Below, one piece after another: positions 1 through 64,000 of a stretch of DNA of 64,000 nucleotides. This DNA is from Endozoicomonas sp. G2_2 (lineage in GTDB: Bacteria; Pseudomonadota; Gammaproteobacteria; Nevskiales; Salinisphaeraceae). The stretch is from assembly GCF_017744135.1 (NCBI RefSeq), contig NZ_JAGHQU010000007.1, positions 124,001 to 188,000 of the forward strand. Direction: 5' to 3'. The position numbers were made by a program, and so were the translations under genes. Every line of letters begins with the position of its first letter. Positions within the stretch are counted from its first letter, which is position 1. The notes under the pieces were generated by a model. That model searched no databases and was not told where the DNA came from. It saw nothing but the letters and a program-made list of their open reading frames with translations.

Positions 1-548
1 GTGCTGTCGCGCAGCAGCCGCAGGAGGGTGGCGATCGCCTGTTCGAACGGTGCGATATGGCCACACCAGGCGGCCAGGTCGCGGCTTTGCCGGTCGCTGT
101 CCTGGGACAGCCAGTGCTGATAGGTCGGCAGATCGAAACTGCAGTTGCCGCCCGGAATCGGACTGCGGTTGTTCAGGCTGTTGAGCAACTCGTTGTCGCG
201 GATCAGGTAGGAGGCGAACTGCGGCGGCATGCGCTGCATCTCGCGCCCGAGGTTGTCGAGTTCCTCGAGGACCTGGCGCAGCGCCTTGTCGTCGACATCC
301 TCGCGATCGGCGAGCTTCTCGAGCGACGCATAGCGACCGCCGAGTTCCTTGCTGACCTCGGCGCGGGTGTCGTAGCGCGACATCACGTTGAGGATATCGA
401 GCAGGGCGTCGAGCGCGGCGCGCCGGCCCCAAACGCTCTCATCGGCCTGGTGGTAGCGCAGGCGCGCGATGAGATGCTCCAGGCGCAGGAAGGTTCTTAT
501 GCGTTCATTGAGCGGTTGCTCGTAACAGAACATGCCGTTGTCCGCCAC
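1..548 (-). CDS. zapD: Cell division protein ZapD, 3' end cut off
   Basis: ZapD binds the C-terminal tail of FtsZ and bundles its filaments at the Z ring in the cytoplasm. The reading frame on the minus strand gives about 182 residues starting VADNGMFCYEQPLNERIR, which matches the family's N-terminal FYEQPLNERIRTFLRLE signature; it is helical and charged throughout and runs off position 1, so the C-terminal part (family length about 250) is missing. I chose the GTG at 548 because AGAGGG stands about six bases upstream; an in-frame ATG five codons later is the alternative. The placement just downstream of coaE, pilD and pilC is the usual gammaproteobacterial order and supports the call. Confidence 0.9.
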   Translation of the reverse strand, partial: MADNGMFCYEQPLNERIRTFLRLEHLIARLRYHQADESVWGRRAALDALLDILNVMSRYDTRAEVSKELGGRYASLEKLADREDVDDKALRQVLEELDNLGREMQRMPPQFASYLIRDNELLNSLNNRSPIPGGNCSFDLPTYQHWLSQDSDRQSRDLAAWCGHIAPFEQAIATLLRLLRDS

Positions 549-654
549 AGACAACCCTCTTTGAAATGAATCGGGCGTTCAGTCTATGCCCCACGGCCGG
601 ACAGGCAAAGTCGCCGTACCGCGCCGGGCGTCGTCGAAACAGTCGGCGCGCGTG

Positions 655-1296
655 TCAGCCCGGCAGGTGCAGTGGCGGCAGGTCGGCCACTTCGCCCTGG
701 GCAAGACGCAGATAGCCGGCGTGCAGGGCCGCCGCGAGATCGGCGATATCCTTGCGTGGCCCGGTGTTGATGAGCACGTCGTCGGCCATGGCGAGACGTT
801 CGCTACGTGCGTCCTGGGCGGCGATCATGCGTCGCGCCAGATCCTCGTCGATGTCGTCACGCGACATCAGCCGTTCCATCTGCACGACTTCCGGTGCATC
901 GACGACCAGCACACGGTCCACCAGGTCGATCATGCTGGATTTGACCAGCAGCGGCACCACGAGCAGGCAGTAGTCGGATTGCGCCGCGTCGCGCCGGCGG
1001 GCCAGTTCGGCGCGAATGCGCGGATGGGTGATGCCTTCGAGATCAGAACGCGCCTGCGCATCGGCGAATACGATCTCGCGCAGATCGCGACGCTTGAGGC
1101 GACCGCCGTCGTCCACGATCTCGGCGCCGAAACGCTCGACGATCTCGGCCAGTGCCGGCTGACCCGGCTCGACGATGTCGCGAGCGACGACGTCCGCATC
1201 CACGATGGTCACGCCCAGCCGCTGGAAGGCGCTGGCGACCAGGGATTTGCCACTGGCGATACCGCCGGTGAGACCGACGGTGAGAGTACTCGGCAT
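655..1296 (-). CDS. coaE: Dephospho-CoA kinase
   Basis: CoaE phosphorylates the 3'-hydroxyl of dephospho-CoA, the last step of coenzyme A synthesis. The 213-residue protein begins MPSTLTVGLTGGIASGKS, with the P-loop at residues 11-18, followed by the family motif VDADVVARDIVEPG and the HPRIRAEL segment of the CoA-binding lid. Length is normal. The frame is open a further 87 codons upstream, but that extension is low in family resemblance; the ATG at 1296 has AAAGGA nine bases upstream and begins exactly where homology begins. It lies between pilD and zapD on the same strand with a gap of about 110 bases on the pilD side. Confidence 0.95.
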   Translation of the reverse strand: MPSTLTVGLTGGIASGKSLVASAFQRLGVTIVDADVVARDIVEPGQPALAEIVERFGAEIVDDGGRLKRRDLREIVFADAQARSDLEGITHPRIRAELARRRDAAQSDYCLLVVPLLVKSSMIDLVDRVLVVDAPEVVQMERLMSRDDIDEDLARRMIAAQDARSERLAMADDVLINTGPRKDIADLAAALHAGYLRLAQGEVADLPPLHLPG

Positions 1297-1408
1297 CCTT
1301 AGCGTCCTTTGCGACCGGGTGGGGCCGCTCGTTTGGGGCGTCGATGCATCAAGCCGCAGCACGGCGCTCGTGACGAGCTCGCAAGCGCGACTTCGGCAAC
1401 CATCGGCA

Positions 1409-2290
1409 TCAACGCAATCCGGCAAGCGATAAATAAGCGCCGCTGATTGTATCGCCTGCCACCAGCGCCAGCCAGCCGGCAATCGCGAGCCATGGACCGA
1501 ACGGCATGGGCTTGCCGCGTTCGAGTGTGCCGGTAGCCATGAGCGCGCCGCCGACAATCGCGCCGGCCAGCGAAGCCATCAGCAGCACCATGGGTAGCGC
1601 CTGCCACCCTAGCCAGGCGCCGATCACCGCGAGCAGCTTGAAGTCGCCGTAACCCATGCCTTCCTTGCCCGTCACCAGACGAAAGGCCTGAAAGACGAAC
1701 CAGAGAATCAGATAGCCCGCCGCTGCGCCGATGATCGCCGTGGCCGGATCGACCAGCGCATAGCCGGCATCGTGGCCCAGGCTGATCAGCAGACCGAGCC
1801 AGAGCAGCGGCAGGCTCAGCGCGTCCGGCAGAAACTGGGTGTGCCAGTCGATCATCGCGGCGGCTAGCAGCGTCCAGGTGAACACCAGCGCGAACAGCGT
1901 GAACGGCAAGGCGCCGAATGTCGCCAGCACGACCAGGGCAAGCACGGCGCTGAACAGTTCGATGGCCGGGTACTGCAGCGAGATCGGGTGGTTGCAGTTT
2001 GCGCAGCGTCCGCGCAGGAGCAGGAAACTCAGAACCGGAATGTTGTGCCGGGCCTTGATCGGCGTGCGGCAGTGGCCACAGGTCGAGCGCGGCTGCGACA
2101 GGCTCATGCGGGGCCGGGTGGAAACGGCGACTGGCTGGCCGAGGATCTCGGCCGCGCTGGCCCGCCATTCGGCCTGCATCATGCGCGGCAAGCGCAGAAT
2201 GACGACGTTGAGAAAACTGCCGACGATCAGGCCGAACAGGCCGACAGCTGCAAAGCAGAACAACGGATGCTCTGCGAACAGCGCCTGCAT
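1409..2290 (-). CDS. pilD: Type IV prepilin peptidase / N-methyltransferase PilD
   Basis: PilD is an inner-membrane aspartic protease that cleaves the leader of type IV prepilins and type II secretion pseudopilins and then methylates the new N terminus. The 293-residue protein has the full bifunctional architecture: an N-terminal membrane segment, a cytoplasmic loop with two zinc-binding pairs (C71/C74 in CGHC and C96/C99 in CANC), then several membrane helices carrying the catalytic aspartates D148 and D216 (in GYGD). The ATG abuts the pilC stop codon, so the two are translated from one transcript. The expected pilB is not next to pilC here. Confidence 0.95.
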   Translation of the reverse strand: MQALFAEHPLFCFAAVGLFGLIVGSFLNVVILRLPRMMQAEWRASAAEILGQPVAVSTRPRMSLSQPRSTCGHCRTPIKARHNIPVLSFLLLRGRCANCNHPISLQYPAIELFSAVLALVVLATFGALPFTLFALVFTWTLLAAAMIDWHTQFLPDALSLPLLWLGLLISLGHDAGYALVDPATAIIGAAAGYLILWFVFQAFRLVTGKEGMGYGDFKLLAVIGAWLGWQALPMVLLMASLAGAIVGGALMATGTLERGKPMPFGPWLAIAGWLALVAGDTISGAYLSLAGLR

Positions 2291-3517
2291 TCAGACCACC
2301 GAGCCAAGCTTGAAGATGGGCAGGTACATGGCGATCACGAGCCCGCCGACGAGCACGCCGATAATGGCCATGATCATGGGCTCGAGCAGCGACGACAGCG
2401 AATCGACCTGATTGTCGACTTCGGCTTCGTAGAAGTCGGCCACGCGCGAGCACATGGCATCGAGCGAACCGGATTCCTCGCCGATCGCGACCATCTGCAA
2501 TGCCATGCTGGGGAACAGGCCGGTGTTGTTCATCGCCAGCTGCAGTTGCACGCCGGAGGCCACCTGATCGCGCATCTGCAGGATCGCTTCCTCGAAGACG
2601 ATATTGCCAGCCGCGCGCGCAACCGAATCCATCGCCTCGACCAGCGGCACGCCGGCCGCGAACATGGTCGACAGGGTACGCGCAAACCGCGCCACGGCCG
2701 CCTTGTAGAGAATATCGCCGATGACGGGCAGCTTGAGCGCCAGCCGGTCGTTCATGCGCCTGAAGTTGCGAGATCGTAATCGGGCCTGGAAAAAGCCGTA
2801 GAAGGTCGCGGCGATGACGCCGATGATCGCCCACCACCAGGCCTGTACGCCTTCGGAAAGACTGATCACGAGCAGCGTGAAGGCGGGCAGATCGGCGCCG
2901 AAACCCTGGAACAGCGACTGGAACTGCGGCACCACGAAGTACAGCAGAATGCCCATCACGATGATCGCAACCACGATCACCGCGCTCGGGTAGAACAGCG
3001 CCTTGCGGACCTTGGCCTTGATTGCCTCGGTCTTTTCCTTGTAGGTCGCGATCTTGTCGAGCAGGGACTCGAGCGCGCCGGATTTCTCACCGGCATCGAC
3101 CAGATTCACGAACAGATCGTCGAAGTGCTTGGAATGCCGCGCCAGGGCGCTGGCCAGCGGGATGCCGTCCTCGATATCGCCGCGGATGGTTTCCACCAGT
3201 TCGGCGAGGGTCGGGTTGTCCGCACCCTTGGCAATGATGTCCAGCGACTGAACCAGCGGTACGCCGGCCGCGAGCATGGTCGCCAGTTGGCGCGCGAAGA
3301 TCGCGATGTCGCCGGCCTTGACCTTTTTCTTGCGCTTGCCGCCAAGGCCGAAAATCGTGGTCTGCTTGCGTACCCGGATCGGGTTGATGCCCTGCTTGCG
3401 CAGTGCGACCTTGACCATGGCCTCGTTGGGGCCGTCGGTTTGGCCCTTGACCCGACTTCCGCTGCGATCGGTGCCGATCCAGAAGAAGGTCTGGTTTTCG
3501 CTCATCGTGCTTGCCAT
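2291..3517 (-). CDS. pilC: Type IV pilus inner-membrane platform protein PilC
   Basis: PilC is the polytopic platform that couples the PilB/PilT motors to pilin assembly at the inner membrane. The 408-residue protein shows the two tandem GspF domains: FARQLATMLAAGVPLVQSL near residue 75 and FARTLSTMFAAGVPLVEAM near residue 280, each followed by a membrane segment, plus a final helix ending in MYLPIFKLGSVV, the canonical PilC C terminus. A second ATG four codons in is possible. It is followed without gap by pilD. Upstream, 76 bases separate it from pilR; pilB and pilA, the usual neighbours, are absent from the window. Confidence 0.95.
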   Translation of the reverse strand: MASTMSENQTFFWIGTDRSGSRVKGQTDGPNEAMVKVALRKQGINPIRVRKQTTIFGLGGKRKKKVKAGDIAIFARQLATMLAAGVPLVQSLDIIAKGADNPTLAELVETIRGDIEDGIPLASALARHSKHFDDLFVNLVDAGEKSGALESLLDKIATYKEKTEAIKAKVRKALFYPSAVIVVAIIVMGILLYFVVPQFQSLFQGFGADLPAFTLLVISLSEGVQAWWWAIIGVIAATFYGFFQARLRSRNFRRMNDRLALKLPVIGDILYKAAVARFARTLSTMFAAGVPLVEAMDSVARAAGNIVFEEAILQMRDQVASGVQLQLAMNNTGLFPSMALQMVAIGEESGSLDAMCSRVADFYEAEVDNQVDSLSSLLEPMIMAIIGVLVGGLVIAMYLPIFKLGSVV

Positions 3518-3593
3518 CAGTCGATTCCGTGCCGGTAAACGCCTGTGGGCGTGGACATAATCTGCATACAGGGTTTATCGGCGGAAGGCGGGA

Positions 3594-5015
3594 TTAATTC
3601 ATCCCCAGTTTGGCCAGCCGGTAGCGCAGCGCCCGGAACGTGATGCCGAGGTGCTTGGCGGCCTTGGTCTTGTTGTAGTGACAGGCCTCGAGCGCTGCCT
3701 GAATGCGCTCGCGCTCGACCGCTTCGAGCTGGCTTTCCAGATCCGCGCTGGTGTCCATCGCCGCCGGCTGACCGTTGCTGTGGTAGCCGCCGACGGGGCC
3801 CGGGGCTTCCGGCGCCGTGGTGGTCCGGTTGCTCTCGAGCAGAGGCGAACTCAGGCGCAGGTACTGGCGCTCGATAACAGCGTCCTCGCTGAGCGTGACC
3901 GCGCGCTCGAGAATGTTTTCCAGTTCGCGGATGTTGCCGGGGAAGGCGTACTGCTCGAGCGCTTCCAGCGCCTCGCGCGAAAGCTGCGGCGCGCGCCGCA
4001 GACGCAGCTTGCGCGCGAGTGCCTCGAGTATGCGCGTGGCCAGCGCCGCGATATCGGCTCGTCGCTCGCGCAGCGGCGGCACATGTACCTCGATGACGTT
4101 GAGGCGGTAATAGAGATCTTCGCGAAAGCTGCCGCGTGCGACTTCGGTGGCCAGATCGCGATGCGTTGCGCAGATCACGCGTACGTCGACAGCGGTCTCG
4201 TCGTTGGCGCCGACCGGCCGGATCGCGCGCTCCTGAATCGCGCGCAGCAGCTTGACCTGCATGGTCAGCGGCAGGTCGGCCACCTCGTCCAGAAACAGGG
4301 TGCCGCCGTCGGCGCGGGCGAACAGGCCCGGTGTATCGCGCATCGCGCCCGTGAACGCGCCGCGCATGTAGCCGAAGAATTCCGATTCCATCAATTCCGA
4401 GGGAATCGCGCCGCAGTTCACGGGCACGAACGTGCTGCCCATGCGCGGACCCTCGGCATGAATCATGCGCGCCACGAGTTCCTTGCCCGTGCCCGATTCG
4501 CCGGTGATATAGACCGGCGCCTGGCTGCGTGCGAGCTTGGCAATGGTCTGGCGCAGCTGCTGCATCGCCGGTGTGTTGCCGATCAGGCGGGGTGAGGCGT
4601 CCAGCGAGGGATGGGGCGGCGCGTCATGATCCAGACCGGCCAGCTTGAGCGCCTGCGCCACGAGCGAGCGCAGACCGGCCACGTCGATCGGCTTGGATAC
4701 GAAATCGAAAGCGCCGGCCTTGAGGCTGGCCACCGCACTGTCCGCGCTTCCGTAGGCCGTGATCACCGCCACCGGGCAGTGCGGGTGGCGTTCGCTGATA
4801 TAGCTGACCAGTTCCAGGCCGTCACCGTCTGGCAGGCGCATGTCGGTCAGGCACAGATCGAAGCCCTTCTCCTCGAAGGCTGCTCGTGCTTCCGCCAGGG
4901 TCGCCACGGCCAGCGTCTCGATCGACATGCGGGCCAGCGTGATTTCCACCAGTTCGCGGATATCCGCTTCATCATCAACGATCAGCGCGGTCGGGGCGTT
5001 ATCGGTCGGAGTCAT
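3594..5015 (-). CDS. pilR: Sigma-54-dependent response regulator PilR
   Basis: PilR activates sigma-54 transcription of the major pilin gene when phosphorylated by PilS. The 473-residue protein has a receiver domain with acceptor D58 (LTDMRLPDG) and K108 in SKP, an AAA+ domain with Walker A GESGTGKE at 172-179 and the sigma-54 contact loop GAFTGA at 219-224, and a Fis-type helix-turn-helix at the C terminus ([20 protein letters not shown]). The frame is open upstream, but the ATG at 5015 starts the receiver domain directly. It overlaps the end of pilS by 17 bases, so the sensor and regulator are translationally coupled. Its target pilA is not in the window. Confidence 0.95.
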
Positions 5016-6648
5016 TGAGGCTGCTTTGAACAAATAGACCGGCAGGCGTGGCGGCCGGCCAGACGTGGGCAAAAACGATACGAAAGCAGGCTCCGGCCGA
5101 ATGTGCAACCGGCATGAGCTGCGCGCCGTTCGCTTCGCACAGTTCGCCCGCGATATGCAGGCCAAGCCCCGTGCCCTCGCGCGTGGTGGTGAAGAACGGC
5201 TCCATGATCTGGTCGAGTATGGCCGGGTCGATGCCGGGGCCGTTGTCGATCACGTCGAGGCAGAAGCGGTCGTGGCGGTTGCGATGGCCGCTCAGACGTA
5301 TGGTCAGTTCGATGTCCTGCTTGCGCGCATAGCGCTGCGCGTTGTCCCAGAGATTGAAAAGCACCTGACGCAGGTGGTCGGGATCGAATTCGATCTGCAG
5401 CTGCGGGTCGAACTCGTCGAGATCGAAATCCGGCGACTCCTCGTTGGTGCCCAGATAATCGTCGATCGCATCGAGCAGCCAGCCGGACAGCGCGAGCGTG
5501 CGGCGCGACAGCTGCGAACGGCGGGACAGGCCGAGCACGCTGTTGATGATGTTGTCGATGCGCCGGCTGTGGCGATGAATGATGTCCAGCATGCGCCGGT
5601 CGTCCGGATCCAGGGCCTGCGACTCGGCCAGCAGCTGGCCGGCATGACTGATCGCGCCCAGCGGGTTGCGGATCTCGTGGGCGATGCTGGCCGACAGGCG
5701 GCCGATGGATACCAGCTTGAGCTGCTGCGCCTGCTCGCTCTGGCGCATGGCATCTTCCAGAAAGATGAGGACCGACGCATGCGGTTCGGGGCCGAGCGTC
5801 GAGAACACGGGCAGCAACGAGTGCGACCCCGCGCGGATGATTTCGCTGCTCGCCGGGTTGCGCTCGCGCCAGTGCATCAGCGCGCGCTCGAGCGCAGGCG
5901 AGAGATGGGCGAGCGGCTCGTCGTCCTGCGCCTCGACCGGGTCCACCTCGAGCATGCGAATAGCGGCGTCGTTGATCAGCTGCACGCGGTGGGCGCCGTC
6001 CACCACCACCGCGCCGATCTCCATCTGCTGGATGATATGGCGGTTGAGTGTCGCCAGGTCCCGGGCCTCGGTCGCCCGTTCGGCGGCGAGTGCCTCGCTC
6101 ACGCGGGCGCGGCGTGCCAGCCAATGCGCAACGCTCGAGGTGATGAAGAAGATCGTGCCGAGGATGCCGGCCTGCACGAATTCGGCGTTCACCTCGGCGA
6201 ACTGGATCGCGCGCCAGCCTTCCTGTCCGATGATGCCGATCGCGGCACAGGCGGCCAGCAACGTCGCCAGTCGCGCCGGCAGCAGCATCCCGGCGGCGGC
6301 CACCGGCGTGATCAGCAGCATGCCAAGACCGCTGGAGACGCCGGTGCTCGCATAGGTCAGCGTGGTGCATAGCGCCACGTCGACCGAACAGGCAAGCAGC
6401 ACCTGCACACGTAGCGCCGGGGTATGCGACATCGACATGAACAGCGACACCGCGCACTGAGCGAGATAGAGCAGACACGCCACACGAAACAGGTCCGGCT
6501 GCTCGAGACTGAACAGCTGTTCGGCGGCGCCCAGAAGTAACAGCGCGACCAACCCGAAGGCGACCAGACTGCGATAGATGTTCAGCGAGGTGATCGCACG
6601 CCAGTCCTCGACGTGCCGGATCAGCGGATTGCCGGATACGGCCTGCAT
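4999..6648 (-). CDS. pilS: Sensor histidine kinase PilS
   Basis: PilS senses pilin level in the inner membrane and sets the phosphorylation state of PilR. The 549-residue protein has six hydrophobic segments in the first 190 residues, a PAS-like region, the phosphoacceptor histidine in SIAHEIRNPLGAISH near residue 323, and an ATPase domain with DNGPGIDPAILDQIMEPFF and the GTGLGL box. I place the start at 6648, where TGATG overlaps the stop of the upstream small gene; a longer frame to 6690 would lie inside that gene. pilR overlaps its 3' end. Confidence 0.93.
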   Translation of the reverse strand: MQAVSGNPLIRHVEDWRAITSLNIYRSLVAFGLVALLLLGAAEQLFSLEQPDLFRVACLLYLAQCAVSLFMSMSHTPALRVQVLLACSVDVALCTTLTYASTGVSSGLGMLLITPVAAAGMLLPARLATLLAACAAIGIIGQEGWRAIQFAEVNAEFVQAGILGTIFFITSSVAHWLARRARVSEALAAERATEARDLATLNRHIIQQMEIGAVVVDGAHRVQLINDAAIRMLEVDPVEAQDDEPLAHLSPALERALMHWRERNPASSEIIRAGSHSLLPVFSTLGPEPHASVLIFLEDAMRQSEQAQQLKLVSIGRLSASIAHEIRNPLGAISHAGQLLAESQALDPDDRRMLDIIHRHSRRIDNIINSVLGLSRRSQLSRRTLALSGWLLDAIDDYLGTNEESPDFDLDEFDPQLQIEFDPDHLRQVLFNLWDNAQRYARKQDIELTIRLSGHRNRHDRFCLDVIDNGPGIDPAILDQIMEPFFTTTREGTGLGLHIAGELCEANGAQLMPVAHSAGACFRIVFAHVWPAATPAGLFVQSSLNDSDR

Positions 6649-6905
6649 CAACGACGGTCGCGGGTGGCCCTGTCGGCGCGGGCGCTGCAATCCGGCTCGC
6701 CGCAGACATGGCCGTCGTCGGTTTCGTGGGCGAGCGCGAGCGGCATGTGCACGCCGCAGCGTGCGCAGCGCACGGTTTTCTCGAATCGCGGAGGCGTGTT
6801 CTCGTTACGCGTCCGGTCTTGGCCGGCTCGGGTCGCGCCGAGCAGTTGCCTGACGATCAGCCAGCCGAGGCCGAGAAGCAGAAGTAGTCCGAGCAGGCGT
6901 GCCAT
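6648..6905 (-). CDS. Small membrane protein with zinc-ribbon cysteines (PP0621-like)
   Basis: This 85-residue protein has one N-terminal membrane helix (MARLLGLLLLLGLGWLIVRQL), a short charged linker and a C-terminal domain with CARCGVHMP and CGEPDCSAR, a spacing that would hold one zinc ion. Proteins of this layout are commonly annotated as the PP0621 family and stand next to pilS in Pseudomonas, which matches the position here: its stop codon overlaps the pilS start as TGATG, so it is the first gene of a small-protein/pilS/pilR operon. The molecular function is not known. The adjacency suggests, without proof, a link to pilus signalling. Confidence 0.75.
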   Translation of the reverse strand: MARLLGLLLLLGLGWLIVRQLLGATRAGQDRTRNENTPPRFEKTVRCARCGVHMPLALAHETDDGHVCGEPDCSARADRATRDRR

Positions 6906-7076
6906 GACGAGTGACCCATCGAGTCGCGGTGGGTGATTCAGTGGGCATCATACGTCAGCGATGGCCGCTGTCGCGGCTCGTGGCCGATGGCTGAATGCTT
7001 CATGAAGTTGTCGCTGCGCGCCACAGGCGCCACAATGCGCGGCATCTCGAAGATTTGATTCCACAAAGGCGATGCC

Positions 7077-8240
<1,164 letters not shown>

Positions 8241-8308
8241 TTCCCGGCCCGCGCGCGGCAACCGCCGATCGACCTTCTACCGAACACGATTTAGACCAGG
8301 ATCAATTC

Positions 8309-9178
8309 ATGAGCATTCTCGTCAACAACGACACCAAACTCATCGTCCAGGGCTTCACCGGCTCGCAGGGCACCTTCCATTCCGAACAGTGCATCGACTA
8401 CGGCACCAACATCGTCGGCGGCGTCACGCCCGGCCGCGGCGGCGAGACGCATCTCGACCGCCCGGTGTTCAACACCTGTGCCGAGGCCGTCGCCGAAACT
8501 GGCGCCAACGCCACCATGATCTACGTGCCGGCGCCGTTCGCGGCCGACGCGATCCTCGAAGCGGAAGCCGCGGGCATCAAGACCATCATCTGCATCACCG
8601 AGCATATTCCGGTCATGGACATGCTCAAGGTGCGCGCGGTGCTGGACGAGTCCGACAGCGTGCTGATCGGCCCGAACTGCCCCGGCGTGATCACCCCGGG
8701 CGAGTGCAAGATCGGCATCATGCCGGCGCACATCCACAAGCAAGGCAAGATCGGCATCGTGTCGCGCTCGGGCACGCTGACCTACGAAGCGGTCTTCCAG
8801 ACCACCAACATCGGTCTCGGCCAGAGCACCTGCGTGGGCATCGGCGGCGATCCGATCCACGGCCTGGACTTCACCGACGTGCTCGAGATGTTCGAAAACG
8901 ACGACCAGACCGAAGGCGTGGTCATGGTCGGCGAGATCGGCGGCACCGCCGAGGAAGAAGCCGCCGAGTACATCAAGGCCAACATGTCCAAGCCCGTCGT
9001 GGCCTACATCGCGGGCGTCACCGCGCCCCCCGGCAAGCGCATGGGCCATGCCGGCGCGATCATCTCCGGCGGCAAGGGCACGGCCGACGACAAGTTCGCC
9101 GCGCTCGAGAAGGCCGGCGTCGCCACGGTGCGCTCCACCGCGGAGATCGGCAGCAAGATGGAAGAGATCCTCGGCTGA
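8309..9178 (+). CDS. sucD: Succinyl-CoA synthetase (ADP-forming) alpha subunit
   Basis: SucD binds CoA and forms the phosphohistidine intermediate of succinyl-CoA synthetase. The 289-residue product begins [18 protein letters not shown] with the CoA-binding Rossmann fold, has the [16 protein letters not shown] segment and the active-site histidine H247 in [10 protein letters not shown]. The frame is open 48 codons upstream into sucC, but homology starts at the ATG at 8309, which follows an AGGATCAATTC spacer. A strong intrinsic terminator follows about 40 bases after the stop, closing the sucCD operon. Confidence 0.97.
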
Positions 9179-9218
9179 TCGATGGGTTGATCGTATCGAC
9201 ATCCATTGGGATGCACGA

Positions 9219-9252
9219 AAGCCGGTGTCCGTTTGACGGGCGCCGGCTTTTT
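9219..9252 (+). terminator. Rho-independent terminator after sucCD
   Basis: AAGCCGG at 9219-9225 pairs perfectly with CCGGCTT at 9243-9249, and the 3' arm runs into five T residues. It stands 40 bases after the sucD stop, so it ends the sucCD transcript. Confidence 0.85.
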
Positions 9253-9352
9253 CATGGAAGCGATGCGCGGCCGTTGGGCCGACACGGTGTTATAGAGTTA
9301 CACGCCGCTTGCGTGCTCGAATGATTGCACCGTTCAATTGAGCACAATCGAT

Positions 9353-9775
9353 ATGAGCCAGAGCTACGAGATCAGCTGTGACTGTGGCCACGTCAAGATG
9401 ACGGCCCACGGTGCGCCCAAGTTGTCCCTTCATTGCCACTGTCGCAGCTGCCGCGAGCTGTATTCGGCAGACGTTCTGGGCCTGACCGGTTGGGATGAAG
9501 ACAAGGTCGATCTGCCGGACGAGTCCGAGCTGTATCACCATCAGATGGATGGCAAGGAAATGCACCGCTATGGCTGCCCGAAGTGCGGCATGATCATGTA
9601 CGGACGCCACAAGCCGGGGATTCCGGTCATCCGTCAGAACCTGTTCCGCAAGAACAATGGCGGGAAACTGCCGCCTGAACTGGCACCCACATTGCACTTG
9701 TTCTACGGCGAGCGTGTCCTTGATATCGACGACGATCTGGAAAAATGTGAGGACGGCTCGGCGATCGGTTTGTAG
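9353..9775 (+). CDS. GFA-family (glutathione-dependent formaldehyde-activating-like) protein
   Basis: GFA-family proteins are small zinc-binding beta-fold proteins; only a few have been tied to glutathione/formaldehyde chemistry, so the activity here is open. The 140-residue product has the expected metal ligands: CDCG near the N terminus, CHCRSC about 25 residues on, and CPKCGMIMYG in the second half. I chose the ATG at 9353; a TTG five codons upstream is the other option. Neither has a clear ribosome-binding site. The gene is isolated: a terminator lies before it and a GC-rich hairpin after it. Confidence 0.8.
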   Translation: MSQSYEISCDCGHVKMTAHGAPKLSLHCHCRSCRELYSADVLGLTGWDEDKVDLPDESELYHHQMDGKEMHRYGCPKCGMIMYGRHKPGIPVIRQNLFRKNNGGKLPPELAPTLHLFYGERVLDIDDDLEKCEDGSAIGL

Positions 9776-9815
9776 CCGACGCGCCGGTCAAAACCCAACC
9801 CGGACGCGAGTCGAG

Positions 9816-9848
9816 ACGGGCCGGCCTTGCCCCGGCCCGTTGTCGTTT
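9816..9848 (+). terminator. Probable terminator after the GFA-family gene
   Basis: ACGGGCCGG at 9816-9824 pairs perfectly with CCGGCCCGT at 9832-9840, with a seven-base loop. The following bases are T-rich but broken (TGTCGTTT), so termination is likely but not certain. Confidence 0.6.
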
Positions 9849-9937
9849 CGGCGGCCCGCGTCCTGGCGTATCCTTGGCGTCGCGACGCACGCCGATTAAC
9901 CAGGCGGCCTTTCTCCAGCTTTTAGGAGTCCCCCACC

Positions 9938-11560
9938 ATGGGTGATTCGTCACTTCGTATCGCACTGGCCCAGCTCAACGTCTGGGTCGGGGATATCGAG
10001 GGTAATGCCCGCCAGATGGTCGACGCCGCGACAACCGCGCGCGACGAATATGGCGCCGACCTGGTGGCTTTCCCGGAAATGGCGCTGTTGGGCTATCCAC
10101 CGGACGATCTGCTGCTGCGGCGCGGCTTGCCCAGCGCCATCGACACGGCGTTGACACGGCTTGCGCAGGAGCTGCGCGGCATTACGGCGGTCATCGGCTA
10201 TCCCGAATACGACGACGACATCATCTACAACGCGGCGGTGGTGGTGCGCGATGGCGAGCGCATCGCCCATTACCGCAAGCAATGTCTGCCGAACTACGGA
10301 GTCTTCGACGAACGCCGGCACTATCGGCCGGGGGATGCGCCCTGCGTGTTCGAGCTCGCCGGTCGGCATGTCGGCGTGACCATCTGCGAGGATATCTGGG
10401 AAGCCGGCCCGGCGGCGCAGGCAAAGGCGGCCGGCGCCGAGCTGCTGGTCAATCTGAACGCCTCGCCGTTTCATGTCGAGAAACAGACCGAGCGAGAAAG
10501 CCTGCTCGCCCAGCGCGCGCAGACGAACAACCTCGCGATCTGCTACGTGAACTGCGTCGGCGGCCAGGATGAACTCGTTTTCGACGGCCGTTCCTGCGCG
10601 GTCGACCGCCAGGGCACGCTGACGCTGCGGGCGCCGGCATTCGAGTCCGGGGTCTATTGCGTGGACTGGCCGGCGCCGGCGGGTGATACCCACGCGTTGA
10701 TCGCCGCAGACCAGCCGCCCGAGGCGCTCATCTACGATGCGCTGGTGCGGGCCACGCGTGACTATATCGACCGCAACGGGTTCCCCGGGGCGCTGATCGG
10801 CGCATCCGGGGGGATCGATTCGGCGCTCGCCATGGCTGTCGCTGCCGATGCGGTCGGCGGCGAACGCGTCTGGGCCGTGTCCATGCCGTCGCGCTATACG
10901 GCCGATATCAGCAACGTCGACGCTGCGGACCAGGCCGAGCGCATGGGCGTGCGCTACGACGAAGTGCCGATCGAGAACGGTTTCTCCGCGCTGCTCGATA
11001 CGCTGGGGCCGCTGTTCGGCGACCGCGCGCCCGACACCGCTGAAGAGAATCTGCAGTCGCGCATTCGCGGCGCGCTGCTGATGTCGCTATCCAACAAGTT
11101 CGGCCACGTGGTGCTCGCCACCGGTAACAAGTCCGAGATGGCGGTGGGCTACGCCACGCTCTACGGCGACATGTGCGGCGGCTTTGCGCCGCTCAAGGAC
11201 GTGTACAAGACTTGGGTGTACCGGCTGGCGAAATTCCGCAATACGCGTGGCGAAGTCATCCCCGAGCGCGTGATTACACGTGCCCCGTCCGCCGAGCTGC
11301 GCGACGACCAGGCGGATACCGATACGCTGCCCGAATACGACGTGCTGGATCCGATCATCGAGGCCTATGTCGAGCGGGGCGAGTCGATCGAGGATATCTG
11401 CGCGGCGGGCTTCGCGGAGGATGATGTCCGCCAGGCGGCCGGGCTGATACGGCGCAACGAATACAAGCGGCGGCAGGCGGCGCCCGGCCCGAAAGTCACG
11501 CTGCGTGCCTTCGGGCGTGATCGTCGCTATCCGATCACGGCTGTCTACGGTGATCTCTAG
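9938..11560 (+). CDS. nadE: Glutamine-dependent NAD(+) synthetase
   Basis: NadE amidates nicotinic acid adenine dinucleotide to NAD, the last step of NAD synthesis. The 540-residue protein is the two-domain, glutamine-using form. The N-terminal nitrilase-type glutaminase has its catalytic triad visible in AFPEMALLGYPP (Glu), YRKQCLPNYG (Lys) and VTICEDIWE (Cys). The C-terminal synthetase has the pyrophosphatase loop GASGGIDSALA and the ATGNKSEMAVGYATLYGD segment. The ATG has TTTTAGGAG upstream. It is convergent with bamD, and its stop lies about 70 bases from the bamD stop. Confidence 0.96.
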   Translation: MGDSSLRIALAQLNVWVGDIEGNARQMVDAATTARDEYGADLVAFPEMALLGYPPDDLLLRRGLPSAIDTALTRLAQELRGITAVIGYPEYDDDIIYNAAVVVRDGERIAHYRKQCLPNYGVFDERRHYRPGDAPCVFELAGRHVGVTICEDIWEAGPAAQAKAAGAELLVNLNASPFHVEKQTERESLLAQRAQTNNLAICYVNCVGGQDELVFDGRSCAVDRQGTLTLRAPAFESGVYCVDWPAPAGDTHALIAADQPPEALIYDALVRATRDYIDRNGFPGALIGASGGIDSALAMAVAADAVGGERVWAVSMPSRYTADISNVDAADQAERMGVRYDEVPIENGFSALLDTLGPLFGDRAPDTAEENLQSRIRGALLMSLSNKFGHVVLATGNKSEMAVGYATLYGDMCGGFAPLKDVYKTWVYRLAKFRNTRGEVIPERVITRAPSAELRDDQADTDTLPEYDVLDPIIEAYVERGESIEDICAAGFAEDDVRQAAGLIRRNEYKRRQAAPGPKVTLRAFGRDRRYPITAVYGDL

Positions 11561-11601
11561 CGCGTTGGCCTCGGGCCCGCGCATCCACGGTTGAAGTGAC
11601 G

Positions 11602-11620
11602 CGCCCGCGAGGCGCGGGCG
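11602..11620. terminator. GC-rich hairpin between convergent nadE and bamD
   Basis: CGCCCGCG and CGCGGGCG form an eight-base perfect stem with a three-base loop in the 72-base gap between two converging stops. There is no T-run on either strand, so it may only protect 3' ends. Confidence 0.35.
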
Positions 11621-11632
11621 GCTGCCGGGTGT

Positions 11633-12535
11633 CTACTCGGCCTGTTCAGCCGCTTGCGGCGCCAGCTGCTCCCCGCTTGCTGCATCGGCCCCGGGTTCCG
11701 GCAGTTCGTAGCGCGGCGCTTCACCGGCGCGTTGCCGGTAGAACTCGTCGCGATGCAGGATGTAGTTCGGGTAGGAAGCCTGCAGGATCGCGCGCGCGTC
11801 TTCGGACAAGTCGGTCAGGCCCAGGCGCGCATAGCTCTCTTCCATGATCTCGAGCGCGCGCGGCACCGAATCCGAGCCCTGGAAACGCTTGAGCACGCCT
11901 TCCGCGCGGCGGCTGGCGGCCACATAGGCGCGCCGGCGCAGATAGTATTCCGCGATGTTGATCTCGAATTCCGCCAGCCGGTTGCGGATTTCGATCATGT
12001 GCAGCTGTGCGTCCTTGCGGTAGACGCTCTGCGGATAGTTTTCGACCAGCAGGTTGAAGTCGGTGAAAGACTGCTCGAGAAAACGCGTGTCGCGCTTGTC
12101 GGGGTCGCCGCCGAGCAGGCCCGCATCGTTGCGGTCGTAGTTGGACAGCCCGCGCAGGTAATAGATGTAGTCGATGTGGGCGTTGCGCGGGCGCTGCTTG
12201 ATGAAGCGGTCCGCGGCCGACACGGCGGCCTCGTATTGCTGGGCCTTGTAGTGCGCTGCCACCGATTCCATCTCCGACTGCGCCGCGTAGGGTGAGAACG
12301 GGAATCGCGCCTGTACTTCCGCGTATAATCGAAGTGCACGCTGCGGGTCGTTGCTGACCATGAATTCGCGCGCGGACTTGTACAGGCGTTCGGCGTCGGC
12401 CGAGTCGAGCTTGTTGCCCTCGCGGTCGACGAGCGGCTCGTCGCTGTAGCCGGTTTCGTTGATGCCCTTGTCACCGCCGCAGCCGGCGGCTGCAAGCAGC
12501 ATCAGAATAGAAAGCGCGAGAGCGAGTTTCCGCAT
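11633..12535 (-). CDS. bamD: Outer membrane assembly lipoprotein BamD
   Basis: BamD is the essential lipoprotein of the BAM complex that inserts beta-barrel proteins into the outer membrane. The 300-residue product starts MRKLALALSILMLLAAAGC, a lipoprotein signal with the lipidated cysteine at its end, and continues with tetratricopeptide-like helices (for example LYAEVQARFPFSPYAAQSEM and NYPQSVYRKDAQLHMIEIRN). I moved the start eight codons inward from the longest frame because this places the signal peptide at the very N terminus. It is divergent from rluD across about 130 bases, the standard arrangement. Confidence 0.95.
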   Translation of the reverse strand: MRKLALALSILMLLAAAGCGGDKGINETGYSDEPLVDREGNKLDSADAERLYKSAREFMVSNDPQRALRLYAEVQARFPFSPYAAQSEMESVAAHYKAQQYEAAVSAADRFIKQRPRNAHIDYIYYLRGLSNYDRNDAGLLGGDPDKRDTRFLEQSFTDFNLLVENYPQSVYRKDAQLHMIEIRNRLAEFEINIAEYYLRRRAYVAASRRAEGVLKRFQGSDSVPRALEIMEESYARLGLTDLSEDARAILQASYPNYILHRDEFYRQRAGEAPRYELPEPGADAASGEQLAPQAAEQAE

Positions 12536-12669
12536 GCCAGTCCCGGACGTGCGCCGCACGCCAACAGATCAAAACGAACGCGGAGTATACCTAGGAAGCG
12601 GCAATCGAGTCATTTACGATCGCCGCGCGACTGCCGCGCGCAACCATGCTGCCAACGAAGAGAAAATCC

Positions 12670-13647
12670 ATGCCGGCAAGCCGCCGCGACCCCGATTTTG
12701 AAGCGTCGATTCCAGACGAGTTCGCCGGCCGGCGGCTGGATCGGGCTCTGGCTGAAATGCTGCCCGACTACTCGCGTTCGCGCCTGCAGAACTGGCTCGC
12801 CGAGGGCGCGCTCACGGTCGACGGCGAGACCCCGGCGGCCAAGACCAAGGTCGCCGGCGGCGAGCAGGTGCGGTTGTGCGTGCCCAGCGAGCCGGACGAT
12901 GATCGCGTGGTGGCCGAGCCGATCGCGCTCGACATCATCCACGAAGACGAGGCCATTCTGGTGCTCGACAAGCCGGCCGGGCTGGTGATGCATCCCGGCG
13001 CCGGCAACCCGGACGGCACGCTGCAGAACGCGCTGATCCACCACGACGCATCGCTGGCCGCGCTGCCGCGCGCGGGCATCGTGCACCGGCTGGACAAGGA
13101 CACCTCCGGCATTCTCGTGGTGGCCAAGACTTTCGCCGCGCACGCGAAACTGGTCGCCGATCTGGCCGAGCGCACGGTCAAGCGCGAGTACGAGGCGGTG
13201 GCCGTGGGCGTGATGACCGCGGGCGGGCATGTCGATGCGCCGATCGACCGCCATCCGGTGGATCGCAAGCGCATGGCGGTACGCGACACCGGCCGCGAGG
13301 CGGTCACGCATTATCGTGTGGTCACGCGTTATCGTGCTCATACCCATGTGCGTTGCCGTCTCGAGACGGGGCGTACGCACCAGATTCGCGTGCATCTGGC
13401 GCATATTCGCTATCCGCTGCTCGGCGATGCCACTTACGGCCGACGGCTGGCCCTGCCGCGCGACTCCAGCGACGCTTTTATGGACACCCTGCGCGGCTTT
13501 CGACGCCAGGCCCTGCATGCCCGCAAGCTCGGTCTGACCCATCCGGACAGCGGCGAGTTCGTGAGCTGGGAAGCACCGCGCCCGGCCGATTTCGAAAGCC
13601 TGCTCGCGGCCCTGGCCGCGGACGCCGAAGCCCATGCCGAAAGCTGA
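12670..13647 (+). CDS. rluD: 23S rRNA pseudouridine(1911/1915/1917) synthase
   Basis: RluD makes the three pseudouridines of helix 69 in 23S rRNA. The 325-residue protein has an N-terminal S4 RNA-binding domain (GRRLDRALAEMLPDYSRSRL) and the catalytic domain with the aspartate in HRLDKDTSGILV; RTHQIRVHLAHIRYPLLGD completes the RluA-family signature. The ATG at 12670 has GAAGAG at a good distance upstream; an in-frame ATG at 12646 lacks one. The last 14 bases overlap pgeF, which points to coupled translation. Confidence 0.95.
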   Translation: MPASRRDPDFEASIPDEFAGRRLDRALAEMLPDYSRSRLQNWLAEGALTVDGETPAAKTKVAGGEQVRLCVPSEPDDDRVVAEPIALDIIHEDEAILVLDKPAGLVMHPGAGNPDGTLQNALIHHDASLAALPRAGIVHRLDKDTSGILVVAKTFAAHAKLVADLAERTVKREYEAVAVGVMTAGGHVDAPIDRHPVDRKRMAVRDTGREAVTHYRVVTRYRAHTHVRCRLETGRTHQIRVHLAHIRYPLLGDATYGRRLALPRDSSDAFMDTLRGFRRQALHARKLGLTHPDSGEFVSWEAPRPADFESLLAALAADAEAHAES

Positions 13648-14389
13648 GCCCATCGGTTTTCTCGCTGCGGAATGGCCGGCGCCGAGCCATATCCGGGCCG
13701 GCACCACGCTGCGTACGGGCGGCGTGAGCGCGCCGCCCTTCGACAGCTTCAACCTGGGCGATCGTGCCGGCGACGAGCCGGCTGCGGTCGCAGCCAACCG
13801 GCAACGGCTGCGCGAACAGCTGGCGTTGCCGGACGAGCCGGCGTGGCTCTACCAGGTGCATGGCAATCGCGTGGTCGATGCCGCGGGCCCGGTGGAAGGC
13901 GAGGCCGATGCGAGTGTGGCCCGTGATGACGATGCGGTCTGCGCGGTCCTTACCGCCGACTGCCTGCCGGTGCTGTTCTGTGATGTCGACGGCAGCTGCT
14001 GGGGCGCGGCGCACGCCGGCTGGCGCGGATTGGCGGGTGGCGTCCTGGAAGCCACCGTAGCGGCATTGGCGGCACCCGCTGATCGACTCATGGCCTGGCT
14101 CGGCCCCTCGATCGGCGCCCACAACTTCGAAGTGGGCGAGGACGTACGCGCGGCTTTCTGTGATCACGCCGCGTCGGACGCCGGGGCTTTCACCGCCCGC
14201 GAGACGCCCGGCAAGTATCTCGCCGATATCTACGCGCTCGCCCGCGCCCGGCTCGAACGCACCGGCGTTACGGCCATCTACGGCGGCGGGCTATGCACCA
14301 TCGACGATGCGGCGCGTTTCTATTCCTACCGGCGTGAGCCCCGGACTGGCCGCATGGCCAGTCTGATCTGGTCTACCGCGGGCGGCTGA
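13634..14389 (+). CDS. pgeF: Peptidoglycan editing factor PgeF (YfiH/LACC1 family)
   Basis: YfiH-family proteins remove wrongly incorporated L-Ser from peptidoglycan precursors (PgeF role in E. coli) and have purine nucleoside phosphorylase-type activity in other members. The 251-residue product has the zinc-binding and catalytic residues in WLYQVHGNRV, LTADCLPVLF and AAHAGWRGLAGGV, and the FEVGEDVR segment. It overlaps rluD by 14 bases, and rluD-yfiH is a conserved pair next to bamD. Downstream lies an inverted repeat and then the convergent uvrA. Confidence 0.92.
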   Translation: MPKAEPIGFLAAEWPAPSHIRAGTTLRTGGVSAPPFDSFNLGDRAGDEPAAVAANRQRLREQLALPDEPAWLYQVHGNRVVDAAGPVEGEADASVARDDDAVCAVLTADCLPVLFCDVDGSCWGAAHAGWRGLAGGVLEATVAALAAPADRLMAWLGPSIGAHNFEVGEDVRAAFCDHAASDAGAFTARETPGKYLADIYALARARLERTGVTAIYGGGLCTIDDAARFYSYRREPRTGRMASLIWSTAGG

Positions 14390-14418
14390 ACCGGTCGAGA
14401 AGCCGCGCCTTTTCCGAA

Positions 14419-14500
14419 CTCACGCCAAGGCGCCAAGGCGCAAAGAGAAATGCCCCTCGTGTCGAAGAGTCTTCTTCGCGCCTTGGCGTCTTCGCGTGAG
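14419..14500. repeat. Imperfect 28-bp inverted repeat between pgeF and uvrA
   Basis: The left arm at 14419-14446 (starting CTCACGCCAAGGCGCC) and the right arm at 14473-14500 (ending CTTCGCGTGAG) match as inverted repeats at 25 of 28 positions, with a 26-base spacer. The left arm also has a short internal direct repeat of CCAAGGCG. Because pgeF and uvrA converge here, it could act as a two-way terminator, but there are no T-runs and the arms look like a dispersed REP-type repeat. The copy number in the genome cannot be judged from this window. Confidence 0.7.
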
Positions 14501-14521
14501 ACTTGCCCGAAACGCGGCGTC

Positions 14522-17488
14522 CTAGCTTGATGTCTGGCGGCGCGCGGTGCCGTCGCTGTTGGTGGCGGCCGGCTTGCGACGCTTCTTCTTCTCTGTCTGC
14601 TCCTTCTTCGGCGGCAAGGCCAGGTCGCGTTCGTCGCCGCTGGTGTTGTGGCCGGTACCCGGCGTGGTGTCACCCAGCATGGGTTTCAGGAAACGCCCGG
14701 TATGTGACGCTTCGACCGCGGCCACGTCCTCGGGCGTGCCGGTGGCGATGATCTCGCCGCCGCCTTCGCCGCCCTCGGGGCCGAGGTCCACGAGCCAGTC
14801 GGCCGACTTGATCACGTCGAGGTTGTGCTCGATCACGATCACCGCGTTGCCGGCATCGCGCAGCCGCAGCAGCACCTTGAGCAGCTGGTTGATGTCGTGG
14901 AAATGCAGGCCAGTGGTCGGTTCGTCCAGCAGGTAGAGCGTTCGGCCGGTATCGCGTTTCGACAGCTCGCGGGCGAGCTTGATGCGCTGCGCCTCGCCGC
15001 CGGATAGCGTGGTCGCGTTCTGGCCCAGCTTCACATAGCTCAGGCCGACATCCATCAGCGTTTCCAGCTTGCGTTTCAGGCTCGGCACCGGCGCGAAGAA
15101 CTCCAGCGCCGCTTCGACGCGCATTTCCAGCACGTCGGAGATGGTCTTGCCCTTGTAGTGGACCTGCAGCGTCTCGCGGTTATAGCGCGCGCCCTTGCAG
15201 GTGTCACAGGTGACATAGATATCCGGCAGGAAATGCATTTCCACCTTGATCACGCCGTCGCCCTGACACGCCTCGCAGCGCCCGCCCTTGACGTTGAACG
15301 AGAAACGCCCCGGCTGATAGCCGCGCGCCCGCGCTTCCGGCGTATTGGCGAACAGCTCGCGGATGGTGCCGAACAGGCCGGTATAGGTCGCCGGGTTGGA
15401 TCGGGGCGTGCGCCCGATCGGCGCCTGGCTGATATCGATGACCTTGTCGAGATGCTCCAGGCCCTCGATCGAGGTCATCGGCGCCGCGCGGGCCACGGCG
15501 CGGTTGACCTGGCGGGCGGCCGCCGGGAACAGCGTTTCGTTGATTAGCGTGGACTTGCCGGAGCCGGACACGCCGGTGATGCAGGTCAGCTGGCCCATGG
15601 ACAGCTCGACCGACACGTTCTTGAGGTTGTTGCCCCGCGCGCCGGTGATCTTGATCACGCGCTCGTCGTCGAAGGCGATGCGTTTTTCTGGAATCGGGAT
15701 CGTGAGCCGGCCGGAGAGGTACTGGCCGGTCAGCGACTGCTTGTGCGCGGCAATTTCCTCGGCCGTGCCTTCGGCGATCACATGACCGCCGTGATCGCCG
15801 GCGCCCAGGCCCATGTCGACCACGTATTCCGCCTCGCGGATGGCGTCCTCGTCGTGTTCGACCACGATCACGGTATTGCCCAGATCGCGCAGGCGCTCGA
15901 GCGTGTTGAGCAGGCGCCGGTTGTCGCGCTGGTGCAGGCCGATCGAAGGCTCGTCGAGCACGTACATCACCCCCACGAGGCCGGCGCCAATCTGACTAGC
16001 CAGGCGGATACGCTGGGCCTCGCCGCCGGACAGCGTCTCGGCGCTGCGCGACAGGGTGAGATAGTTCAGGCCGACATCGAGCAGGAATTTCAGCCGCTGC
16101 TGGATCTCCTTGAGAATCGGCGCGGCGATCTCGGCGCGGTGGCCGGGAATATCGAGGGCTTCGATGATCTCATGCGCGCCCGCGATGCTGGCGGCATTGA
16201 TCGTCGGCAGCGTGGTGTCGGCCACGCGCACATGGCGGGCCGCCGTGTTCAGGCGTGCGCCGTTGCAGGTCGGGCAGGGCTTGTCGGACAGATACTTGGC
16301 CAGCTCCTCGCGTACGGCCATGGAGTCGGTCTCGGCATAGCGACGCTGCATGTTGTTGAGCACGCCTTCGAAGGCATGCTTGCGCACGCGCGTGCGCCCG
16401 CGGGCATTCACATAGCGGAACTCGATGCGCTTGCTGCCCGAGCCTTCCAGGATCACCTTGCGGGCTTTCTCCGGCAGATCGCGCCAGGGCGTGTCCACAT
16501 CGAAGCCGTACTCCTCGGCCAGCGACTGGATCAGGCCGAAGAAATAGGGATTGCGGCGGTCCCAGCCGCGTACCGCGCCACCGGCGAGGCTGAGTGAATC
16601 GTCGGTGATCACGCGATCGACATCGAACACGCTCTGCGAGCCCAGCCCGTCGCAGCCCGAGCAGGCGCCGTGCGGCGAGTTGAAGGAAAACAGCCGCGGT
16701 TCCATGTCGTTGATCGAGTAGCCGCAGACCGGGCAGGCGAACTGGGAAGAGAATACCTCCGGCTCGGCTTCACCGCGCCAGGGCAGGATCCAGGCGATGC
16801 CTTCGGATAGCCGCAGCGCAGTCTCGAAGGATTCGGCCAGGCGCTGCTGGATATCGGCGCGGATCTTGAAGCGATCGACCACGACTTCGATATCGTGTTT
16901 CTTCTTGGGATCGAGTTCGGGGATCTCGTCGATCTCCACGATCTCGCCGTCCACGCGCATGCGCACGAAGCCCTGGCCGCGCATCTGCTCGAACACGTCG
17001 CGATGCTCGCCCTTGCGCGAGCGGATCACCGGCGCGAGCAGCATCCAGGCGGATTCGGCCTCTTTTTCGAGCGTCTGGTCGACCATCTGCGACACGCTCT
17101 GGGCGGTCAGCGGTTCGTCGTGGTCCGGGCAGTACGGTGTACCGGCACGGGCATAGAGCAGACGCAGATAATCGTGAATCTCGGTGACCGTGCCCACGGT
17201 GGAACGCGGGTTGTGCGAGGTGGATTTCTGTTCGATCGAGATCGCCGGCGACAGGCCCTCGATGGAATCGAGGTCCGGCTTTTCCATCATCGACAGAAAC
17301 TGGCGCGCATAGGCCGACAGCGACTCGACATAGCGGCGCTGGCCTTCGGCATAGACGGTGTCGAAAGCGAGGCTCGACTTGCCGGAGCCGGAAAGCCCGG
17401 TGATCACGATCAGCTGATTGCGCGGCAGATCGAGATCGACGTTCTTCAGGTTGTGCGTACGTGCACCGCGAATGCGGATGTTGTCCAT
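14522..17488 (-). CDS. uvrA: Excinuclease ABC subunit A
   Basis: UvrA is the damage-sensing ATPase of nucleotide excision repair. The 988-residue protein has two ABC modules (Walker A in [14 protein letters not shown] and [14 protein letters not shown]; signatures [18 protein letters not shown] and [18 protein letters not shown]), plus two zinc modules (CPVCGYS...CSGCDGLG and CEACQGDG...CDTCKG). The start at 17488 ([16 protein letters not shown]) is the family N terminus; the frame is open 63 codons upstream without similarity. It is about 45 residues longer than E. coli UvrA because of a lysine-rich tail after the conserved LKPML end. It is divergent from the MFS gene, with ssb beyond, as in Pseudomonas. 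Confidence 0.97.
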
Positions 17489-17706
17489 GGATCGGGCGCA
17501 GGGGAAAGGAATAACCGACAAGTATACGCAGCGCCGCAAGCGCGCCACAAAACGCGCGCGAAGGCGGGGCCGCGCGGGCGCTATGCTAGAATTCGCCGCC
17601 TGATTGGCGCCGTCATTCGACGGTTTCGCGGTGCCCGATCGCGCATCCGCGGGCCACGATGGTCGGGTATCGACCACCGCGGTCCCTCGCTGGCAAGAGT
17701 GTATTC

Positions 17707-19071
17707 ATGACCCGATTCGAGACCCGGGCGGCTTTCTCCCTCGCAGGCATCTTCTCCCTGCGCATGCTCGGTCTGTTCATGATCTACCCGGTGTTCGCCT
17801 TCTATGCGAAGCATCTGGACGGCTCGACCCCGGTCACCGTCGGGCTGGCGCTGGGGGCCTACGGGCTGACCCAGGCGCTGCTGCAGATACCGTTCGGCAT
17901 GCTTTCGGACCGCTATGGCCGCAAGCGCATGATCACCATCGGGCTGGTCATCTTCGCCGCCGGCAGCGTTGTCGCCGCGCTTTCGGGCAGTATCTATGGT
18001 GTGATCGCGGGCCGCATTCTGCAGGGGGCAGGGGCCGTGGGTTCGGTGATTCTCGCTCTCGGCGCGGATCTCACCCGCGAAGAACAGCGCACCAAGACCA
18101 TGGCCGTGATCGGCATGACCATCGGGCTTTCGTTCGCGCTCGCGCTCGTGCTCGGGCCGTTGCTCAATGCGGTGGTCGGCGTTTCCGGCATCTTCTGGGC
18201 GACGGCGATGATGGCCCTGGTCGGCATCGCCGTGCTCTACGGCGTCACGCCGCAGCCGGCGAAGCTGCAGTCGCACCGGGATACCGGCGCGGTCCCGGCG
18301 ATGTTTGCCCGGGTGCTCAGCGATCCCCAGCTGCTGCGACTGGATTTCGGCATCTTCGCGCTGCACGCCATGCTCACCGCGAGCTTCATCGCCGTGCCGG
18401 TGCTACTGCGCGACGTCGTCGGCGTGGGCGAGAACGAGTTGTGGATGGTCTATCTGCCGGTGCTGGCCGCGTCGGTGATCATCATGGTGCCGATGATCAT
18501 TCTCGCCGAGGCCAAGCGGCGCATGAAGTCGGTGTTCGTCGGGGCGGTGGTCACCCTGGGGCTGAGTCAGCTCGCGCTGCTGGCCTGGCATACGAGCCTG
18601 GTTGAGCTGGTGGTCGTGCTCACGCTGTTCTTCGCCGCCTTCAACATCATGGAGGCAAGCCTGCCGTCGCTGATTTCCAAGGTCGCCCCGGCCGATGCGA
18701 AGGGCACCGCGATGGGCGTGTACTCGAGCTCGCAGTTCTTCGGCATTTTCATTGGTGGCACGGTTGGCGGTTGGGCCTATGGCGCGGACGGTGCGGCCGG
18801 GGTCTTTATTTTCTCGGCGATCGTGGCGCTGCTATGGTTCGTGGTGGCGGTTACCATGAAGCCGCCGCGTTTCACGCAGACGCGCATGATCAGCGTGGAC
18901 GTGCGTGACGCGGCGGACGCCACGGCGCTTCAGGCGCGCCTCGCGGCGCAGCCCGGCGTGGTGGAGGCCGCGGTTGCCCTCGACGAGGGCGTGGCCTATA
19001 TAAAGGTCGACAGCGCGCAGGCAGACGCGGTCGATCTCGACGCTTTTTCCCACCGGCCCGCCGAAGCCTGA
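17707..19071 (+). CDS. YajR-like major facilitator transporter
   Basis: A 454-residue inner-membrane transporter of the DHA1 type with about 12 membrane helices. The loop 2-3 signature FGMLSDRYGRKRMI and the motif C-like stretch LALVLGPLLNAVVG are clear. After the last helix come about 70 soluble residues (TRMISVDVRDAADATALQ onward) resembling the C-terminal ferredoxin-like YAM domain of E. coli YajR, which is also 454 residues long. The substrate is unknown. The ATG at 17707 sits downstream of an extended -10 sequence (TGCTAGAAT at 17584-17592). An MFS gene between uvrA and ssb is a conserved arrangement in pseudomonads. Confidence 0.88.
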   Translation: MTRFETRAAFSLAGIFSLRMLGLFMIYPVFAFYAKHLDGSTPVTVGLALGAYGLTQALLQIPFGMLSDRYGRKRMITIGLVIFAAGSVVAALSGSIYGVIAGRILQGAGAVGSVILALGADLTREEQRTKTMAVIGMTIGLSFALALVLGPLLNAVVGVSGIFWATAMMALVGIAVLYGVTPQPAKLQSHRDTGAVPAMFARVLSDPQLLRLDFGIFALHAMLTASFIAVPVLLRDVVGVGENELWMVYLPVLAASVIIMVPMIILAEAKRRMKSVFVGAVVTLGLSQLALLAWHTSLVELVVVLTLFFAAFNIMEASLPSLISKVAPADAKGTAMGVYSSSQFFGIFIGGTVGGWAYGADGAAGVFIFSAIVALLWFVVAVTMKPPRFTQTRMISVDVRDAADATALQARLAAQPGVVEAAVALDEGVAYIKVDSAQADAVDLDAFSHRPAEA

Positions 19072-19110
19072 GGCGCGCCCGGGCGACCCAATCATCGATG
19101 GAGTGATCCC

Positions 19111-19644
19111 ATGGCAAGCAGAGGCATCAACAAGGCGATCCTGATCGGCAATCTCGGCGCCGATCCGGAAACGCGCTACACCGCCGGCGGCACCGCGGTG
19201 ACCAACGTCAACCTCGCCACCTCGGACACTTGGCGCGACAAGTCCAGCGGTGAGATGCAGGAACGCACCGAGTGGCATCGGGTGGTGTTCTTTGCCCGTC
19301 TGGCTGAAGTGGCCGGCGAATATCTGCGCAAGGGGTCCAAGGTCTATGTCGAGGGCCGAATCCAGACGCGCAAGTGGCAGAACAAGGAAGGCCAGGACGT
19401 CTACACCACCGAGATCGTGGCCAACGAAATGCAGATGCTCGACTCCAAGGGCGGCGGTGGTGGCGGCAGCGCGCCCTTCGGTGGTGGCGGCGGTCAACAG
19501 CGCCCGCAGCAGCAGGGTGGCGGTTACGGCGGCCAGGGCGGCGGTGGTCGCGGCGGTCAGCAGTCCTACCAGCCGCCGCAGCGCGAGCCGGCGGGTGGCG
19601 ATCCCGGTTTCGACGACGATCTGGACGACGATATCCCGTTCTAG
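19111..19644 (+). CDS. ssb: Single-stranded DNA-binding protein
   Basis: SSB coats single-stranded DNA in replication, recombination and repair. The 177-residue protein begins [20 protein letters not shown] and has the OB fold through [20 protein letters not shown]. This is followed by a linker rich in glycine and glutamine (about residues 112-160) and the acidic tip [10 protein letters not shown], which recruits partner proteins. Length is normal. A good intrinsic terminator follows 25 bases after the stop. Confidence 0.97.
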
Positions 19645-19668
19645 GCGTTTTCCTTCGTCGACATATCG

Positions 19669-19696
19669 AAAAGGCCCTCCTCGCGAGGGTCTTTTT
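19669..19696 (+). terminator. Rho-independent terminator after ssb
   Basis: AAAAGGCCCTC at 19669-19679 pairs with GAGGGTC and the following T-run (19685-19696) around a five-base loop, with one G-T wobble. The A-run before and T-run after could also allow termination from the other side. Confidence 0.85.
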
Positions 19697-19709
19697 CGTT
19701 GGGCAGCGG

Positions 19710-19723
19710 TTGACGCAGATCAA
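19710..19723 (+). promoter_or_regulatory. FNR box upstream of the PdxH-like gene
   Basis: TTGACGCAGATCAA matches the FNR/Anr consensus TTGAT-N4-ATCAA at 9 of 10 fixed positions. Its centre is about 66 bases before the PdxH-like start codon, which would suit an activator site near -41.5 with a short leader. An almost identical site stands before fnr, 1.8 kb away. Confidence 0.7.
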
Positions 19724-19782
19724 GTGGCATTCGTTCGGCCTGGCCGACACTGGCGTTCCAATTCCAACCGAAAGAGCGCGCC

Positions 19783-20376
19783 ATGAACGTCAGCGAAGTC
19801 ACCGACCCGGTAGGCCATCTTGCCGAGTGGATCGAATCCGCCCGCCGACGCGGCGAGAGCGATGCGCATGCCGCCACGCTTGCCACCGTCGACCCTGCCT
19901 TCGTCCGCCCGAGCGTTCGTACCGTCTATGTACAGATCGACGGCGATGCGCTGGTGTTCTTCGTCAACACGCGCAGCGGCAAGGGTCAGCAGCTGCGCTG
20001 GCACCCGCATGCCGCACTGTGTTTTTTCTGGCGTGGTCTGCAGCAACAGGTGAATGTCGAGGGCGTCGTCGATCTCCTCGACGACGAAGCGGCTGACCGG
20101 CTTTGGGCCCAGCGATCACATGAAAGCACGCTGGTCGCGCGCAGCTCTGAGCAGCACGCCGTCTTTGGCGATCTCGATGCGTTTCACGCGCGGCTGGAAC
20201 AGGAGCACGACACCTACAGCTTTCACCGCGCGCCGCGGCCCGACAACTGGCTCGGCTACCGGCTGTCGCCGACCCGGCTCGAATTCTGGGCGACCGGCTG
20301 GCACCGGGCGCGGCCGCGCTATCTTTTCGAGCGCGCCCCCGGCGGCGGCTGGCAAAGCGCCGTACAGGAACCCTGA
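19783..20376 (+). CDS. PdxH-like pyridoxamine 5'-phosphate oxidase family protein
   Basis: The 197-residue protein follows PdxH over its whole length: RTVYVQIDGDALVFFVNTRS, KGQQLRWHPHAALCFFW, RQV-like QQQVNVEG and the C-terminal NWLGYRLSPTRLEFW. PdxH uses FMN to oxidise pyridoxine or pyridoxamine phosphate to PLP. Here the segment that carries the substrate-binding Arg and His in E. coli (RLHDR) reads HRARPR, so the His is gone, and the protein is about 20 residues shorter than PdxH. It may therefore act on another substrate. The FNR box upstream suggests control by oxygen. It stands alone between ssb and two stress-protein genes. Confidence 0.75.
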   Translation: MNVSEVTDPVGHLAEWIESARRRGESDAHAATLATVDPAFVRPSVRTVYVQIDGDALVFFVNTRSGKGQQLRWHPHAALCFFWRGLQQQVNVEGVVDLLDDEAADRLWAQRSHESTLVARSSEQHAVFGDLDAFHARLEQEHDTYSFHRAPRPDNWLGYRLSPTRLEFWATGWHRARPRYLFERAPGGGWQSAVQEP

Positions 20377-20435
20377 GTTCGGTACCGGCGTCCGGCGGGC
20401 ATTCCAACGCAAAACCGCCGGCGCCGCGGCCCGGT

Positions 20436-20882
20436 CTAACCTGTCCACGCCCAACCGCCAGCGGCACGCAGCACCAGCACCGAGCAGGGCGCGCGTCGCA
20501 GTACGCGATCAGCCACGCCGCCGAGCAGGATGTCGCTCGCCTTCGGGTCGTGCGAGGCGATCACGATCAGCCCGGCGCCGTGCTCGACCGCCCGGCGCAC
20601 GATCGTGGGGGCAACCGGGCCGACTACGGCTTCGCTGTGCCATTCGATCTCTTCGGGCATGTCGATCCGCGCGATCTCCCCGAGCTGTTCGGCGGCCTGC
20701 TTGCGGCTATCGTCGATAAAGTTGCGCGGCACATACGGCCAGGCCGCCAGTTCGTTCGGTACCACGGTCAGCAAATGCAGTACCGCATCTCGGGTTCTGG
20801 CAATGGCGCCGATCGCCGGGAAGATGAGGTCGAAAGAGGCCTCGTGGGCCAAGTCTATCGGGACAAGGATATGATTCTTCAT
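20436..20882 (-). CDS. Universal stress protein (UspA family), copy 1
   Basis: A 148-residue single-domain Usp. It begins MKNHILVPIDLAHEASFD, the usual beta-1 strand and D-containing loop, and ends with ASDILLGGVADRVLRRAPCSVLVLR. The GX2GX9GS-type ATP motif appears as a variant (SHDPKASDILLGGVADRVL), lacking the final serine, so nucleotide binding is uncertain. It lies 107 bases downstream of a second Usp gene on the same strand, with a GC-rich hairpin between; they probably form one transcript started from the FNR-box region next to fnr. Confidence 0.88.
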   Translation of the reverse strand: MKNHILVPIDLAHEASFDLIFPAIGAIARTRDAVLHLLTVVPNELAAWPYVPRNFIDDSRKQAAEQLGEIARIDMPEEIEWHSEAVVGPVAPTIVRRAVEHGAGLIVIASHDPKASDILLGGVADRVLRRAPCSVLVLRAAGGWAWTG

Positions 20883-20950
20883 GACGTCTCCACCGTACTG
20901 CGGGCCGGCACGGGGTCTGTCGGCCGGCTCGATTTCGAAATGACGAATGT

Positions 20951-20978
20951 GCCCGGCGCCGTTTTCGGGGCGCCGGGC
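20951..20978 (-). other. Perfect hairpin between the two usp genes
   Basis: GCCCGGCGCC and GGCGCCGGGC form a ten-base perfect stem with an eight-base loop in the 107-base gap between the two Usp genes. No T-run follows on the minus strand, so it looks like an RNA-stabilising or partial-termination hairpin. Confidence 0.5.
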
Positions 20979-20989
20979 GTGTCACGCTG

Positions 20990-21478
20990 CTAGGCGGCGC
21001 TGGCATCGCGGCTGACATCGCCCTGCGGCGGCTTGTCGCTCTTGCCGGGGTCTTTCTGGCGTACGACAAGCACCGAATGCCGGGCATGCTTGACCACTTG
21101 GGCAGCGATGCTGCCCAGCAGTACGTCCCAGAACACCGGGTTGTGCGAGGCCATCACGATCAGGTCGGCCTCGAAATGATCGGCCCGGCGCACGATTGTG
21201 CGCCCGACCGGGCCGATGCGAACGTCCGTTTCCCAGTCCTGAGCGTCGCCGATCTGGCCACGGGCGATTCGTTCCAGCTGGTTGCGTGCGCTGGTGCCGA
21301 GTTTTTTCAGGTATTCGGTCTCGACATAGGGGAAGTCACCGGCATCGATTTCCGGGATCACCGTCAGCAGTATGACGCGTGCCTTCTCCGTGCCAGCCAC
21401 GCGCTTGACCGCGGCGAACACGCTGTCGATGACGAGTTCCTGGTTCAGATCCAGGGGTACGAGAATCGTCTGGGTCAT
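20990..21478 (-). CDS. Universal stress protein (UspA family), copy 2
   Basis: A 162-residue Usp that begins MTQTILVPLDLNQELVID and has MASHNPVFWDVLLGSIAAQVVKHARHSVLVVR, close to the ATP-binding consensus (G-S present). A short charged tail follows. The ribosome-binding site is strong (GGAGGAG before the ATG). The FNR box at 21535-21548 lies 57 bases before its start codon, so oxygen-dependent expression is likely; Usp genes are classical Fnr/Anr targets in Pseudomonas and fnr-uspE are neighbours in E. coli. It shares about a third of its sequence pattern with the adjacent copy, so an old duplication is likely. Confidence 0.9.
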   Translation of the reverse strand: MTQTILVPLDLNQELVIDSVFAAVKRVAGTEKARVILLTVIPEIDAGDFPYVETEYLKKLGTSARNQLERIARGQIGDAQDWETDVRIGPVGRTIVRRADHFEADLIVMASHNPVFWDVLLGSIAAQVVKHARHSVLVVRQKDPGKSDKPPQGDVSRDASAA

Positions 21479-21534
21479 GTCTGTCTCCTCCTTGGGCTTC
21501 GCTGCCAGTTTCCATGGCTGCCGAGGCCAACGGC

Positions 21535-21548
21535 TTGACCCAGATCAA
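21535..21548 (+). promoter_or_regulatory. FNR box in the usp-fnr divergent region
   Basis: TTGACCCAGATCAA fits TTGAT-N4-ATCAA at 9 of 10 fixed positions. It is 57 bases before the usp start (minus strand) and 118 bases before the fnr start (plus strand). It can serve as an activator site for usp and as an autoregulatory site for fnr. Confidence 0.75.
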
Positions 21549-21665
21549 TTCCCGTATGCTGCATGTTGCCGTCAGACCTGCATGAAAACCCGGCCGCGAT
21601 TGGCTACTCTGAAGCGGTGGGGGCAAACGGCCGGACCTGACCGCATTATTTGGAGAAGAGCCGCC

Positions 21666-22412
21666 ATGGTTGCGTCGTCGCGTCAGCTCGAACAGCTCAG
21701 CGAGACCTGCAGTCACTGCTCGCTGCGTTATCTGTGCCTGCCGTATGGCTTGAGCGTTACGGATGTCGGCCGGCTGGAGGCGCTGGTGCGCCCCGGCGAG
21801 CCGTTGGAGCTGGGCGACGAATTGTTCGCACAGGGCGACGATCTACAAAACATCCATGCCATCCGTGATGGGTCGATGAAGACCGTCGTGGTGGATGCCG
21901 ATGGCTTTGAGCAGATCCTCGGCTTCTACTACCCGGGTGATCTGCTCGGTCTGGACGGCTTTGCCGATCAGCGCCACCACTGCACCGCCATCGCGCTCGA
22001 GCCCACCACGGTCTGTCGTATACCCGTCGACCGTCTTGATGCGCTGGTCGACGAATTGCCGAGCCTGCGTCATCAGCTCATGCGGCTCATGAGCCAGGCT
22101 CTCTCCGACGAAGAGCAACTGCTGCTCACGCTCGGGCGCAAGAACAGCGAGGGTCGGGTCACCAGCCTGCTGCTCACGCTCAGCCGCCGCCTCGCGTTGC
22201 GCGGGTTGGCCGGCGATCGCGTGCCGTTGAGTATGAAGCGCAACGAGATGGCCAATTTTCTGTCTATGCGCCTGGAAACGGTCAGCCGTGTTTTCACCAA
22301 GCTCCAGCGCGATCACGTCATCAAGGTCGCGCCCGGCGAAGTCGAAATCCTGGATATGGGCGCGCTGCGCGAACGTTCCGGGCAGGGCGCCTGGGTCGCA
22401 GATCAGTCCTGA
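21666..22412 (+). CDS. fnr: Fnr/Anr-type oxygen-sensing transcriptional regulator
   Basis: A 248-residue Crp/Fnr regulator. Cys15, Cys18 and Cys24 have exactly the C-x2-C-x5-C spacing of E. coli FNR, and Cys117 (TTVCRIPVD) corresponds to FNR Cys122, so a [4Fe-4S] cluster that breaks down in oxygen is expected. The cAMP-type beta-roll follows, then the helix-turn-helix SMKRNEMANFLSMRLETVSRVF; the E--SR residues that read TTGAT are kept. The ATG at 21666 has GGAGAAGAG upstream; the frame is open further but the cysteine domain starts here. Two FNR boxes occur within 2 kb. Confidence 0.93.
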   Translation: MVASSRQLEQLSETCSHCSLRYLCLPYGLSVTDVGRLEALVRPGEPLELGDELFAQGDDLQNIHAIRDGSMKTVVVDADGFEQILGFYYPGDLLGLDGFADQRHHCTAIALEPTTVCRIPVDRLDALVDELPSLRHQLMRLMSQALSDEEQLLLTLGRKNSEGRVTSLLLTLSRRLALRGLAGDRVPLSMKRNEMANFLSMRLETVSRVFTKLQRDHVIKVAPGEVEILDMGALRERSGQGAWVADQS

Positions 22413-22451
22413 GCCTGCCTCGGTGGGTGCGGCGCGATCGTTCGCGCCACG

Positions 22452-23444
22452 CTATCGCGCCAGTGGCGGCATCGGTAGACGCGCGGAGAGATATTTGTCG
22501 TCTGGCAGAGCGAAACGCACGGTCAGGCTGTTGTGATCGGCCATACCGCGCTCGGCCTCCTGCCCGACGGTGCCCGGCTCGACGACCTGCAGGCCGCGGT
22601 AATAGACATGATCCAGCGCATGGCCGCCGCCGAAGATGGATTGCGTACGCCCGGCCGGCGCCTCGCCGAAGACCGGTTGCAGGTCGTGGCGCGCCGCGAA
22701 CCGGTCGACCTGCGCCTGACGCTTTTGGTTGCGGGTGTTCAGGTCGCCGGCCAGGATTACCGGTCCGGCATGGGCGGCGATACGCGCACCGATCGCGGCC
22801 AGCTGATCGCCCACATCGCCCGTGCCCAGCCACTCGAAATTCAGCAGATGGGCGTTGATCACCAGCAGTCTCGGGCCGGCGTCGTCGACGGACCGCGGGC
22901 TCCCGCGCAGCGCGAAGGTGCTGGCTTGGGCGGTCTTGGGCGTGATGCCGAATTCGCGGTGGCGGCTGCGCAGCGGCATCACGGCCAGCGGCTGGACACG
23001 CGAGGCGGTGAGCACGCCGGTAGCGGTATCGGGCCCGCAGCCCAGCAGCCGGGATTCAAAGCCTACCGCCAGCGACCAGCCATAGCCGCGTTCGCGCAGC
23101 AGATCGATCAACGGGTCTACCGAGGGCCCGCCGTTATCGGTGGCATTCGAGTCGGCCGCGCACGCTTCTTGGAACAGAAGCAGATCGGCGCTGCTTAGGC
23201 GCGCCCGAAGCGCGGCATCGCTATCCAGGCTAGCCCAGTTGTCGCCGTTGCCTTTCTCGACATTCCAGCTGACCAGCGTGATTGAACGCGCATCCAATGC
23301 GCCATCGGGGTAGCCGGTGTCTTGCACCAAACGGGTCGTGGGCACCGTGGTACAGCCCGCCAGGCCAGCCAGGAGTAGCGCCGCGCAAATCCGGCGCGCG
23401 GACGATATGGTTCGCCGGCGCGGCGACACGGCGGCAACAGTCAT
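22452..23444 (-). CDS. Endonuclease/exonuclease/phosphatase-family lipoprotein
   Basis: A 330-residue predicted lipoprotein: the N-terminal signal ends in LLLAGLAGC, followed by an EEP-fold domain. EEP motifs seen are SWNVEKGNGDNWASL (metal-binding Asn), LLLFQEAC (catalytic Glu), INAHLLNF, LAGDLNTRN (catalytic Asp/Asn) and the C-terminal LDHVYYRGL and ADHNSLTV (Asp-His). All active-site residues are therefore present. The family includes DNA nucleases, phosphodiesterases and sphingomyelinase-like enzymes, and the substrate cannot be told. The long frame extends 70 codons upstream; the start at 23444 puts the signal peptide at the N terminus. It is divergent from miaB. Confidence 0.85.
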   Translation of the reverse strand: MTVAAVSPRRRTISSARRICAALLLAGLAGCTTVPTTRLVQDTGYPDGALDARSITLVSWNVEKGNGDNWASLDSDAALRARLSSADLLLFQEACAADSNATDNGGPSVDPLIDLLRERGYGWSLAVGFESRLLGCGPDTATGVLTASRVQPLAVMPLRSRHREFGITPKTAQASTFALRGSPRSVDDAGPRLLVINAHLLNFEWLGTGDVGDQLAAIGARIAAHAGPVILAGDLNTRNQKRQAQVDRFAARHDLQPVFGEAPAGRTQSIFGGGHALDHVYYRGLQVVEPGTVGQEAERGMADHNSLTVRFALPDDKYLSARLPMPPLAR

Positions 23445-23743
23445 GATCGGGCGGCGCTTTCGAAAACGCGTTGGGGTTGCCAGGGTATGGAGTAGTGCAC
23501 GCAAAACAAAGTTGCAGATTCCACCGGCACTGTATCGCAACGCCTTTGGCGCCGGGTATTTGCCGTGGTTTGCGCCTTTCGGCAAAGCGGCGCCGCGCGT
23601 CGATTTAAGGATAGGGCTGGCGCGGCGCTCGTTATCAATTCGGTGGATCGGCATGCGTTCGCGGCTCGAAAGGCGCCAGGTTTTGTAGTGTGGGTTACAC
23701 TATCTGGCTTGCTTGAATGGGCCCGACAGGGCACGAATCGGTC

Positions 23744-25126
23744 ATGACCAGCGCGACCCAACCCAAAGTCTTCGTTCAGACCTGGGGCTGCCAGATGAAC
23801 GAGTACGATTCGGCCAAGATGGTGGAAGTGCTGCGCAAGCAGCGCGGCGCCGAGCGCGTGAATACGCCGGAAGAAGCCGACGTCATTTTGCTGAATACCT
23901 GCTCGGTGCGCGAGAAAGCGGCCGAAAAGGTGTTTTCCCAGCTCGGCCGCTGGCGCGAGCTCAAGCTCGAACGGCCCGAAATCGTGATCGGCGTGGGTGG
24001 CTGTGTCGCCTCGCAGGAAGGCCATGCGATCCGCGAGCGCGCGCCGTTCGTGGACATGGTGTTCGGCCCGCAGACGCTGCACCGGCTGCCGGAGATGCTC
24101 GACGCCGTACAGGACAATGGCGCCGGCATCGTCGATATCGCTTTCCCGGAAATCGACAAGTTCGACCACATGCCGCCGGCGAAAGCCGAGGGTGCGACCG
24201 CGTTCGTGTCGATCATGGAAGGCTGCTCCAAGTACTGCAGCTTTTGTGTCGTGCCCTACACGCGCGGCGAGGAAATCTCGCGGCCCTTTGACGATGTGAT
24301 CCTCGAAGTCGCCGAGCTGGCCGAGCAGGGCGTGAAGGAAATCACGCTTTTGGGGCAGAACGTCAACGGCTATCGCGGGCCGATGGAAGACGGCTCGGTC
24401 TGCGATCTGGCGATGCTGGTCGAGTTCGTGGCCGAGATCGAGGGCATCGAGCGTATCCGCTACACCACCAGCCATCCGCTGGAATTCTCGGACGCGCTGA
24501 TCGAGGCCTATGCCCGGGTGCCCAAGCTCGCCAACTATCTGCATCTGCCGGTGCAGTCCGGTTCGGATGCCGTGCTGGCCGATATGAAGCGTGGCTACAC
24601 GGCGGACCACTTCCGCGAGCGGATCGCGAAGCTGCGCGAGGTGCGTCCGGACATCAGCCTGTCGACCGATATCATCGTCGGCCATCCGGGCGAGGGCGCC
24701 GAGGAATTCGAGCAGACCATGCAGCTGGTCGAGGATATCGGCTTCGACGCGGCCTTTTCCTTCGTCTACAGCAAGCGTCCGGGTACGCCGGCCGCCGACA
24801 TGGCCGACGAGACCCCGCGTGACGAGAAGAAAGCGCGTCTCGCGCGGCTGCAGAAGCGCATCGGCGACTTCAACCGGCAATACATGCAGGGCATGGTTGG
24901 TACGACCCAGCGCGTGCTCGTGGAGCGCGAATCCAAGCGCGGCGGTGGCCAGATGGCCGGCCGTACCGATTCCAACCGCTGGGTGAACTTCGACGGTCAC
25001 CCGCGCATGGTCGGGCATTTCATCGAGGTCGAAGTCACTGAAGCGCTCGACAATTCGCTGCGCGGCCGCGTGGCCGTGATCGAACCCCAGCCGGCCACGC
25101 CCGAGCTCGCCACCGCGGCGGGCTGA
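23744..25126 (+). CDS. miaB: tRNA-2-methylthio-N6-dimethylallyladenosine synthase MiaB
   Basis: MiaB is a radical-SAM methylthiotransferase that adds the 2-methylthio group to i6A37 of tRNAs reading UNN codons. The 460-residue protein has the N-terminal UPF0004 domain with cluster cysteines ([25 protein letters not shown]), the radical SAM triad C161-x3-C165-x2-C168 in [13 protein letters not shown], and the C-terminal TRAM domain. The ATG at 23744 leads directly into [15 protein letters not shown]; one nine codons upstream is possible. It heads the conserved miaB-phoH-ybeY-corC-lnt run. Confidence 0.96.
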
Positions 25127-25155
25127 TTGGGCAGCCGCCAACCTGACGAGTCATC

Positions 25156-26136
25156 TTGAGCGAAAACATCCGCAAGACCCTCGAACTCACGCCGCCGGAT
25201 ACCGATCGTCTCGCCCATCTGTGCGGGCCACAGGACGAACACCTGCGCCTGATCGAACGCACGCTGGACGTGCATGTGCACAATCGGGGGCATCTGTTTC
25301 AGGTCGAAGGCGGCGAGGCGGCGGCCGAGGCCGCGATCGATACCCTCAACGAGCTGTATGCCGCAACGGCGGCCGGCGCGATCGACCCGGAGCGCGTGCA
25401 TATCGTCGCGCGTACCGCCGAGCGCGAGCGTGGCGGCGACACCGAGGACAAGTCCCCGCGCGACGTGGTGATCAAGACGCGCCTCGGTCTGGTGCGCGGT
25501 CGTGGTCCCAGCCAGCGGCGCTATCTGGCGAATCTGGCCGACAACGATCTGAACTTCGGCATCGGCCCGGCCGGGACCGGCAAGACCTATCTCGCCGTGG
25601 CCGCGGCGGTGGACGCCCTGGAATCCGAGCGTGTGCGGCGCCTGCTGCTGGTGCGTCCGGCGGTCGAAGCCGGCGAGCGCCTGGGCTTTCTGCCCGGTGA
25701 TCTGGCCCAGAAGATCGATCCGTACCTGCGACCGCTATACGACGCACTCTACGAGATGCTCGGCTTCGACCGGGTGAGCCGGCTGATCGAGCGCAACGTG
25801 ATTGAGATCGCGCCGCTGGCCTACATGCGCGGGCGTACGCTCAACGAGGCCTTCATCATCCTCGACGAGGCCCAGAACACGACCGTCGAGCAGATGAAGA
25901 TGTTTCTCACCCGTATCGGTTTCGGGTCGACCGCCGTCGTGACCGGCGACATGACCCAGATCGACCTGCCGGTGGCCAAGAAATCCGGCCTGCGCCACGC
26001 CGTGCGGCTGCTGCAGGATATCGAAGGCATCAGCGTGACCCGGTTCTCGGCGCGCGATGTGGTGCGCCATCCGCTGGTCCAGCGCATCGTTCAGGCCTAC
26101 GATCGCGAGAGCGAAGCCGAACAGAGCGGTCATTAG
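25156..26136 (+). CDS. ybeZ: PhoH-family ATPase (YbeZ)
   Basis: A 326-residue PhoH-like P-loop ATPase with an N-terminal KH-like segment. Walker A is [11 protein letters not shown], the family stretch [20 protein letters not shown] follows, and Walker B is [11 protein letters not shown]. It starts with TTG ([14 protein letters not shown]). In E. coli YbeZ binds the RNase YbeY and acts in rRNA maturation; ybeY follows here after six bases, in line with a working pair. Length is normal for YbeZ. Confidence 0.93.
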
Positions 26137-26142
26137 TCCAGC

Positions 26143-26613
26143 GTGAACGTCGAACTCGCCCTCGAGTGCGCGCCCGGTGTTGCATCGGTCGAGACGGCCG
26201 CTCTCGAGACGGCCGCGATCGCGGCCCTGCGCGGCGCGGGACAGGATAGCGAGCCGGTCTACGAGATCGCCGTGCGGCTGGTCGACGTGGCCGAGTCGGC
26301 CCGGTTGAACGGCCATTATCGCGACAGGCCCCATGCGACCAACGTGCTGTCGTTCCCTGCGGGTGCTGAGTTGCCCGGTCTTGTGGTGCTCGGCGATCTC
26401 GTGATCTGCATGCCGGTGATCGAACGCGAAGCCGACGCGCAGCACAAGTCGGTGGACGCGCATCTGTGCCACATGGTCGTGCACGGCGTTCTGCACTTGC
26501 TCGGCTACGATCACATCGGCGACGATGAAGCCGATACCATGGAAACGCTGGAGCGTCGGATCATGGCCGAGCTCGGTCACGACGATCCGTATCGCGCACG
26601 CGCGCACGACTGA
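26143..26613 (+). CDS. ybeY: Endoribonuclease YbeY
   Basis: YbeY is a zinc-dependent RNase needed for 16S rRNA 3'-end processing and ribosome quality control. The 156-residue protein has the H-x3-H-x5-H motif in [19 protein letters not shown] and the conserved NVLSFPAG segment. The start is GTG at 26143, six bases after the phoH stop, so translation is probably coupled. Length is typical. Confidence 0.95.
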
Positions 26614-26685
26614 CACCGCAGGCCGCAGGGCCAAGTCCAAAACCAGAATCAACGACGGGAGGGCGCGGCTGCGGCCGCACACGCA

Positions 26686-27543
26686 ATGAGCGACGACGAC
26701 AGCGACCAGAACCGAAACAGCGGAAACTGGCTGCGACAGATCGGCATGAGCCTCGCCGGCCCGCCGCGTGATCGTGATGAACTGGTGACGGTGCTCAAGG
26801 AGGCCCAGGAGAACGGCCTGCTCGATATCGACGCGCTCTGGATGATGCAGGGCGTGCTCAAGGTGTCCGAGCAGCAGGTGCGCGACATCATGATCCCGCG
26901 TTCGCAGATGGTCGTGGTCGAATCCGACGCGGCCGCGGTCGACGTGCTGTCCAGTGCGATTGAATCAGGCCATTCGCGTTTTCCCGTGATCGGCGAATCG
27001 CGCGACGAGGTCGTCGGCATTCTGCTGGCCAAGGACATGCTGCAGCTGGCCGAGTCCGGCAATGACGGCGACCACTTCGAACTCGGCTCGGTGCTGCGCC
27101 CGGCGGTCTATGTCCCTGAATCCAAGCGCGTGAACGTGCTGCTCAAGGAGTTCAAGGCCTCGCGCAACCACATGGCGGTCGTGGTCGACGAATACGGCGG
27201 TGTGGCCGGCCTGGTGACCATCGAGGACGCGCTCGAGCAGATCGTGGGCGACATCGACGACGAATACGACCAGGCCGAGGGCGCGAACATCCTGCGACAG
27301 GAGAAGAATCGCTTTCTCATCCGCAGTCTCACGCCGGTCGAGGAGTTCAACGAGTACTTCGACACCGAATTCTCGGACGAGGACTTCGACACCATCGGCG
27401 GGCTGGTCGTGCACGAGTTCGGGCATATGCCCAAGCGCGGCGAGACGACCATCATCGATCGTTTCCAGTTCAACGTGCAGCGCGCAGATTCGCGGCGTAT
27501 CCATCTGTTTCAGATGACGATCCTGCCGGAGGCTTCCGAGTAG
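26686..27543 (+). CDS. corC: CorC/YbeX family CBS-domain protein
   Basis: CorC/YbeX proteins have been linked to magnesium/cobalt efflux and to ribosome maturation. The 285-residue protein has two CBS domains (starting at VRDIMIPRSQMVVV and at LRPAVYVPESKRVNVLL) and a C-terminal transporter-associated domain (FDTIGGLVVHEFGHMPKRGE). It lacks membrane segments. The lnt start codon lies three bases after the stop. The order ybeZ-ybeY-corC-lnt is the same as in E. coli. Confidence 0.94.
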   Translation: MSDDDSDQNRNSGNWLRQIGMSLAGPPRDRDELVTVLKEAQENGLLDIDALWMMQGVLKVSEQQVRDIMIPRSQMVVVESDAAAVDVLSSAIESGHSRFPVIGESRDEVVGILLAKDMLQLAESGNDGDHFELGSVLRPAVYVPESKRVNVLLKEFKASRNHMAVVVDEYGGVAGLVTIEDALEQIVGDIDDEYDQAEGANILRQEKNRFLIRSLTPVEEFNEYFDTEFSDEDFDTIGGLVVHEFGHMPKRGETTIIDRFQFNVQRADSRRIHLFQMTILPEASE

Positions 27544-27546
27544 GGC

Positions 27547-29076
27547 ATGGGCGTCGCGCGCCTGGCCCGCATTTTCGGTCTCGACGTCCTGGCCCCCGCC
27601 CTTCTGGGGGCGGCGGCCACCCTCGGCTTTGCGCCGTTTGGCTATTACGGGCTGACCTTCCTCGCGCTCGTCGGTCTCATAGCGCTGTGGTGGCCGGCGA
27701 CAACGCGCCGTGGCGCGTGGCGCGGCTTCGTGTTCGGGCTGGCGCATTTCGGCACCGGCATCTACTGGACCTTCGTGTCCACCTACTACTACGGCGGCGC
27801 GCCGCTGCCGATGGCCATCGGGCTGGTCTGTCTTCTGACCGTCTATATGGCGTTGTATCCGGCATTCGTCGGGGCGCTGGCCGGATTCACGCGGCGCCTG
27901 CCGCGCTCGGTCTGGGCGCTCGCGATCCTTCCCGGCGCCTGGCTGCTGGCCGAACTGGTGCGCAGCTGGGTGATGACCGGCTTTCCCTGGCTGTCGCTCG
28001 GCTATTCGCTCATCGATGCCCCGGTCACCTCGCTCGCGCCGCTTGGCGGCGTGTATTTTCTCGGCGTGCTGATGATGATCGGCGCGTCCACGGTGGTGTT
28101 GCTGTTTGCCGGTTCGTTGTTCGCGCGTGCCTTGGCGGTGGCGATCATCGCGTTGACGCCGCTGGGGCTGTGGTACACGCCCCCGGCCATGGAATGGACC
28201 CGGCCCGCGGGGGCGCCGATCAGCGTCGATGTGGTGCAGGGCAACTTCGCCCAGTCGATCAAGTGGCAGCGCGACACCTTCGCGACCACGCTCAATCGCT
28301 ATCGCGCGCTCACCGAACGCTCCAACGCCGATCTCGTGGTCTGGCCGGAGGTCGCGATCCCCGCGCCGGCAAACAGGGTCCAGGCTTATCTGTCCGATAT
28401 CCGCAAGCTGGCCGGCGACCGCGACCAGACAGTGCTGGCCGGCGTGCTCGTGCACGAATCCGACGATGCGCCGTATTACAACGCGGTGCTCGCGCTCGGC
28501 GCGGGCGAGGGGCGCTATTACAAGCGTCATCTCGTGCCGTTCGGCGAGTATTTTCCGGTGCCGGATTTCATCAAGAGCTGGCTCGACGGCATCGACATGC
28601 GCTACAGCGACTTCGGTTTCGGTGCCGACGACCAGCCGCTGATCGATGTCGACGGCGTGAAAGTGGGGCTGTCGATCTGTTTCGAGGATGCGTTCGGCTA
28701 CGAAATCGCCAAGGCGCTGCCGGCCGCCGGTCTGCTGGTCAATGTCACCAACGACGGCTGGTTTGCGGGCACCACGGCCGCGGCCCAGCATCTGGAAATC
28801 GCGCGCATGCGCGCACTCGAGGCCGGGCGGCCCATGCTGCGAGCCGCCAATACCGGCATTTCGGCGATCATCGACTACGACGGCCGGGTACGAGAACGTA
28901 CGCCCGAATTCACGGTGGCCAATATCGAATCCCGTGTGCAGCCACGTGAGGGCCTCACCCCGTATATGCGCATCGGTGACGGGCCACTGTGGATTGCCGG
29001 TTTCCTGCTGACCGGGCTGGGGCTGCTGGCGGGGTTCGTGCAGCGCCGGCGTCGTCCCGTGCGCAAGGCCGACTAG
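27547..29076 (+). CDS. lnt: Apolipoprotein N-acyltransferase
   Basis: Lnt adds the third acyl chain to the N-terminal cysteine of lipoproteins in the inner membrane. The 509-residue protein has six to seven N-terminal membrane helices, a periplasmic nitrilase-like domain with catalytic E268 (WPEVAIP), K326 (YYKRHLVPFGEYFP) and C378 (LSICFEDAFG), and a last membrane helix. Positions are within about ten residues of those in E. coli Lnt. Its substrates in this window would include BamD, LptE, RlpA and the EEP lipoprotein. Confidence 0.96.
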   Translation: MGVARLARIFGLDVLAPALLGAAATLGFAPFGYYGLTFLALVGLIALWWPATTRRGAWRGFVFGLAHFGTGIYWTFVSTYYYGGAPLPMAIGLVCLLTVYMALYPAFVGALAGFTRRLPRSVWALAILPGAWLLAELVRSWVMTGFPWLSLGYSLIDAPVTSLAPLGGVYFLGVLMMIGASTVVLLFAGSLFARALAVAIIALTPLGLWYTPPAMEWTRPAGAPISVDVVQGNFAQSIKWQRDTFATTLNRYRALTERSNADLVVWPEVAIPAPANRVQAYLSDIRKLAGDRDQTVLAGVLVHESDDAPYYNAVLALGAGEGRYYKRHLVPFGEYFPVPDFIKSWLDGIDMRYSDFGFGADDQPLIDVDGVKVGLSICFEDAFGYEIAKALPAAGLLVNVTNDGWFAGTTAAAQHLEIARMRALEAGRPMLRAANTGISAIIDYDGRVRERTPEFTVANIESRVQPREGLTPYMRIGDGPLWIAGFLLTGLGLLAGFVQRRRRPVRKAD

Positions 29077-29149
29077 CCGCCGGTGCTGATGCGTAGCGGC
29101 ATGCGACGCAGTACACTTGCCGGCTGTTTTTGCCGCTGACGATTCATAG

Positions 29150-31594
<2,445 letters not shown>

Positions 31595-31602
31595 ATCGCG
31601 CT

Positions 31603-32154
31603 ATGAACGACAACAACACCCGAACGATGCGGTCGCACAACCGGATGCGCGGTGGCGTGCTGGCGCTGCTTGCCGGCGTGGGTATGCTGCTGGCCGGCTG
31701 CGGTTTTCACCTGCAGGGCGCGTCGCCGCTGCCGGACGGCATCGAATCCATGTACGTCAGCTACAACGACGACTATCGGGTGGGCGACCCGCCGCTGGTC
31801 GAAACCCTGCGTCAGCGCCTGCGCGAGCGCGGCGTGCTTGGCGAGGTGGATGCGCCGGCGCGGCTGGATATCGAAGAAATCGACAACCGGCAGCGCATCG
31901 TGTCGGTGAGCCCGGTGGACGGTCGGGTCGCGGAGTACGAACTCACCACTGAAGTCTCGTTCGATTACGACGTGAAGGGCGCCAGCCAGCTCCAGAACGA
32001 GACGCTCAAGATCAGTCGCAATTACAGTTTCGACAATACCGAGCGACTCGGCGCCGAGCAGGAGCAGAGCGAACTGCTCACCAGCATGCACGAGGAACTC
32101 GCGCATCTGATTCTTCTGCGGGTGGCGACCGCCAACGACCGGCTCGAGCGTTAG
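31603..32154 (+). CDS. lptE: LPS assembly lipoprotein LptE
   Basis: LptE plugs the LptD barrel and helps place lipopolysaccharide in the outer leaflet. The 183-residue product has a signal peptide ending in the lipobox LLAGC, directly followed by GFHLQG, the hallmark start of mature LptE. The rest has the family's mixed beta/alpha pattern (VSPVDGRVAEYELTTEVSF). The true start is the ATG at 31603, eight bases after leuS; the much longer open frame upstream is inside leuS. Its position after leuS strengthens the assignment. Confidence 0.93.
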   Translation: MNDNNTRTMRSHNRMRGGVLALLAGVGMLLAGCGFHLQGASPLPDGIESMYVSYNDDYRVGDPPLVETLRQRLRERGVLGEVDAPARLDIEEIDNRQRIVSVSPVDGRVAEYELTTEVSFDYDVKGASQLQNETLKISRNYSFDNTERLGAEQEQSELLTSMHEELAHLILLRVATANDRLER

Positions 32155-32190
32155 AATCGTCGCCGTCATTTTCCGACCGTACGTTCTGTC

Positions 32191-32778
32191 ATGGCCGATC
32201 GCGCCGCACTGACGTCCAGCCCCATATCTCCAGCCCAGGCGGCCGAGTTCATACGCGGTCGTCGTACCGTCGATCAGTTCACTGCCGAGGTGCCGGACGA
32301 GGCGATCATCCGCGACGCCATCGAGGTCGCGCGCTGGGCGCCGAATCATCATCTGACCCAGCCCTGGCGTTTCTACCTGATCGGGCCCGAATCCCGCGCC
32401 GCGATCGTCGATCTGAACACGCGTCTCGTTGCCGCCCGCAAGGGCGACGAGGTAGCCGCAGCCAAACGCGAACGCTGGCAGCAGATGCCCGGATGGCTCG
32501 CGGTGACCTGCGAGCACAATGACGATCCGGTCGTCGCGCGCGAAGACTATGCTGCCTGTGCCTGCGCACTGCAGAACCTCGCCTTGTACCTGCACAGCGC
32601 TGGCCTGGGCAGCAAATGGATCAGCGGGGAAGTGACACGCTCGCCCGATCTGCTGCCCATGCTCGGTATCGATGCAGCGCGCGAATACTGCGTGGGTCTG
32701 CTATGGTACGGCTATCCAAGGCGCAGGCCTCGCAGCCAGCGCAGTGATCTGGACAGCATCGTGAGCCGCTGTCCGTAG
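32191..32778 (+). CDS. Nitroreductase-family protein (YdjA-like)
   Basis: A 195-residue FMN-dependent nitroreductase-fold protein. Visible family features are the N-terminal RRTVDQF (phosphate of FMN), the ARWAPNHHLTQPWRFYLI stretch that follows the first helices, and the C-terminal GLGSKWISG loop. This small type resembles YdjA/RdxA-like single-domain enzymes that use NAD(P)H; no natural substrate can be named. It begins 36 bases after lptE and could share its transcript. The rplM promoter lies just downstream. Confidence 0.85.
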   Translation: MADRAALTSSPISPAQAAEFIRGRRTVDQFTAEVPDEAIIRDAIEVARWAPNHHLTQPWRFYLIGPESRAAIVDLNTRLVAARKGDEVAAAKRERWQQMPGWLAVTCEHNDDPVVAREDYAACACALQNLALYLHSAGLGSKWISGEVTRSPDLLPMLGIDAAREYCVGLLWYGYPRRRPRSQRSDLDSIVSRCP

Positions 32779-32807
32779 CGCATCACTCGCGACCCCGAAT
32801 TCGGGCG

Positions 32808-32836
32808 TTGCAAATACCGTGTACGCCCTATAGAAT
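32808..32836 (+). promoter_or_regulatory. Sigma-70 promoter for rplM-rpsI
   Basis: TTGCAA at 32808-32813 and TAGAAT at 32831-32836 with a 17-base spacer match the -35/-10 consensus at 4 and 5 of 6 positions. It gives a leader of about 45 bases before rplM. Confidence 0.6.
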
Positions 32837-32891
32837 TGCGCGCTTTCGCAGCCGCCCGGCTGCCTAATCGCGTTGGTCCAGGAACAGTGCA

Positions 32892-33320
32892 ATGAAGACG
32901 TTTTCTGCGAAGAAAGACGAAGTCCCCGGTGACTGGTATGTCGTCGATGCCGACGGCAAGACCCTCGGCCGTCTGGCTTCGGAAGTCGCCACGCGCCTGC
33001 GTGGCAAGCACAAGCCGGAATACACCCCGCATATGGATGTCGGCGATCACATCGTGGTCGTGAACGCCTCCAAGATTCGGGTCACCGGCAAGAAGCCGCA
33101 GCAGAAGATCTACTATCGCTTTACCGGGTACGTCGGCAACATGAAGTCGATCACCCTCGAGGATCAGCTCGCGGCACATCCGGAGCGCGTCATCGAGCAC
33201 GCGGTGAAGGGCATGCTGCCGAAGAACCCGCTGGGCCGTCAGATGGCCCGCAAGCTGCGCGTCTATCCGGGCGCCGAGCATCCGCATACCGCACAGCAGC
33301 CGCAGACGCTGGAGATTTAG
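32892..33320 (+). CDS. rplM: 50S ribosomal protein L13
   Basis: L13 is an early-assembly protein of the large subunit that binds 23S rRNA. The 142-residue product starts [20 protein letters not shown] and has [20 protein letters not shown] and the C-terminal [18 protein letters not shown], all canonical. Length equals E. coli L13. rpsI begins three bases after its stop. Confidence 0.98.
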
Positions 33321-33323
33321 TCA

Positions 33324-33716
33324 ATGGCAACCGAACAAGCCTACGGTACCGGCCGTCGCAAGACCGCGACCGCCCGTGTCTTCATCAAGCCGGGTAGCGG
33401 CCAGATCACCGTCAACAAGAAGACGCTGGACCAATACTTCGGTCGTCCGACCTCGCGCATGATCGTGCGTCAGGCGCTGGAAGCCACGGAAGCGACCGAT
33501 CGTTTCGATATCAACGTCACGGTCGCCGGCGGCGGCCCGAACGGCCAGGCCGGCGCCATTCGTCACGGACTGGCGCGTGCGCTGGTGCAGTACGACGAAA
33601 TGATGCGCGCACCGCTGCGTGCCGCGGGCTACATGACCCGCGACGCCCGCAAGGTCGAGCGCAAGAAGATCGGCCTGCACAAGGCACGCAAGTCGCCGCA
33701 GTACTCCAAGCGCTAA
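33324..33716 (+). CDS. rpsI: 30S ribosomal protein S9
   Basis: S9 lies at the head of the 30S subunit, and its C-terminal tail reaches the P-site tRNA. The 130-residue product has [34 protein letters not shown] and the basic tail ending in KSPQYSKR; the terminal Lys-Arg is the tRNA-contacting end. It is co-transcribed with rplM. A GC hairpin (33739-33758) and then tRNA-Gln follow. Confidence 0.98.
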
Positions 33717-33773
33717 CGCTTGCAACTGTACGATTGAAGGGCCGAGTAGTCCCGGCCCGACCCAAGTCGCTGT

Positions 33774-33847
33774 TGGGGAATCGTCTAACGGTAGGACTAC
33801 GGACTCTGACTCCGTCAATCCAGGTTCGAATCCTGGTTCCCCAGCCA
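33774..33847 (+). tRNA. tRNA-Gln (anticodon CTG)
   Basis: A 74-nt cloverleaf with encoded CCA. The acceptor stem TGGGGAA pairs with TTCCCCA; the D arm is GTCT/GGAC, the anticodon stem ACGGA/TCCGT with loop CTCTGAC (anticodon CTG, reading CAG), and the T arm carries GGTTCGAATCC. A perfect terminator follows at once. Confidence 0.96.
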
Positions 33848-33890
33848 TAGACACAAAAAACCCGCCACAAGGCGGGTTTTTTGTGTCTAT
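33847..33890 (+). terminator. Perfect 20-bp terminator hairpin after tRNA-Gln
   Basis: The arm at 33847-33866 and the arm at 33871-33890 are perfect inverted repeats with a four-base loop (ACAA); the core is CCCGCC/GGCGGG flanked by six A and six T residues. The right arm is also the start of the tandem repeat array. Confidence 0.93.
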
Positions 33891-34340
33891 CACTTGGGGT
33901 TCTAGATGAGAACCAACCGTTCGACGAGCGAGCAACGCTCGCGAGGACAGTTTGGCGTAGCCAAACTGGGCCCGGAGGGCCGAGCGGCGAAGCCGCGAGC
34001 AATCCTGGTCTTTCCGACCCCGGTGAAGCGATCCAAGCAAGGCGGGTTTTTTGTGTCTATCATTGGGGTTCCAGATGAGAACCAACCGTTCGACGAGCGA
34101 GCAAAGCTCGCGAGAACGGTATCGCAAAGCGATACCGGCCCCGAAGGGGTGAGCGGCGACGCCGCGAATAATCCTGGTTCTTCCGAACCACGTAGTGCGA
34201 CCGAAGCCCGCCAAAAGGCGGGTTTTTCGTGTCTATAACTCGGGGTTCCGATCGAGAGCCTGCCGGTTACACGAGCGCGCAACGCGCGAGGTACGCCGGC
34301 GCGCAGCGACGCAGCCGCGAATAAACCGAATTTCCGGTGA
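33871..34340 (+). repeat. Three diverged tandem copies of a multi-hairpin unit
   Basis: Copies start at 33871, 34041 and 34217 (periods 170 and 176 bases), each opening with GGCGGGTTTTT and GTGTCTAT; the third is degenerate after about 120 bases. Copies 1 and 2 share long identical blocks (for example GAGAACCAACCGTTCGACGA). The internal hairpins differ in sequence but keep pairing. One is CAGTTTGGC/GCCAAACTG at 33948-33968 against CGGTATCGC/GCGATACCG at 34117-34137; another is GGTC/GACC against TGGTTC/GAACCA. Each copy also has AATCCTGG, as in the 3' half of the tRNA-Gln T arm, and copy 2 ends in a new GCCCGCC/GGCGGG terminator. Open frames here are spurious. Confidence 0.8.
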
Positions 34341-34670
34341 CCGCCGCAACAGCCCGCCTGAGATCGCGCCCTATGTCGATCAATCGGATTGTCGGTGATG
34401 ATTCGTCGACTCGACTATTACGCGCCGCGCACCGACCCGAATGCCGGAAGTGCCACGATCGGCGGATCTATTCGATTGGCTGGACGCGCCAAGTCAAAAG
34501 GTATGGCGCGTCGAACACACGGCGTGCGTCTCCCAACTCGCAGCATGTGGTTTGGCGCATTCTCTTGCAGCAAGTAGGCGTGAGCGGAAAGCCCGCCTAC
34601 ACATGTCGTACCTTCGTGCAGATCGGGTGCGCCGCGCGGCGAGGGCCGGGATAGATACCGAGAGCGGGTT
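34341..34670. other. Non-coding stretch without recognised content
   Basis: About 330 bases between the repeat array and the small membrane-protein gene. Short open frames exist on both strands, but none has a ribosome-binding site, family motif or convincing composition. I see no repeat or RNA gene here. Confidence 0.5.
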
Positions 34671-34832
34671 TCAGTGATCGGCGTCGCGACGCCAGCGGTC
34701 CGGCTTCAAGCGTTCGCCTCGCATGCGGCGATAGGTGATGTCCACCTGGTGGCGCTGTTCTCGACGTCTTTTCGCCCAGACCAGTGCACCGCAGCCGAGC
34801 GCGGCAAGGAGGAGGGCTATGGATATCGTCAT
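34671..34832 (-). CDS. Small single-span membrane protein, 53 aa
   Basis: A short frame encodes MTISIALLLAALGCGALVWA, one hydrophobic helix, followed by KRRREQRHQVDITYRR and a basic tail ending RWRRDADH. This is a typical small inner-membrane protein, with positive charges holding the C terminus in the cytoplasm. An in-frame ATG three codons upstream (34841) is the other possible start; neither has a strong ribosome-binding site. It is divergent from nasT, and a pair of 14-base direct repeats lies just upstream. No family is recognised; I rate it likely because of its clean membrane-protein layout within an otherwise gene-free stretch. Confidence 0.45.
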   Translation of the reverse strand: MTISIALLLAALGCGALVWAKRRREQRHQVDITYRRMRGERLKPDRWRRDADH

Positions 34833-34862
34833 GACCACCATCGAACCACGCGAGTGCCGCGG

Positions 34863-34921
34863 ATTTTCGAAACACTAGAGTAGCGAACGATAATCAGGAA
34901 TTCCAGAATTTTCGAAACACT
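34863..34921. repeat. Pair of 14-bp direct repeats
   Basis: ATTTTCGAAACACT occurs at 34863-34876 and again, without mismatch, at 34908-34921, 45 bases apart (about four helix turns). The core TTCGAA is palindromic. The pair lies between the divergent 53-aa membrane protein and nasT, where binding sites for a regulator would be expected. Confidence 0.6.
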
Positions 34922-35026
34922 GTGTCATCAAGCGAAATGCTTGTATCGCGAAGGGTTTGCCGGCGTATGGCATGTGCGCGGAGCGCGCCCTGCCGTGCCG
35001 CGCTCGCCTTGCATTTCATTCGGCGG

Positions 35027-35041
35027 TGGCATGTTTGTTGC
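35027..35041 (+). promoter_or_regulatory. Sigma-54 promoter candidate before nasT
   Basis: TGGCATGTTTGTTGC has the GG-N10-GC spacing of -24/-12 promoters and matches TGGCACG-N4-TTGC closely. The expected start of transcription is near 35053, 27 bases before the nasT ATG. Confidence 0.6.
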
Positions 35042-35079
35042 GGCTATTTACGCATCAGTTGTGCGGAGGTGTGCTGATC

Positions 35080-35649
35080 ATGCGTGTGCTGCTCGTGGAT
35101 CGTCATTCGGACCGGCTATCTGCACTGCGTGCGGTGATCTCCGAGGCAGGTTTTGATGTCGTGGCCGTGGTCAGCGAGGACGCCGATCTCTACGCGGCGG
35201 TCGATCGGCTGGCGCCGGATGCCGTGATCGTCGGCGCGGATTCCCCGTCACGCGACGTGCTCGAGGATGTGGCGACGCTCGGCGAACACTATCCGAAACC
35301 ATTGCTGATGCTGGCGTCGCGTGACGACCGGCATCTCATGGCGCGCGCTTCGGAAGCCGGCATCAGCGCTTACGTGATGGAAGGGCTGTCGCCGGCGCTG
35401 GTGCGTTCACTCGTCGATGTGGCGATGCGGCAGTGGCAGCAGATGGAATCGCTCAAGCGGGAACTCGCCGAGACCCGGGAAACGCTGGCCGATCGACAGG
35501 CCATCAACCGGGCCAAATGTCTGCTTATGGAACGCAGTGCCTTGAGCGAGAAGCAGGCCTACACCCGCCTGCGCAAGACCGCGATGGATCACGGTCTGCC
35601 GTTGCCGGAAATCGCGCGGCAGCTGATGGTGCGCGCAGCCGCCGACTAA
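35080..35649 (+). CDS. nasT: NasT-like response regulator with ANTAR RNA-binding domain
   Basis: NasT is a transcription antiterminator that binds a leader-RNA hairpin of nitrate assimilation operons when released by NasS. The 189-residue protein starts MRVLLVDRHSDRLSALRAVI, a pseudo-receiver domain with an Asp at position 54. A coiled-coil linker (QQMESLKRELAETRETLADR) and the three-helix ANTAR domain (INRAKCLLMERSALSEKQAYTRL to IARQLM) follow. The ATG at 35080 has GCGGAGG upstream; the frame is open about 40 codons further without similarity. It precedes the nitrate genes, and its expected target lies 250 bases downstream. Confidence 0.9.
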   Translation: MRVLLVDRHSDRLSALRAVISEAGFDVVAVVSEDADLYAAVDRLAPDAVIVGADSPSRDVLEDVATLGEHYPKPLLMLASRDDRHLMARASEAGISAYVMEGLSPALVRSLVDVAMRQWQQMESLKRELAETRETLADRQAINRAKCLLMERSALSEKQAYTRLRKTAMDHGLPLPEIARQLMVRAAAD

Positions 35650-35798
35650 AAGAATGCCGGCGCGCACGAATAGGGTGCGACGCGCACTTTGCGAATGCAC
35701 CGGTGCGGCTCGCGAGACCCACACCGCAGGGGTTTGAAGAACGCCCGTGCGGCGTCAATCCCTTGCGCCCGAACGGCCGCGCTGGCGACAGCGTGGGG

Positions 35799-35815
35799 TT
35801 GGCACGGTTCTCGCT
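35799..35815 (+). promoter_or_regulatory. Sigma-54 promoter of the nitrate assimilation operon
   Basis: TTGGCACGGTTCTCGCT is nearly the full -24/-12 consensus (TTGGCACG-N4-TTGCT, one mismatch in the -12 box) with exact GG-N10-GC spacing. The predicted start near 35826 gives a leader of about 80 bases before the terminator at 35908. A perfect palindrome GCACCGGTGC lies about 100 bases upstream (35697-35706), where an NtrC-like enhancer site could be, but it lacks the usual spacer. Confidence 0.7.
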
Positions 35816-35898
35816 ACGGATCATCTGCGCGTCTGTTCTCGCCGCTATGGGTCGATCTCGATCAAGCGATGCGGGCGGCGACCGCCACAATCTGATTG

Positions 35899-35912
35899 GG
35901 ACAACGAAGTCC
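35899..35912 (+). promoter_or_regulatory. ANTAR-type hexaloop hairpin (antiterminator)
   Basis: GGAC (35899-35902) and GTCC (35909-35912) close the six-base loop AACGAA, with A at loop position 1 and G at position 4 as required for ANTAR recognition. The 3' half of its stem is part of the left arm of the following terminator, so the two structures exclude each other. A second hexaloop hairpin, usual in this motif, could not be assigned with confidence upstream. Confidence 0.6.
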
Positions 35913-35958
35913 GGCTACGCATGCGTCGATTCGATACGCGTGCGGCCGGGCTTTTTTT
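35908..35958 (+). terminator. Leader terminator in front of nasS
   Basis: AGTCCGGC at 35908-35915 pairs with GCCGGGCT at 35945-35952 (one G-T), and the interior CGCATGCGT/ACGCGTGCG extends the stem to about 17 pairs around a short loop; seven T residues follow. It lies 44 bases before the nasS start inside the operon leader, so it must be bypassed for expression: the architecture of NasT-controlled attenuation. Confidence 0.8.
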
Positions 35959-36002
35959 ATGCGCGCAACAACAGCGCGGGCTGGCTGCAAGGAACACGCA
36001 CG

Positions 36003-37379
36003 ATGACGACATGGCATGAGGCAAACTTCGGACGCGGTGGGCGTAGCGCCAATGCCGGCCTGGAACGTACCCGGCTCACGCTTGGCTTCATTGCGCTTAA
36101 CGACTGCGCGCCGCTGGTGATGGCTCGCGAGGCGGGTTTCTTCGCAGCCGAAGGCCTCGACGTGACGCTGTCGCGGGAGGCCTCGTGGGCGGCGATCCGC
36201 GACAAGGTGGCGCTGGGCCTGCTTGATGGCGCCCAAATGCTCGCCGGTATGCCGATCGCCTCGACTCTTGGGGTCGGCGCGCCGCCACACGAGATGGTGA
36301 CAGCGCTTTCGCTGGGCCTGAACGGCAATGCGATCACGCTCTCGAGCGCGCTGTACGAGCGTATGCAGGCGGCCGATCCGCTGGCGATGTCGGCACGGCC
36401 CTGTAGTGCCGCCGCGTTGCGCCGTGTGATCGAAGCCGACCGTGGAGCCGGGCTCGCGCCGCTGACTTTTGGCATGGTGCATCCGGCCTCGGCCCACAAC
36501 TATCAGCTGCGCTATTGGCTGGCCGCCGCGGGCATCGATCCCGATCGCGACGTGCGCCTGATCGTGGTGCCGCCGGCCCGCATGGTCGCCAATCTGCAGG
36601 CCGGGCGCCTGGCCGGTTACTGCGTCGGCGAGCCGTGGAATCAGATGGCGGTGCGTGCCGGGCTCGGCCATGCCGTGATCACCGGCTACGAGATCTGGAA
36701 TAACGCGCCGGAAAAGGTGCTGGGCGTGACCCGCGAATGGGCCGAGGCCTATCCGCGCACCCATCGCGCCTTGATTCGCGCGCTCGTGCGTACCGCGGCC
36801 TGGCTCGACGGCCACGACAACCGCGAGGCAGCCGCGGAAGCGATTGCCGCGCCCGAGTATGTGGATGCGCCGGTCGAAGTGATCCGGCGTACGTTTACCG
36901 GCCGGTTCTGCTACCGGCCCGGCGCCGCGCCCAGGCCGGCGCCGTATTTCAACGTGTTCCATCGTCATGCCGCGACCTTTCCCTGGCGCTCGCATGCGAT
37001 GTGGTTCATCGCCGAAATGCTGCGCTGGGGCCAGCTCGGCGAGGCGATCGATGTGGCTGCCACCGCCGCCGGCGTCTATCGCCCGGATATCTATCGCGAA
37101 GCCGTCGCGCCGCTCGGCATCGCCTGTCCCGATCGTGATCACAAGACCGAGGGCGCGCACGCCGGGCCATGGTCGATTACGGCCCGCGAAGGCGGCGTGA
37201 TCGAGATGGCGTCGGATCGCTTTCTCGACGGCCGTGTCTTTGATCCCGCGGACCTGCCAGGGCATCTGGCCGATGCCGCACCGCGCATGCCGCCCGCGCT
37301 GCTCGAGCGCTTTGCTGCCCTCAATTCCACGCTGGAGGCGCCCGTGGCGGGCGCCCGCGCGGCGGCCGCTTACGGCTAG
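36003..37379 (+). CDS. nasS: NasS-like nitrate-binding sensor (NrtA/CmpA fold)
   Basis: A 458-residue protein of the NrtA/CmpA substrate-binding family: LGFIALNDCAPLVMAREAGFF at the start, then LLDGAQMLAGMPIASTLG, and a typical C-terminal region (FPWRSHAMWFIAEMLRWGQL). There is no signal peptide, and no ABC transporter genes accompany it (transport is by the MFS protein next door). I therefore call it NasS, the cytoplasmic nitrate/nitrite sensor that holds NasT inactive, rather than a periplasmic NrtA. The ATG has AAGGAACACGCACG upstream. It is the first gene behind the leader terminator, so it is made only when the attenuator is open. Confidence 0.82.
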   Translation: MTTWHEANFGRGGRSANAGLERTRLTLGFIALNDCAPLVMAREAGFFAAEGLDVTLSREASWAAIRDKVALGLLDGAQMLAGMPIASTLGVGAPPHEMVTALSLGLNGNAITLSSALYERMQAADPLAMSARPCSAAALRRVIEADRGAGLAPLTFGMVHPASAHNYQLRYWLAAAGIDPDRDVRLIVVPPARMVANLQAGRLAGYCVGEPWNQMAVRAGLGHAVITGYEIWNNAPEKVLGVTREWAEAYPRTHRALIRALVRTAAWLDGHDNREAAAEAIAAPEYVDAPVEVIRRTFTGRFCYRPGAAPRPAPYFNVFHRHAATFPWRSHAMWFIAEMLRWGQLGEAIDVAATAAGVYRPDIYREAVAPLGIACPDRDHKTEGAHAGPWSITAREGGVIEMASDRFLDGRVFDPADLPGHLADAAPRMPPALLERFAALNSTLEAPVAGARAAAAYG

Positions 37380-37427
37380 GCCTCGCGCTCGACCGTCCAT
37401 TCTTCTTTAAGCAGGAGCACCCACCCC

Positions 37428-38795
37428 ATGGAACTTGCCAACAAGGCCACCCGCATCCGCCTGTTCGACTTCAAGTCGGTACAGATGCGCGCCTTCCATA
37501 TGAGCTGGCTGGCTTTTCATCTGTGTTTCTTTGGCTGGTTCGGCATCGCGCCGCTGATGGCCGTGGTGCGCGAGGACCTGAACCTCGACAAGTCGATGGT
37601 CGGCTCGACCATCATCGCCTCGGTGGCGATCACGGTGCTGGTGCGCCTGCTCATCGGCCCGCTGTGCGACAAGTTCGGCCCGAGAAAGACTTATTCGACG
37701 CTGCTGATTCTCGGCTCGATGCCGGTGATGTGCATCGGCTTTGCCGACAGCTTCGAAAGCTTTCTGATCGCGCGCCTTTGCATCGGCGCCATCGGTGCAT
37801 CCTTCGTGATCACCCAGTACCACACGGCCGTGATGTTCGCGCCCAATATCGTGGGCACCGCGAATGCCACCACTGCCGGCTGGGGCAATCTCGGCGGCGG
37901 TACCACCCAGATCGTCATGCCGCTGGTTTTTGCAGCGATCGTGTCGCTGGGCGTGAGCGAGGCGGTGGGCTGGCGCCTGGCCATGGTCGTGCCCGGCATC
38001 ATGCTGTTCCTGCTCGGCCTGGCCTACCTGAAGTTCACCCAGGATGCGCCGGACGGCAATTATTCGGATCTGCGCGCCGCCGGCAAGATCCCGCCGGCGG
38101 ACCGTGAGAACGGCGGCATGGCCAGCTTCAAGAAGGCGGCCTCCGACTATCGCGTCTGGGCGTTGTTCGTGGTCTATGCCGGCTGTTTCGGCGTCGAGCT
38201 GACGATCAACAACGTTGCCGCGATCTACTTCTTCGACAACTTCGACGTCAATCTGGAAACCGCCGGCCTCATCGCCGGCCTGTTCGGGCTGATGAACATC
38301 TTCGCCCGCACCATGGGCGGCTTCTTCTCCGATCTGTCGGCCCGTTATATGGGCCTGACCGGGCGCGTGCGCTTCCTGTTTCTCGCCATGTTCATCGAGG
38401 GCATCGCGCTGGTGGCCTTTTCGCAGATGGAAGTGCTGGCCACCGCGATCGCCACCATGATCGTGTTCAGTCTGTTCGTGCAGATGTCCGAGGGCGCGAC
38501 CTTCGGCATCGTGCCGTTCATGAACAAGAAGGCGCTGGGCGGGGTGAACGGCATCGTCGGCGCGGGCGGCAACGCGGGCGCGGTGCTCGCCGGCTTCCTG
38601 TTCAAGAGCGAATCGCTGTCCTACGGCCAGGGGCTGATGTTTCTCGGCTGTGCGGTGATGGTCTGCTCGTTCTTTGCCTTCTTCGTGCGCTTCTCGCCGG
38701 AGGTGCTGGCCGAGGAAAAAGCCGCTTTCGATTCCGCCTCTTCCGGCGACGACCCGATCAAGGCGCGCGGCGGCAACGAGCCGGAGCCAGCCTAG
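37428..38795 (+). CDS. narK: Nitrate/nitrite transporter, NarK/NasA type
   Basis: A 455-residue MFS protein with about 12 membrane helices. The nitrate signature of the NNP family is visible in AGWGNLGGGTTQIVMP, and the second copy region in GGVNGIVGAGGNAGAVLAG; the MFS loop reads GPLCDKFGPRKTY. As the genes around it assimilate nitrate, the role is nitrate uptake. It begins 48 bases after nasS. The cytoplasmic C-terminal tail is short and charged. Confidence 0.93.
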   Translation: MELANKATRIRLFDFKSVQMRAFHMSWLAFHLCFFGWFGIAPLMAVVREDLNLDKSMVGSTIIASVAITVLVRLLIGPLCDKFGPRKTYSTLLILGSMPVMCIGFADSFESFLIARLCIGAIGASFVITQYHTAVMFAPNIVGTANATTAGWGNLGGGTTQIVMPLVFAAIVSLGVSEAVGWRLAMVVPGIMLFLLGLAYLKFTQDAPDGNYSDLRAAGKIPPADRENGGMASFKKAASDYRVWALFVVYAGCFGVELTINNVAAIYFFDNFDVNLETAGLIAGLFGLMNIFARTMGGFFSDLSARYMGLTGRVRFLFLAMFIEGIALVAFSQMEVLATAIATMIVFSLFVQMSEGATFGIVPFMNKKALGGVNGIVGAGGNAGAVLAGFLFKSESLSYGQGLMFLGCAVMVCSFFAFFVRFSPEVLAEEKAAFDSASSGDDPIKARGGNEPEPA

Positions 38796-38808
38796 CCGGG
38801 GCACCGAG

Positions 38809-40074
38809 ATGAGCCAAACCACGCAACCCAAACTCGATCTGGTCGTGATCGGCAACGGCATGGCCGGGCTGCGCACGCTCGAGGAAGTGCTGGAGGCCGC
38901 ACCGGAACGCTACAACGTGACGGTGTTCGGCGCCGAGCCGCATGTCAGCTACAACCGCATCATGCTTTCGCCGGTGCTCGCGGGCGACAAGGCGTTCGAG
39001 GAGATCGAAACCCACGGCCGCGACTGGTACGAAGACAACGGGATAACGCTCTACACCGGCGAGGCCGTGGTCGATATCGACCGGCGCCGTCGGATGGTCA
39101 TCTCGGATACCGGCCGCGAGATCGGCTACGACCGCCTGTTGCTCGCAACCGGCTCCACGCCGTTCATCCTGCCCGTGCCGGGCCACACGCTCGACGGCGT
39201 GATCAGCTTTCGCGATATCGGCGACGTGCATCGCATGGTCGAAGCCAGCGAAAAGGGCGGCAAGGCTGTAGTGATCGGCGGCGGGCTGCTGGGCCTCGAA
39301 GCCGCCTACGGGCTGCACAAGCGCGGCATGGACGTGACCATCGTCCACCTCATGGACACGCTCATGGAGCGCCAGCTCGACCCCACCGCGGCCGATCTGC
39401 TTCAGTATTCGCTCACCCAGCGCGGTCTGTCGTTTCGCATGGGCGCGAAGACCGCGGCCATCCTCGGCGACGAAGCCGGCCGTGTGACCGGCCTGCGCTT
39501 CGACGATGCCGACGACTCCGAGATCGATGCCGATATCGTGGTCATGGCCGTGGGCATCCGCCCGAATGTCGAACTGGCGAAGACCGCCGGTCTGCACTGC
39601 GAGAAGGGCATCGTGGTCAACGACACGATGCAGACCTACGATCCGCGTATCTATGCGGTCGGCGAATGCGTCGAGCATCGCCATTCGGTCTATGGGCTGG
39701 TCGCGCCGCTTTGGGATCAGGCCAGCGTCTGTGCCAATCATCTGGCCTATCGCGGCCATACCCAGTACGAAGGCTCGGTGACCGCCACCCAGCTCAAGGT
39801 TACTGGCATCGATGTCTATTCCGCCGGCGATTTTTCCGACGCCGAGGGCACCGAAACGCTGACGTTTTCCGATGTGCGCCGTGGTGTCTACAAGCGCATC
39901 GTGCTGCGCGACGATCGCATTGTCGGCGTCGTGCTCTATGGCGATACCCGCGACGGCGGCTGGTATTTCAAGCTTATGCGCGAGGGCGCGGACGTCTCGG
40001 CTTTTCGGGATCTGCTGCTGTTCGGTCAGGCCTATCTCCCCGACGCAAAACCCGTGGACGCGGAGGCTGCCTGA
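38809..40074 (+). CDS. NirB-like FAD/NAD(P)H oxidoreductase (stand-alone)
   Basis: A 421-residue pyridine-nucleotide disulfide-type oxidoreductase that corresponds to the N-terminal part of NADH-nitrite reductase NirB. The FAD site is VVIGNGMAGLRTLEEV, the NAD(P)H site VVIGGGLLGLEAAYGL, and the second FAD motif YAVGECVEHRHSVYGLVAPL. The siroheme and [2Fe-2S] parts of NirB are missing. The following gene supplies a BFD-type cluster domain at its C terminus, so this protein probably passes electrons to nitrate reductase, like NasB in NasA/NasB systems. Start at 38809; the open frame upstream is inside narK. Its stop overlaps the nitrate reductase start (TGATG). Confidence 0.85.
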   Translation: MSQTTQPKLDLVVIGNGMAGLRTLEEVLEAAPERYNVTVFGAEPHVSYNRIMLSPVLAGDKAFEEIETHGRDWYEDNGITLYTGEAVVDIDRRRRMVISDTGREIGYDRLLLATGSTPFILPVPGHTLDGVISFRDIGDVHRMVEASEKGGKAVVIGGGLLGLEAAYGLHKRGMDVTIVHLMDTLMERQLDPTAADLLQYSLTQRGLSFRMGAKTAAILGDEAGRVTGLRFDDADDSEIDADIVVMAVGIRPNVELAKTAGLHCEKGIVVNDTMQTYDPRIYAVGECVEHRHSVYGLVAPLWDQASVCANHLAYRGHTQYEGSVTATQLKVTGIDVYSAGDFSDAEGTETLTFSDVRRGVYKRIVLRDDRIVGVVLYGDTRDGGWYFKLMREGADVSAFRDLLLFGQAYLPDAKPVDAEAA

Positions 40075-42749
40075 TGAACGCGGTGACCACACGCACCACC
40101 TGTCCCTACTGCGGCGTGGGCTGCGGCGTGAATGCCGTGGTCGATAACGATGCGGTCAGCGTGGCCGGCGATACCGCGCATCCCTCGAATCTCGGCAGCC
40201 TGTGCTCGAAAGGCACGGCACTGGCGGACACCGTAGGGCTGCAAGGCCGATTGCTGCATCCGGTGGTCGACGGCCGGCGGGCGAGCTGGGGCGACGCGCT
40301 GGACGAAGTCGCCGCCCGCTTCGGTGCGATCATCGCCGAACACGGCCCGGACGCTGTGGCCTTCTATGTCTCCGGCCAGCTGCTCACCGAGGACTACTAC
40401 GTCGCCAACAAGCTGATGAAGGGCTATATCGGCTCGGCGAATATCGATACCAACTCGCGGCTGTGCATGTCCTCGGCAGTGGCCGGCCACAAGCGCGGCT
40501 TCGGCGAGGACGTGGTGCCCGGCTGCTACGAGGATCTCGAAGTAGCCGACCTCGTCGTGCTGGTTGGTTCCAACACGGCCTGGTGCCATCCGGTGGTCTA
40601 TCAGCGCATCGTCGCCGCCCAAGAAAACAATCCGAACAAGAAACGGGTAGTGATCGATCCGCGTCGTACCGCCACTGCCGAAGGGGCGGACCTGCATTTG
40701 CCCATAGCGCCCGGCACAGACGTGCATCTGTTCAACGGCCTGCTGGCCTTCCTCGCCGAAAACGGCTTCGATAGCGATCTGCCGGGTGCGCGGGACGCCG
40801 TGGCCGAAGCGCGGCAGATGGGCGATCTCGAAGACGTCGCCGAAGCCTGCGGCGTGGACGCCGATACCCTCAAGGCCTTCTTCGAGCTGTTCGCGCAGAC
40901 CGAACGCACGGTCACGGTCTTCTCCCAGGGCGTGAACCAGTCCTCGGCGGGCACCGCCAAGGTCAACGCCATTCTCAACTGCCATCTGCTCACCGAGCGC
41001 ATCGGCAAGCCGGGCGCCTGCCCGTTCTCGATCACCGGCCAGCCGAATGCCATGGGCGGCCGCGAGGTCGGCGGCCTGTCGAGCACGCTGGCCGCGCATA
41101 TGGGCTTCGACGCGGCCGAGCGCGTACAGCGGTTCTGGGATTCGCCGGCGATCGCCGACAAGCCGGGCCTGAAGGCGGTGGAACTGTTCGAGGCGATCGA
41201 GGCCGGGCAGGTGAAAGCGGTCTGGATCATGGCCACCAATCCGCTGGTCAGCCTGCCGGACGCGGACCGCGCCAAACGGGCGCTGGAGGCCTGCGAGTTC
41301 GTAGCGGTCTCGGACTGCATGCGCCATACCGATACCGTCGACCGGGCCCACGTATTGCTGCCGGCCGCGGCCTGGGCGGAAAAGAGCGGCACGGTCACCA
41401 ACTCCGAACGCATCATCTCGCGCCAGCGCGACTTTCTGCCCATGCCGGGCGAGGCGAAGCCGGACTGGTGGATCGTCTGCGAAGTCGCGCGCCGGATGGG
41501 TTTCGGCACGGGTTTCGATTTCGACAGCGCGGCCGCGATCTTTCGCGAGCATGCCGCGCTCACCGTGTTCGAAAACAACGGCGAGCGCGTACTCAATCTC
41601 GAAGGGCTCGCGGATCTGTCGGATGCCGAATACGACACGCTCGAGCCGCTGCGTTGGCCGGTCTACAGCACCGAAGCGCTGCGCGCCGCGGGCGCGATGC
41701 CGGCGCGCACCGACAGCCGGCGCCTGTTCGCCGACGGTATCTATCCGACCGCGGACGGCAAGGCGCATCTGATCGCGGTCACGCCCCGCGGGCCGGCCAA
41801 TGCCCTCAGCGATCAATGGCCGCTGGCGCTGAATACGGGCCGCGTGCGCGATCACTGGCACACGATGACGCGCACGGCCAAATCCGCGCGTTTGTCCGCG
41901 CATATTCCGGAGCCGTTCGTGGAAATTCATCCGCGTGATGCCGAACGCTTCGGCGTGATCGATGGGGCGATCGCTACCGTTTCGACCGCGCTGGGCAAAG
42001 CGCATGTGCGAACGATCGTCAGCGATGGCCAGCGTGAAGGCACGCTGTTCGTGCCCATGCACTGGAACGACCAGTTCGCTGCAAAGGCCCGTGTGGGTGC
42101 GCTCGCCAACCCGGCGGTCTGCCCGATCTCCGGCGAGCCCGAGTTCAAGCACACGCCTGCCGCGATCGCACCGTTCGAGGCGGCCTGGCACGGCTTCATC
42201 CTCGCCAGCCGGCCGTTGCGGCTCAACGGTGAGGCGGGCATCGACTACTGGGTGAAGGTGCCGGGCGAGCGTTTCTACCGCTACGAGATCGCCGGTCTGC
42301 ACACGCCTGACGATTGGGCCGCGACCGCGCGCGGCTGGATCGGCGTGGGTGCACGCAGCGCCGACTGGGTAGAGGCCCACGACGAGGCGGCCGGGCGCTA
42401 CCGGGCCGCTCATTTCGACGCCGGCCATATCGAGGCCTGCGTGTTCATCGCGCCAGAGCCGGCCGCACTTCCGGATCGCAGCTGGCTGGCCAGCCTGTTT
42501 ACCGGCGAAGCGGTGGACGAGAGCGAACGCGCCGGTCTGCTTGCCGGCCGCCCGGCCGAGGCCAGCAAGGATGTCGGCCCGCAGATCTGCTCCTGTTTTG
42601 GCGTGGGTCGCAACACGATCCAGCGCGCGATCACCGAAGACGGCTTGGACAGCGTGGCCGCCGTAGGCGAAGCGCTGGATGCCGGTACCAACTGCGGTTC
42701 CTGCAAGCCCGAGATCGCCGCGCTCATCGACGCGCACGCCGGCGAATGA
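40074..42749 (+). CDS. nasA: Assimilatory nitrate reductase, molybdopterin catalytic subunit
   Basis: An 891-residue cytoplasmic molybdenum enzyme that reduces nitrate to nitrite. The N-terminal [4Fe-4S] ligands are C10, C13, C17 and C44 (TCPYCGVGCGVN and LGSLCSKG), followed by the bis-MGD domain (SANIDTNSRLCMSSAV carries the Mo-ligand cysteine region) and the C-terminal dinucleotide-binding domain (ALNTGRVRDHWHTMTRT). The last 60 residues are a BFD-type [2Fe-2S] domain (CSCFGVGR and NCGSCKPE), which receives electrons from a reductase. There is no twin-arginine signal, as expected for NasA. It is coupled to the upstream reductase by a TGATG overlap. Confidence 0.95.
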   Translation: MNAVTTRTTCPYCGVGCGVNAVVDNDAVSVAGDTAHPSNLGSLCSKGTALADTVGLQGRLLHPVVDGRRASWGDALDEVAARFGAIIAEHGPDAVAFYVSGQLLTEDYYVANKLMKGYIGSANIDTNSRLCMSSAVAGHKRGFGEDVVPGCYEDLEVADLVVLVGSNTAWCHPVVYQRIVAAQENNPNKKRVVIDPRRTATAEGADLHLPIAPGTDVHLFNGLLAFLAENGFDSDLPGARDAVAEARQMGDLEDVAEACGVDADTLKAFFELFAQTERTVTVFSQGVNQSSAGTAKVNAILNCHLLTERIGKPGACPFSITGQPNAMGGREVGGLSSTLAAHMGFDAAERVQRFWDSPAIADKPGLKAVELFEAIEAGQVKAVWIMATNPLVSLPDADRAKRALEACEFVAVSDCMRHTDTVDRAHVLLPAAAWAEKSGTVTNSERIISRQRDFLPMPGEAKPDWWIVCEVARRMGFGTGFDFDSAAAIFREHAALTVFENNGERVLNLEGLADLSDAEYDTLEPLRWPVYSTEALRAAGAMPARTDSRRLFADGIYPTADGKAHLIAVTPRGPANALSDQWPLALNTGRVRDHWHTMTRTAKSARLSAHIPEPFVEIHPRDAERFGVIDGAIATVSTALGKAHVRTIVSDGQREGTLFVPMHWNDQFAAKARVGALANPAVCPISGEPEFKHTPAAIAPFEAAWHGFILASRPLRLNGEAGIDYWVKVPGERFYRYEIAGLHTPDDWAATARGWIGVGARSADWVEAHDEAAGRYRAAHFDAGHIEACVFIAPEPAALPDRSWLASLFTGEAVDESERAGLLAGRPAEASKDVGPQICSCFGVGRNTIQRAITEDGLDSVAAVGEALDAGTNCGSCKPEIAALIDAHAGE

Positions 42750-42798
42750 TTCATCCCGATTTCATCGACAACGGTTCGACAACACGGATCGACACACC

Positions 42799-44718
42799 AT
42801 GAGCACACAGGATTTCGACGAAAGCCAGGAACGCTATCTCAAGGGCGTGACGGCCGGTCTGCATATCGCCCGCGGCGTGCCCGGCATGACCGGGCTGACC
42901 ACCGGCAAGCGGCTGCGCCCGGACGATTTTCATACCCAGGCCCGTATTCGCGCCCAGGCCATGGGCGGCGAGCTGACCGGCCAGGAAGAAGCGAAGGCCG
43001 ATCTCAACCCCAACGACATGTGGAACGAGATGGTCCAGCTGGCAGACCTCGGCGAGTATCCGAAGGGCGGGGACGTGTTCCTGATGAAAGGCCGCGGCAT
43101 GTTCTATGTCGCCCCCAATCAGGACAGCTACATGTGCCGGCTGCGCATGCCCGGCGGGATCTTTTCGTCACACCAGTTCCGCGCGGTGGCAGATCTGGCC
43201 GACACCTATGGCGGCAGCTATACCCACGTCACCACCCGCGCCAACCTGCAGATTCGCGAGATCGGCCCGAAGGATCCGGTCAACGTGCTCATGGGCCTGC
43301 AGGATGTCGGCATCATCAATCAGGGCAGCGGCGGCGACAACATCCGCAACATCACCGGCAGCCCGCTCGCAGGGATCGACCCGGATGAGTTGATCGACGT
43401 CACCCCGTACTGCCGGCAGATGCACCACCACATTCTCAATCACCGCGAGCTCTACGGTCTGCCGCGCAAGTTCAATATCGCGTTTGATGGCGGGGGGCGG
43501 ATCAGCGCGCTGGAAGGCACCAACGATATCGGCTTCTCCGCCGTGCTGCCGAAGGCCGACGGGCCGCTGCCACGCCGGCCGTATTTCCGTATGGGGCTGG
43601 GCGGCATTACCGGCCACAAGGACTTTGCCCGCGATACCGGCGTCATGCTCAAGCCCGAGGAATGCGTGGCCGTCGCCCATGCCGTGCTGCATGTCTTTCT
43701 TGCCAACGGCGACCGCACCAGCCGTGACAAGGCACGCCTGAAATACGTGCTCGATCGCTGGGGCTTCGACAAGTTCATGCGCGAGGTACAGAAACAACTG
43801 CCGTTCACGCTGCGCCGCTATCCGCTGTCGCGCTGCGAGAAACGCGCACCGGTAGACAAGGCCGGCCATGTCGGTATTCACGACCAGGTCGAAGGCAAGC
43901 AGTATGTCGGCATCGTGTTGCCGGTTGGCCGGCTGACTATTCCGCAGATGCACGGCCTGGCCGATCTTGCCGATCGCTATGCCGACGCGAAGATGCGCAC
44001 CACGGTCTGGCAGAACCTCGTGCTGGGGAACGTGAAGAAGTCGGACATGAAGACGCTCGTGGCCGGGATCGAGAAGCTCGGCCTGCACGTAAACGCCAGC
44101 CCCGCGCGTACCGGCATGGTGGCCTGTACCGGAAGCTTCGGCTGCAAGTTCGCCAATGCCGAGACCAAGGGCAATGCGCTCAAGCTCGTCGATCATATCG
44201 AGGACAAGCTCGAGCTCGACGAGCCGCTGAATATCCATATGACGGGCTGCCCGAACTCCTGTGCCCAGCACTATGTCGGCGATATCGGCCTGCTCGGTGC
44301 GCGCGTGGCCGACCCGGACGCCGAGGACCCGGACGAAGCCGATCAGGTGGACGGTTTCCATGTCTATATCGGCGGCGGGTACGAGGACGAGGAAGGCATC
44401 GCCCGTGAGCTCGCGACATCGATTCCGGCCGTCCATCTGAATGCCTATCTCGAGAACCTGCTCGGCCTGTATCTGGACGAGCGCCACCAAGGCGAGCGGT
44501 TTGTCGCCTATGCCCGGCGCCAGGATATCGACGAGTTCAAACAGCGGATTGCCGAACGCTTGGAAAAGGCCGCGGCGGTCCAGCGTGAATCCGAGGAAAA
44601 GGCGTACTCCGAAGCCGAGGCCAAAGCGGACACGCCGGAAAAAGCCAAGACCGCCCGCGACAAAGCCGCACAAGATGACTACGACCGGCAGCCCGCCCGG
44701 ACCAAGAACACCGCCTGA
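42799..44718 (+). CDS. NirA-type siroheme nitrite (or sulfite) reductase
   Basis: A 639-residue siroheme/[4Fe-4S] reductase of the ferredoxin-nitrite/sulfite reductase family. It has two repeats of the ferredoxin-like half-domain (HVTTRANLQIREIG and KMRTTVWQNLVLGNV) and the cluster ligands C443 and C449 (CTGSFGC), C484 and C488 (CPNSC). In this operon nitrite to ammonia is the expected reaction. The last 65 residues are a charged, Ala/Lys/Glu-rich helical tail not part of the fold. The start at 42799 is chosen by homology; the ribosome-binding site is weak. Confidence 0.9.
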   Translation: MSTQDFDESQERYLKGVTAGLHIARGVPGMTGLTTGKRLRPDDFHTQARIRAQAMGGELTGQEEAKADLNPNDMWNEMVQLADLGEYPKGGDVFLMKGRGMFYVAPNQDSYMCRLRMPGGIFSSHQFRAVADLADTYGGSYTHVTTRANLQIREIGPKDPVNVLMGLQDVGIINQGSGGDNIRNITGSPLAGIDPDELIDVTPYCRQMHHHILNHRELYGLPRKFNIAFDGGGRISALEGTNDIGFSAVLPKADGPLPRRPYFRMGLGGITGHKDFARDTGVMLKPEECVAVAHAVLHVFLANGDRTSRDKARLKYVLDRWGFDKFMREVQKQLPFTLRRYPLSRCEKRAPVDKAGHVGIHDQVEGKQYVGIVLPVGRLTIPQMHGLADLADRYADAKMRTTVWQNLVLGNVKKSDMKTLVAGIEKLGLHVNASPARTGMVACTGSFGCKFANAETKGNALKLVDHIEDKLELDEPLNIHMTGCPNSCAQHYVGDIGLLGARVADPDAEDPDEADQVDGFHVYIGGGYEDEEGIARELATSIPAVHLNAYLENLLGLYLDERHQGERFVAYARRQDIDEFKQRIAERLEKAAAVQRESEEKAYSEAEAKADTPEKAKTARDKAAQDDYDRQPARTKNTA

Positions 44719-44794
44719 GCCTGAATGGCTCAAGACACGCCCAACAGCCTTGCGCCGCGTCGCCCGAGCGCCGGCGTGCAGAACGAGGTAGCAC

Positions 44795-46360
44795 ATGCCC
44801 ACACAAGTCGATCTGATTCCCGAGGACGCGCCGTTTCCGGCCGAGCAGCGCGAATGGCTCAACGGCCTGATCGCCGCGCTGGCCGGCTGGGAAGGCTCTC
44901 TCGGCGGCGCCGACCAGGGCGGCGGCGAGGCCAAGGAATCTTTTCCCTGGCACGACCCGGCCATGGAAATGGACGAGCGCATGGCACTGGCCGAGGACAA
45001 GCCGCACGAGCGTCAGCTGATGGCCGCGATGGCCCAGCTCGACTGTGGACAGTGCGGCTATCTGTGCAAGACCTATGCAGAGGCCATCGCCTTCGAAGGA
45101 GAGGATCTCAACCGCTGCGTGCCCGGCGCGAAGGAGACCGAGCGTAAGCTCAAGGAGCTGGTCGCCGAGCACGAGGCCGACAAGCCGGCCGACGACGCCG
45201 AAGCGGAACCGAAGCCCGAACCCAAGCCGAAGAAGAAAGGCCCGCTCGGCACGCGTGATAACCCCTACATGGCCAAGCTCAAGTCGAGCACACCGCTCAA
45301 TGCCGAGGGCTCGACGAAGGATACGCGCCACGTGGTGATCGATCTCGGCGATTCGGGCATCGAATACGAGGCCGGGGATTCGATGGGCATCTTTCCCGAG
45401 AACGACCCGCGTACCGTCGATGCCATCCTCGCCGATATCGAGGCCTCCGGCGGCGAGAAGGTGAAGGCGCCGAGCGGCGAGAACAAGCTGCTGCGCCAGG
45501 TGCTGCTCAAGGAAGTGGATATCACCAAGCCCAGCGACGAAGTGATCGCGCTGCTGGCCGAATCCGCGGCGGATACCGAAGAGGCCGAAGACCTGCGCAT
45601 GCTCTCCGAGCGTGGTGCCGAAGAAGGTCAGAGTCTGCTCGAGCTGCTGCGCGTTTACCCGAGCGCGCGGCCCGACGTGCAGAAGCTGGTGGACGAACTC
45701 GGTCCGCTGCAGCCACGGCTGTATTCCATCGCCTCATCCGCGCGCAAGCACCCGAACGAAATTCATACCACCGTGGCGGTGGTGAAAACCGCGGTCTACG
45801 GCCGCGGCTACAAGGGCGTGGCATCAACGTTCCTGGCCAAGCGCCTGTCGCGCAACGGTGAGGTGCCGGTCTATATCCAGCGTTCCGACGAGTTTCGCGT
45901 GAACGTCGATCCCGATCACCCGGCGATCATGATCGGCCCCGGTACCGGTATCGCGCCGTTCATCGCCTTTCTGCAGGAACGCGAGGCGCGCGGCGACGCC
46001 GGGCGCAACTGGCTTTTCTTCGGCAACCCGGAAAGTGCCAAGGACCATATCTATCGCGAGCAGCTCGAACAATGGCGCAACAACGGGCTGATCAGCCGCC
46101 TGACGCTGGCCTTCTCGCGCGACCAGCAAGACAAGGTCTATGTCCAGAACCGCATGCGCGAACAGGCGCGCGAATTCTGGGCCTGGCTGGAGGCGGGCGC
46201 GGTGATCTATATCTGTGGCGACGCCGAGCGCATGGCCAAGGACGTGGACGCCGCGCTGCACGACATCGCGGCCGAGCAGGGCGGCATGAGCGAAGCCGAA
46301 GCCCGGCGCTATGTGGAAACGCTAGCCTCCGAGCATCGCTATCTGCGCGACGTGTATTGA
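44795..46360 (+). CDS. CysJ-like flavoreductase with N-terminal Fe-S domain
   Basis: A 521-residue protein. Residues 80-115 form a cluster-binding motif (C84, C87, C91, C108 in LDCGQCGYLCKTYAEAI and NRCVPG) like the small FeS domain of RnfB. After an acidic/proline-lysine linker (about 125-150) comes a CysJ-type FAD/NADPH reductase: RLYSIASSARKHPNE (FAD), MIGPGTGIAPFIAFLQER and GDAERMAKDVDAALHDI (NADPH). The flavodoxin domain of CysJ is absent. The likely job is to carry electrons from NADPH to the siroheme reductase encoded directly upstream. The ATG has GAGG upstream. It is the last gene of the operon and ends seven bases from a convergent gene. Confidence 0.87.
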   Translation: MPTQVDLIPEDAPFPAEQREWLNGLIAALAGWEGSLGGADQGGGEAKESFPWHDPAMEMDERMALAEDKPHERQLMAAMAQLDCGQCGYLCKTYAEAIAFEGEDLNRCVPGAKETERKLKELVAEHEADKPADDAEAEPKPEPKPKKKGPLGTRDNPYMAKLKSSTPLNAEGSTKDTRHVVIDLGDSGIEYEAGDSMGIFPENDPRTVDAILADIEASGGEKVKAPSGENKLLRQVLLKEVDITKPSDEVIALLAESAADTEEAEDLRMLSERGAEEGQSLLELLRVYPSARPDVQKLVDELGPLQPRLYSIASSARKHPNEIHTTVAVVKTAVYGRGYKGVASTFLAKRLSRNGEVPVYIQRSDEFRVNVDPDHPAIMIGPGTGIAPFIAFLQEREARGDAGRNWLFFGNPESAKDHIYREQLEQWRNNGLISRLTLAFSRDQQDKVYVQNRMREQAREFWAWLEAGAVIYICGDAERMAKDVDAALHDIAAEQGGMSEAEARRYVETLASEHRYLRDVY

Positions 46361-46367
46361 GCAGGGC

Positions 46368-47165
46368 TCAGCCTTCGATCTCGTATTCGACCGCCAGCCG
46401 CAGAGTGCGATTCGCGGCATCGTCGTCGAGACCGAACAGCAGCGCGAGCTGCCAGTTCAGGCGTGATTCCTCGCCGGTGGCCACGCTGCCGAACAGCGCC
46501 GGCCCGGCCCGATGACCGGGCGCGTAGTCGGGTGCATGCGGATAGGCTGAATCGTCTTCGTCTTCTTCATCGAGGAATTCGTGCTCGCCAAAGCCCTGCA
46601 CGCCCAGGTCGAAAGGCCCTGAAGTGGGTGTCCAGCGCGCCTGCCAGCCGTAGCTCAGGCCGACATCGGGCTCGTGCACCATCGCGCGGTCCATGAAGAC
46701 GTTTGCGTTGAACAGCCAGGCGCCGTGTTGCTTCTCGAACACCGGCCCGATCACCAGCTCGTCCTCGGCGTTATCGATCGTGCCGATCTCGTACGAGAGA
46801 AATATGCCGACGTCCGGCCATACGCCGTGGCCGTTGCCGGGCAAAGCGAACACGTTCTCGATCTGAATCTGGTGCAGATGCGTGGCCGAGCGCGGGCCGT
46901 TCACGAGTACTGGCGACACGCTGGCACGCCAGAAATCGGTCGGGCTGTACCCGATCTCGATACGGGTTTCATGCGTGGCGTTGGCGCCGTCGCTATTGCC
47001 GTTCAAATCGTAGTAGCGCGCCTCGATCTCGAATTCGCCCGTTTCGACCTGTGGCGAGTAGATTTCGTCGTCAGGGCCGACGTCGGCGATGCCCGAGCCC
47101 GCGGTCGCCAGGCAGGCAACAGCGCCCAGCAGCCGCGCCACATGGCGCGTCGTTGCGGTATTCAC
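46368..47165 (-). CDS. Exported protein of unknown function, possible beta-barrel
   Basis: A 265-residue protein starting at GTG. The first 27 residues are a Sec signal (RHVARLLGAVACLATAGSGIADV). The mature part is rich in alternating hydrophobic/polar strands ending in aromatic residues (FEIEARYYDLNGNSD, ETRIEIGYSPTDFWRASVSP, WQLALLFGLDDDAANRTLRL), and the C terminus is strand-like; this suggests an outer-membrane or periplasmic beta-rich protein. An acidic stretch (EFLDEEDEDDS) could be a surface loop or calcium site. No family is recognised. It converges on the nitrate operon and lies downstream of the RNase AM-like gene on the same strand. Confidence 0.7.
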   Translation of the reverse strand: MNTATTRHVARLLGAVACLATAGSGIADVGPDDEIYSPQVETGEFEIEARYYDLNGNSDGANATHETRIEIGYSPTDFWRASVSPVLVNGPRSATHLHQIQIENVFALPGNGHGVWPDVGIFLSYEIGTIDNAEDELVIGPVFEKQHGAWLFNANVFMDRAMVHEPDVGLSYGWQARWTPTSGPFDLGVQGFGEHEFLDEEDEDDSAYPHAPDYAPGHRAGPALFGSVATGEESRLNWQLALLFGLDDDAANRTLRLAVEYEIEG

Positions 47166-47253
47166 GATGTTTTTCTTGTGTGATTCTCCCCGTTGGCATA
47201 GTGCTTGTGGGGGCTGCGCGGGCGCAACGTGCCGGCGTTGACCGGAAATTGCC

Positions 47254-48087
47254 TCAGGCCTTGAATCGCGCGTCGTGCCAGACGGCGTTCATATCGCCCG
47301 GGAGTGCACGCAGGCGGCCGAGCCCAAGCCAGAATTGTTCCGGCGCATGGAAATCGGAACCCACCGAGCCGACGAGCCCGTGCTGCGCGGCGTCGCGCGC
47401 GGCGGTGACTTCCTTCTGCCGGTCGGTGGTGCCGGTACAGATTTCCAGACCGTCGCCGCCGGCGTCGGCAAAGGCCGCGATCGCGCGCTGGCGCCAGGCA
47501 CCGGAAAAGCCGTAGCCGAACGGATGAGCGAGTACAGCAATGCCGCCGGCTGCATGCAGCCAGCCGATCGCGGATTCCAGTGCGGCCCATTCGATCGCGG
47601 CATGGGCATCGCGGCCCGGCCGCAGATGTTTCTTGAATGCCTGGTTGTTGTCACGGCAGATGCCGTCCTCGATCAGCAGGCGGGCGAAATGCGGTCGTGT
47701 GATCTGGCCGGCGCCGGCCATTGCCTGCGCACGGGGCAGTGCGTCGGTAACGCCGAGCTTCTCGATCTTGGCTGCGATGCGAGCCGCGCGATCGCGCCGC
47801 GCCTGTTGCAGCGTCGCCAGACCGTTGGCCAGCGATGGATTGCGGCTGTCGAACGCCAGGCCGACGACGTGCAGGGTTCGTCGCTGCCAGGTGACCGAAA
47901 TCTCGACGCCGTTGATGAATGTCATGCCGTGAGTGTCGGCGGCGGTTCGGGCCTCGTCGAGGCCGTCGACGGTGTCGTGATCGGTGAGCGCGAAGGTCGT
48001 CACGCCGGCTTCGGCTGCGCGCGCGACGAGCGCGGTCGGCGTCAGGCGGCCGTCGGAGCAGGTGGAGTGGGCGTGGAGATCGATCAC
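47254..48087 (-). CDS. PHP-domain 5'-3' exoribonuclease/phosphatase, RNase AM (YciV/TrpH) family
   Basis: A 277-residue PHP-family metal-dependent hydrolase. Motif I is VIDLHAHSTCSDGRLTP, then ALTDHDTVDGL, GVEISVTW, VLAHPFGY and the C-terminal SVGSDFHAPEQFW, giving the full set of His/Asp/Glu ligands. E. coli RNase AM matures the 5' ends of 23S, 16S and 5S rRNA and hydrolyses pAp. I take the GTG at 48087, directly before motif I; the frame is open another 77 codons, but those residues are not conserved in the family. No clear ribosome-binding site is seen. The upstream region is the palindrome-rich element. Confidence 0.88.
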   Translation of the reverse strand: MIDLHAHSTCSDGRLTPTALVARAAEAGVTTFALTDHDTVDGLDEARTAADTHGMTFINGVEISVTWQRRTLHVVGLAFDSRNPSLANGLATLQQARRDRAARIAAKIEKLGVTDALPRAQAMAGAGQITRPHFARLLIEDGICRDNNQAFKKHLRPGRDAHAAIEWAALESAIGWLHAAGGIAVLAHPFGYGFSGAWRQRAIAAFADAGGDGLEICTGTTDRQKEVTAARDAAQHGLVGSVGSDFHAPEQFWLGLGRLRALPGDMNAVWHDARFKA

Positions 48088-48346
48088 GCGTGTATGGTCG
48101 CATGTTCGGTGTGTGGATCCCGGTTGGGTTTGCAGGCCGTTGGTTTGCGGTTTCAGGCGCGGCGTCCAAATTGCAGCACGCATGCTGTTGCTGCCTGGGC
48201 TTGTTTCCATCGTTGTTGCTGGGGCGAGAAAGGGCTGACGTGCCAGTTCGTCTGGATTGCCGATTCGATAATGGTGGGTTCGGGCCGCACGTTCTCCGCA
48301 CTCACGAGTTCGTCGCACCTTTTGTTTCGCACTGCAGTGCGACTCA

Positions 48347-48922
48347 CTTTCTTTTGCTTGTCCAAAAGAAAGTAAGCAAAGGAAAAAGACACCCGGGTTA
48401 CGCGCCGGCGCGAAGCGCGCCGGTGCACTGCGATGCTCGGTCCGAAGGGATGCGGCCCTAGTCAGTTAACTAGGCTCGCGTCGCTTTGGCGACGCTCAGA
48501 CAACTGTCCGCACCGGCGCAGTGCGCCGGACACCCTTCGACCCTGCGCTTCTCGTCGCGCCACACGGGACCCGAATACAGGTGCGGCCTACCCGACCGTG
48601 GAGTTCAAACAGCTGCCAAGTCGAAGTTGCGGTGTTTGGCTGCGTTCCGGTCGGACTCGCCTCCGGCGTTGTCGGCGAAGATCGCTTCGCGATCTTGCTT
48701 GCGAAGCGTTAGCGAGCCGGTCTTTGTCTGTATTCGGTCCCCTTGGGCGTAGCGCCGAGCAGCGCGGGCCGCAAGCGGATCAAGACGGCCGGATGTTTGA
48801 GCGCAGCGAGTTTCCGGCCGACCCGCTTGCGGGCCGCGATGGGAGGGCATCGGCGCGGAGCGCCGACGCAAGACAGGGTGTCTTTTGTTTTGGTGACTTT
48901 TATTTGGACAAGCAAATAAAAG
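48347..48922. repeat. 576-bp palindrome-rich non-coding element with boundary hairpins
   Basis: The left boundary is a perfect hairpin, CTTTCTTTTG/CAAAAGAAAG (48347-48372) with loop CTTGTC; the right one is CTTTTATTTG/CAAATAAAAG (48897-48922) with loop GACAAG, the reverse complement. GACACCC (48388-48394) and GGGTGTC (48876-48882) are inverted just inside. Between them are many short perfect palindromes: AAGATCGC/GCGATCTT, GCGTCGC/GCGACGC, CCGGCGCA/TGCGCCGG, TCGGCGC/GCGCCGA. There is no convincing gene; open frames here are compositional. CGCACTGCAGTGCG stands just outside the left end. I do not see a target-site duplication. Confidence 0.8.
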
Positions 48923-49065
48923 ACACTCGCGCATCAGCGCGAAACCTCAAGTGAAAATTAACCCGCACCGTTGATTCAAACTGGGTTGATCCAAGGCCGC
49001 GACTCCATTGGTGCTGGGCAGCCCGGCCAACCTGCGGTTTCGCGTCGCGTGGCGAAACAGGATCA

Positions 49066-50130
49066 TCAATCTGAATAGTCCTCTGCGTGATCGGCATGCA
49101 ACACCCAGTCCGCCGCGCCAAACCGGTCGGCGGCGTTCAGAGCCTGATGCCAGTAGGGATAGACCAGATGCGGCCGGCTGACCTTTTCGATCGCCGCGTG
49201 CTCGTCGGCGCCGAGTTCGAGCTGGGCACTGGCGAGGTTGTCTTCCAGTTGGTGTGCCTTGCGAGCGCCGATCACGGCGGTGGTCACGCCCGGACGTTCG
49301 GTGATCCAGGCCAGCGCGACCTGCGCGGCAGACACGCCGTGCGCATCGCCGACTTCGATCAGCGTTTCGATCAGATCGAAAAGGCGCTTCTCGTCATGGA
49401 TCGGCGGTTCCTGCCAGCCTTCGGCGAAGCGGGTGCCCTCGGGCGTGTCCTGGTCGCGGCGGTACTTGCCGGACAGCAGGCCGCCCGCCAGCGGGCTCCA
49501 GATCATCGTGCCCAGCCCGGCGTCGTGGGCCATGGGCATGAGCTCGTACTCTGCTTCGCGGGCCTGCGGCGTGTAATGAATCTGCTGGCTGATCGGTTTG
49601 GTGAAACCCTCGCGCTCACAGACGGCCATTACCTTCATCGCCTGCCAGGCTGAGAAATTGGAGATGCCGTAGTAGCGGATCTTGCCGTGACCGACGAGCG
49701 TGTCCATCGTCTGCAGCGTTTCTTCCAGCGGCGTGGTGCCGTCCCACATATGCAGCTGGTAGACATCGATATGCTCGGTGTCGAGCCGCCTGAGGCTGGC
49801 CTCGACCTGCTCGCGCATATGCAGGCGCGAAAGACCGCCCTCGTTGGGGCCGTCGCCCATCGGGAAACGCACCTTGGTGGTGAGAAGCACGTCGTTGCGT
49901 TTGGCGCCCAGCGCCTTGCCCAGAATCTCTTCCGAACGGCCCTGCGAATACATGTTGGCGGTATCGAAGAAGTTGACCCCGTGATCGATGCTCTTGTCGA
50001 TGAGGTTGCGAGCGCCGTCGACGTCGGTATTGCCGAGTTTCGACATGAAGCCTTCGCCGCCAAAGGTCATGGTGCCCAGGGTGAGCTTGGAAACCTTCAG
50101 GCCGCTGTTGCCGAGGATTCGGTACTGCAT
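49066..50130 (-). CDS. Aldo/keto reductase
   Basis: A 354-residue NADPH-dependent TIM-barrel oxidoreductase. The catalytic tetrad is visible: Asp in FFDTANMYSQGRSEE, Tyr in the same motif, Lys in LLTTKVRFPMG and His in VYQLHMWDG. The cofactor loop is YYGISNFSAWQ, and the C-terminal AVIGARKAHQLEDNL binds the adenosine phosphate. The start at 50130 (MQYRILGNSGLKVSKLTLG) has GAGG nine bases upstream. The substrate is unknown. It is divergent from the PHA-synthase-like gene. Confidence 0.92.
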   Translation of the reverse strand: MQYRILGNSGLKVSKLTLGTMTFGGEGFMSKLGNTDVDGARNLIDKSIDHGVNFFDTANMYSQGRSEEILGKALGAKRNDVLLTTKVRFPMGDGPNEGGLSRLHMREQVEASLRRLDTEHIDVYQLHMWDGTTPLEETLQTMDTLVGHGKIRYYGISNFSAWQAMKVMAVCEREGFTKPISQQIHYTPQAREAEYELMPMAHDAGLGTMIWSPLAGGLLSGKYRRDQDTPEGTRFAEGWQEPPIHDEKRLFDLIETLIEVGDAHGVSAAQVALAWITERPGVTTAVIGARKAHQLEDNLASAQLELGADEHAAIEKVSRPHLVYPYWHQALNAADRFGAADWVLHADHAEDYSD

Positions 50131-50280
50131 AACTGCCTCATTGCGTAGCTGTATCTTGAAGCTTGGTATGTGGCCGAGGACTTTCAAACCTCGATTTGGA
50201 TACGCGGCGCGCAGGCGGCTGTTGCGGTGCAGCAAAACAAACTAGAATAGCGCCTCGCCTGGATTCGAGGATCGCCTCGC

Positions 50281-51429
50281 ATGACATCGTCAATCGCCGC
50301 CGGCCGCGATTTTCTCGGCCGACAGTTCGAGCGCAACAAGGCGCGACTCGGCCATGCGCGTCAGCATTTGTTCGACCGCGACGCCCTGGTGCAGGCCGGC
50401 CAGACGCCGTACGAGATGATCCATCGCGACGGGCCGGTCTCGCTGCGCTACTACCCGCCGCTAACGGACAGCGAGATCGAGCTGGCCGATGGCAGCGTGC
50501 TGCCGGTGGCGAAGACCGTGCAGCGCACACCGCTGGTGATCGTGCCGCCCCTGGCGGTCAACATGCTGGTCTACGACCTGTTTCCCGAACGCAGCCTCGT
50601 GCGCTATCTGCGTGCCCGCGGCTTCGAGCTTTATCTGGTGGACTGGGGTACGCCCACGCGTGCGCAGGACAGACTCGACCTGTCGAGCTATTTCGCCGAT
50701 CTGCTGCCCGAGGCGCTTGAACGGGTGCGCGCCCACAGCGGCAAGCGCAAGCTCAGCCTGCACGGCTGGAGCTTCGGCGGGCTGTTCAGCCTCTGCCATG
50801 CCGCGATCGCGGGTGCGGACATCGCCAATCTCGTGCTTGTCGGCGCGCCGGTCGACTACCACGACAACGGCGTGCTCGGTGAGCGCTACAAGACGCTATC
50901 GCGCCACGCCGGTTGGGTGCGGCGTTATACCGGGCTGACCGCGCATCGGCTGCCGGCCGCGCTGCTGCGTTCGCCCGGTCGGTTGAACGCGCTGGTGTTC
51001 AAGCTCACGAGCCCGATGACGGCGGTGAAAAGCTATGCCAGCCTCGTCGCCAACCTGCATGACGAGCACTATGTCAGCAGCCACGCGACCAATGCCGCCT
51101 TTCTCGACGGCATGGTCGCCTATCCGGGTGGCGTGGTGCAGGACTTCATCGATTATCTGTGGATCGACAACGTGCTCGGCCAGGGCAAGCTGCCGATGAA
51201 GCGTGCCGACGCGGATTTGTCCGGCGTGGCCGCACCGATTCTGAATATCACCGGCCGGCACGACGTGATCGTGACCACCGCATGCAGCCAGGCGATGCTG
51301 CGTCATGTGTCCAGCCGCGACGTGACCTGCCGCACGCTCAAGGGCGGCCATGTCGGGATCGTGTCCAGCGAAACCGCGATGACCGAAACCTGGCGCGAGA
51401 TCGCCGACTGGCTGATCGCTCGCGACTAA
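50281..51429 (+). CDS. PHA-synthase-family alpha/beta hydrolase with Ser nucleophile
   Basis: A 382-residue alpha/beta-hydrolase that follows class III PHA synthase (PhaC): PLVIVPPLAVNMLVYDLFPERS, the stretch FELYLVDWGTPT, and the C-terminal ITGRHDVIV (Asp) and KGGHVGIVSS (His). In true PhaC the nucleophile is Cys in G-x-C-x-G; here it is Ser164 in LHGWSFGGLF. PHA polymerase activity is therefore doubtful, and a hydrolase or acyltransferase role is more likely. The ATG has GAGGA upstream. Its stop overlaps that of the LysR gene by four bases, tail to tail. No phaA, phaB, phaE or phasin gene is nearby. Confidence 0.85.
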   Translation: MTSSIAAGRDFLGRQFERNKARLGHARQHLFDRDALVQAGQTPYEMIHRDGPVSLRYYPPLTDSEIELADGSVLPVAKTVQRTPLVIVPPLAVNMLVYDLFPERSLVRYLRARGFELYLVDWGTPTRAQDRLDLSSYFADLLPEALERVRAHSGKRKLSLHGWSFGGLFSLCHAAIAGADIANLVLVGAPVDYHDNGVLGERYKTLSRHAGWVRRYTGLTAHRLPAALLRSPGRLNALVFKLTSPMTAVKSYASLVANLHDEHYVSSHATNAAFLDGMVAYPGGVVQDFIDYLWIDNVLGQGKLPMKRADADLSGVAAPILNITGRHDVIVTTACSQAMLRHVSSRDVTCRTLKGGHVGIVSSETAMTETWREIADWLIARD

Positions 51430-52319
51430 AGAGCGGCCGGCAGCCGCTCGGCAAGAAAATCCAGAAACAGCTGGATGCGCAGGGCGAGAGCGGTGTTGCG
51501 GTAGTAGACCGCATGAATCGCCTGACGGCGCGTCTGAATCCGATCCGCGAGTACCGGCTGCAGCCGTCCCTCGGCAACGAGGGAGCGGGTCGCGTAATCC
51601 GCCATGCTGGCGATGCCTTCGCCGGCCAGTGCCAGCGCTATGAGCGTGCTCGCGCTCGATGCCGCAATGGTTGGCTCGATGTGCAGATCCCGGCCTTGGT
51701 TATCGCGTACCGGCCAGGCGTTGAGGTGCGGCATCTGGTTGAAGCCGAGCAGCGCGTGGCCAGCGAGATCGGCCACCGTGGTCGGCGTGCCGCAGCGCGC
51801 GAGATAGGCCGGGCTGGCGACCAGTCGCAGGCGGGTATGCCCGAGCGGGCGGGCGTGCAGGGTCGAGTCCTCGAGTGCGCCGATCCGAATGGCCACATCG
51901 GTGCGCTGTTCGAGCAGGTCGATAAATCGATCGTGCGTATCCAGCGATAGCCGTATCTGCGGATAGCGTTCGCGAAATGCGCCGACATGCGGCGCGATCA
52001 CCGCATGCATGAACGTCGGTGCGGCGTTGATCCGCAGCGTCCCTGCAGGCTGCTGGCGCCGTGTCGCCATGGCCTGCTCGGCGTCTTCGGCGGCGTCGAG
52101 CAGCGCGCGCGAGTGCGGCAGCAGGGCGAGGCCTTCGTCGGTGAGTTTCGTGCGTCGGGTGGTGCGTGCCAGCAGGGTGGTTTCGAGCTTGTGTTCCAGA
52201 CGCGCGAGAGAGCGGCTGACGCCGGAAACGGTCTGGCCAAGCTGTTCGGCCGCGGCAGTGATCGAGCCGCTGTCGACCACGGCGGCGAAGACCTGATGTT
52301 CGGCGAGGGTCGTTTTCAT
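51426..52319 (-). CDS. LysR-family transcriptional regulator
   Basis: A 297-residue LTTR. The N-terminal winged helix-turn-helix is HQVFAAVVDSGSITAAAEQLGQTVSGVSRSLARLE, and the effector domain follows (RINAAPTFMHAVIAPHVGAF; LGFNQMPHLNAWPV). It is divergent from mdaB across 102 bases that hold a dyad immediately before its own start, so it probably regulates mdaB and itself. Because MdaB is a quinone reductase, a quinone or redox-active compound could be the inducer; this is inference from context. Confidence 0.92.
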   Translation of the reverse strand: MKTTLAEHQVFAAVVDSGSITAAAEQLGQTVSGVSRSLARLEHKLETTLLARTTRRTKLTDEGLALLPHSRALLDAAEDAEQAMATRRQQPAGTLRINAAPTFMHAVIAPHVGAFRERYPQIRLSLDTHDRFIDLLEQRTDVAIRIGALEDSTLHARPLGHTRLRLVASPAYLARCGTPTTVADLAGHALLGFNQMPHLNAWPVRDNQGRDLHIEPTIAASSASTLIALALAGEGIASMADYATRSLVAEGRLQPVLADRIQTRRQAIHAVYYRNTALALRIQLFLDFLAERLPAAL

Positions 52320-52321
52320 TG

Positions 52322-52336
52322 TTGATAGAAAATCAA
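52322..52336. promoter_or_regulatory. Dyad TTGAT-N5-ATCAA next to the lysR start
   Basis: TTGATAGAAAATCAA is a perfect five-base dyad with a five-base spacer, two bases before the LysR start codon, in an AT-rich island within GC-rich DNA. It contains a T-N11-A core as in LysR-type sites. The spacer is one base too long for an FNR box. Confidence 0.5.
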
Positions 52337-52421
52337 TAATTATTTGCAGTTTATCCCGTTTCGCGCATGGGGCGCGCGCAGCAGACTGCGTGCCGATTCA
52401 CACACGTTTTGCCTGTACGCC

Positions 52422-53030
52422 ATGAATATTCTGCTACTCAACGGTCAACGCCCGTTCGCCCATTCCGCCGGCCGGTTGAACACCACGCTCCACGCGACGG
52501 CGGTCGAACAACTCCAGGCCCTCGGTCACGATTTGCGGGAGACGGCGATCGATGCGGGCTATGACGTCGACGCAGAAGTCGCGAACTTTCTCTGGTCTGA
52601 CGCCATCGTCTATCAGATGCCCGGCTGGTGGATGGGCGCGCCGTGGATCGTCAAACGCTATCTGGACGAGGTTCTGACGGCCGGCCACGGCAGTCTCTAC
52701 GCCAGCGATGGCCGCAGCCGCCGCGATCCGGATCGCCACTATGGCACCGGCGGTCTGCTTCATGGGCGCCGCTACATGCTCTCGCTCACATGGAACGCCC
52801 CGCAGGCGGCCTTCGACCGGCCGGATGAATTCTTCGAAGGCCGCGGCATCGACGGCGTGTATTTTCCCTTCCACAAGTCGCAGCAATTTCTCGGCCTCGA
52901 GGCCATGCCCACTTTTCTCGCCACGGACGTGATGAAGGCGCCGGCGGTCGACGCTCAGCGTGCCCGTTATCGTGCGCATCTGAGCCGCGTGTTCGGACAG
53001 GCCCGGGCCGGGGCCGCGCTGTCGGCCTAG
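52422..53030 (+). CDS. mdaB: NADPH:quinone reductase MdaB
   Basis: A 202-residue flavodoxin-fold FAD enzyme that reduces quinones by two electrons. It matches E. coli MdaB closely: NILLLNGQRPFAHSAGRLN, NFLWSDAIVYQMPGWWMGAP, GHGSLYASDGRSRRDP and YMLSLTWNAPQAAFDRPD. The ATG at 52422 begins the homology; the open frame upstream is not conserved. It is divergent from a LysR regulator, the usual control arrangement for such reductases. Confidence 0.93.
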   Translation: MNILLLNGQRPFAHSAGRLNTTLHATAVEQLQALGHDLRETAIDAGYDVDAEVANFLWSDAIVYQMPGWWMGAPWIVKRYLDEVLTAGHGSLYASDGRSRRDPDRHYGTGGLLHGRRYMLSLTWNAPQAAFDRPDEFFEGRGIDGVYFPFHKSQQFLGLEAMPTFLATDVMKAPAVDAQRARYRAHLSRVFGQARAGAALSA

Positions 53031-53144
53031 GTCGGCTACTGCCGCGGCATGACGTGCGGCGTTCGGTAGTCGCTCGGTGTAGGCCCCGCTACACTCGGGT
53101 AAACGAAAACATGGCGTGTCGGATGCACGTCGAGGGGACAGGGC

Positions 53145-54803
53145 ATGGTCGATAAAGCGGACAGTATTGTGGTCGGCGCGGGTCTTGCGGGGCTTGTCGC
53201 CGCCGCGGAACTGGCCGATGCCGGCAAGTCCGTGCTTATCGTCGAGCAGGAAGGCGAGAACTCGGTCGGCGGTCAGGCGTTCTGGTCGCTGGGCGGTCTG
53301 TTCATGATCGACACGCCCGAACAGCGGCGCATGCGTATCAAGGACAGCCCCGAGCTGGCGATGGCCGACTGGCTGGGTTCCGCCGGCTTCGACCGGCCCG
53401 AGGATTACTGGCCGCGCAAGGTCGCCGAGGCCTTCATCGAATTCTCTGCCGGCGAGATGCGGCCCTGGCTTTACGAACAGGGCATGCGCTGGTTCCCGGT
53501 CGTGGGCTGGGCCGAGCGTGGCGGCGCGCTGGCCAGTGGCCATGGCAATTCGGTGCCGCGTTTTCATCTCACCTGGGGCACGGGGCCGGGAACGGTCGAA
53601 CCCTTCGAGCGGCGTGTGCGCGAACACATGGCGGCCGGTCGCATCACGCTGAAATGCCGGCACCAGGTGAGCCGGCTGATCATGACCGGCGGCGCGGCCA
53701 CCGGGGTGGCCGGCGAGATTCTGGCGCCGAGTACGGTCGAGCGCGGCCAGCAGTCCAGCCGCGACGTGACCGGAGAATTCGAGTTCGCCGCGGGTGCTGT
53801 ACTCGTCACCGCGGGCGGCATCGGCGGCAACCACGAACGGGTGCGCGCCAACTGGCCGGTGGAACGTCTCGGCCCGGCGCCGGCGCGGATGATTTCTGGC
53901 GTCCCGCATCACGTCGACGGGCGCATGCTCGACATCACGCACGATGCAGGTGCCGCGATCATCAACAACGATCGCATGTGGCACTACACCGAAGGCATCA
54001 AAAACTGGAATCCGATCTGGCCGATGCACGGCATCCGCATCATTCCGGGGCCGTCATCGCTCTGGTTCGATGCAAACGGTCGGCGGCTTCCCGCGCCGTG
54101 CCTGCCGGGCTTCGACACGTTGTCCACGCTGCGCGAGATTCTGGCGACCGGCCACGACTATTCCTGGTTCGTGCTTACCCAGAAGATCATCGAAAAGGAA
54201 TTCGCGCTGTCCGGTTCCGAACAGAACCCGGACATGACCTCGCAGCAATGGCGTGAAGTGCTCAAGAGCCGTCTGTCCAAGGGCGCGCCGCCGCCGGTCG
54301 AGGCCTTCAAGGAAAACGGCGAGGATTTCATCGTCGCCGACGACATCGGCGAACTGGTGGCCGGCATGAATCGGCTCGCGGGCAACGAACGCATCGACCG
54401 CGCCGCGCTCGAAGCCGAAATCGTCGCCCGCGACCTGCAGATCGACAACGCCTATGCCAAGGATGCCCAGATCACGGCCATCCACGGGGCGCGCCGTTAT
54501 ATCGGCGACAAGCTGTTCCGCACGGCGTCCCCGCACCGGATTCTCGACCCGGCCAATGGCCCGCTGATCGCGGTGCGCCTGCATATCCTCACCCGCAAGA
54601 CGCTGGGCGGCCTGCATACCAATCTCGACGGCCAGGTGCTGGACGCCGGGGGCGAGCCGATCGCCGGGCTGTATGCCGCAGGCGAAGTCGCCGGTTTCGG
54701 CGGTGGCGGCTATCACGGCTACAACGCGCTCGAAGGCACCTTTCTGGGCGGCTGCATCTTCTCGGGGCGCTGTGCCGGCCGGCATGCGGCGACGGTGGTC
54801 TAG
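53145..54803 (+). CDS. FAD-binding dehydrogenase (fumarate reductase/ketosteroid dehydrogenase-like)
   Basis: A 552-residue flavoprotein of the succinate dehydrogenase/3-ketosteroid dehydrogenase superfamily (the COG3573-like group). The FAD site is SIVVGAGLAGLVAAAELADAGKSVLIVE, with a second FAD motif near the end (AGLYAAGEVAGFGGGGYHGYNALEGTFLGGC). The cofactor appears to be non-covalent, since no flavinylation His motif is seen. The substrate is unknown. The ATG has GAGGGGACAGGG upstream. It ends three bases from the convergent rlpA-like stop. Confidence 0.87.
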   Translation: MVDKADSIVVGAGLAGLVAAAELADAGKSVLIVEQEGENSVGGQAFWSLGGLFMIDTPEQRRMRIKDSPELAMADWLGSAGFDRPEDYWPRKVAEAFIEFSAGEMRPWLYEQGMRWFPVVGWAERGGALASGHGNSVPRFHLTWGTGPGTVEPFERRVREHMAAGRITLKCRHQVSRLIMTGGAATGVAGEILAPSTVERGQQSSRDVTGEFEFAAGAVLVTAGGIGGNHERVRANWPVERLGPAPARMISGVPHHVDGRMLDITHDAGAAIINNDRMWHYTEGIKNWNPIWPMHGIRIIPGPSSLWFDANGRRLPAPCLPGFDTLSTLREILATGHDYSWFVLTQKIIEKEFALSGSEQNPDMTSQQWREVLKSRLSKGAPPPVEAFKENGEDFIVADDIGELVAGMNRLAGNERIDRAALEAEIVARDLQIDNAYAKDAQITAIHGARRYIGDKLFRTASPHRILDPANGPLIAVRLHILTRKTLGGLHTNLDGQVLDAGGEPIAGLYAAGEVAGFGGGGYHGYNALEGTFLGGCIFSGRCAGRHAATVV

Positions 54804-54806
54804 GCT

Positions 54807-55241
54807 TCAGTCGAGTCGGCGCAGCGTGACCGGCGCAATACCGCTGCGGATCATGTCCAGCCGGACGGCGGCCGCACGAGACAGGTCGATCACACGCCCG
54901 CGCACATGCGGGCCGCGGTCGTTGACGCGCACGATCACCGAGCGGCCGTTGTCGTCGTTGGTCACCCTGACACGGGTGCCCATCGGCAGGCTTCGGTGTG
55001 CGGCGGTCAGGCGATTGGCATCGAAGCGTTCGCCGCTGGCCGTGCGACGGCCCTGGAACCTCGCGCCGTAGTAGGAGGCTTCGCCGCGCTGGTAGACCGC
55101 ACCGTCGGTAGCGCGCAGGTTGGCACAGCCGGTCAGCAGACTGGCGCCGATCAGCATGCCGAGCAGCGCCAGCCGCAGCGCGCCGGCCGTGTGCGCGCGT
55201 TGTACCGGGGCCACTGTGCGTTCGGGCGAAGATTCGATCAT
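54807..55241 (-). CDS. RlpA-like septal ring lipoprotein
   Basis: A 144-residue lipoprotein of the RlpA family. The signal ends in the lipobox ASLLTGC, and the double-psi beta-barrel domain follows, with [40 protein letters not shown] and [18 protein letters not shown]. RlpA in Pseudomonas is a lytic transglycosylase acting on glycan strands without stem peptides at division sites. The catalytic Asp is probably in the NDRGP loop. The C-terminal SPOR domain of full-length RlpA is missing, so this is the short form. It is divergent from the HAD phosphatase gene. Confidence 0.9.
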
Positions 55242-55392
55242 GCGCGAAGGCTACCGGCAAAAGCGCTGGACGTGGGCGCCGATCGACATTTCGGCCGGGT
55301 TCTTGCTTATATGCGGATGGGCCGAGGGGGCCCGGGTTGCGGCGTCAGGCCCGCGGGAAAAGCGGCCGGCGCGAGGAGGTAAGGGTCGATGT

Positions 55393-56049
55393 ATGCGATA
55401 CAAGGTTCTGTTATTTGATCTGGACGGCACGCTGACCGATCCGCGTGTCGGTATTACCCGCTGTGTGCAGTACGCGCTGGCGCGCCAGGGGGTGCAGGTC
55501 GACGATCTGGCGCGGCTTGAATGCTTTATCGGGCCGCCGCTGAAGCAGTCGTTCATGGATTTCTACGGTTTCGACGAGGCCGGCGCCGCCCAGGCCGTGG
55601 ACGACTACCGCGTGCGTTTCGGGCGCGACGGCATGTTCGAGAACGTGGTCTACGACGGCATGCGTGAACTGCTCGCCGAACTGCAGCGCAGCGGGCGCCA
55701 GCTGTTCGTGGCGACGTCCAAGCCGTGGTTCTACGCGCGCCAGATCGTCAGCCACTTCGGGCTCGATCCGTTCTTCTGCAGCGTCTACGGCAGCGAGCTG
55801 GACGGCACGCGAACCGAAAAGCACGCCTTGATCGCGCATATTTTGCGCGAGGAGAAGCTGGCCGCCAGCGATACCCTGATGATCGGCGATCGATCGTTCG
55901 ACCTGGTGGGCGCCCGGCACAACGGCGTGGCCGGCGCGGCGGTGGGCTACGGTTACGGCAGCGAAGCGGAACTGCGGGCGGAGTCGCCGGATTATTTCTT
56001 TCCCACGCTTCAGGTGATGCACGAGACGCTGGTCGCCTGTCGGGCGTGA
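55393..56049 (+). CDS. HAD-family phosphatase (phosphoglycolate phosphatase-like)
   Basis: A 218-residue haloacid-dehalogenase hydrolase. Motif I is LLFDLDGTLTDP, with the nucleophile Asp; motif II is VATSKP; motif III is the Lys in RTEKHALI; motif IV is MIGDRSFDLVGARHNG. The helical cap between motifs I and II places it with Gph/PgmB-type small-phosphosugar phosphatases. The substrate is not certain. The start at 55393 is chosen because it leads straight to motif I, with GGAGG about 14 bases upstream. Confidence 0.9.
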   Translation: MRYKVLLFDLDGTLTDPRVGITRCVQYALARQGVQVDDLARLECFIGPPLKQSFMDFYGFDEAGAAQAVDDYRVRFGRDGMFENVVYDGMRELLAELQRSGRQLFVATSKPWFYARQIVSHFGLDPFFCSVYGSELDGTRTEKHALIAHILREEKLAASDTLMIGDRSFDLVGARHNGVAGAAVGYGYGSEAELRAESPDYFFPTLQVMHETLVACRA

Positions 56050-56127
56050 GGCCGACGATCAAAAGCCTGCCGTACGCCGGCGTATTGCGATACGCTTGGA
56101 TCTTTGTGCCTGCAAGGAAAGCATCCC

Positions 56128-56946
56128 ATGTCCGATGACGAATCCCGTACTCCGCTGTCCCAGCTCCTCGCGGCCATGGCCAAGGATGGCGACCTGTCGC
56201 GCGTCAGCGTACCGGCCGACTGGATGCAGGGGCGCGCGATCTACGGAGGCCTGTCGGTCGCGCTGTGCGTGCAGGCGGCTTACGACCATCTCGGCGACGA
56301 TCTGCCGCCGCTGCGATCGGTGGAGTGCAGTTTCATCGGCCCGTCCGGCAGCGATATCGCCATCCGCCCGACGGTGCTGCGCCGAGGCAAGTCGACCGCG
56401 TTCGTCGCTGTCGATCTGCTCAGCGACACGGATATCGCCGCACGCGCGATCCTGTGTTTCGGCAAGGCCAGGGCGTCCAGGGTCGATCATGTCGATCTCG
56501 CCGCGCCGCAGGTCGCGGGGCCCGAGGCCTGCGAGGCCAGTTTCTTCGCCTCGGCGGGGCGCATGGCACCCAATTTCACCCAGCATTTCGACAGCCGCTT
56601 CGTCGACGGCTCGATGCCGGTCACGAACTCGGAATCGCCCGAGTACCTGGTATGGATTCGGCACAAGGACAGCCAGATCGATCCCGTCATCGTCGGCCTC
56701 GCCGCGCTGGCCGATGCGTTGCCTCCGGCTTCGATGGCGAGCTTCAGCGAGCCGGCGCCGGTCAGCACCATGACCTGGCACTTCGACGTGCTCAGCGATG
56801 CACCGCAGACCGAAGACGGCTGGTGGCTCAGCCAAAGCCGCGCCGAATACGCGCGCGACGGGTATTCATCGCAGGCGATGGCGGTATGGAACCGCGCCGG
56901 CCAGCCGATGGTGATCGGGCGCCAGAACGTCGCGATCTTTCACTGA
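56128..56946 (+). CDS. Acyl-CoA thioesterase, double hotdog (TesB-like) family
   Basis: A 272-residue protein with two hotdog domains. The first has the signature DWMQGRAIYGGLSVALCVQA (substrate pocket), followed by LRSVECSFIGPSGSDIAI; the second holds VSTMTWHFDVLSDA and the ending GQPMVIGRQNVAIFH, typical of the 4HBT_3 family. Such enzymes cleave acyl-CoA to free acid. The ATG at 56128 has AAGGAAAG upstream; an ATG eight codons earlier is less likely. It follows the HAD gene on the same strand. Confidence 0.87.
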   Translation: MSDDESRTPLSQLLAAMAKDGDLSRVSVPADWMQGRAIYGGLSVALCVQAAYDHLGDDLPPLRSVECSFIGPSGSDIAIRPTVLRRGKSTAFVAVDLLSDTDIAARAILCFGKARASRVDHVDLAAPQVAGPEACEASFFASAGRMAPNFTQHFDSRFVDGSMPVTNSESPEYLVWIRHKDSQIDPVIVGLAALADALPPASMASFSEPAPVSTMTWHFDVLSDAPQTEDGWWLSQSRAEYARDGYSSQAMAVWNRAGQPMVIGRQNVAIFH

Positions 56947-57052
56947 TCGCCCGGCGCCGCGCGGTGCGGCGGTCGGCAGAATAACGGATGGTCGCTCGCG
57001 CGCGGCGGAACTAGAGTCGAAATCACTCGATTCGCACAGGAGTTCTGCCGCC

Positions 57053-57907
57053 GTGAGTGACCAGAAAAGACCGAAGCAGTCCCAGTCTGAACAGCCGGGC
57101 GACGAGTCCGCCATGCAGCCGACTCCGGAAATTATCCGTGACAGCTATCGGCCGGCCGACAAACTGCGCGACAAGGTGGCCATCATTACAGGTGGCGACA
57201 GCGGCATCGGGCGCGCCGTGGCCGTGCACTACGCCGCCGAAGGGGCTGACGTTGTGCTCGTGCATCTCGAAGAGGACGACGACGCCGCAAAAACGCAACG
57301 CGAAGTGGAACAGCGCGGGCGTCGCTGTCGCCTCATGAAAGGCGATGTCGGTGACCCGGGCTTCTGCCGCCAGGTTGTAGACGACACGCTCGCCACGTTC
57401 GGCCGCGTGAATATCCTGGTCAACAATGCTGCAGAACAATACGACTGGGCCGACATCACCGAGATCCCGGAAGAGCAGCTGCTGCGTACATTCCAGACCA
57501 ACATCTTCAGTCATTTCCACCTGTCCAAGGCCGTGGTACCGCACATGGGCGAAGGTGACACGATCATCGCCACATCCTCGGTCAACGCCTTCAAGGGCAA
57601 CGACACGCTGATCGACTATTCCGCGACCAAGGGCGCAATTCAGGGGTTGGTTCGGTCGCTGGCGCAGTCGCTCGTGGACCGCGGTATACGCGTGAACGCC
57701 GTGGCGCCGGGCCCGGTATGGACGCCGCTGATCCCCGCCAGCTTCAACGCCGAGAAAACCGCCCACTTCGGAGGCCAGGTGCCGATGGATCGCGCAGCGC
57801 AACCCAGTGAGATCGCACCGGCCTACGTGTATCTCGCCTGCGAGGAGTCGTCGTACATGACCGGGCAGACCTTGCATCTCAACGGCGGGGTGATTCTCAA
57901 CACCTGA
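57053..57907 (+). CDS. Short-chain dehydrogenase/reductase (YghA-like)
   Basis: A 284-residue SDR starting with GTG (AGGAG upstream). The NAD(P) site is IITGGDSGIGRAVAVHYA, the NNAAEQ motif follows, and the catalytic Ser and Tyr-x3-Lys are in ATSSVNAFKG and IDYSATKGAIQGLVRS. The 45-residue polar N-terminal extension (QSQSEQPGDESAMQPTPEII) and the ending GQTLHLNGGVILN are those of the YghA/general-stress group found in many bacteria. It is followed by a strong terminator. Confidence 0.9.
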   Translation: MSDQKRPKQSQSEQPGDESAMQPTPEIIRDSYRPADKLRDKVAIITGGDSGIGRAVAVHYAAEGADVVLVHLEEDDDAAKTQREVEQRGRRCRLMKGDVGDPGFCRQVVDDTLATFGRVNILVNNAAEQYDWADITEIPEEQLLRTFQTNIFSHFHLSKAVVPHMGEGDTIIATSSVNAFKGNDTLIDYSATKGAIQGLVRSLAQSLVDRGIRVNAVAPGPVWTPLIPASFNAEKTAHFGGQVPMDRAAQPSEIAPAYVYLACEESSYMTGQTLHLNGGVILNT

Positions 57908-57963
57908 GTGAATACAGGGGCGGCCACGCGACGCGCCGTCCGCCCCGATCGACGCCGCTCCAG

Positions 57964-58000
57964 AAAGCCCGTGCGCAGGCCGTTGCGTACGGGCTTTTTT
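57964..58000 (+). terminator. Rho-independent terminator after the SDR gene
   Basis: AAAGCCCGTGCGCA at 57964-57977 pairs with TGCGTACGGGCTTT at 57984-57997 with one mismatch and a six-base loop; the 3' arm runs into a T-run of six. It also shields the siderophore locus from read-through. Confidence 0.88.
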
Positions 58001-58064
58001 AACGTCCCTGGCCTCGTCGCTGGACTGCGCTTCGGAAATAATCCATTTGACGCATAGTTGCGCA

Positions 58065-58083
58065 ATAAATAATAATCATTCGC
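58065..58083 (+). promoter_or_regulatory. Fur box upstream of the siderophore receptor gene
   Basis: ATAAATAATAATCATTCGC matches the 19-base Fur consensus at 13 positions, including the unbroken core ATAATCATT. It is in an AT-rich stretch about 60 bases before the receptor start, so iron-dependent repression by Fur is expected. Confidence 0.7.
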
Positions 58084-58144
58084 ATTACGCGGGATGGGTG
58101 GTCCAGCCATGCGCACGTTTGGGATTTATAGGGAGTAGATGGGG

Positions 58145-60511
58145 ATGTCCGCAATCGATTTTTGCCAGACCGGCCGACGCGTCGTGGGTCGGTCCTGGGT
58201 TCACGTCATGGTCTGCAGCGCACTGGGGTTGAGCGTTTCAGTGCTGCCGGCCGCCGTGTTCGCCCAGGACGGCGACCCGGAAAACGGCGCGCAACGCACC
58301 GAGTCGCTGCCCGCGATCGGTGTCGATGGATCGTCACAGCAAAACAACAGCCGGCTCGGTTCGCAGACGCTGGCGCCGCTGATGGTGCAGGGTGAAGCGG
58401 TCAACAGCGCGGACGCGCCGACGACCGGTTATTCCGCCGACGCGACGCGCGCCGCGACCAAGACCGACACGCCACTCATTCAGACGCCGCTGGCCATCGA
58501 TGTCGTACCGCGCGAGCAGGTCGAGGATCAGGGCGCGCGCACGATCAACAACGCGTTGCGCTATACGCCGGGCGTGTTCACCGGCCTTTCCGGGTCCTCG
58601 TCGCGGCAGACCACGATCGCGCTGCGTGGCTTTCCCGGCGGCGACGTCAACAACACCTTTCTCGACGGCCTGCGGCTGGCCAACGATCCCGGTTCGTTCA
58701 CCAACATCCAGATCGACCCGTTCTTTCTGGAGCGTATCGACGTGATCAAGGGTGCCCTGTCCGCCCTTTACGGGCGTGCGCAGCCGGGCGGGCTCGTCAA
58801 TTATGTGAGCAAGAAGCCGCAGGCCGAGCAGCAGGGGCTGGTGCGGGTCTATGGCGGCAGCTTCGGCACCTACGGCGCGGGCGTCGACCTCACCGGCCCG
58901 CTCGCGGATCCCGACCTGGGCAACTACCGCGTGACGGTGAGTGGCGAGACCAGCGACACCCAGTACGACGTGGTCGAAAGCGAACGCTTCACCATCATGC
59001 CGCAGGTCAGCTTCAATCTCGCCGACGATACGACGCTGCTGCTGCAGGCCTATATCCAGCGTGACCCGGAGGGCGGCTTTCACGGTTCGGTGCCATACGC
59101 GATCACAGCGGATGACGAGCGTTTCGGCCGCACCGTGGACGACGAGTGGATCGACGGCGCGCGCAACTACGAAGAATTCGATCGCGATATCAATTTGTTC
59201 TCGTTTCAGCTCGACCACGAGGTCAACGACAACGTGACGCTGACCTCGCGCGGCCGCTACGCGGATGTCGATACCGAACTCAAGCAGGTCTATCAGAACG
59301 GCTTTTTGGCTGATGTGCCGCAAGCGACGATAGATTTCCGTGAACAATCTCCGGGCATTCCCGTGGGCTATTACGATCAGTTCTCGCCGAGCGCGCTCGA
59401 CCGGTTCTACTCGCGTGCCAAGGAGAATCTGACGGCGCTCAGCTTTGATAATTACGCCACGTTCGAATTCGACACGGGCGCGATCGAGCATCGCATGCTC
59501 GGCGGGTTCGGCTACGAGGAGCGCGACAACTCCGTGCGCTATGCGAGCGGCTATCTCGCGACGCCGCTCGAGGCGTTCAATCCGAATTACGGCGGCGATC
59601 CGATCCTCGACGACGACAGTCTGGCGCCGGCCAACAACCGCCAGTCGCGCCAGGTCGGTTTCTATCTGCAGGATCAGATGGAATGGAACAATGTCCATCT
59701 GGTGCTCGGTGGCCGCCAGGATTATCTCAAGCGCGAGTACACCAACGGCGCCACGGGTGAAACGGTGGACCGAAGCGACGATGCCTTCACCGGGCGCGCC
59801 GGGCTGCTCTACGAAACCCGCTGGGGTCTGTCGCCCTATGTGTCCTACAGCGAGGGCTTCAATCCGAGTGCGTACACGCCGTTCAACGGGGAAGTGGCGG
59901 ATCCGGTGGAAAGCCACCAGTACGAAGTGGGTCTGAAATACCAGCCGCCGGGCGTGGATGCCATGTTCACGCTGGCGCTCTACGACCTCACACAGGAAAA
60001 CGTGCAGCAGCGATTCCAGGTCAATCCGGCACGCTTCGACAGCGTGGGCGATGTCGAGTCGAAAGGCATCGAACTGTCGGCGCGCGCCGATCTCACCGAC
60101 CGCCTGAACGTGATCGCCTCCTATACCAACAGCGACGTCGAGTATCAGGACAATTTTCCCGACCAGGGCGTGATCGCCGGCAATACCTTCACGCGTACGC
60201 CCGATCAGCAGGCCTCGGCCTGGGCGAAGTATGACCTCACCCCGGCGGTCGACGTTGGCGCGGGCGTGCGCTACGTGGGCGAAAGTTATGCCGACGCCGC
60301 CAACACGCTCGAAGTGCCGGACTACACGCTTGCCGATGCCATGGTTAGCGTGAAGCTCGGTGAACTGGCGTCCTCCATGGACGGCGCGACGCTGCGGCTC
60401 AACGCCAACAACATCTTCGACAAGGAATACGTCGAAGCCTGCTTCAGCGCCAACAACTGCTACTACGGTTATTCCCGCGAAATCATCGCGACGCTGGATT
60501 ATCAGTTCTAG
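58145..60511 (+). CDS. TonB-dependent siderophore receptor
   Basis: An outer-membrane receptor of about 788 residues. The signal peptide (WVHVMVCSALGLSVSVLPAA to AQD) is followed by a plug domain (TPLAIDVVPREQVEDQGART; LRYTPGVFTGLSGSS; RIDVIKGALSALYGRAQPGG) and a 22-strand barrel ending in EIIATLDYQF with the terminal Phe. The pattern belongs to the FhuA/FoxA-like ferric hydroxamate group. The ATG at 58145 is nine bases from GGGAG; the ATG two codons upstream is too close to it. A Fur box precedes the gene, and siderophore synthesis genes follow, so it probably takes up the siderophore made by them. Confidence 0.92.
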   Translation: MSAIDFCQTGRRVVGRSWVHVMVCSALGLSVSVLPAAVFAQDGDPENGAQRTESLPAIGVDGSSQQNNSRLGSQTLAPLMVQGEAVNSADAPTTGYSADATRAATKTDTPLIQTPLAIDVVPREQVEDQGARTINNALRYTPGVFTGLSGSSSRQTTIALRGFPGGDVNNTFLDGLRLANDPGSFTNIQIDPFFLERIDVIKGALSALYGRAQPGGLVNYVSKKPQAEQQGLVRVYGGSFGTYGAGVDLTGPLADPDLGNYRVTVSGETSDTQYDVVESERFTIMPQVSFNLADDTTLLLQAYIQRDPEGGFHGSVPYAITADDERFGRTVDDEWIDGARNYEEFDRDINLFSFQLDHEVNDNVTLTSRGRYADVDTELKQVYQNGFLADVPQATIDFREQSPGIPVGYYDQFSPSALDRFYSRAKENLTALSFDNYATFEFDTGAIEHRMLGGFGYEERDNSVRYASGYLATPLEAFNPNYGGDPILDDDSLAPANNRQSRQVGFYLQDQMEWNNVHLVLGGRQDYLKREYTNGATGETVDRSDDAFTGRAGLLYETRWGLSPYVSYSEGFNPSAYTPFNGEVADPVESHQYEVGLKYQPPGVDAMFTLALYDLTQENVQQRFQVNPARFDSVGDVESKGIELSARADLTDRLNVIASYTNSDVEYQDNFPDQGVIAGNTFTRTPDQQASAWAKYDLTPAVDVGAGVRYVGESYADAANTLEVPDYTLADAMVSVKLGELASSMDGATLRLNANNIFDKEYVEACFSANNCYYGYSREIIATLDYQF

Positions 60512-60656
60512 CGGTCACAGCGCGTAGCAGCCACGGCCCGCCGTCGTTCCGGCGGCGGGTCGCGGACCGAACAGCGAAATAAAAACGAGGGGACAGGGCC
60601 TGCATGCACCGGCGCGCGGGGCGATACGTTTTTATCTCGAAAAGGAGGCCTGCGCC

Positions 60657-62246
60657 ATGCGCACCTCGACCACGGCACCACGCACCGACGATGCTGCCGA
60701 CCGGATCCGCGGCGCCGACATTGCCCGCCGCGCCCAGATCTTCAACGAGCACAATCTCGATCTCTATCGTGACCAGGTCGACCAGGCCGCGGATGCGGTC
60801 ACGGCGGCCGTGCGGCGGGCAACACGTGTCCACAGCGGGGTGCGCCCAAGTGAACTGGCGCCCGCGTTCGAGGCCTTGGACCTCGACGACGCCTGCGGCG
60901 ACATGCCGGCCGCGCTCGATGAACTGCGGCGGCTCTATCTCGATCACGCGGTGTATTTCCACCACCCGCGCTATGCGGCGCACCTGAACTGCCCGGTGCT
61001 GGTGCCGTCGATCGCGGCCGAGGCGGTGCTGAGCGCGATCAATTCGTCGATCGATACCTGGGACCAGAGCGCGGGCGGCACCTTCATCGAGCAGAAGCTG
61101 ATCGCCTGGACCGCAGAGCGTGCGGGCCTGGGCGCGGCCGCCGACGGTGTGTTCACCAGCGGCGGTACCCAGTCGAACCTGATGGCCATGCTGCTGATGC
61201 GCGATGCCTGGTGTGCCCGTGAATACGGCCACGGCACGGTGCAGAAGCAGGGGCTGCCGGCCGAGGCGTCACGGCTGCGCGTGTTCGTTTCGGAGGTGAG
61301 CCATTTCAGTCTCTCGAAGGCCGCCGCGCTGCTCGGCATGGGGCATGACGCGGTGGTGAGCGTGCCCTGCGACGCGGCAAAGCGCATGGACACGGCCGCA
61401 CTGGCTAACGCGATCGCCCAGTGTCGCGCCGAGGGCAATATCCCGGTCGCGGTGGCCGCGACCTGCGGTACGACAGACTTCGGCAGCGTCGACGACATGA
61501 ATGCAATCGGCGCGATCTGTCGTGCCGAAAAACTCTGGATGCACGTGGACGCGGCCTACGGTTGTGGGCTGCTGGTGTCGAACCGGCATCGCCACAAGCT
61601 CGCCGGTATCGAGCATGCGGACTCGCTGACGGTCGACTACCACAAGGCTTTCTTCCAGCCGGTCAGCTGCAGCGCGTTCATCGTCAACAACGGCGCGGAT
61701 CTCGGTCTGATCACGCACCATGCGGATTATCTGAACCCGGCCGAAGCGGCCGCGGCCGGCACGCCGGATCAGGTGAACAAGTCGCTGCAGACCACCAAGC
61801 GTTTCGACGCGCTCAAGCTGTGGCTGACCCTGCGCACGATAGGTGCCGACGCCATCGGCGACGCTTTCGACGGTGCCGTGGCGCTTGCACGGGGCACCTA
61901 CGAACTCATGCTCGCCGAGCCGCGTCTGGAACTGCTGCACCGCCCGGAGTTGAGCACGATCGTGTTCCGCTACCGGCCGTGTCTCACCACATCGGACGCC
62001 GAACTGGACGAACTCAATGCCACGATCCGCGCCCAGCTCGCCCGCGACGGCGAGGCCATGATCGCGGGCACGAAAGTCGACGGCCGGCGCTATCTGAAAT
62101 TCACGCTGCTCAACCCGGCCACAACCGTTGAGCAGATGCGCGAGATCGTCGATCTGATCCTGACCTACGGCATGGCCAATGATCGTAATGCCCAGATGAT
62201 CGCAGCGGCCCCGGCGGCGAACCGGGCGTATCGCCGTCATGGATAA
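60657..62246 (+). CDS. PLP-dependent decarboxylase (lysine- or diaminobutyrate-type) of siderophore synthesis
   Basis: A 529-residue group II decarboxylase. The PLP lysine is K330 in LTVDYHKAFFQPVSC; other PLP contacts are GGTQSNLMAMLL, EVSHFSLSKAA and HVDAAYGCGLL. Close relatives are DesA-type L-lysine decarboxylases (cadaverine for desferrioxamine-like siderophores) and L-2,4-diaminobutyrate decarboxylases (diaminopropane for rhizobactin/schizokinen-like ones). Absence of a visible diaminobutyrate aminotransferase favours the first, but the locus is cut. The ribosome-binding site AAAAGGAGG is strong. The last eight bases overlap the hydroxylase gene. Confidence 0.88.
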   Translation: MRTSTTAPRTDDAADRIRGADIARRAQIFNEHNLDLYRDQVDQAADAVTAAVRRATRVHSGVRPSELAPAFEALDLDDACGDMPAALDELRRLYLDHAVYFHHPRYAAHLNCPVLVPSIAAEAVLSAINSSIDTWDQSAGGTFIEQKLIAWTAERAGLGAAADGVFTSGGTQSNLMAMLLMRDAWCAREYGHGTVQKQGLPAEASRLRVFVSEVSHFSLSKAAALLGMGHDAVVSVPCDAAKRMDTAALANAIAQCRAEGNIPVAVAATCGTTDFGSVDDMNAIGAICRAEKLWMHVDAAYGCGLLVSNRHRHKLAGIEHADSLTVDYHKAFFQPVSCSAFIVNNGADLGLITHHADYLNPAEAAAAGTPDQVNKSLQTTKRFDALKLWLTLRTIGADAIGDAFDGAVALARGTYELMLAEPRLELLHRPELSTIVFRYRPCLTTSDAELDELNATIRAQLARDGEAMIAGTKVDGRRYLKFTLLNPATTVEQMREIVDLILTYGMANDRNAQMIAAAPAANRAYRRHG

Positions 62247-63573
62247 ACGCGACACGCACATCCACCACGTCGCCGGTATCGGCATCGGCCCGTTCAATCT
62301 CGGCCTGGCCGCGCTGGCCGCACCCCTCGACGATCTCGACGCGGTGTTCATCGACGAGAACGATCAGTTCGACTGGCATCCGGGGCTGCTGCTGGAAGGC
62401 GCGACCCTGCAGACGCCGTTCATGGCCGATCTCGTCACGCTCGCCGACCCGACCAGCCAATTCAGCTTTCTAAACTATCTGAAGCAGACCGGGCGGATCT
62501 ACGCGTTCTATATCCGCGAGAACTTCTTCATGCTCCGGCGCGAGTACAACCAGTACTGCCGCTGGGTCGCCGAACGGCTCGACAGCCTCGTGTTTTCCAC
62601 CCGCGTCGTCGCCACGGCCTACGACGACACGGCCGGCTGCTACGTGCTCACGCTAGAGGACACGGCCGACGGCACGCGCCGCGAACTGCGCGCCCGATCG
62701 CTGGTGCTGGGCAGCGGGCCAAGCGTGCATGTGCCCGACTGCTGTCGCGATCTCGATGGCCGCGCCGTGCATGCGCGTGAATTCGCGCACGCCCGCGACA
62801 CGCTCCAGGCCAGTGATTCGATCACCGTGGTCGGCAGCGGCCAAAGCGCGGCGGAGGTCTTCCACGAGCTGCTCGCCGATCAGGAACGCTACGGCTACCG
62901 GCTCGACTGGTTCACACGTTCGCCGCGTTTCTTCTCGTTGCAGTACGACAAGCTGACGCTGGAGATGACGTCGCCGGAATATGTCGATTATTTCCACGGC
63001 CTGTCGGAACACCGGCGGCACAAGCTGGGCGAGGAGCACAAGGCGCTCTACAAGGGTATCGACGAGTCGCTGATCAACGCGATCTACGACCTCATGTACG
63101 AGCGCGACGTGGCCGGCACGCTAAACGTCGGCCTCCAGGCCAACGTGGAACTGCGCGATGCGCGTGTCGCCGCGGATGCCGTCGAACTGGATTTCTTCCA
63201 GCACGAACAGGGCGCAGCGTTCACACATCGAAGCGGATCGGTCGTTCTCGCGACCGGCTTTGCCTATCGCGTGCCGGACTATATCCACGGCATCGCCGAC
63301 CGCATCCGCTGGGATGCCCAGGGGCGTTTTGATGCCTCGCGCCACTATGCGGTCGATCACGACAACGCCGAGATCTTCGTCCAGAACGCCGAGATCCATA
63401 CCCACGGTTTCGTCACGCCGGATCTGGGCATGGCCTGCTATCGCAACGCCTGCATCCTGCGCGCGCTCACCAGCGTCGAGCATTACCCGATCGAGCGGCG
63501 GATCGCCTTCCAGCAATTCGCCGTGGACGAGACGCATACGCCGGCTTCGGATCGTCGCCGTACACCGGCCTGA
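62239..63573 (+). CDS. L-lysine/diamine N-monooxygenase of siderophore synthesis
   Basis: A 444-residue flavin-dependent N-hydroxylating monooxygenase of the IucD/DesB family. The FAD site is AGIGIGPFNLGLAALA, the substrate segment DQFDWHPGLLLEGATLQTPF, the NADPH site ITVVGSGQSAAEVFHELL, and the C-terminal LATGFAYRVPDYI is conserved. It hydroxylates the terminal amine of the diamine made by the decarboxylase, giving the precursor of the hydroxamate iron ligand. It overlaps the decarboxylase gene by eight bases and is followed, after 58 bases, by the acyltransferase. Confidence 0.93.
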   Translation: MDKRDTHIHHVAGIGIGPFNLGLAALAAPLDDLDAVFIDENDQFDWHPGLLLEGATLQTPFMADLVTLADPTSQFSFLNYLKQTGRIYAFYIRENFFMLRREYNQYCRWVAERLDSLVFSTRVVATAYDDTAGCYVLTLEDTADGTRRELRARSLVLGSGPSVHVPDCCRDLDGRAVHAREFAHARDTLQASDSITVVGSGQSAAEVFHELLADQERYGYRLDWFTRSPRFFSLQYDKLTLEMTSPEYVDYFHGLSEHRRHKLGEEHKALYKGIDESLINAIYDLMYERDVAGTLNVGLQANVELRDARVAADAVELDFFQHEQGAAFTHRSGSVVLATGFAYRVPDYIHGIADRIRWDAQGRFDASRHYAVDHDNAEIFVQNAEIHTHGFVTPDLGMACYRNACILRALTSVEHYPIERRIAFQQFAVDETHTPASDRRRTPA

Positions 63574-63631
63574 AGCGCGGCACGGCAGCTGCCCCGGTCA
63601 CTTTCTTTCCAGACTCAACGAGGAGACGAGC

Positions 63632-64000
63632 TTGAGCGATCCAAGCGTTCTTCAAGCACGCCATATTCCCGGCATCGGCGAACTGGCGATCACGGCCTTC
63701 GATATCGAGCGGCATGCGCCGACCGCCCATGCCTGGCTGCGTAGCGATCATGCCCGCTTCTGGGGCATGCAATCGCTGAGCGCCGAGCAGATTCACGACT
63801 ATTTCCGACAGCTCGCCGCCGCCGACGATTTCAATGCCTTCATCGGCCTGCACGACGACCGCCCGACCTTCCTCATGGAGCGCTATGCGCCGGCCGCGGA
63901 AGCCATCGGCGACCACTACGACGTCCAGTCCGGCGACGTCGGCATGCACGTGCTCGTCGCCCCCGGCGAAAAACGCATCCCCGGTTTCACCTGGGCAGTG
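63632..64000 (+). CDS. Siderophore N-acyltransferase, 5' part only (IucB/DesC-like)
   Basis: The first 123 codons of a gene that runs off the window. It begins at TTG with GAGGAG eight bases upstream. The sequence HAWLRSDHARFWGMQSLSAEQ and AFIGLHDDRPTFLMERYAP is the start of the GNAT-type domain of AlcB/IucB/RhbD-like acyltransferases, which acylate the N-hydroxy-diamine to form the hydroxamate. The order decarboxylase-monooxygenase-acyltransferase equals desABC; an NIS synthetase gene (desD or iucA/C-like) should follow outside the window. Confidence 0.88.
   Translation, partial: MSDPSVLQARHIPGIGELAITAFDIERHAPTAHAWLRSDHARFWGMQSLSAEQIHDYFRQLAAADDFNAFIGLHDDRPTFLMERYAPAAEAIGDHYDVQSGDVGMHVLVAPGEKRIPGFTWAV

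Follow-up and report, generated by a model that had tools for sequence, protein, structure and literature searches.

In the window, the 64,000-nucleotide stretch of DNA analyzed here from a salt-loving bacterium, a presumed nitrate assimilation operon very probably stands behind a two-gate attenuator, composed of a sigma-54/NtrC promoter and a terminator controlled by the ANTAR protein NasT. From its anatomy, the leader terminator is probably switched off by a protein that nitrate releases, and we infer that the operon is transcribed via NtrC/sigma-54. The features concerned were as follows.

35027..35042, + strand: sigma-54-like element TGGCATGTTTGTTGCG before nasT (2 mismatches)
35080..35649, + strand: nasT, with a receiver-like domain and an ANTAR domain (PF03861, 64 bits)
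35663..35679, + strand: NtrC-like palindrome CGCAC-N7-GTGCG, putative enhancer site 1 (2 mismatches to TGCACN7GTGCA)
35683..35699, + strand: NtrC-like site 2, 20 bp beyond site 1 (2 mismatches)
35800..35816, + strand: predicted sigma-54 promoter TGGCACGGTTCTCGCTA, conserved in 10/10 Salinisphaera
35826..35886, + strand: 5' leader domain, where a distal P1 would lie; no A1/G4 hexaloop in the window
35887..35894, + strand: ACAAYNNG box, common to ten species
35899..35912, + strand: predicted P2 antiterminator hairpin GGAC[AACGAA]GUCC (A1 and G4 in 10/10)
35906..35958, + strand: predicted intrinsic terminator, left arm including the 3' arm of P2
35952-35958: T run of the terminator, seven T
36003..37379, + strand: nasS-like nitrate sensor gene, NrtA/CmpA type (PF13379, 290 bits)
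37428..46360, + strand: narK-, NirB-N-, nasA-, nirA-, and cysJ-like genes, presumed operon
from 37428: narK-like gene
from 38803: FAD/NAD NirB-N-like protein
from 40071: NasA-like molybdoenzyme
from 42796: NirA gene
from 44795: CysJ-like flavoprotein gene

A receiver-ANTAR NasT and an NrtA-like NasS were encoded together, as in a NasS-NasT system, and a single protein in the genome scored above the cut-off for NtrC, at 702 bits; RpoN, an ANTAR protein (NasT), and a NasS homologue were likewise found once each. The window belongs to a Salinisphaera genome, the five nearest named relatives of its NasS all being from that genus (69 to 80% identity). Within a same-genus set of 14 genomes (the window's own plus 13 others searched), a NasT match below 1e-50 was present in 10, the window's included; the nasT-nasS regions of those ten Salinisphaera genomes (L016 to L025, the window being L016) are the ten species compared below. 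The nasT match of L025 (1359-1923) ran in two frames, through an assembly error or a broken gene. Elsewhere in the window, a tandem array (33868-34186; 169-bp unit, 1.9 copies, 86% matches) directly followed a tRNA gene (33774-33844); each unit started with the terminator-like GGCGGGTTTTTT, and a third, diverged copy seemed, by eye, to come next.

The first-pass annotation had described a near-consensus -24/-12 element, and this description stood, with TGGCACGGTTCTCGCT at 35800-35815 differing by one mismatch from TGGCACN5TTGCW. At up to 2 mismatches this pattern occurred at 14 sites in the window against 29 expected, so the motif by itself is no proof; support came from conservation and not from motif score, TGGCA[CT]G, followed by GC at the -12 spacing, being present in the intergenic regions of 10/10 Salinisphaera, where the surroundings could hardly be aligned. 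Transcription is predicted to start at 35826 by what we take to be the usual -12 rule, and therefore 73 nt of 5' leader would lie ahead of the P2 hairpin. Upstream of the promoter, palindromes like TGCACN7GTGCA, which we take to be the NtrC consensus, were found at up to 2 mismatches in 10/10 species against 1.8 expected, kinship being ignored in this figure; in L024 they lay about 400 bp away. The NtrC site quoted for Paracoccus in the accessible text of one paper is similar to this consensus, not identical (PMC5424462). A -24/-12 element, upstream enhancer-like sites, and genome-encoded NtrC and RpoN were thus found together, as for an NtrC/sigma-54 promoter. A -24/-12 pattern also stood 50 to 56 nt before nasT in 8/10 Salinisphaera; sigma-54 promoters have been predicted for NasT-type genes of beta- and gammaproteobacteria (PMC12316311), and nasS and nasT transcripts were reduced in a P. 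stutzeri ntrC mutant (PMC8443478), both according to excerpts of these papers. A general promoter and terminator scan of the window, with rules that do not include sigma-54, returned neither a promoter nor a terminator, the terminator probably being missed because its stem is bulged. A perfect TGGCACN5TTGCA (9681-9696) occurred within a coding frame (9338-9775), with 0.53 expected for a slightly looser pattern.

Behind the promoter, a four-pair hairpin with the hexaloop AACGAA had been noted, keeping A1 and G4 and placing its 3' half in the left arm of a terminator. All of this agreed with the comparison, in which A at loop position 1 and G at position 4 were present in 10/10 Salinisphaera, as was a terminator excluding P2; the two structures share the strand GUCC and are mutually exclusive. 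The seven T residues and the shared arm of the terminator likewise stood, and the 17 pairs attributed to it became 16 core pairs by hand and 21 in the minimum free energy fold, which includes pairs of the T run. Folding, proposed as a check at first pass, gave a stable terminator containing the 3' arm of P2 (35905-35962; -30.6 kcal/mol, z -4.65; 1/200 shuffles as good). The placing of nasT 250 bases upstream is correct from the hairpin; from the promoter the distance is 150 (nasT end, 35649). An A1/G4 P2 overlapping a terminator is one mark of an ANTAR target RNA of the dual-hexaloop type. In the ten species, 40/40 cells of the P2 stem were standard pairs; the third pair was A-U, G-C, or G-U, and its 3' base still paired within the terminator with one exception. 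P2 covariation amounted to this one pair and was equalled by 33/500 shuffles, and two-sided change was absent from the basal terminator pairs across the ten species. RNAalifold on the ten leaders favored the terminator, which is consistent with the terminator as the default state. Searched against the leader, Rfam gave no match at gathering score; at E ≤10 the sole match was antisense (12.7 against a cut-off of 70 bits).

The first-pass remark that just one of the ANTAR hairpins can be made out clearly proved right for this species, and six of its nine congeners had a distal P1. The window leader contained, apart from P2, no ANNGNN-looped hairpin of at least 3 pairs; at the distal-P1 place the stem GGUC[GAUCUC]GAUC could be drawn by eye. 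Around the ACAAYNNG box, no hairpin common to the ten species was found by eye. An A1/G4 P1 of at least 4 pairs was carried by L019 and L021 to L025 (6/10 species); L016 (the window), L017, L018, and L020 had no ANNGNN match for P1 upstream of P2. Shuffling gave an expectation of 0.035 to 0.103 per leader (P = 3e-5 for 6/10 species), and the enrichment held after two near-duplicates were dropped (5/8, P = 1e-4). The six P1 hairpins started 13 to 20 nt from the predicted +1 and ended 21 to 45 nt before P2, outside the linker of 5 to 12 nt expected between P1 and P2, and in several Salinisphaera folds P1 capped a longer stem. By eye, L017, L018, and L020 showed heptaloops that carry A1 and G4. 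The simplest reading is that P1 was lost within Salinisphaera. Because EutV needs two hairpins and the window has no A1/G4 P1, the response of the window leader to NasT may be weak or absent.

Leaders in other genera were sought with covariance models. Model R1, built from the ten Salinisphaera leaders only, scored 73.7 bits at the leader in the window's own genome, with all other places at ≤23 bits and taken as chance. At E 0.01, R1 matched in 20/274 class genomes, with 19 places outside Salinisphaera; seven of these, all in the best ten, lay at nasT, nasS, narK, or nirB homologues, and 12 (L062, L064, and L069 to L078) had no tblastn match to nas proteins. Inspection of L062, L064, L069, and L070 found no A1/G4 hexaloop hairpin, and L071 to L078 were excluded from later counts. 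A widened model (R2) was built from alignment A3 (22 matches, 13 from outside the genus), its sources omitting L020 to avoid an antisense match; alignment A2 was rejected, with 7/35 matches antisense or off the leader. At E 0.05, R2 matched 44/369 class genomes and 52/85 order genomes, and only the best places (≤30 per search, class and order) were taken for inspection. Of the newly fetched class loci outside R2 building, 19/22 had a nasT-, nasS-, or nirB-type gene by tblastn, though some such matches may represent transporter paralogues of nasS, and P1 was present in 16 of these 19. R2 leader matches scored 43 to 72 bits in the ten NasT-bearing same-genus genomes (9/10 in the training set); of the four without a strong NasT, three had leader matches of ≤32 bits and one had none.

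Altogether, 41/49 examined loci were nas-linked (tblastn 1e-8), and an A1/G4 P2 was present in all 41 nas-linked leaders, partly by construction. A four-pair P1 no more than 90 nt from P2 occurred in 31/41 nas-linked leaders against 3.8 expected by shuffling, and one of five pairs in 28/41 against 1.5; the models contain no P1 pairing, although a proximal hairpin reaches into the first dozen of their unpaired positions, and the shuffle controls ignore kinship among leaders. Eight loci had no nas link, with P2 in 4 and a P1-type hairpin in 5 (0.7 expected); either some of these P1-bearing loci are truncated nas loci or the P1 test is less specific than it seems. When hexaloops were surveyed in 39 loci (near-duplicates L067 and L116 dropped from the 41), 30 of 44 hairpins of at least 5 pairs combined A1 with G4, and no other combination exceeded 3. 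These 30 fell into two registers, 14 at 3 to 14 nt and 16 at 27 to 53 nt from P2, with P1 in both registers in 6/39 leaders. Three A1/G4 hexaloops (distal at 39 to 53 nt, proximal at 3 to 9 nt, and P2) were found in L061, L066, L079, L086, L088, and L090, which adjoin narK, nasS, or nirB homologues of other Gammaproteobacteria. A sigma-54-like pattern stood within 160 nt before P2 in 24/41 nas-linked leaders (raw count). According to PMC7496416 (in part), a motif of two hairpins was known for NasT systems before; a third hairpin did not appear in the available portions of the EutV and NasR papers (PMC3369931, PMC8934654, PMC7496416), nor among the matches listed by a text search, a weak test.

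With 29.2 bits, the receiver domain of NasT fell narrowly short of its Pfam threshold of 30.2 bits. Aligned with EutV, NasT kept the RNA contacts R142, K149, E160, Y164, and M172 (5/7 identical), with Gln for K143 and Arg for K147 (residue roles from the accessible part of PMC8934654), which makes it a candidate ANTAR protein for binding the leader. Gly occupied the position of the EutV phospho-Asp in all nine Salinisphaera NasT that were aligned, as well as in the second L025 piece; among a further twelve NasT, nine had Asp, two Ala, and one Glu. Gly at this position would fit control through NasS binding, not phosphorylation. NasS had a nitrate transport protein as its best match (E 9e-81), was the sole protein of its type found in the genome, and showed no signal peptide by eye. 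In Paracoccus, nitrate-dependent NasS-NasT dissociation and NasT-RNA binding have been shown (PMC3795266, seen in excerpt), and by analogy we infer a nitrate-dependent release of NasT from NasS here.

Between nasT and the nasS match lay 314 to 622 nt in the ten species, with promoter, leader, and terminator in between. The leader separated nasT from nasS in 10/10 Salinisphaera against 0/24 other loci scored; where those loci had nasT and nasS on one strand, the gap was ≤63 nt in 24/24, a count that omits six further NasT loci (L026 to L029, L034, and L035) that could not be scored. With nasS 3' of the leader, the sensor that restrains NasT would therefore be expressed through the NasT-controlled terminator, and the response may be self-limiting, NasS being a product of the operon that NasS restrains. 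Among the papers listed by text searches, none dealt with such feedback for NasS-NasT or with Salinisphaera nitrate assimilation.

The mechanism that we propose would run as follows. Under nitrogen limitation, phosphorylated NtrC at 35663-35699 would activate sigma-54 RNA polymerase at 35800-35816, as the sites and genes suggest. By default, judging from the anatomy and from studied relatives, the transcript would fold into the 35906-35958 terminator and transcription would end. On the same grounds, nitrate or nitrite would free NasT from NasS, and NasT would hold GGAC[AACGAA]GUCC, withholding the 3' arm that the terminator requires and allowing read-through, which would yield NasS, NarK, and the reductases with their partners. 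As the terminator follows nasT but precedes nasS, the NasS so made would recapture NasT and limit the response. Since a consensus P1 is absent here, NasT would have to rely on P2 only, or on P2 together with a degenerate second hairpin; in the portion of PMC8934654 available, the minimal motif that EutV binds is a single hexaloop. The first-pass interpretation of a double gate gains support from the conserved promoter, the NtrC-like sites, P2, the terminator, and the nas-linked R1 matches, and under it the operon would need nitrogen limitation and nitrate jointly.

If the terminator served only to end nasT transcripts constitutively, and its hexaloop were a coincidence, the sigma-54 promoter would be the sole control of the operon. 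Intergenic terminators are common and a four-pair hairpin is small, but A1 and G4 were invariant in ten species, the same hairpin-in-terminator recurred at nas loci of other families, and the terminator lay 3' of the operon's own promoter in 10/10 species, so that a constitutive terminator would stop that promoter too; we regard this explanation as very improbable. Attenuation by a leader peptide or riboswitch, rather than by a protein, is scarcely credible. The nasS frame was open from 35433 through promoter and terminator to 36002 in the window, but stops occurred in that frame in 9/9 relatives, and the leader peptide was rejected on the ground that the upstream-open frame exists in the window only; a riboswitch is opposed by the lack of any same-strand Rfam match at E ≤10.

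An attenuator that is real but degenerate, having lost P1 and with it efficient antitermination, would leave nitrate control weak and nitrogen status dominant, which we consider unlikely. The four leaders without an ANNGNN hairpin before P2 (L016, the window, with L017, L018, and L020) speak for it, as does the roughly 12-fold weaker binding of NasR to a single P2 than to P1P2 given in the available text of PMC7496416. However, P2 and terminator were equally strict in the four P1-less and the six P1-bearing species, 10/41 nas-linked leaders elsewhere were without P1 by a like test, and in P. denitrificans transcription became severely deficient when one leader hairpin was changed but was relatively unaffected by a change in the other (PMC5424462, in the part seen). 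A functional two-gate attenuator is our preferred reading.

It is quite possible, if short of probable, that gammaproteobacterial NasT leaders form a distinct ANTAR RNA class, in which a distal hexaloop lies some 40 nt ahead of the terminator hairpin, a proximal one is optional, and the short-linker two-hairpin rule is not obeyed, and that in Salinisphaera this class shrank to P2 alone in some species and its leader came to lie between nasT and nasS, so that NasS, as a product of the operon, limits its own expression without receiver phosphorylation. The series of leaders with three hexaloops, with distal hexaloop and P2, and with P2 alone could test why ANTAR antitermination needs two hairpins, the NasS-NasT gene order here predicts negative feedback, and the new covariance models find such leaders, for which Rfam offered no matching family in the window.

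The double gate of nitrogen status and nitrate is a known logic, described in Klebsiella and Paracoccus, in a new host. As far as the accessible text goes, Klebsiella oxytoca nasF (NasR) likewise has its nas operon under both general nitrogen control and nitrate-responsive ANTAR antitermination, with hexaloops that carry A1 and G4 (PMC5424462, PMC7496416); there, however, NasR itself senses nitrate and two hairpins are present, whereas the system here divides the task between two proteins, NasS and NasT, and has no recognizable P1. Paracoccus denitrificans nasTS-nasABGHC shares the NasS-NasT pair and has NasT-leader RNA binding and NtrBC control in the excerpts at hand (PMC3795266, PMC5424462). 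There, nasT and nasS precede the leader as a cotranscribed pair, and the NtrC site that was tested lies ahead of nasT, whereas here leader and sigma-54 promoter lie between the two genes. As for Enterococcus faecalis EutV, the P2 hexaloop, with A1 and G4, sits in the left base of the terminator. EutV systems, in the portions of the papers available, have linkers of 5 to 12 nt, need both hairpins, lose antitermination on the addition of 20 linker nt, and have a phosphorylated Asp54 (PMC3369931, PMC8934654), in contrast to the distal or missing P1 and the Gly found here. Read from sequence, the departures from the known systems are a P1 that appears missing or distal, a nasS that lies inside the presumed operon, and a receiver apparently without its Asp.
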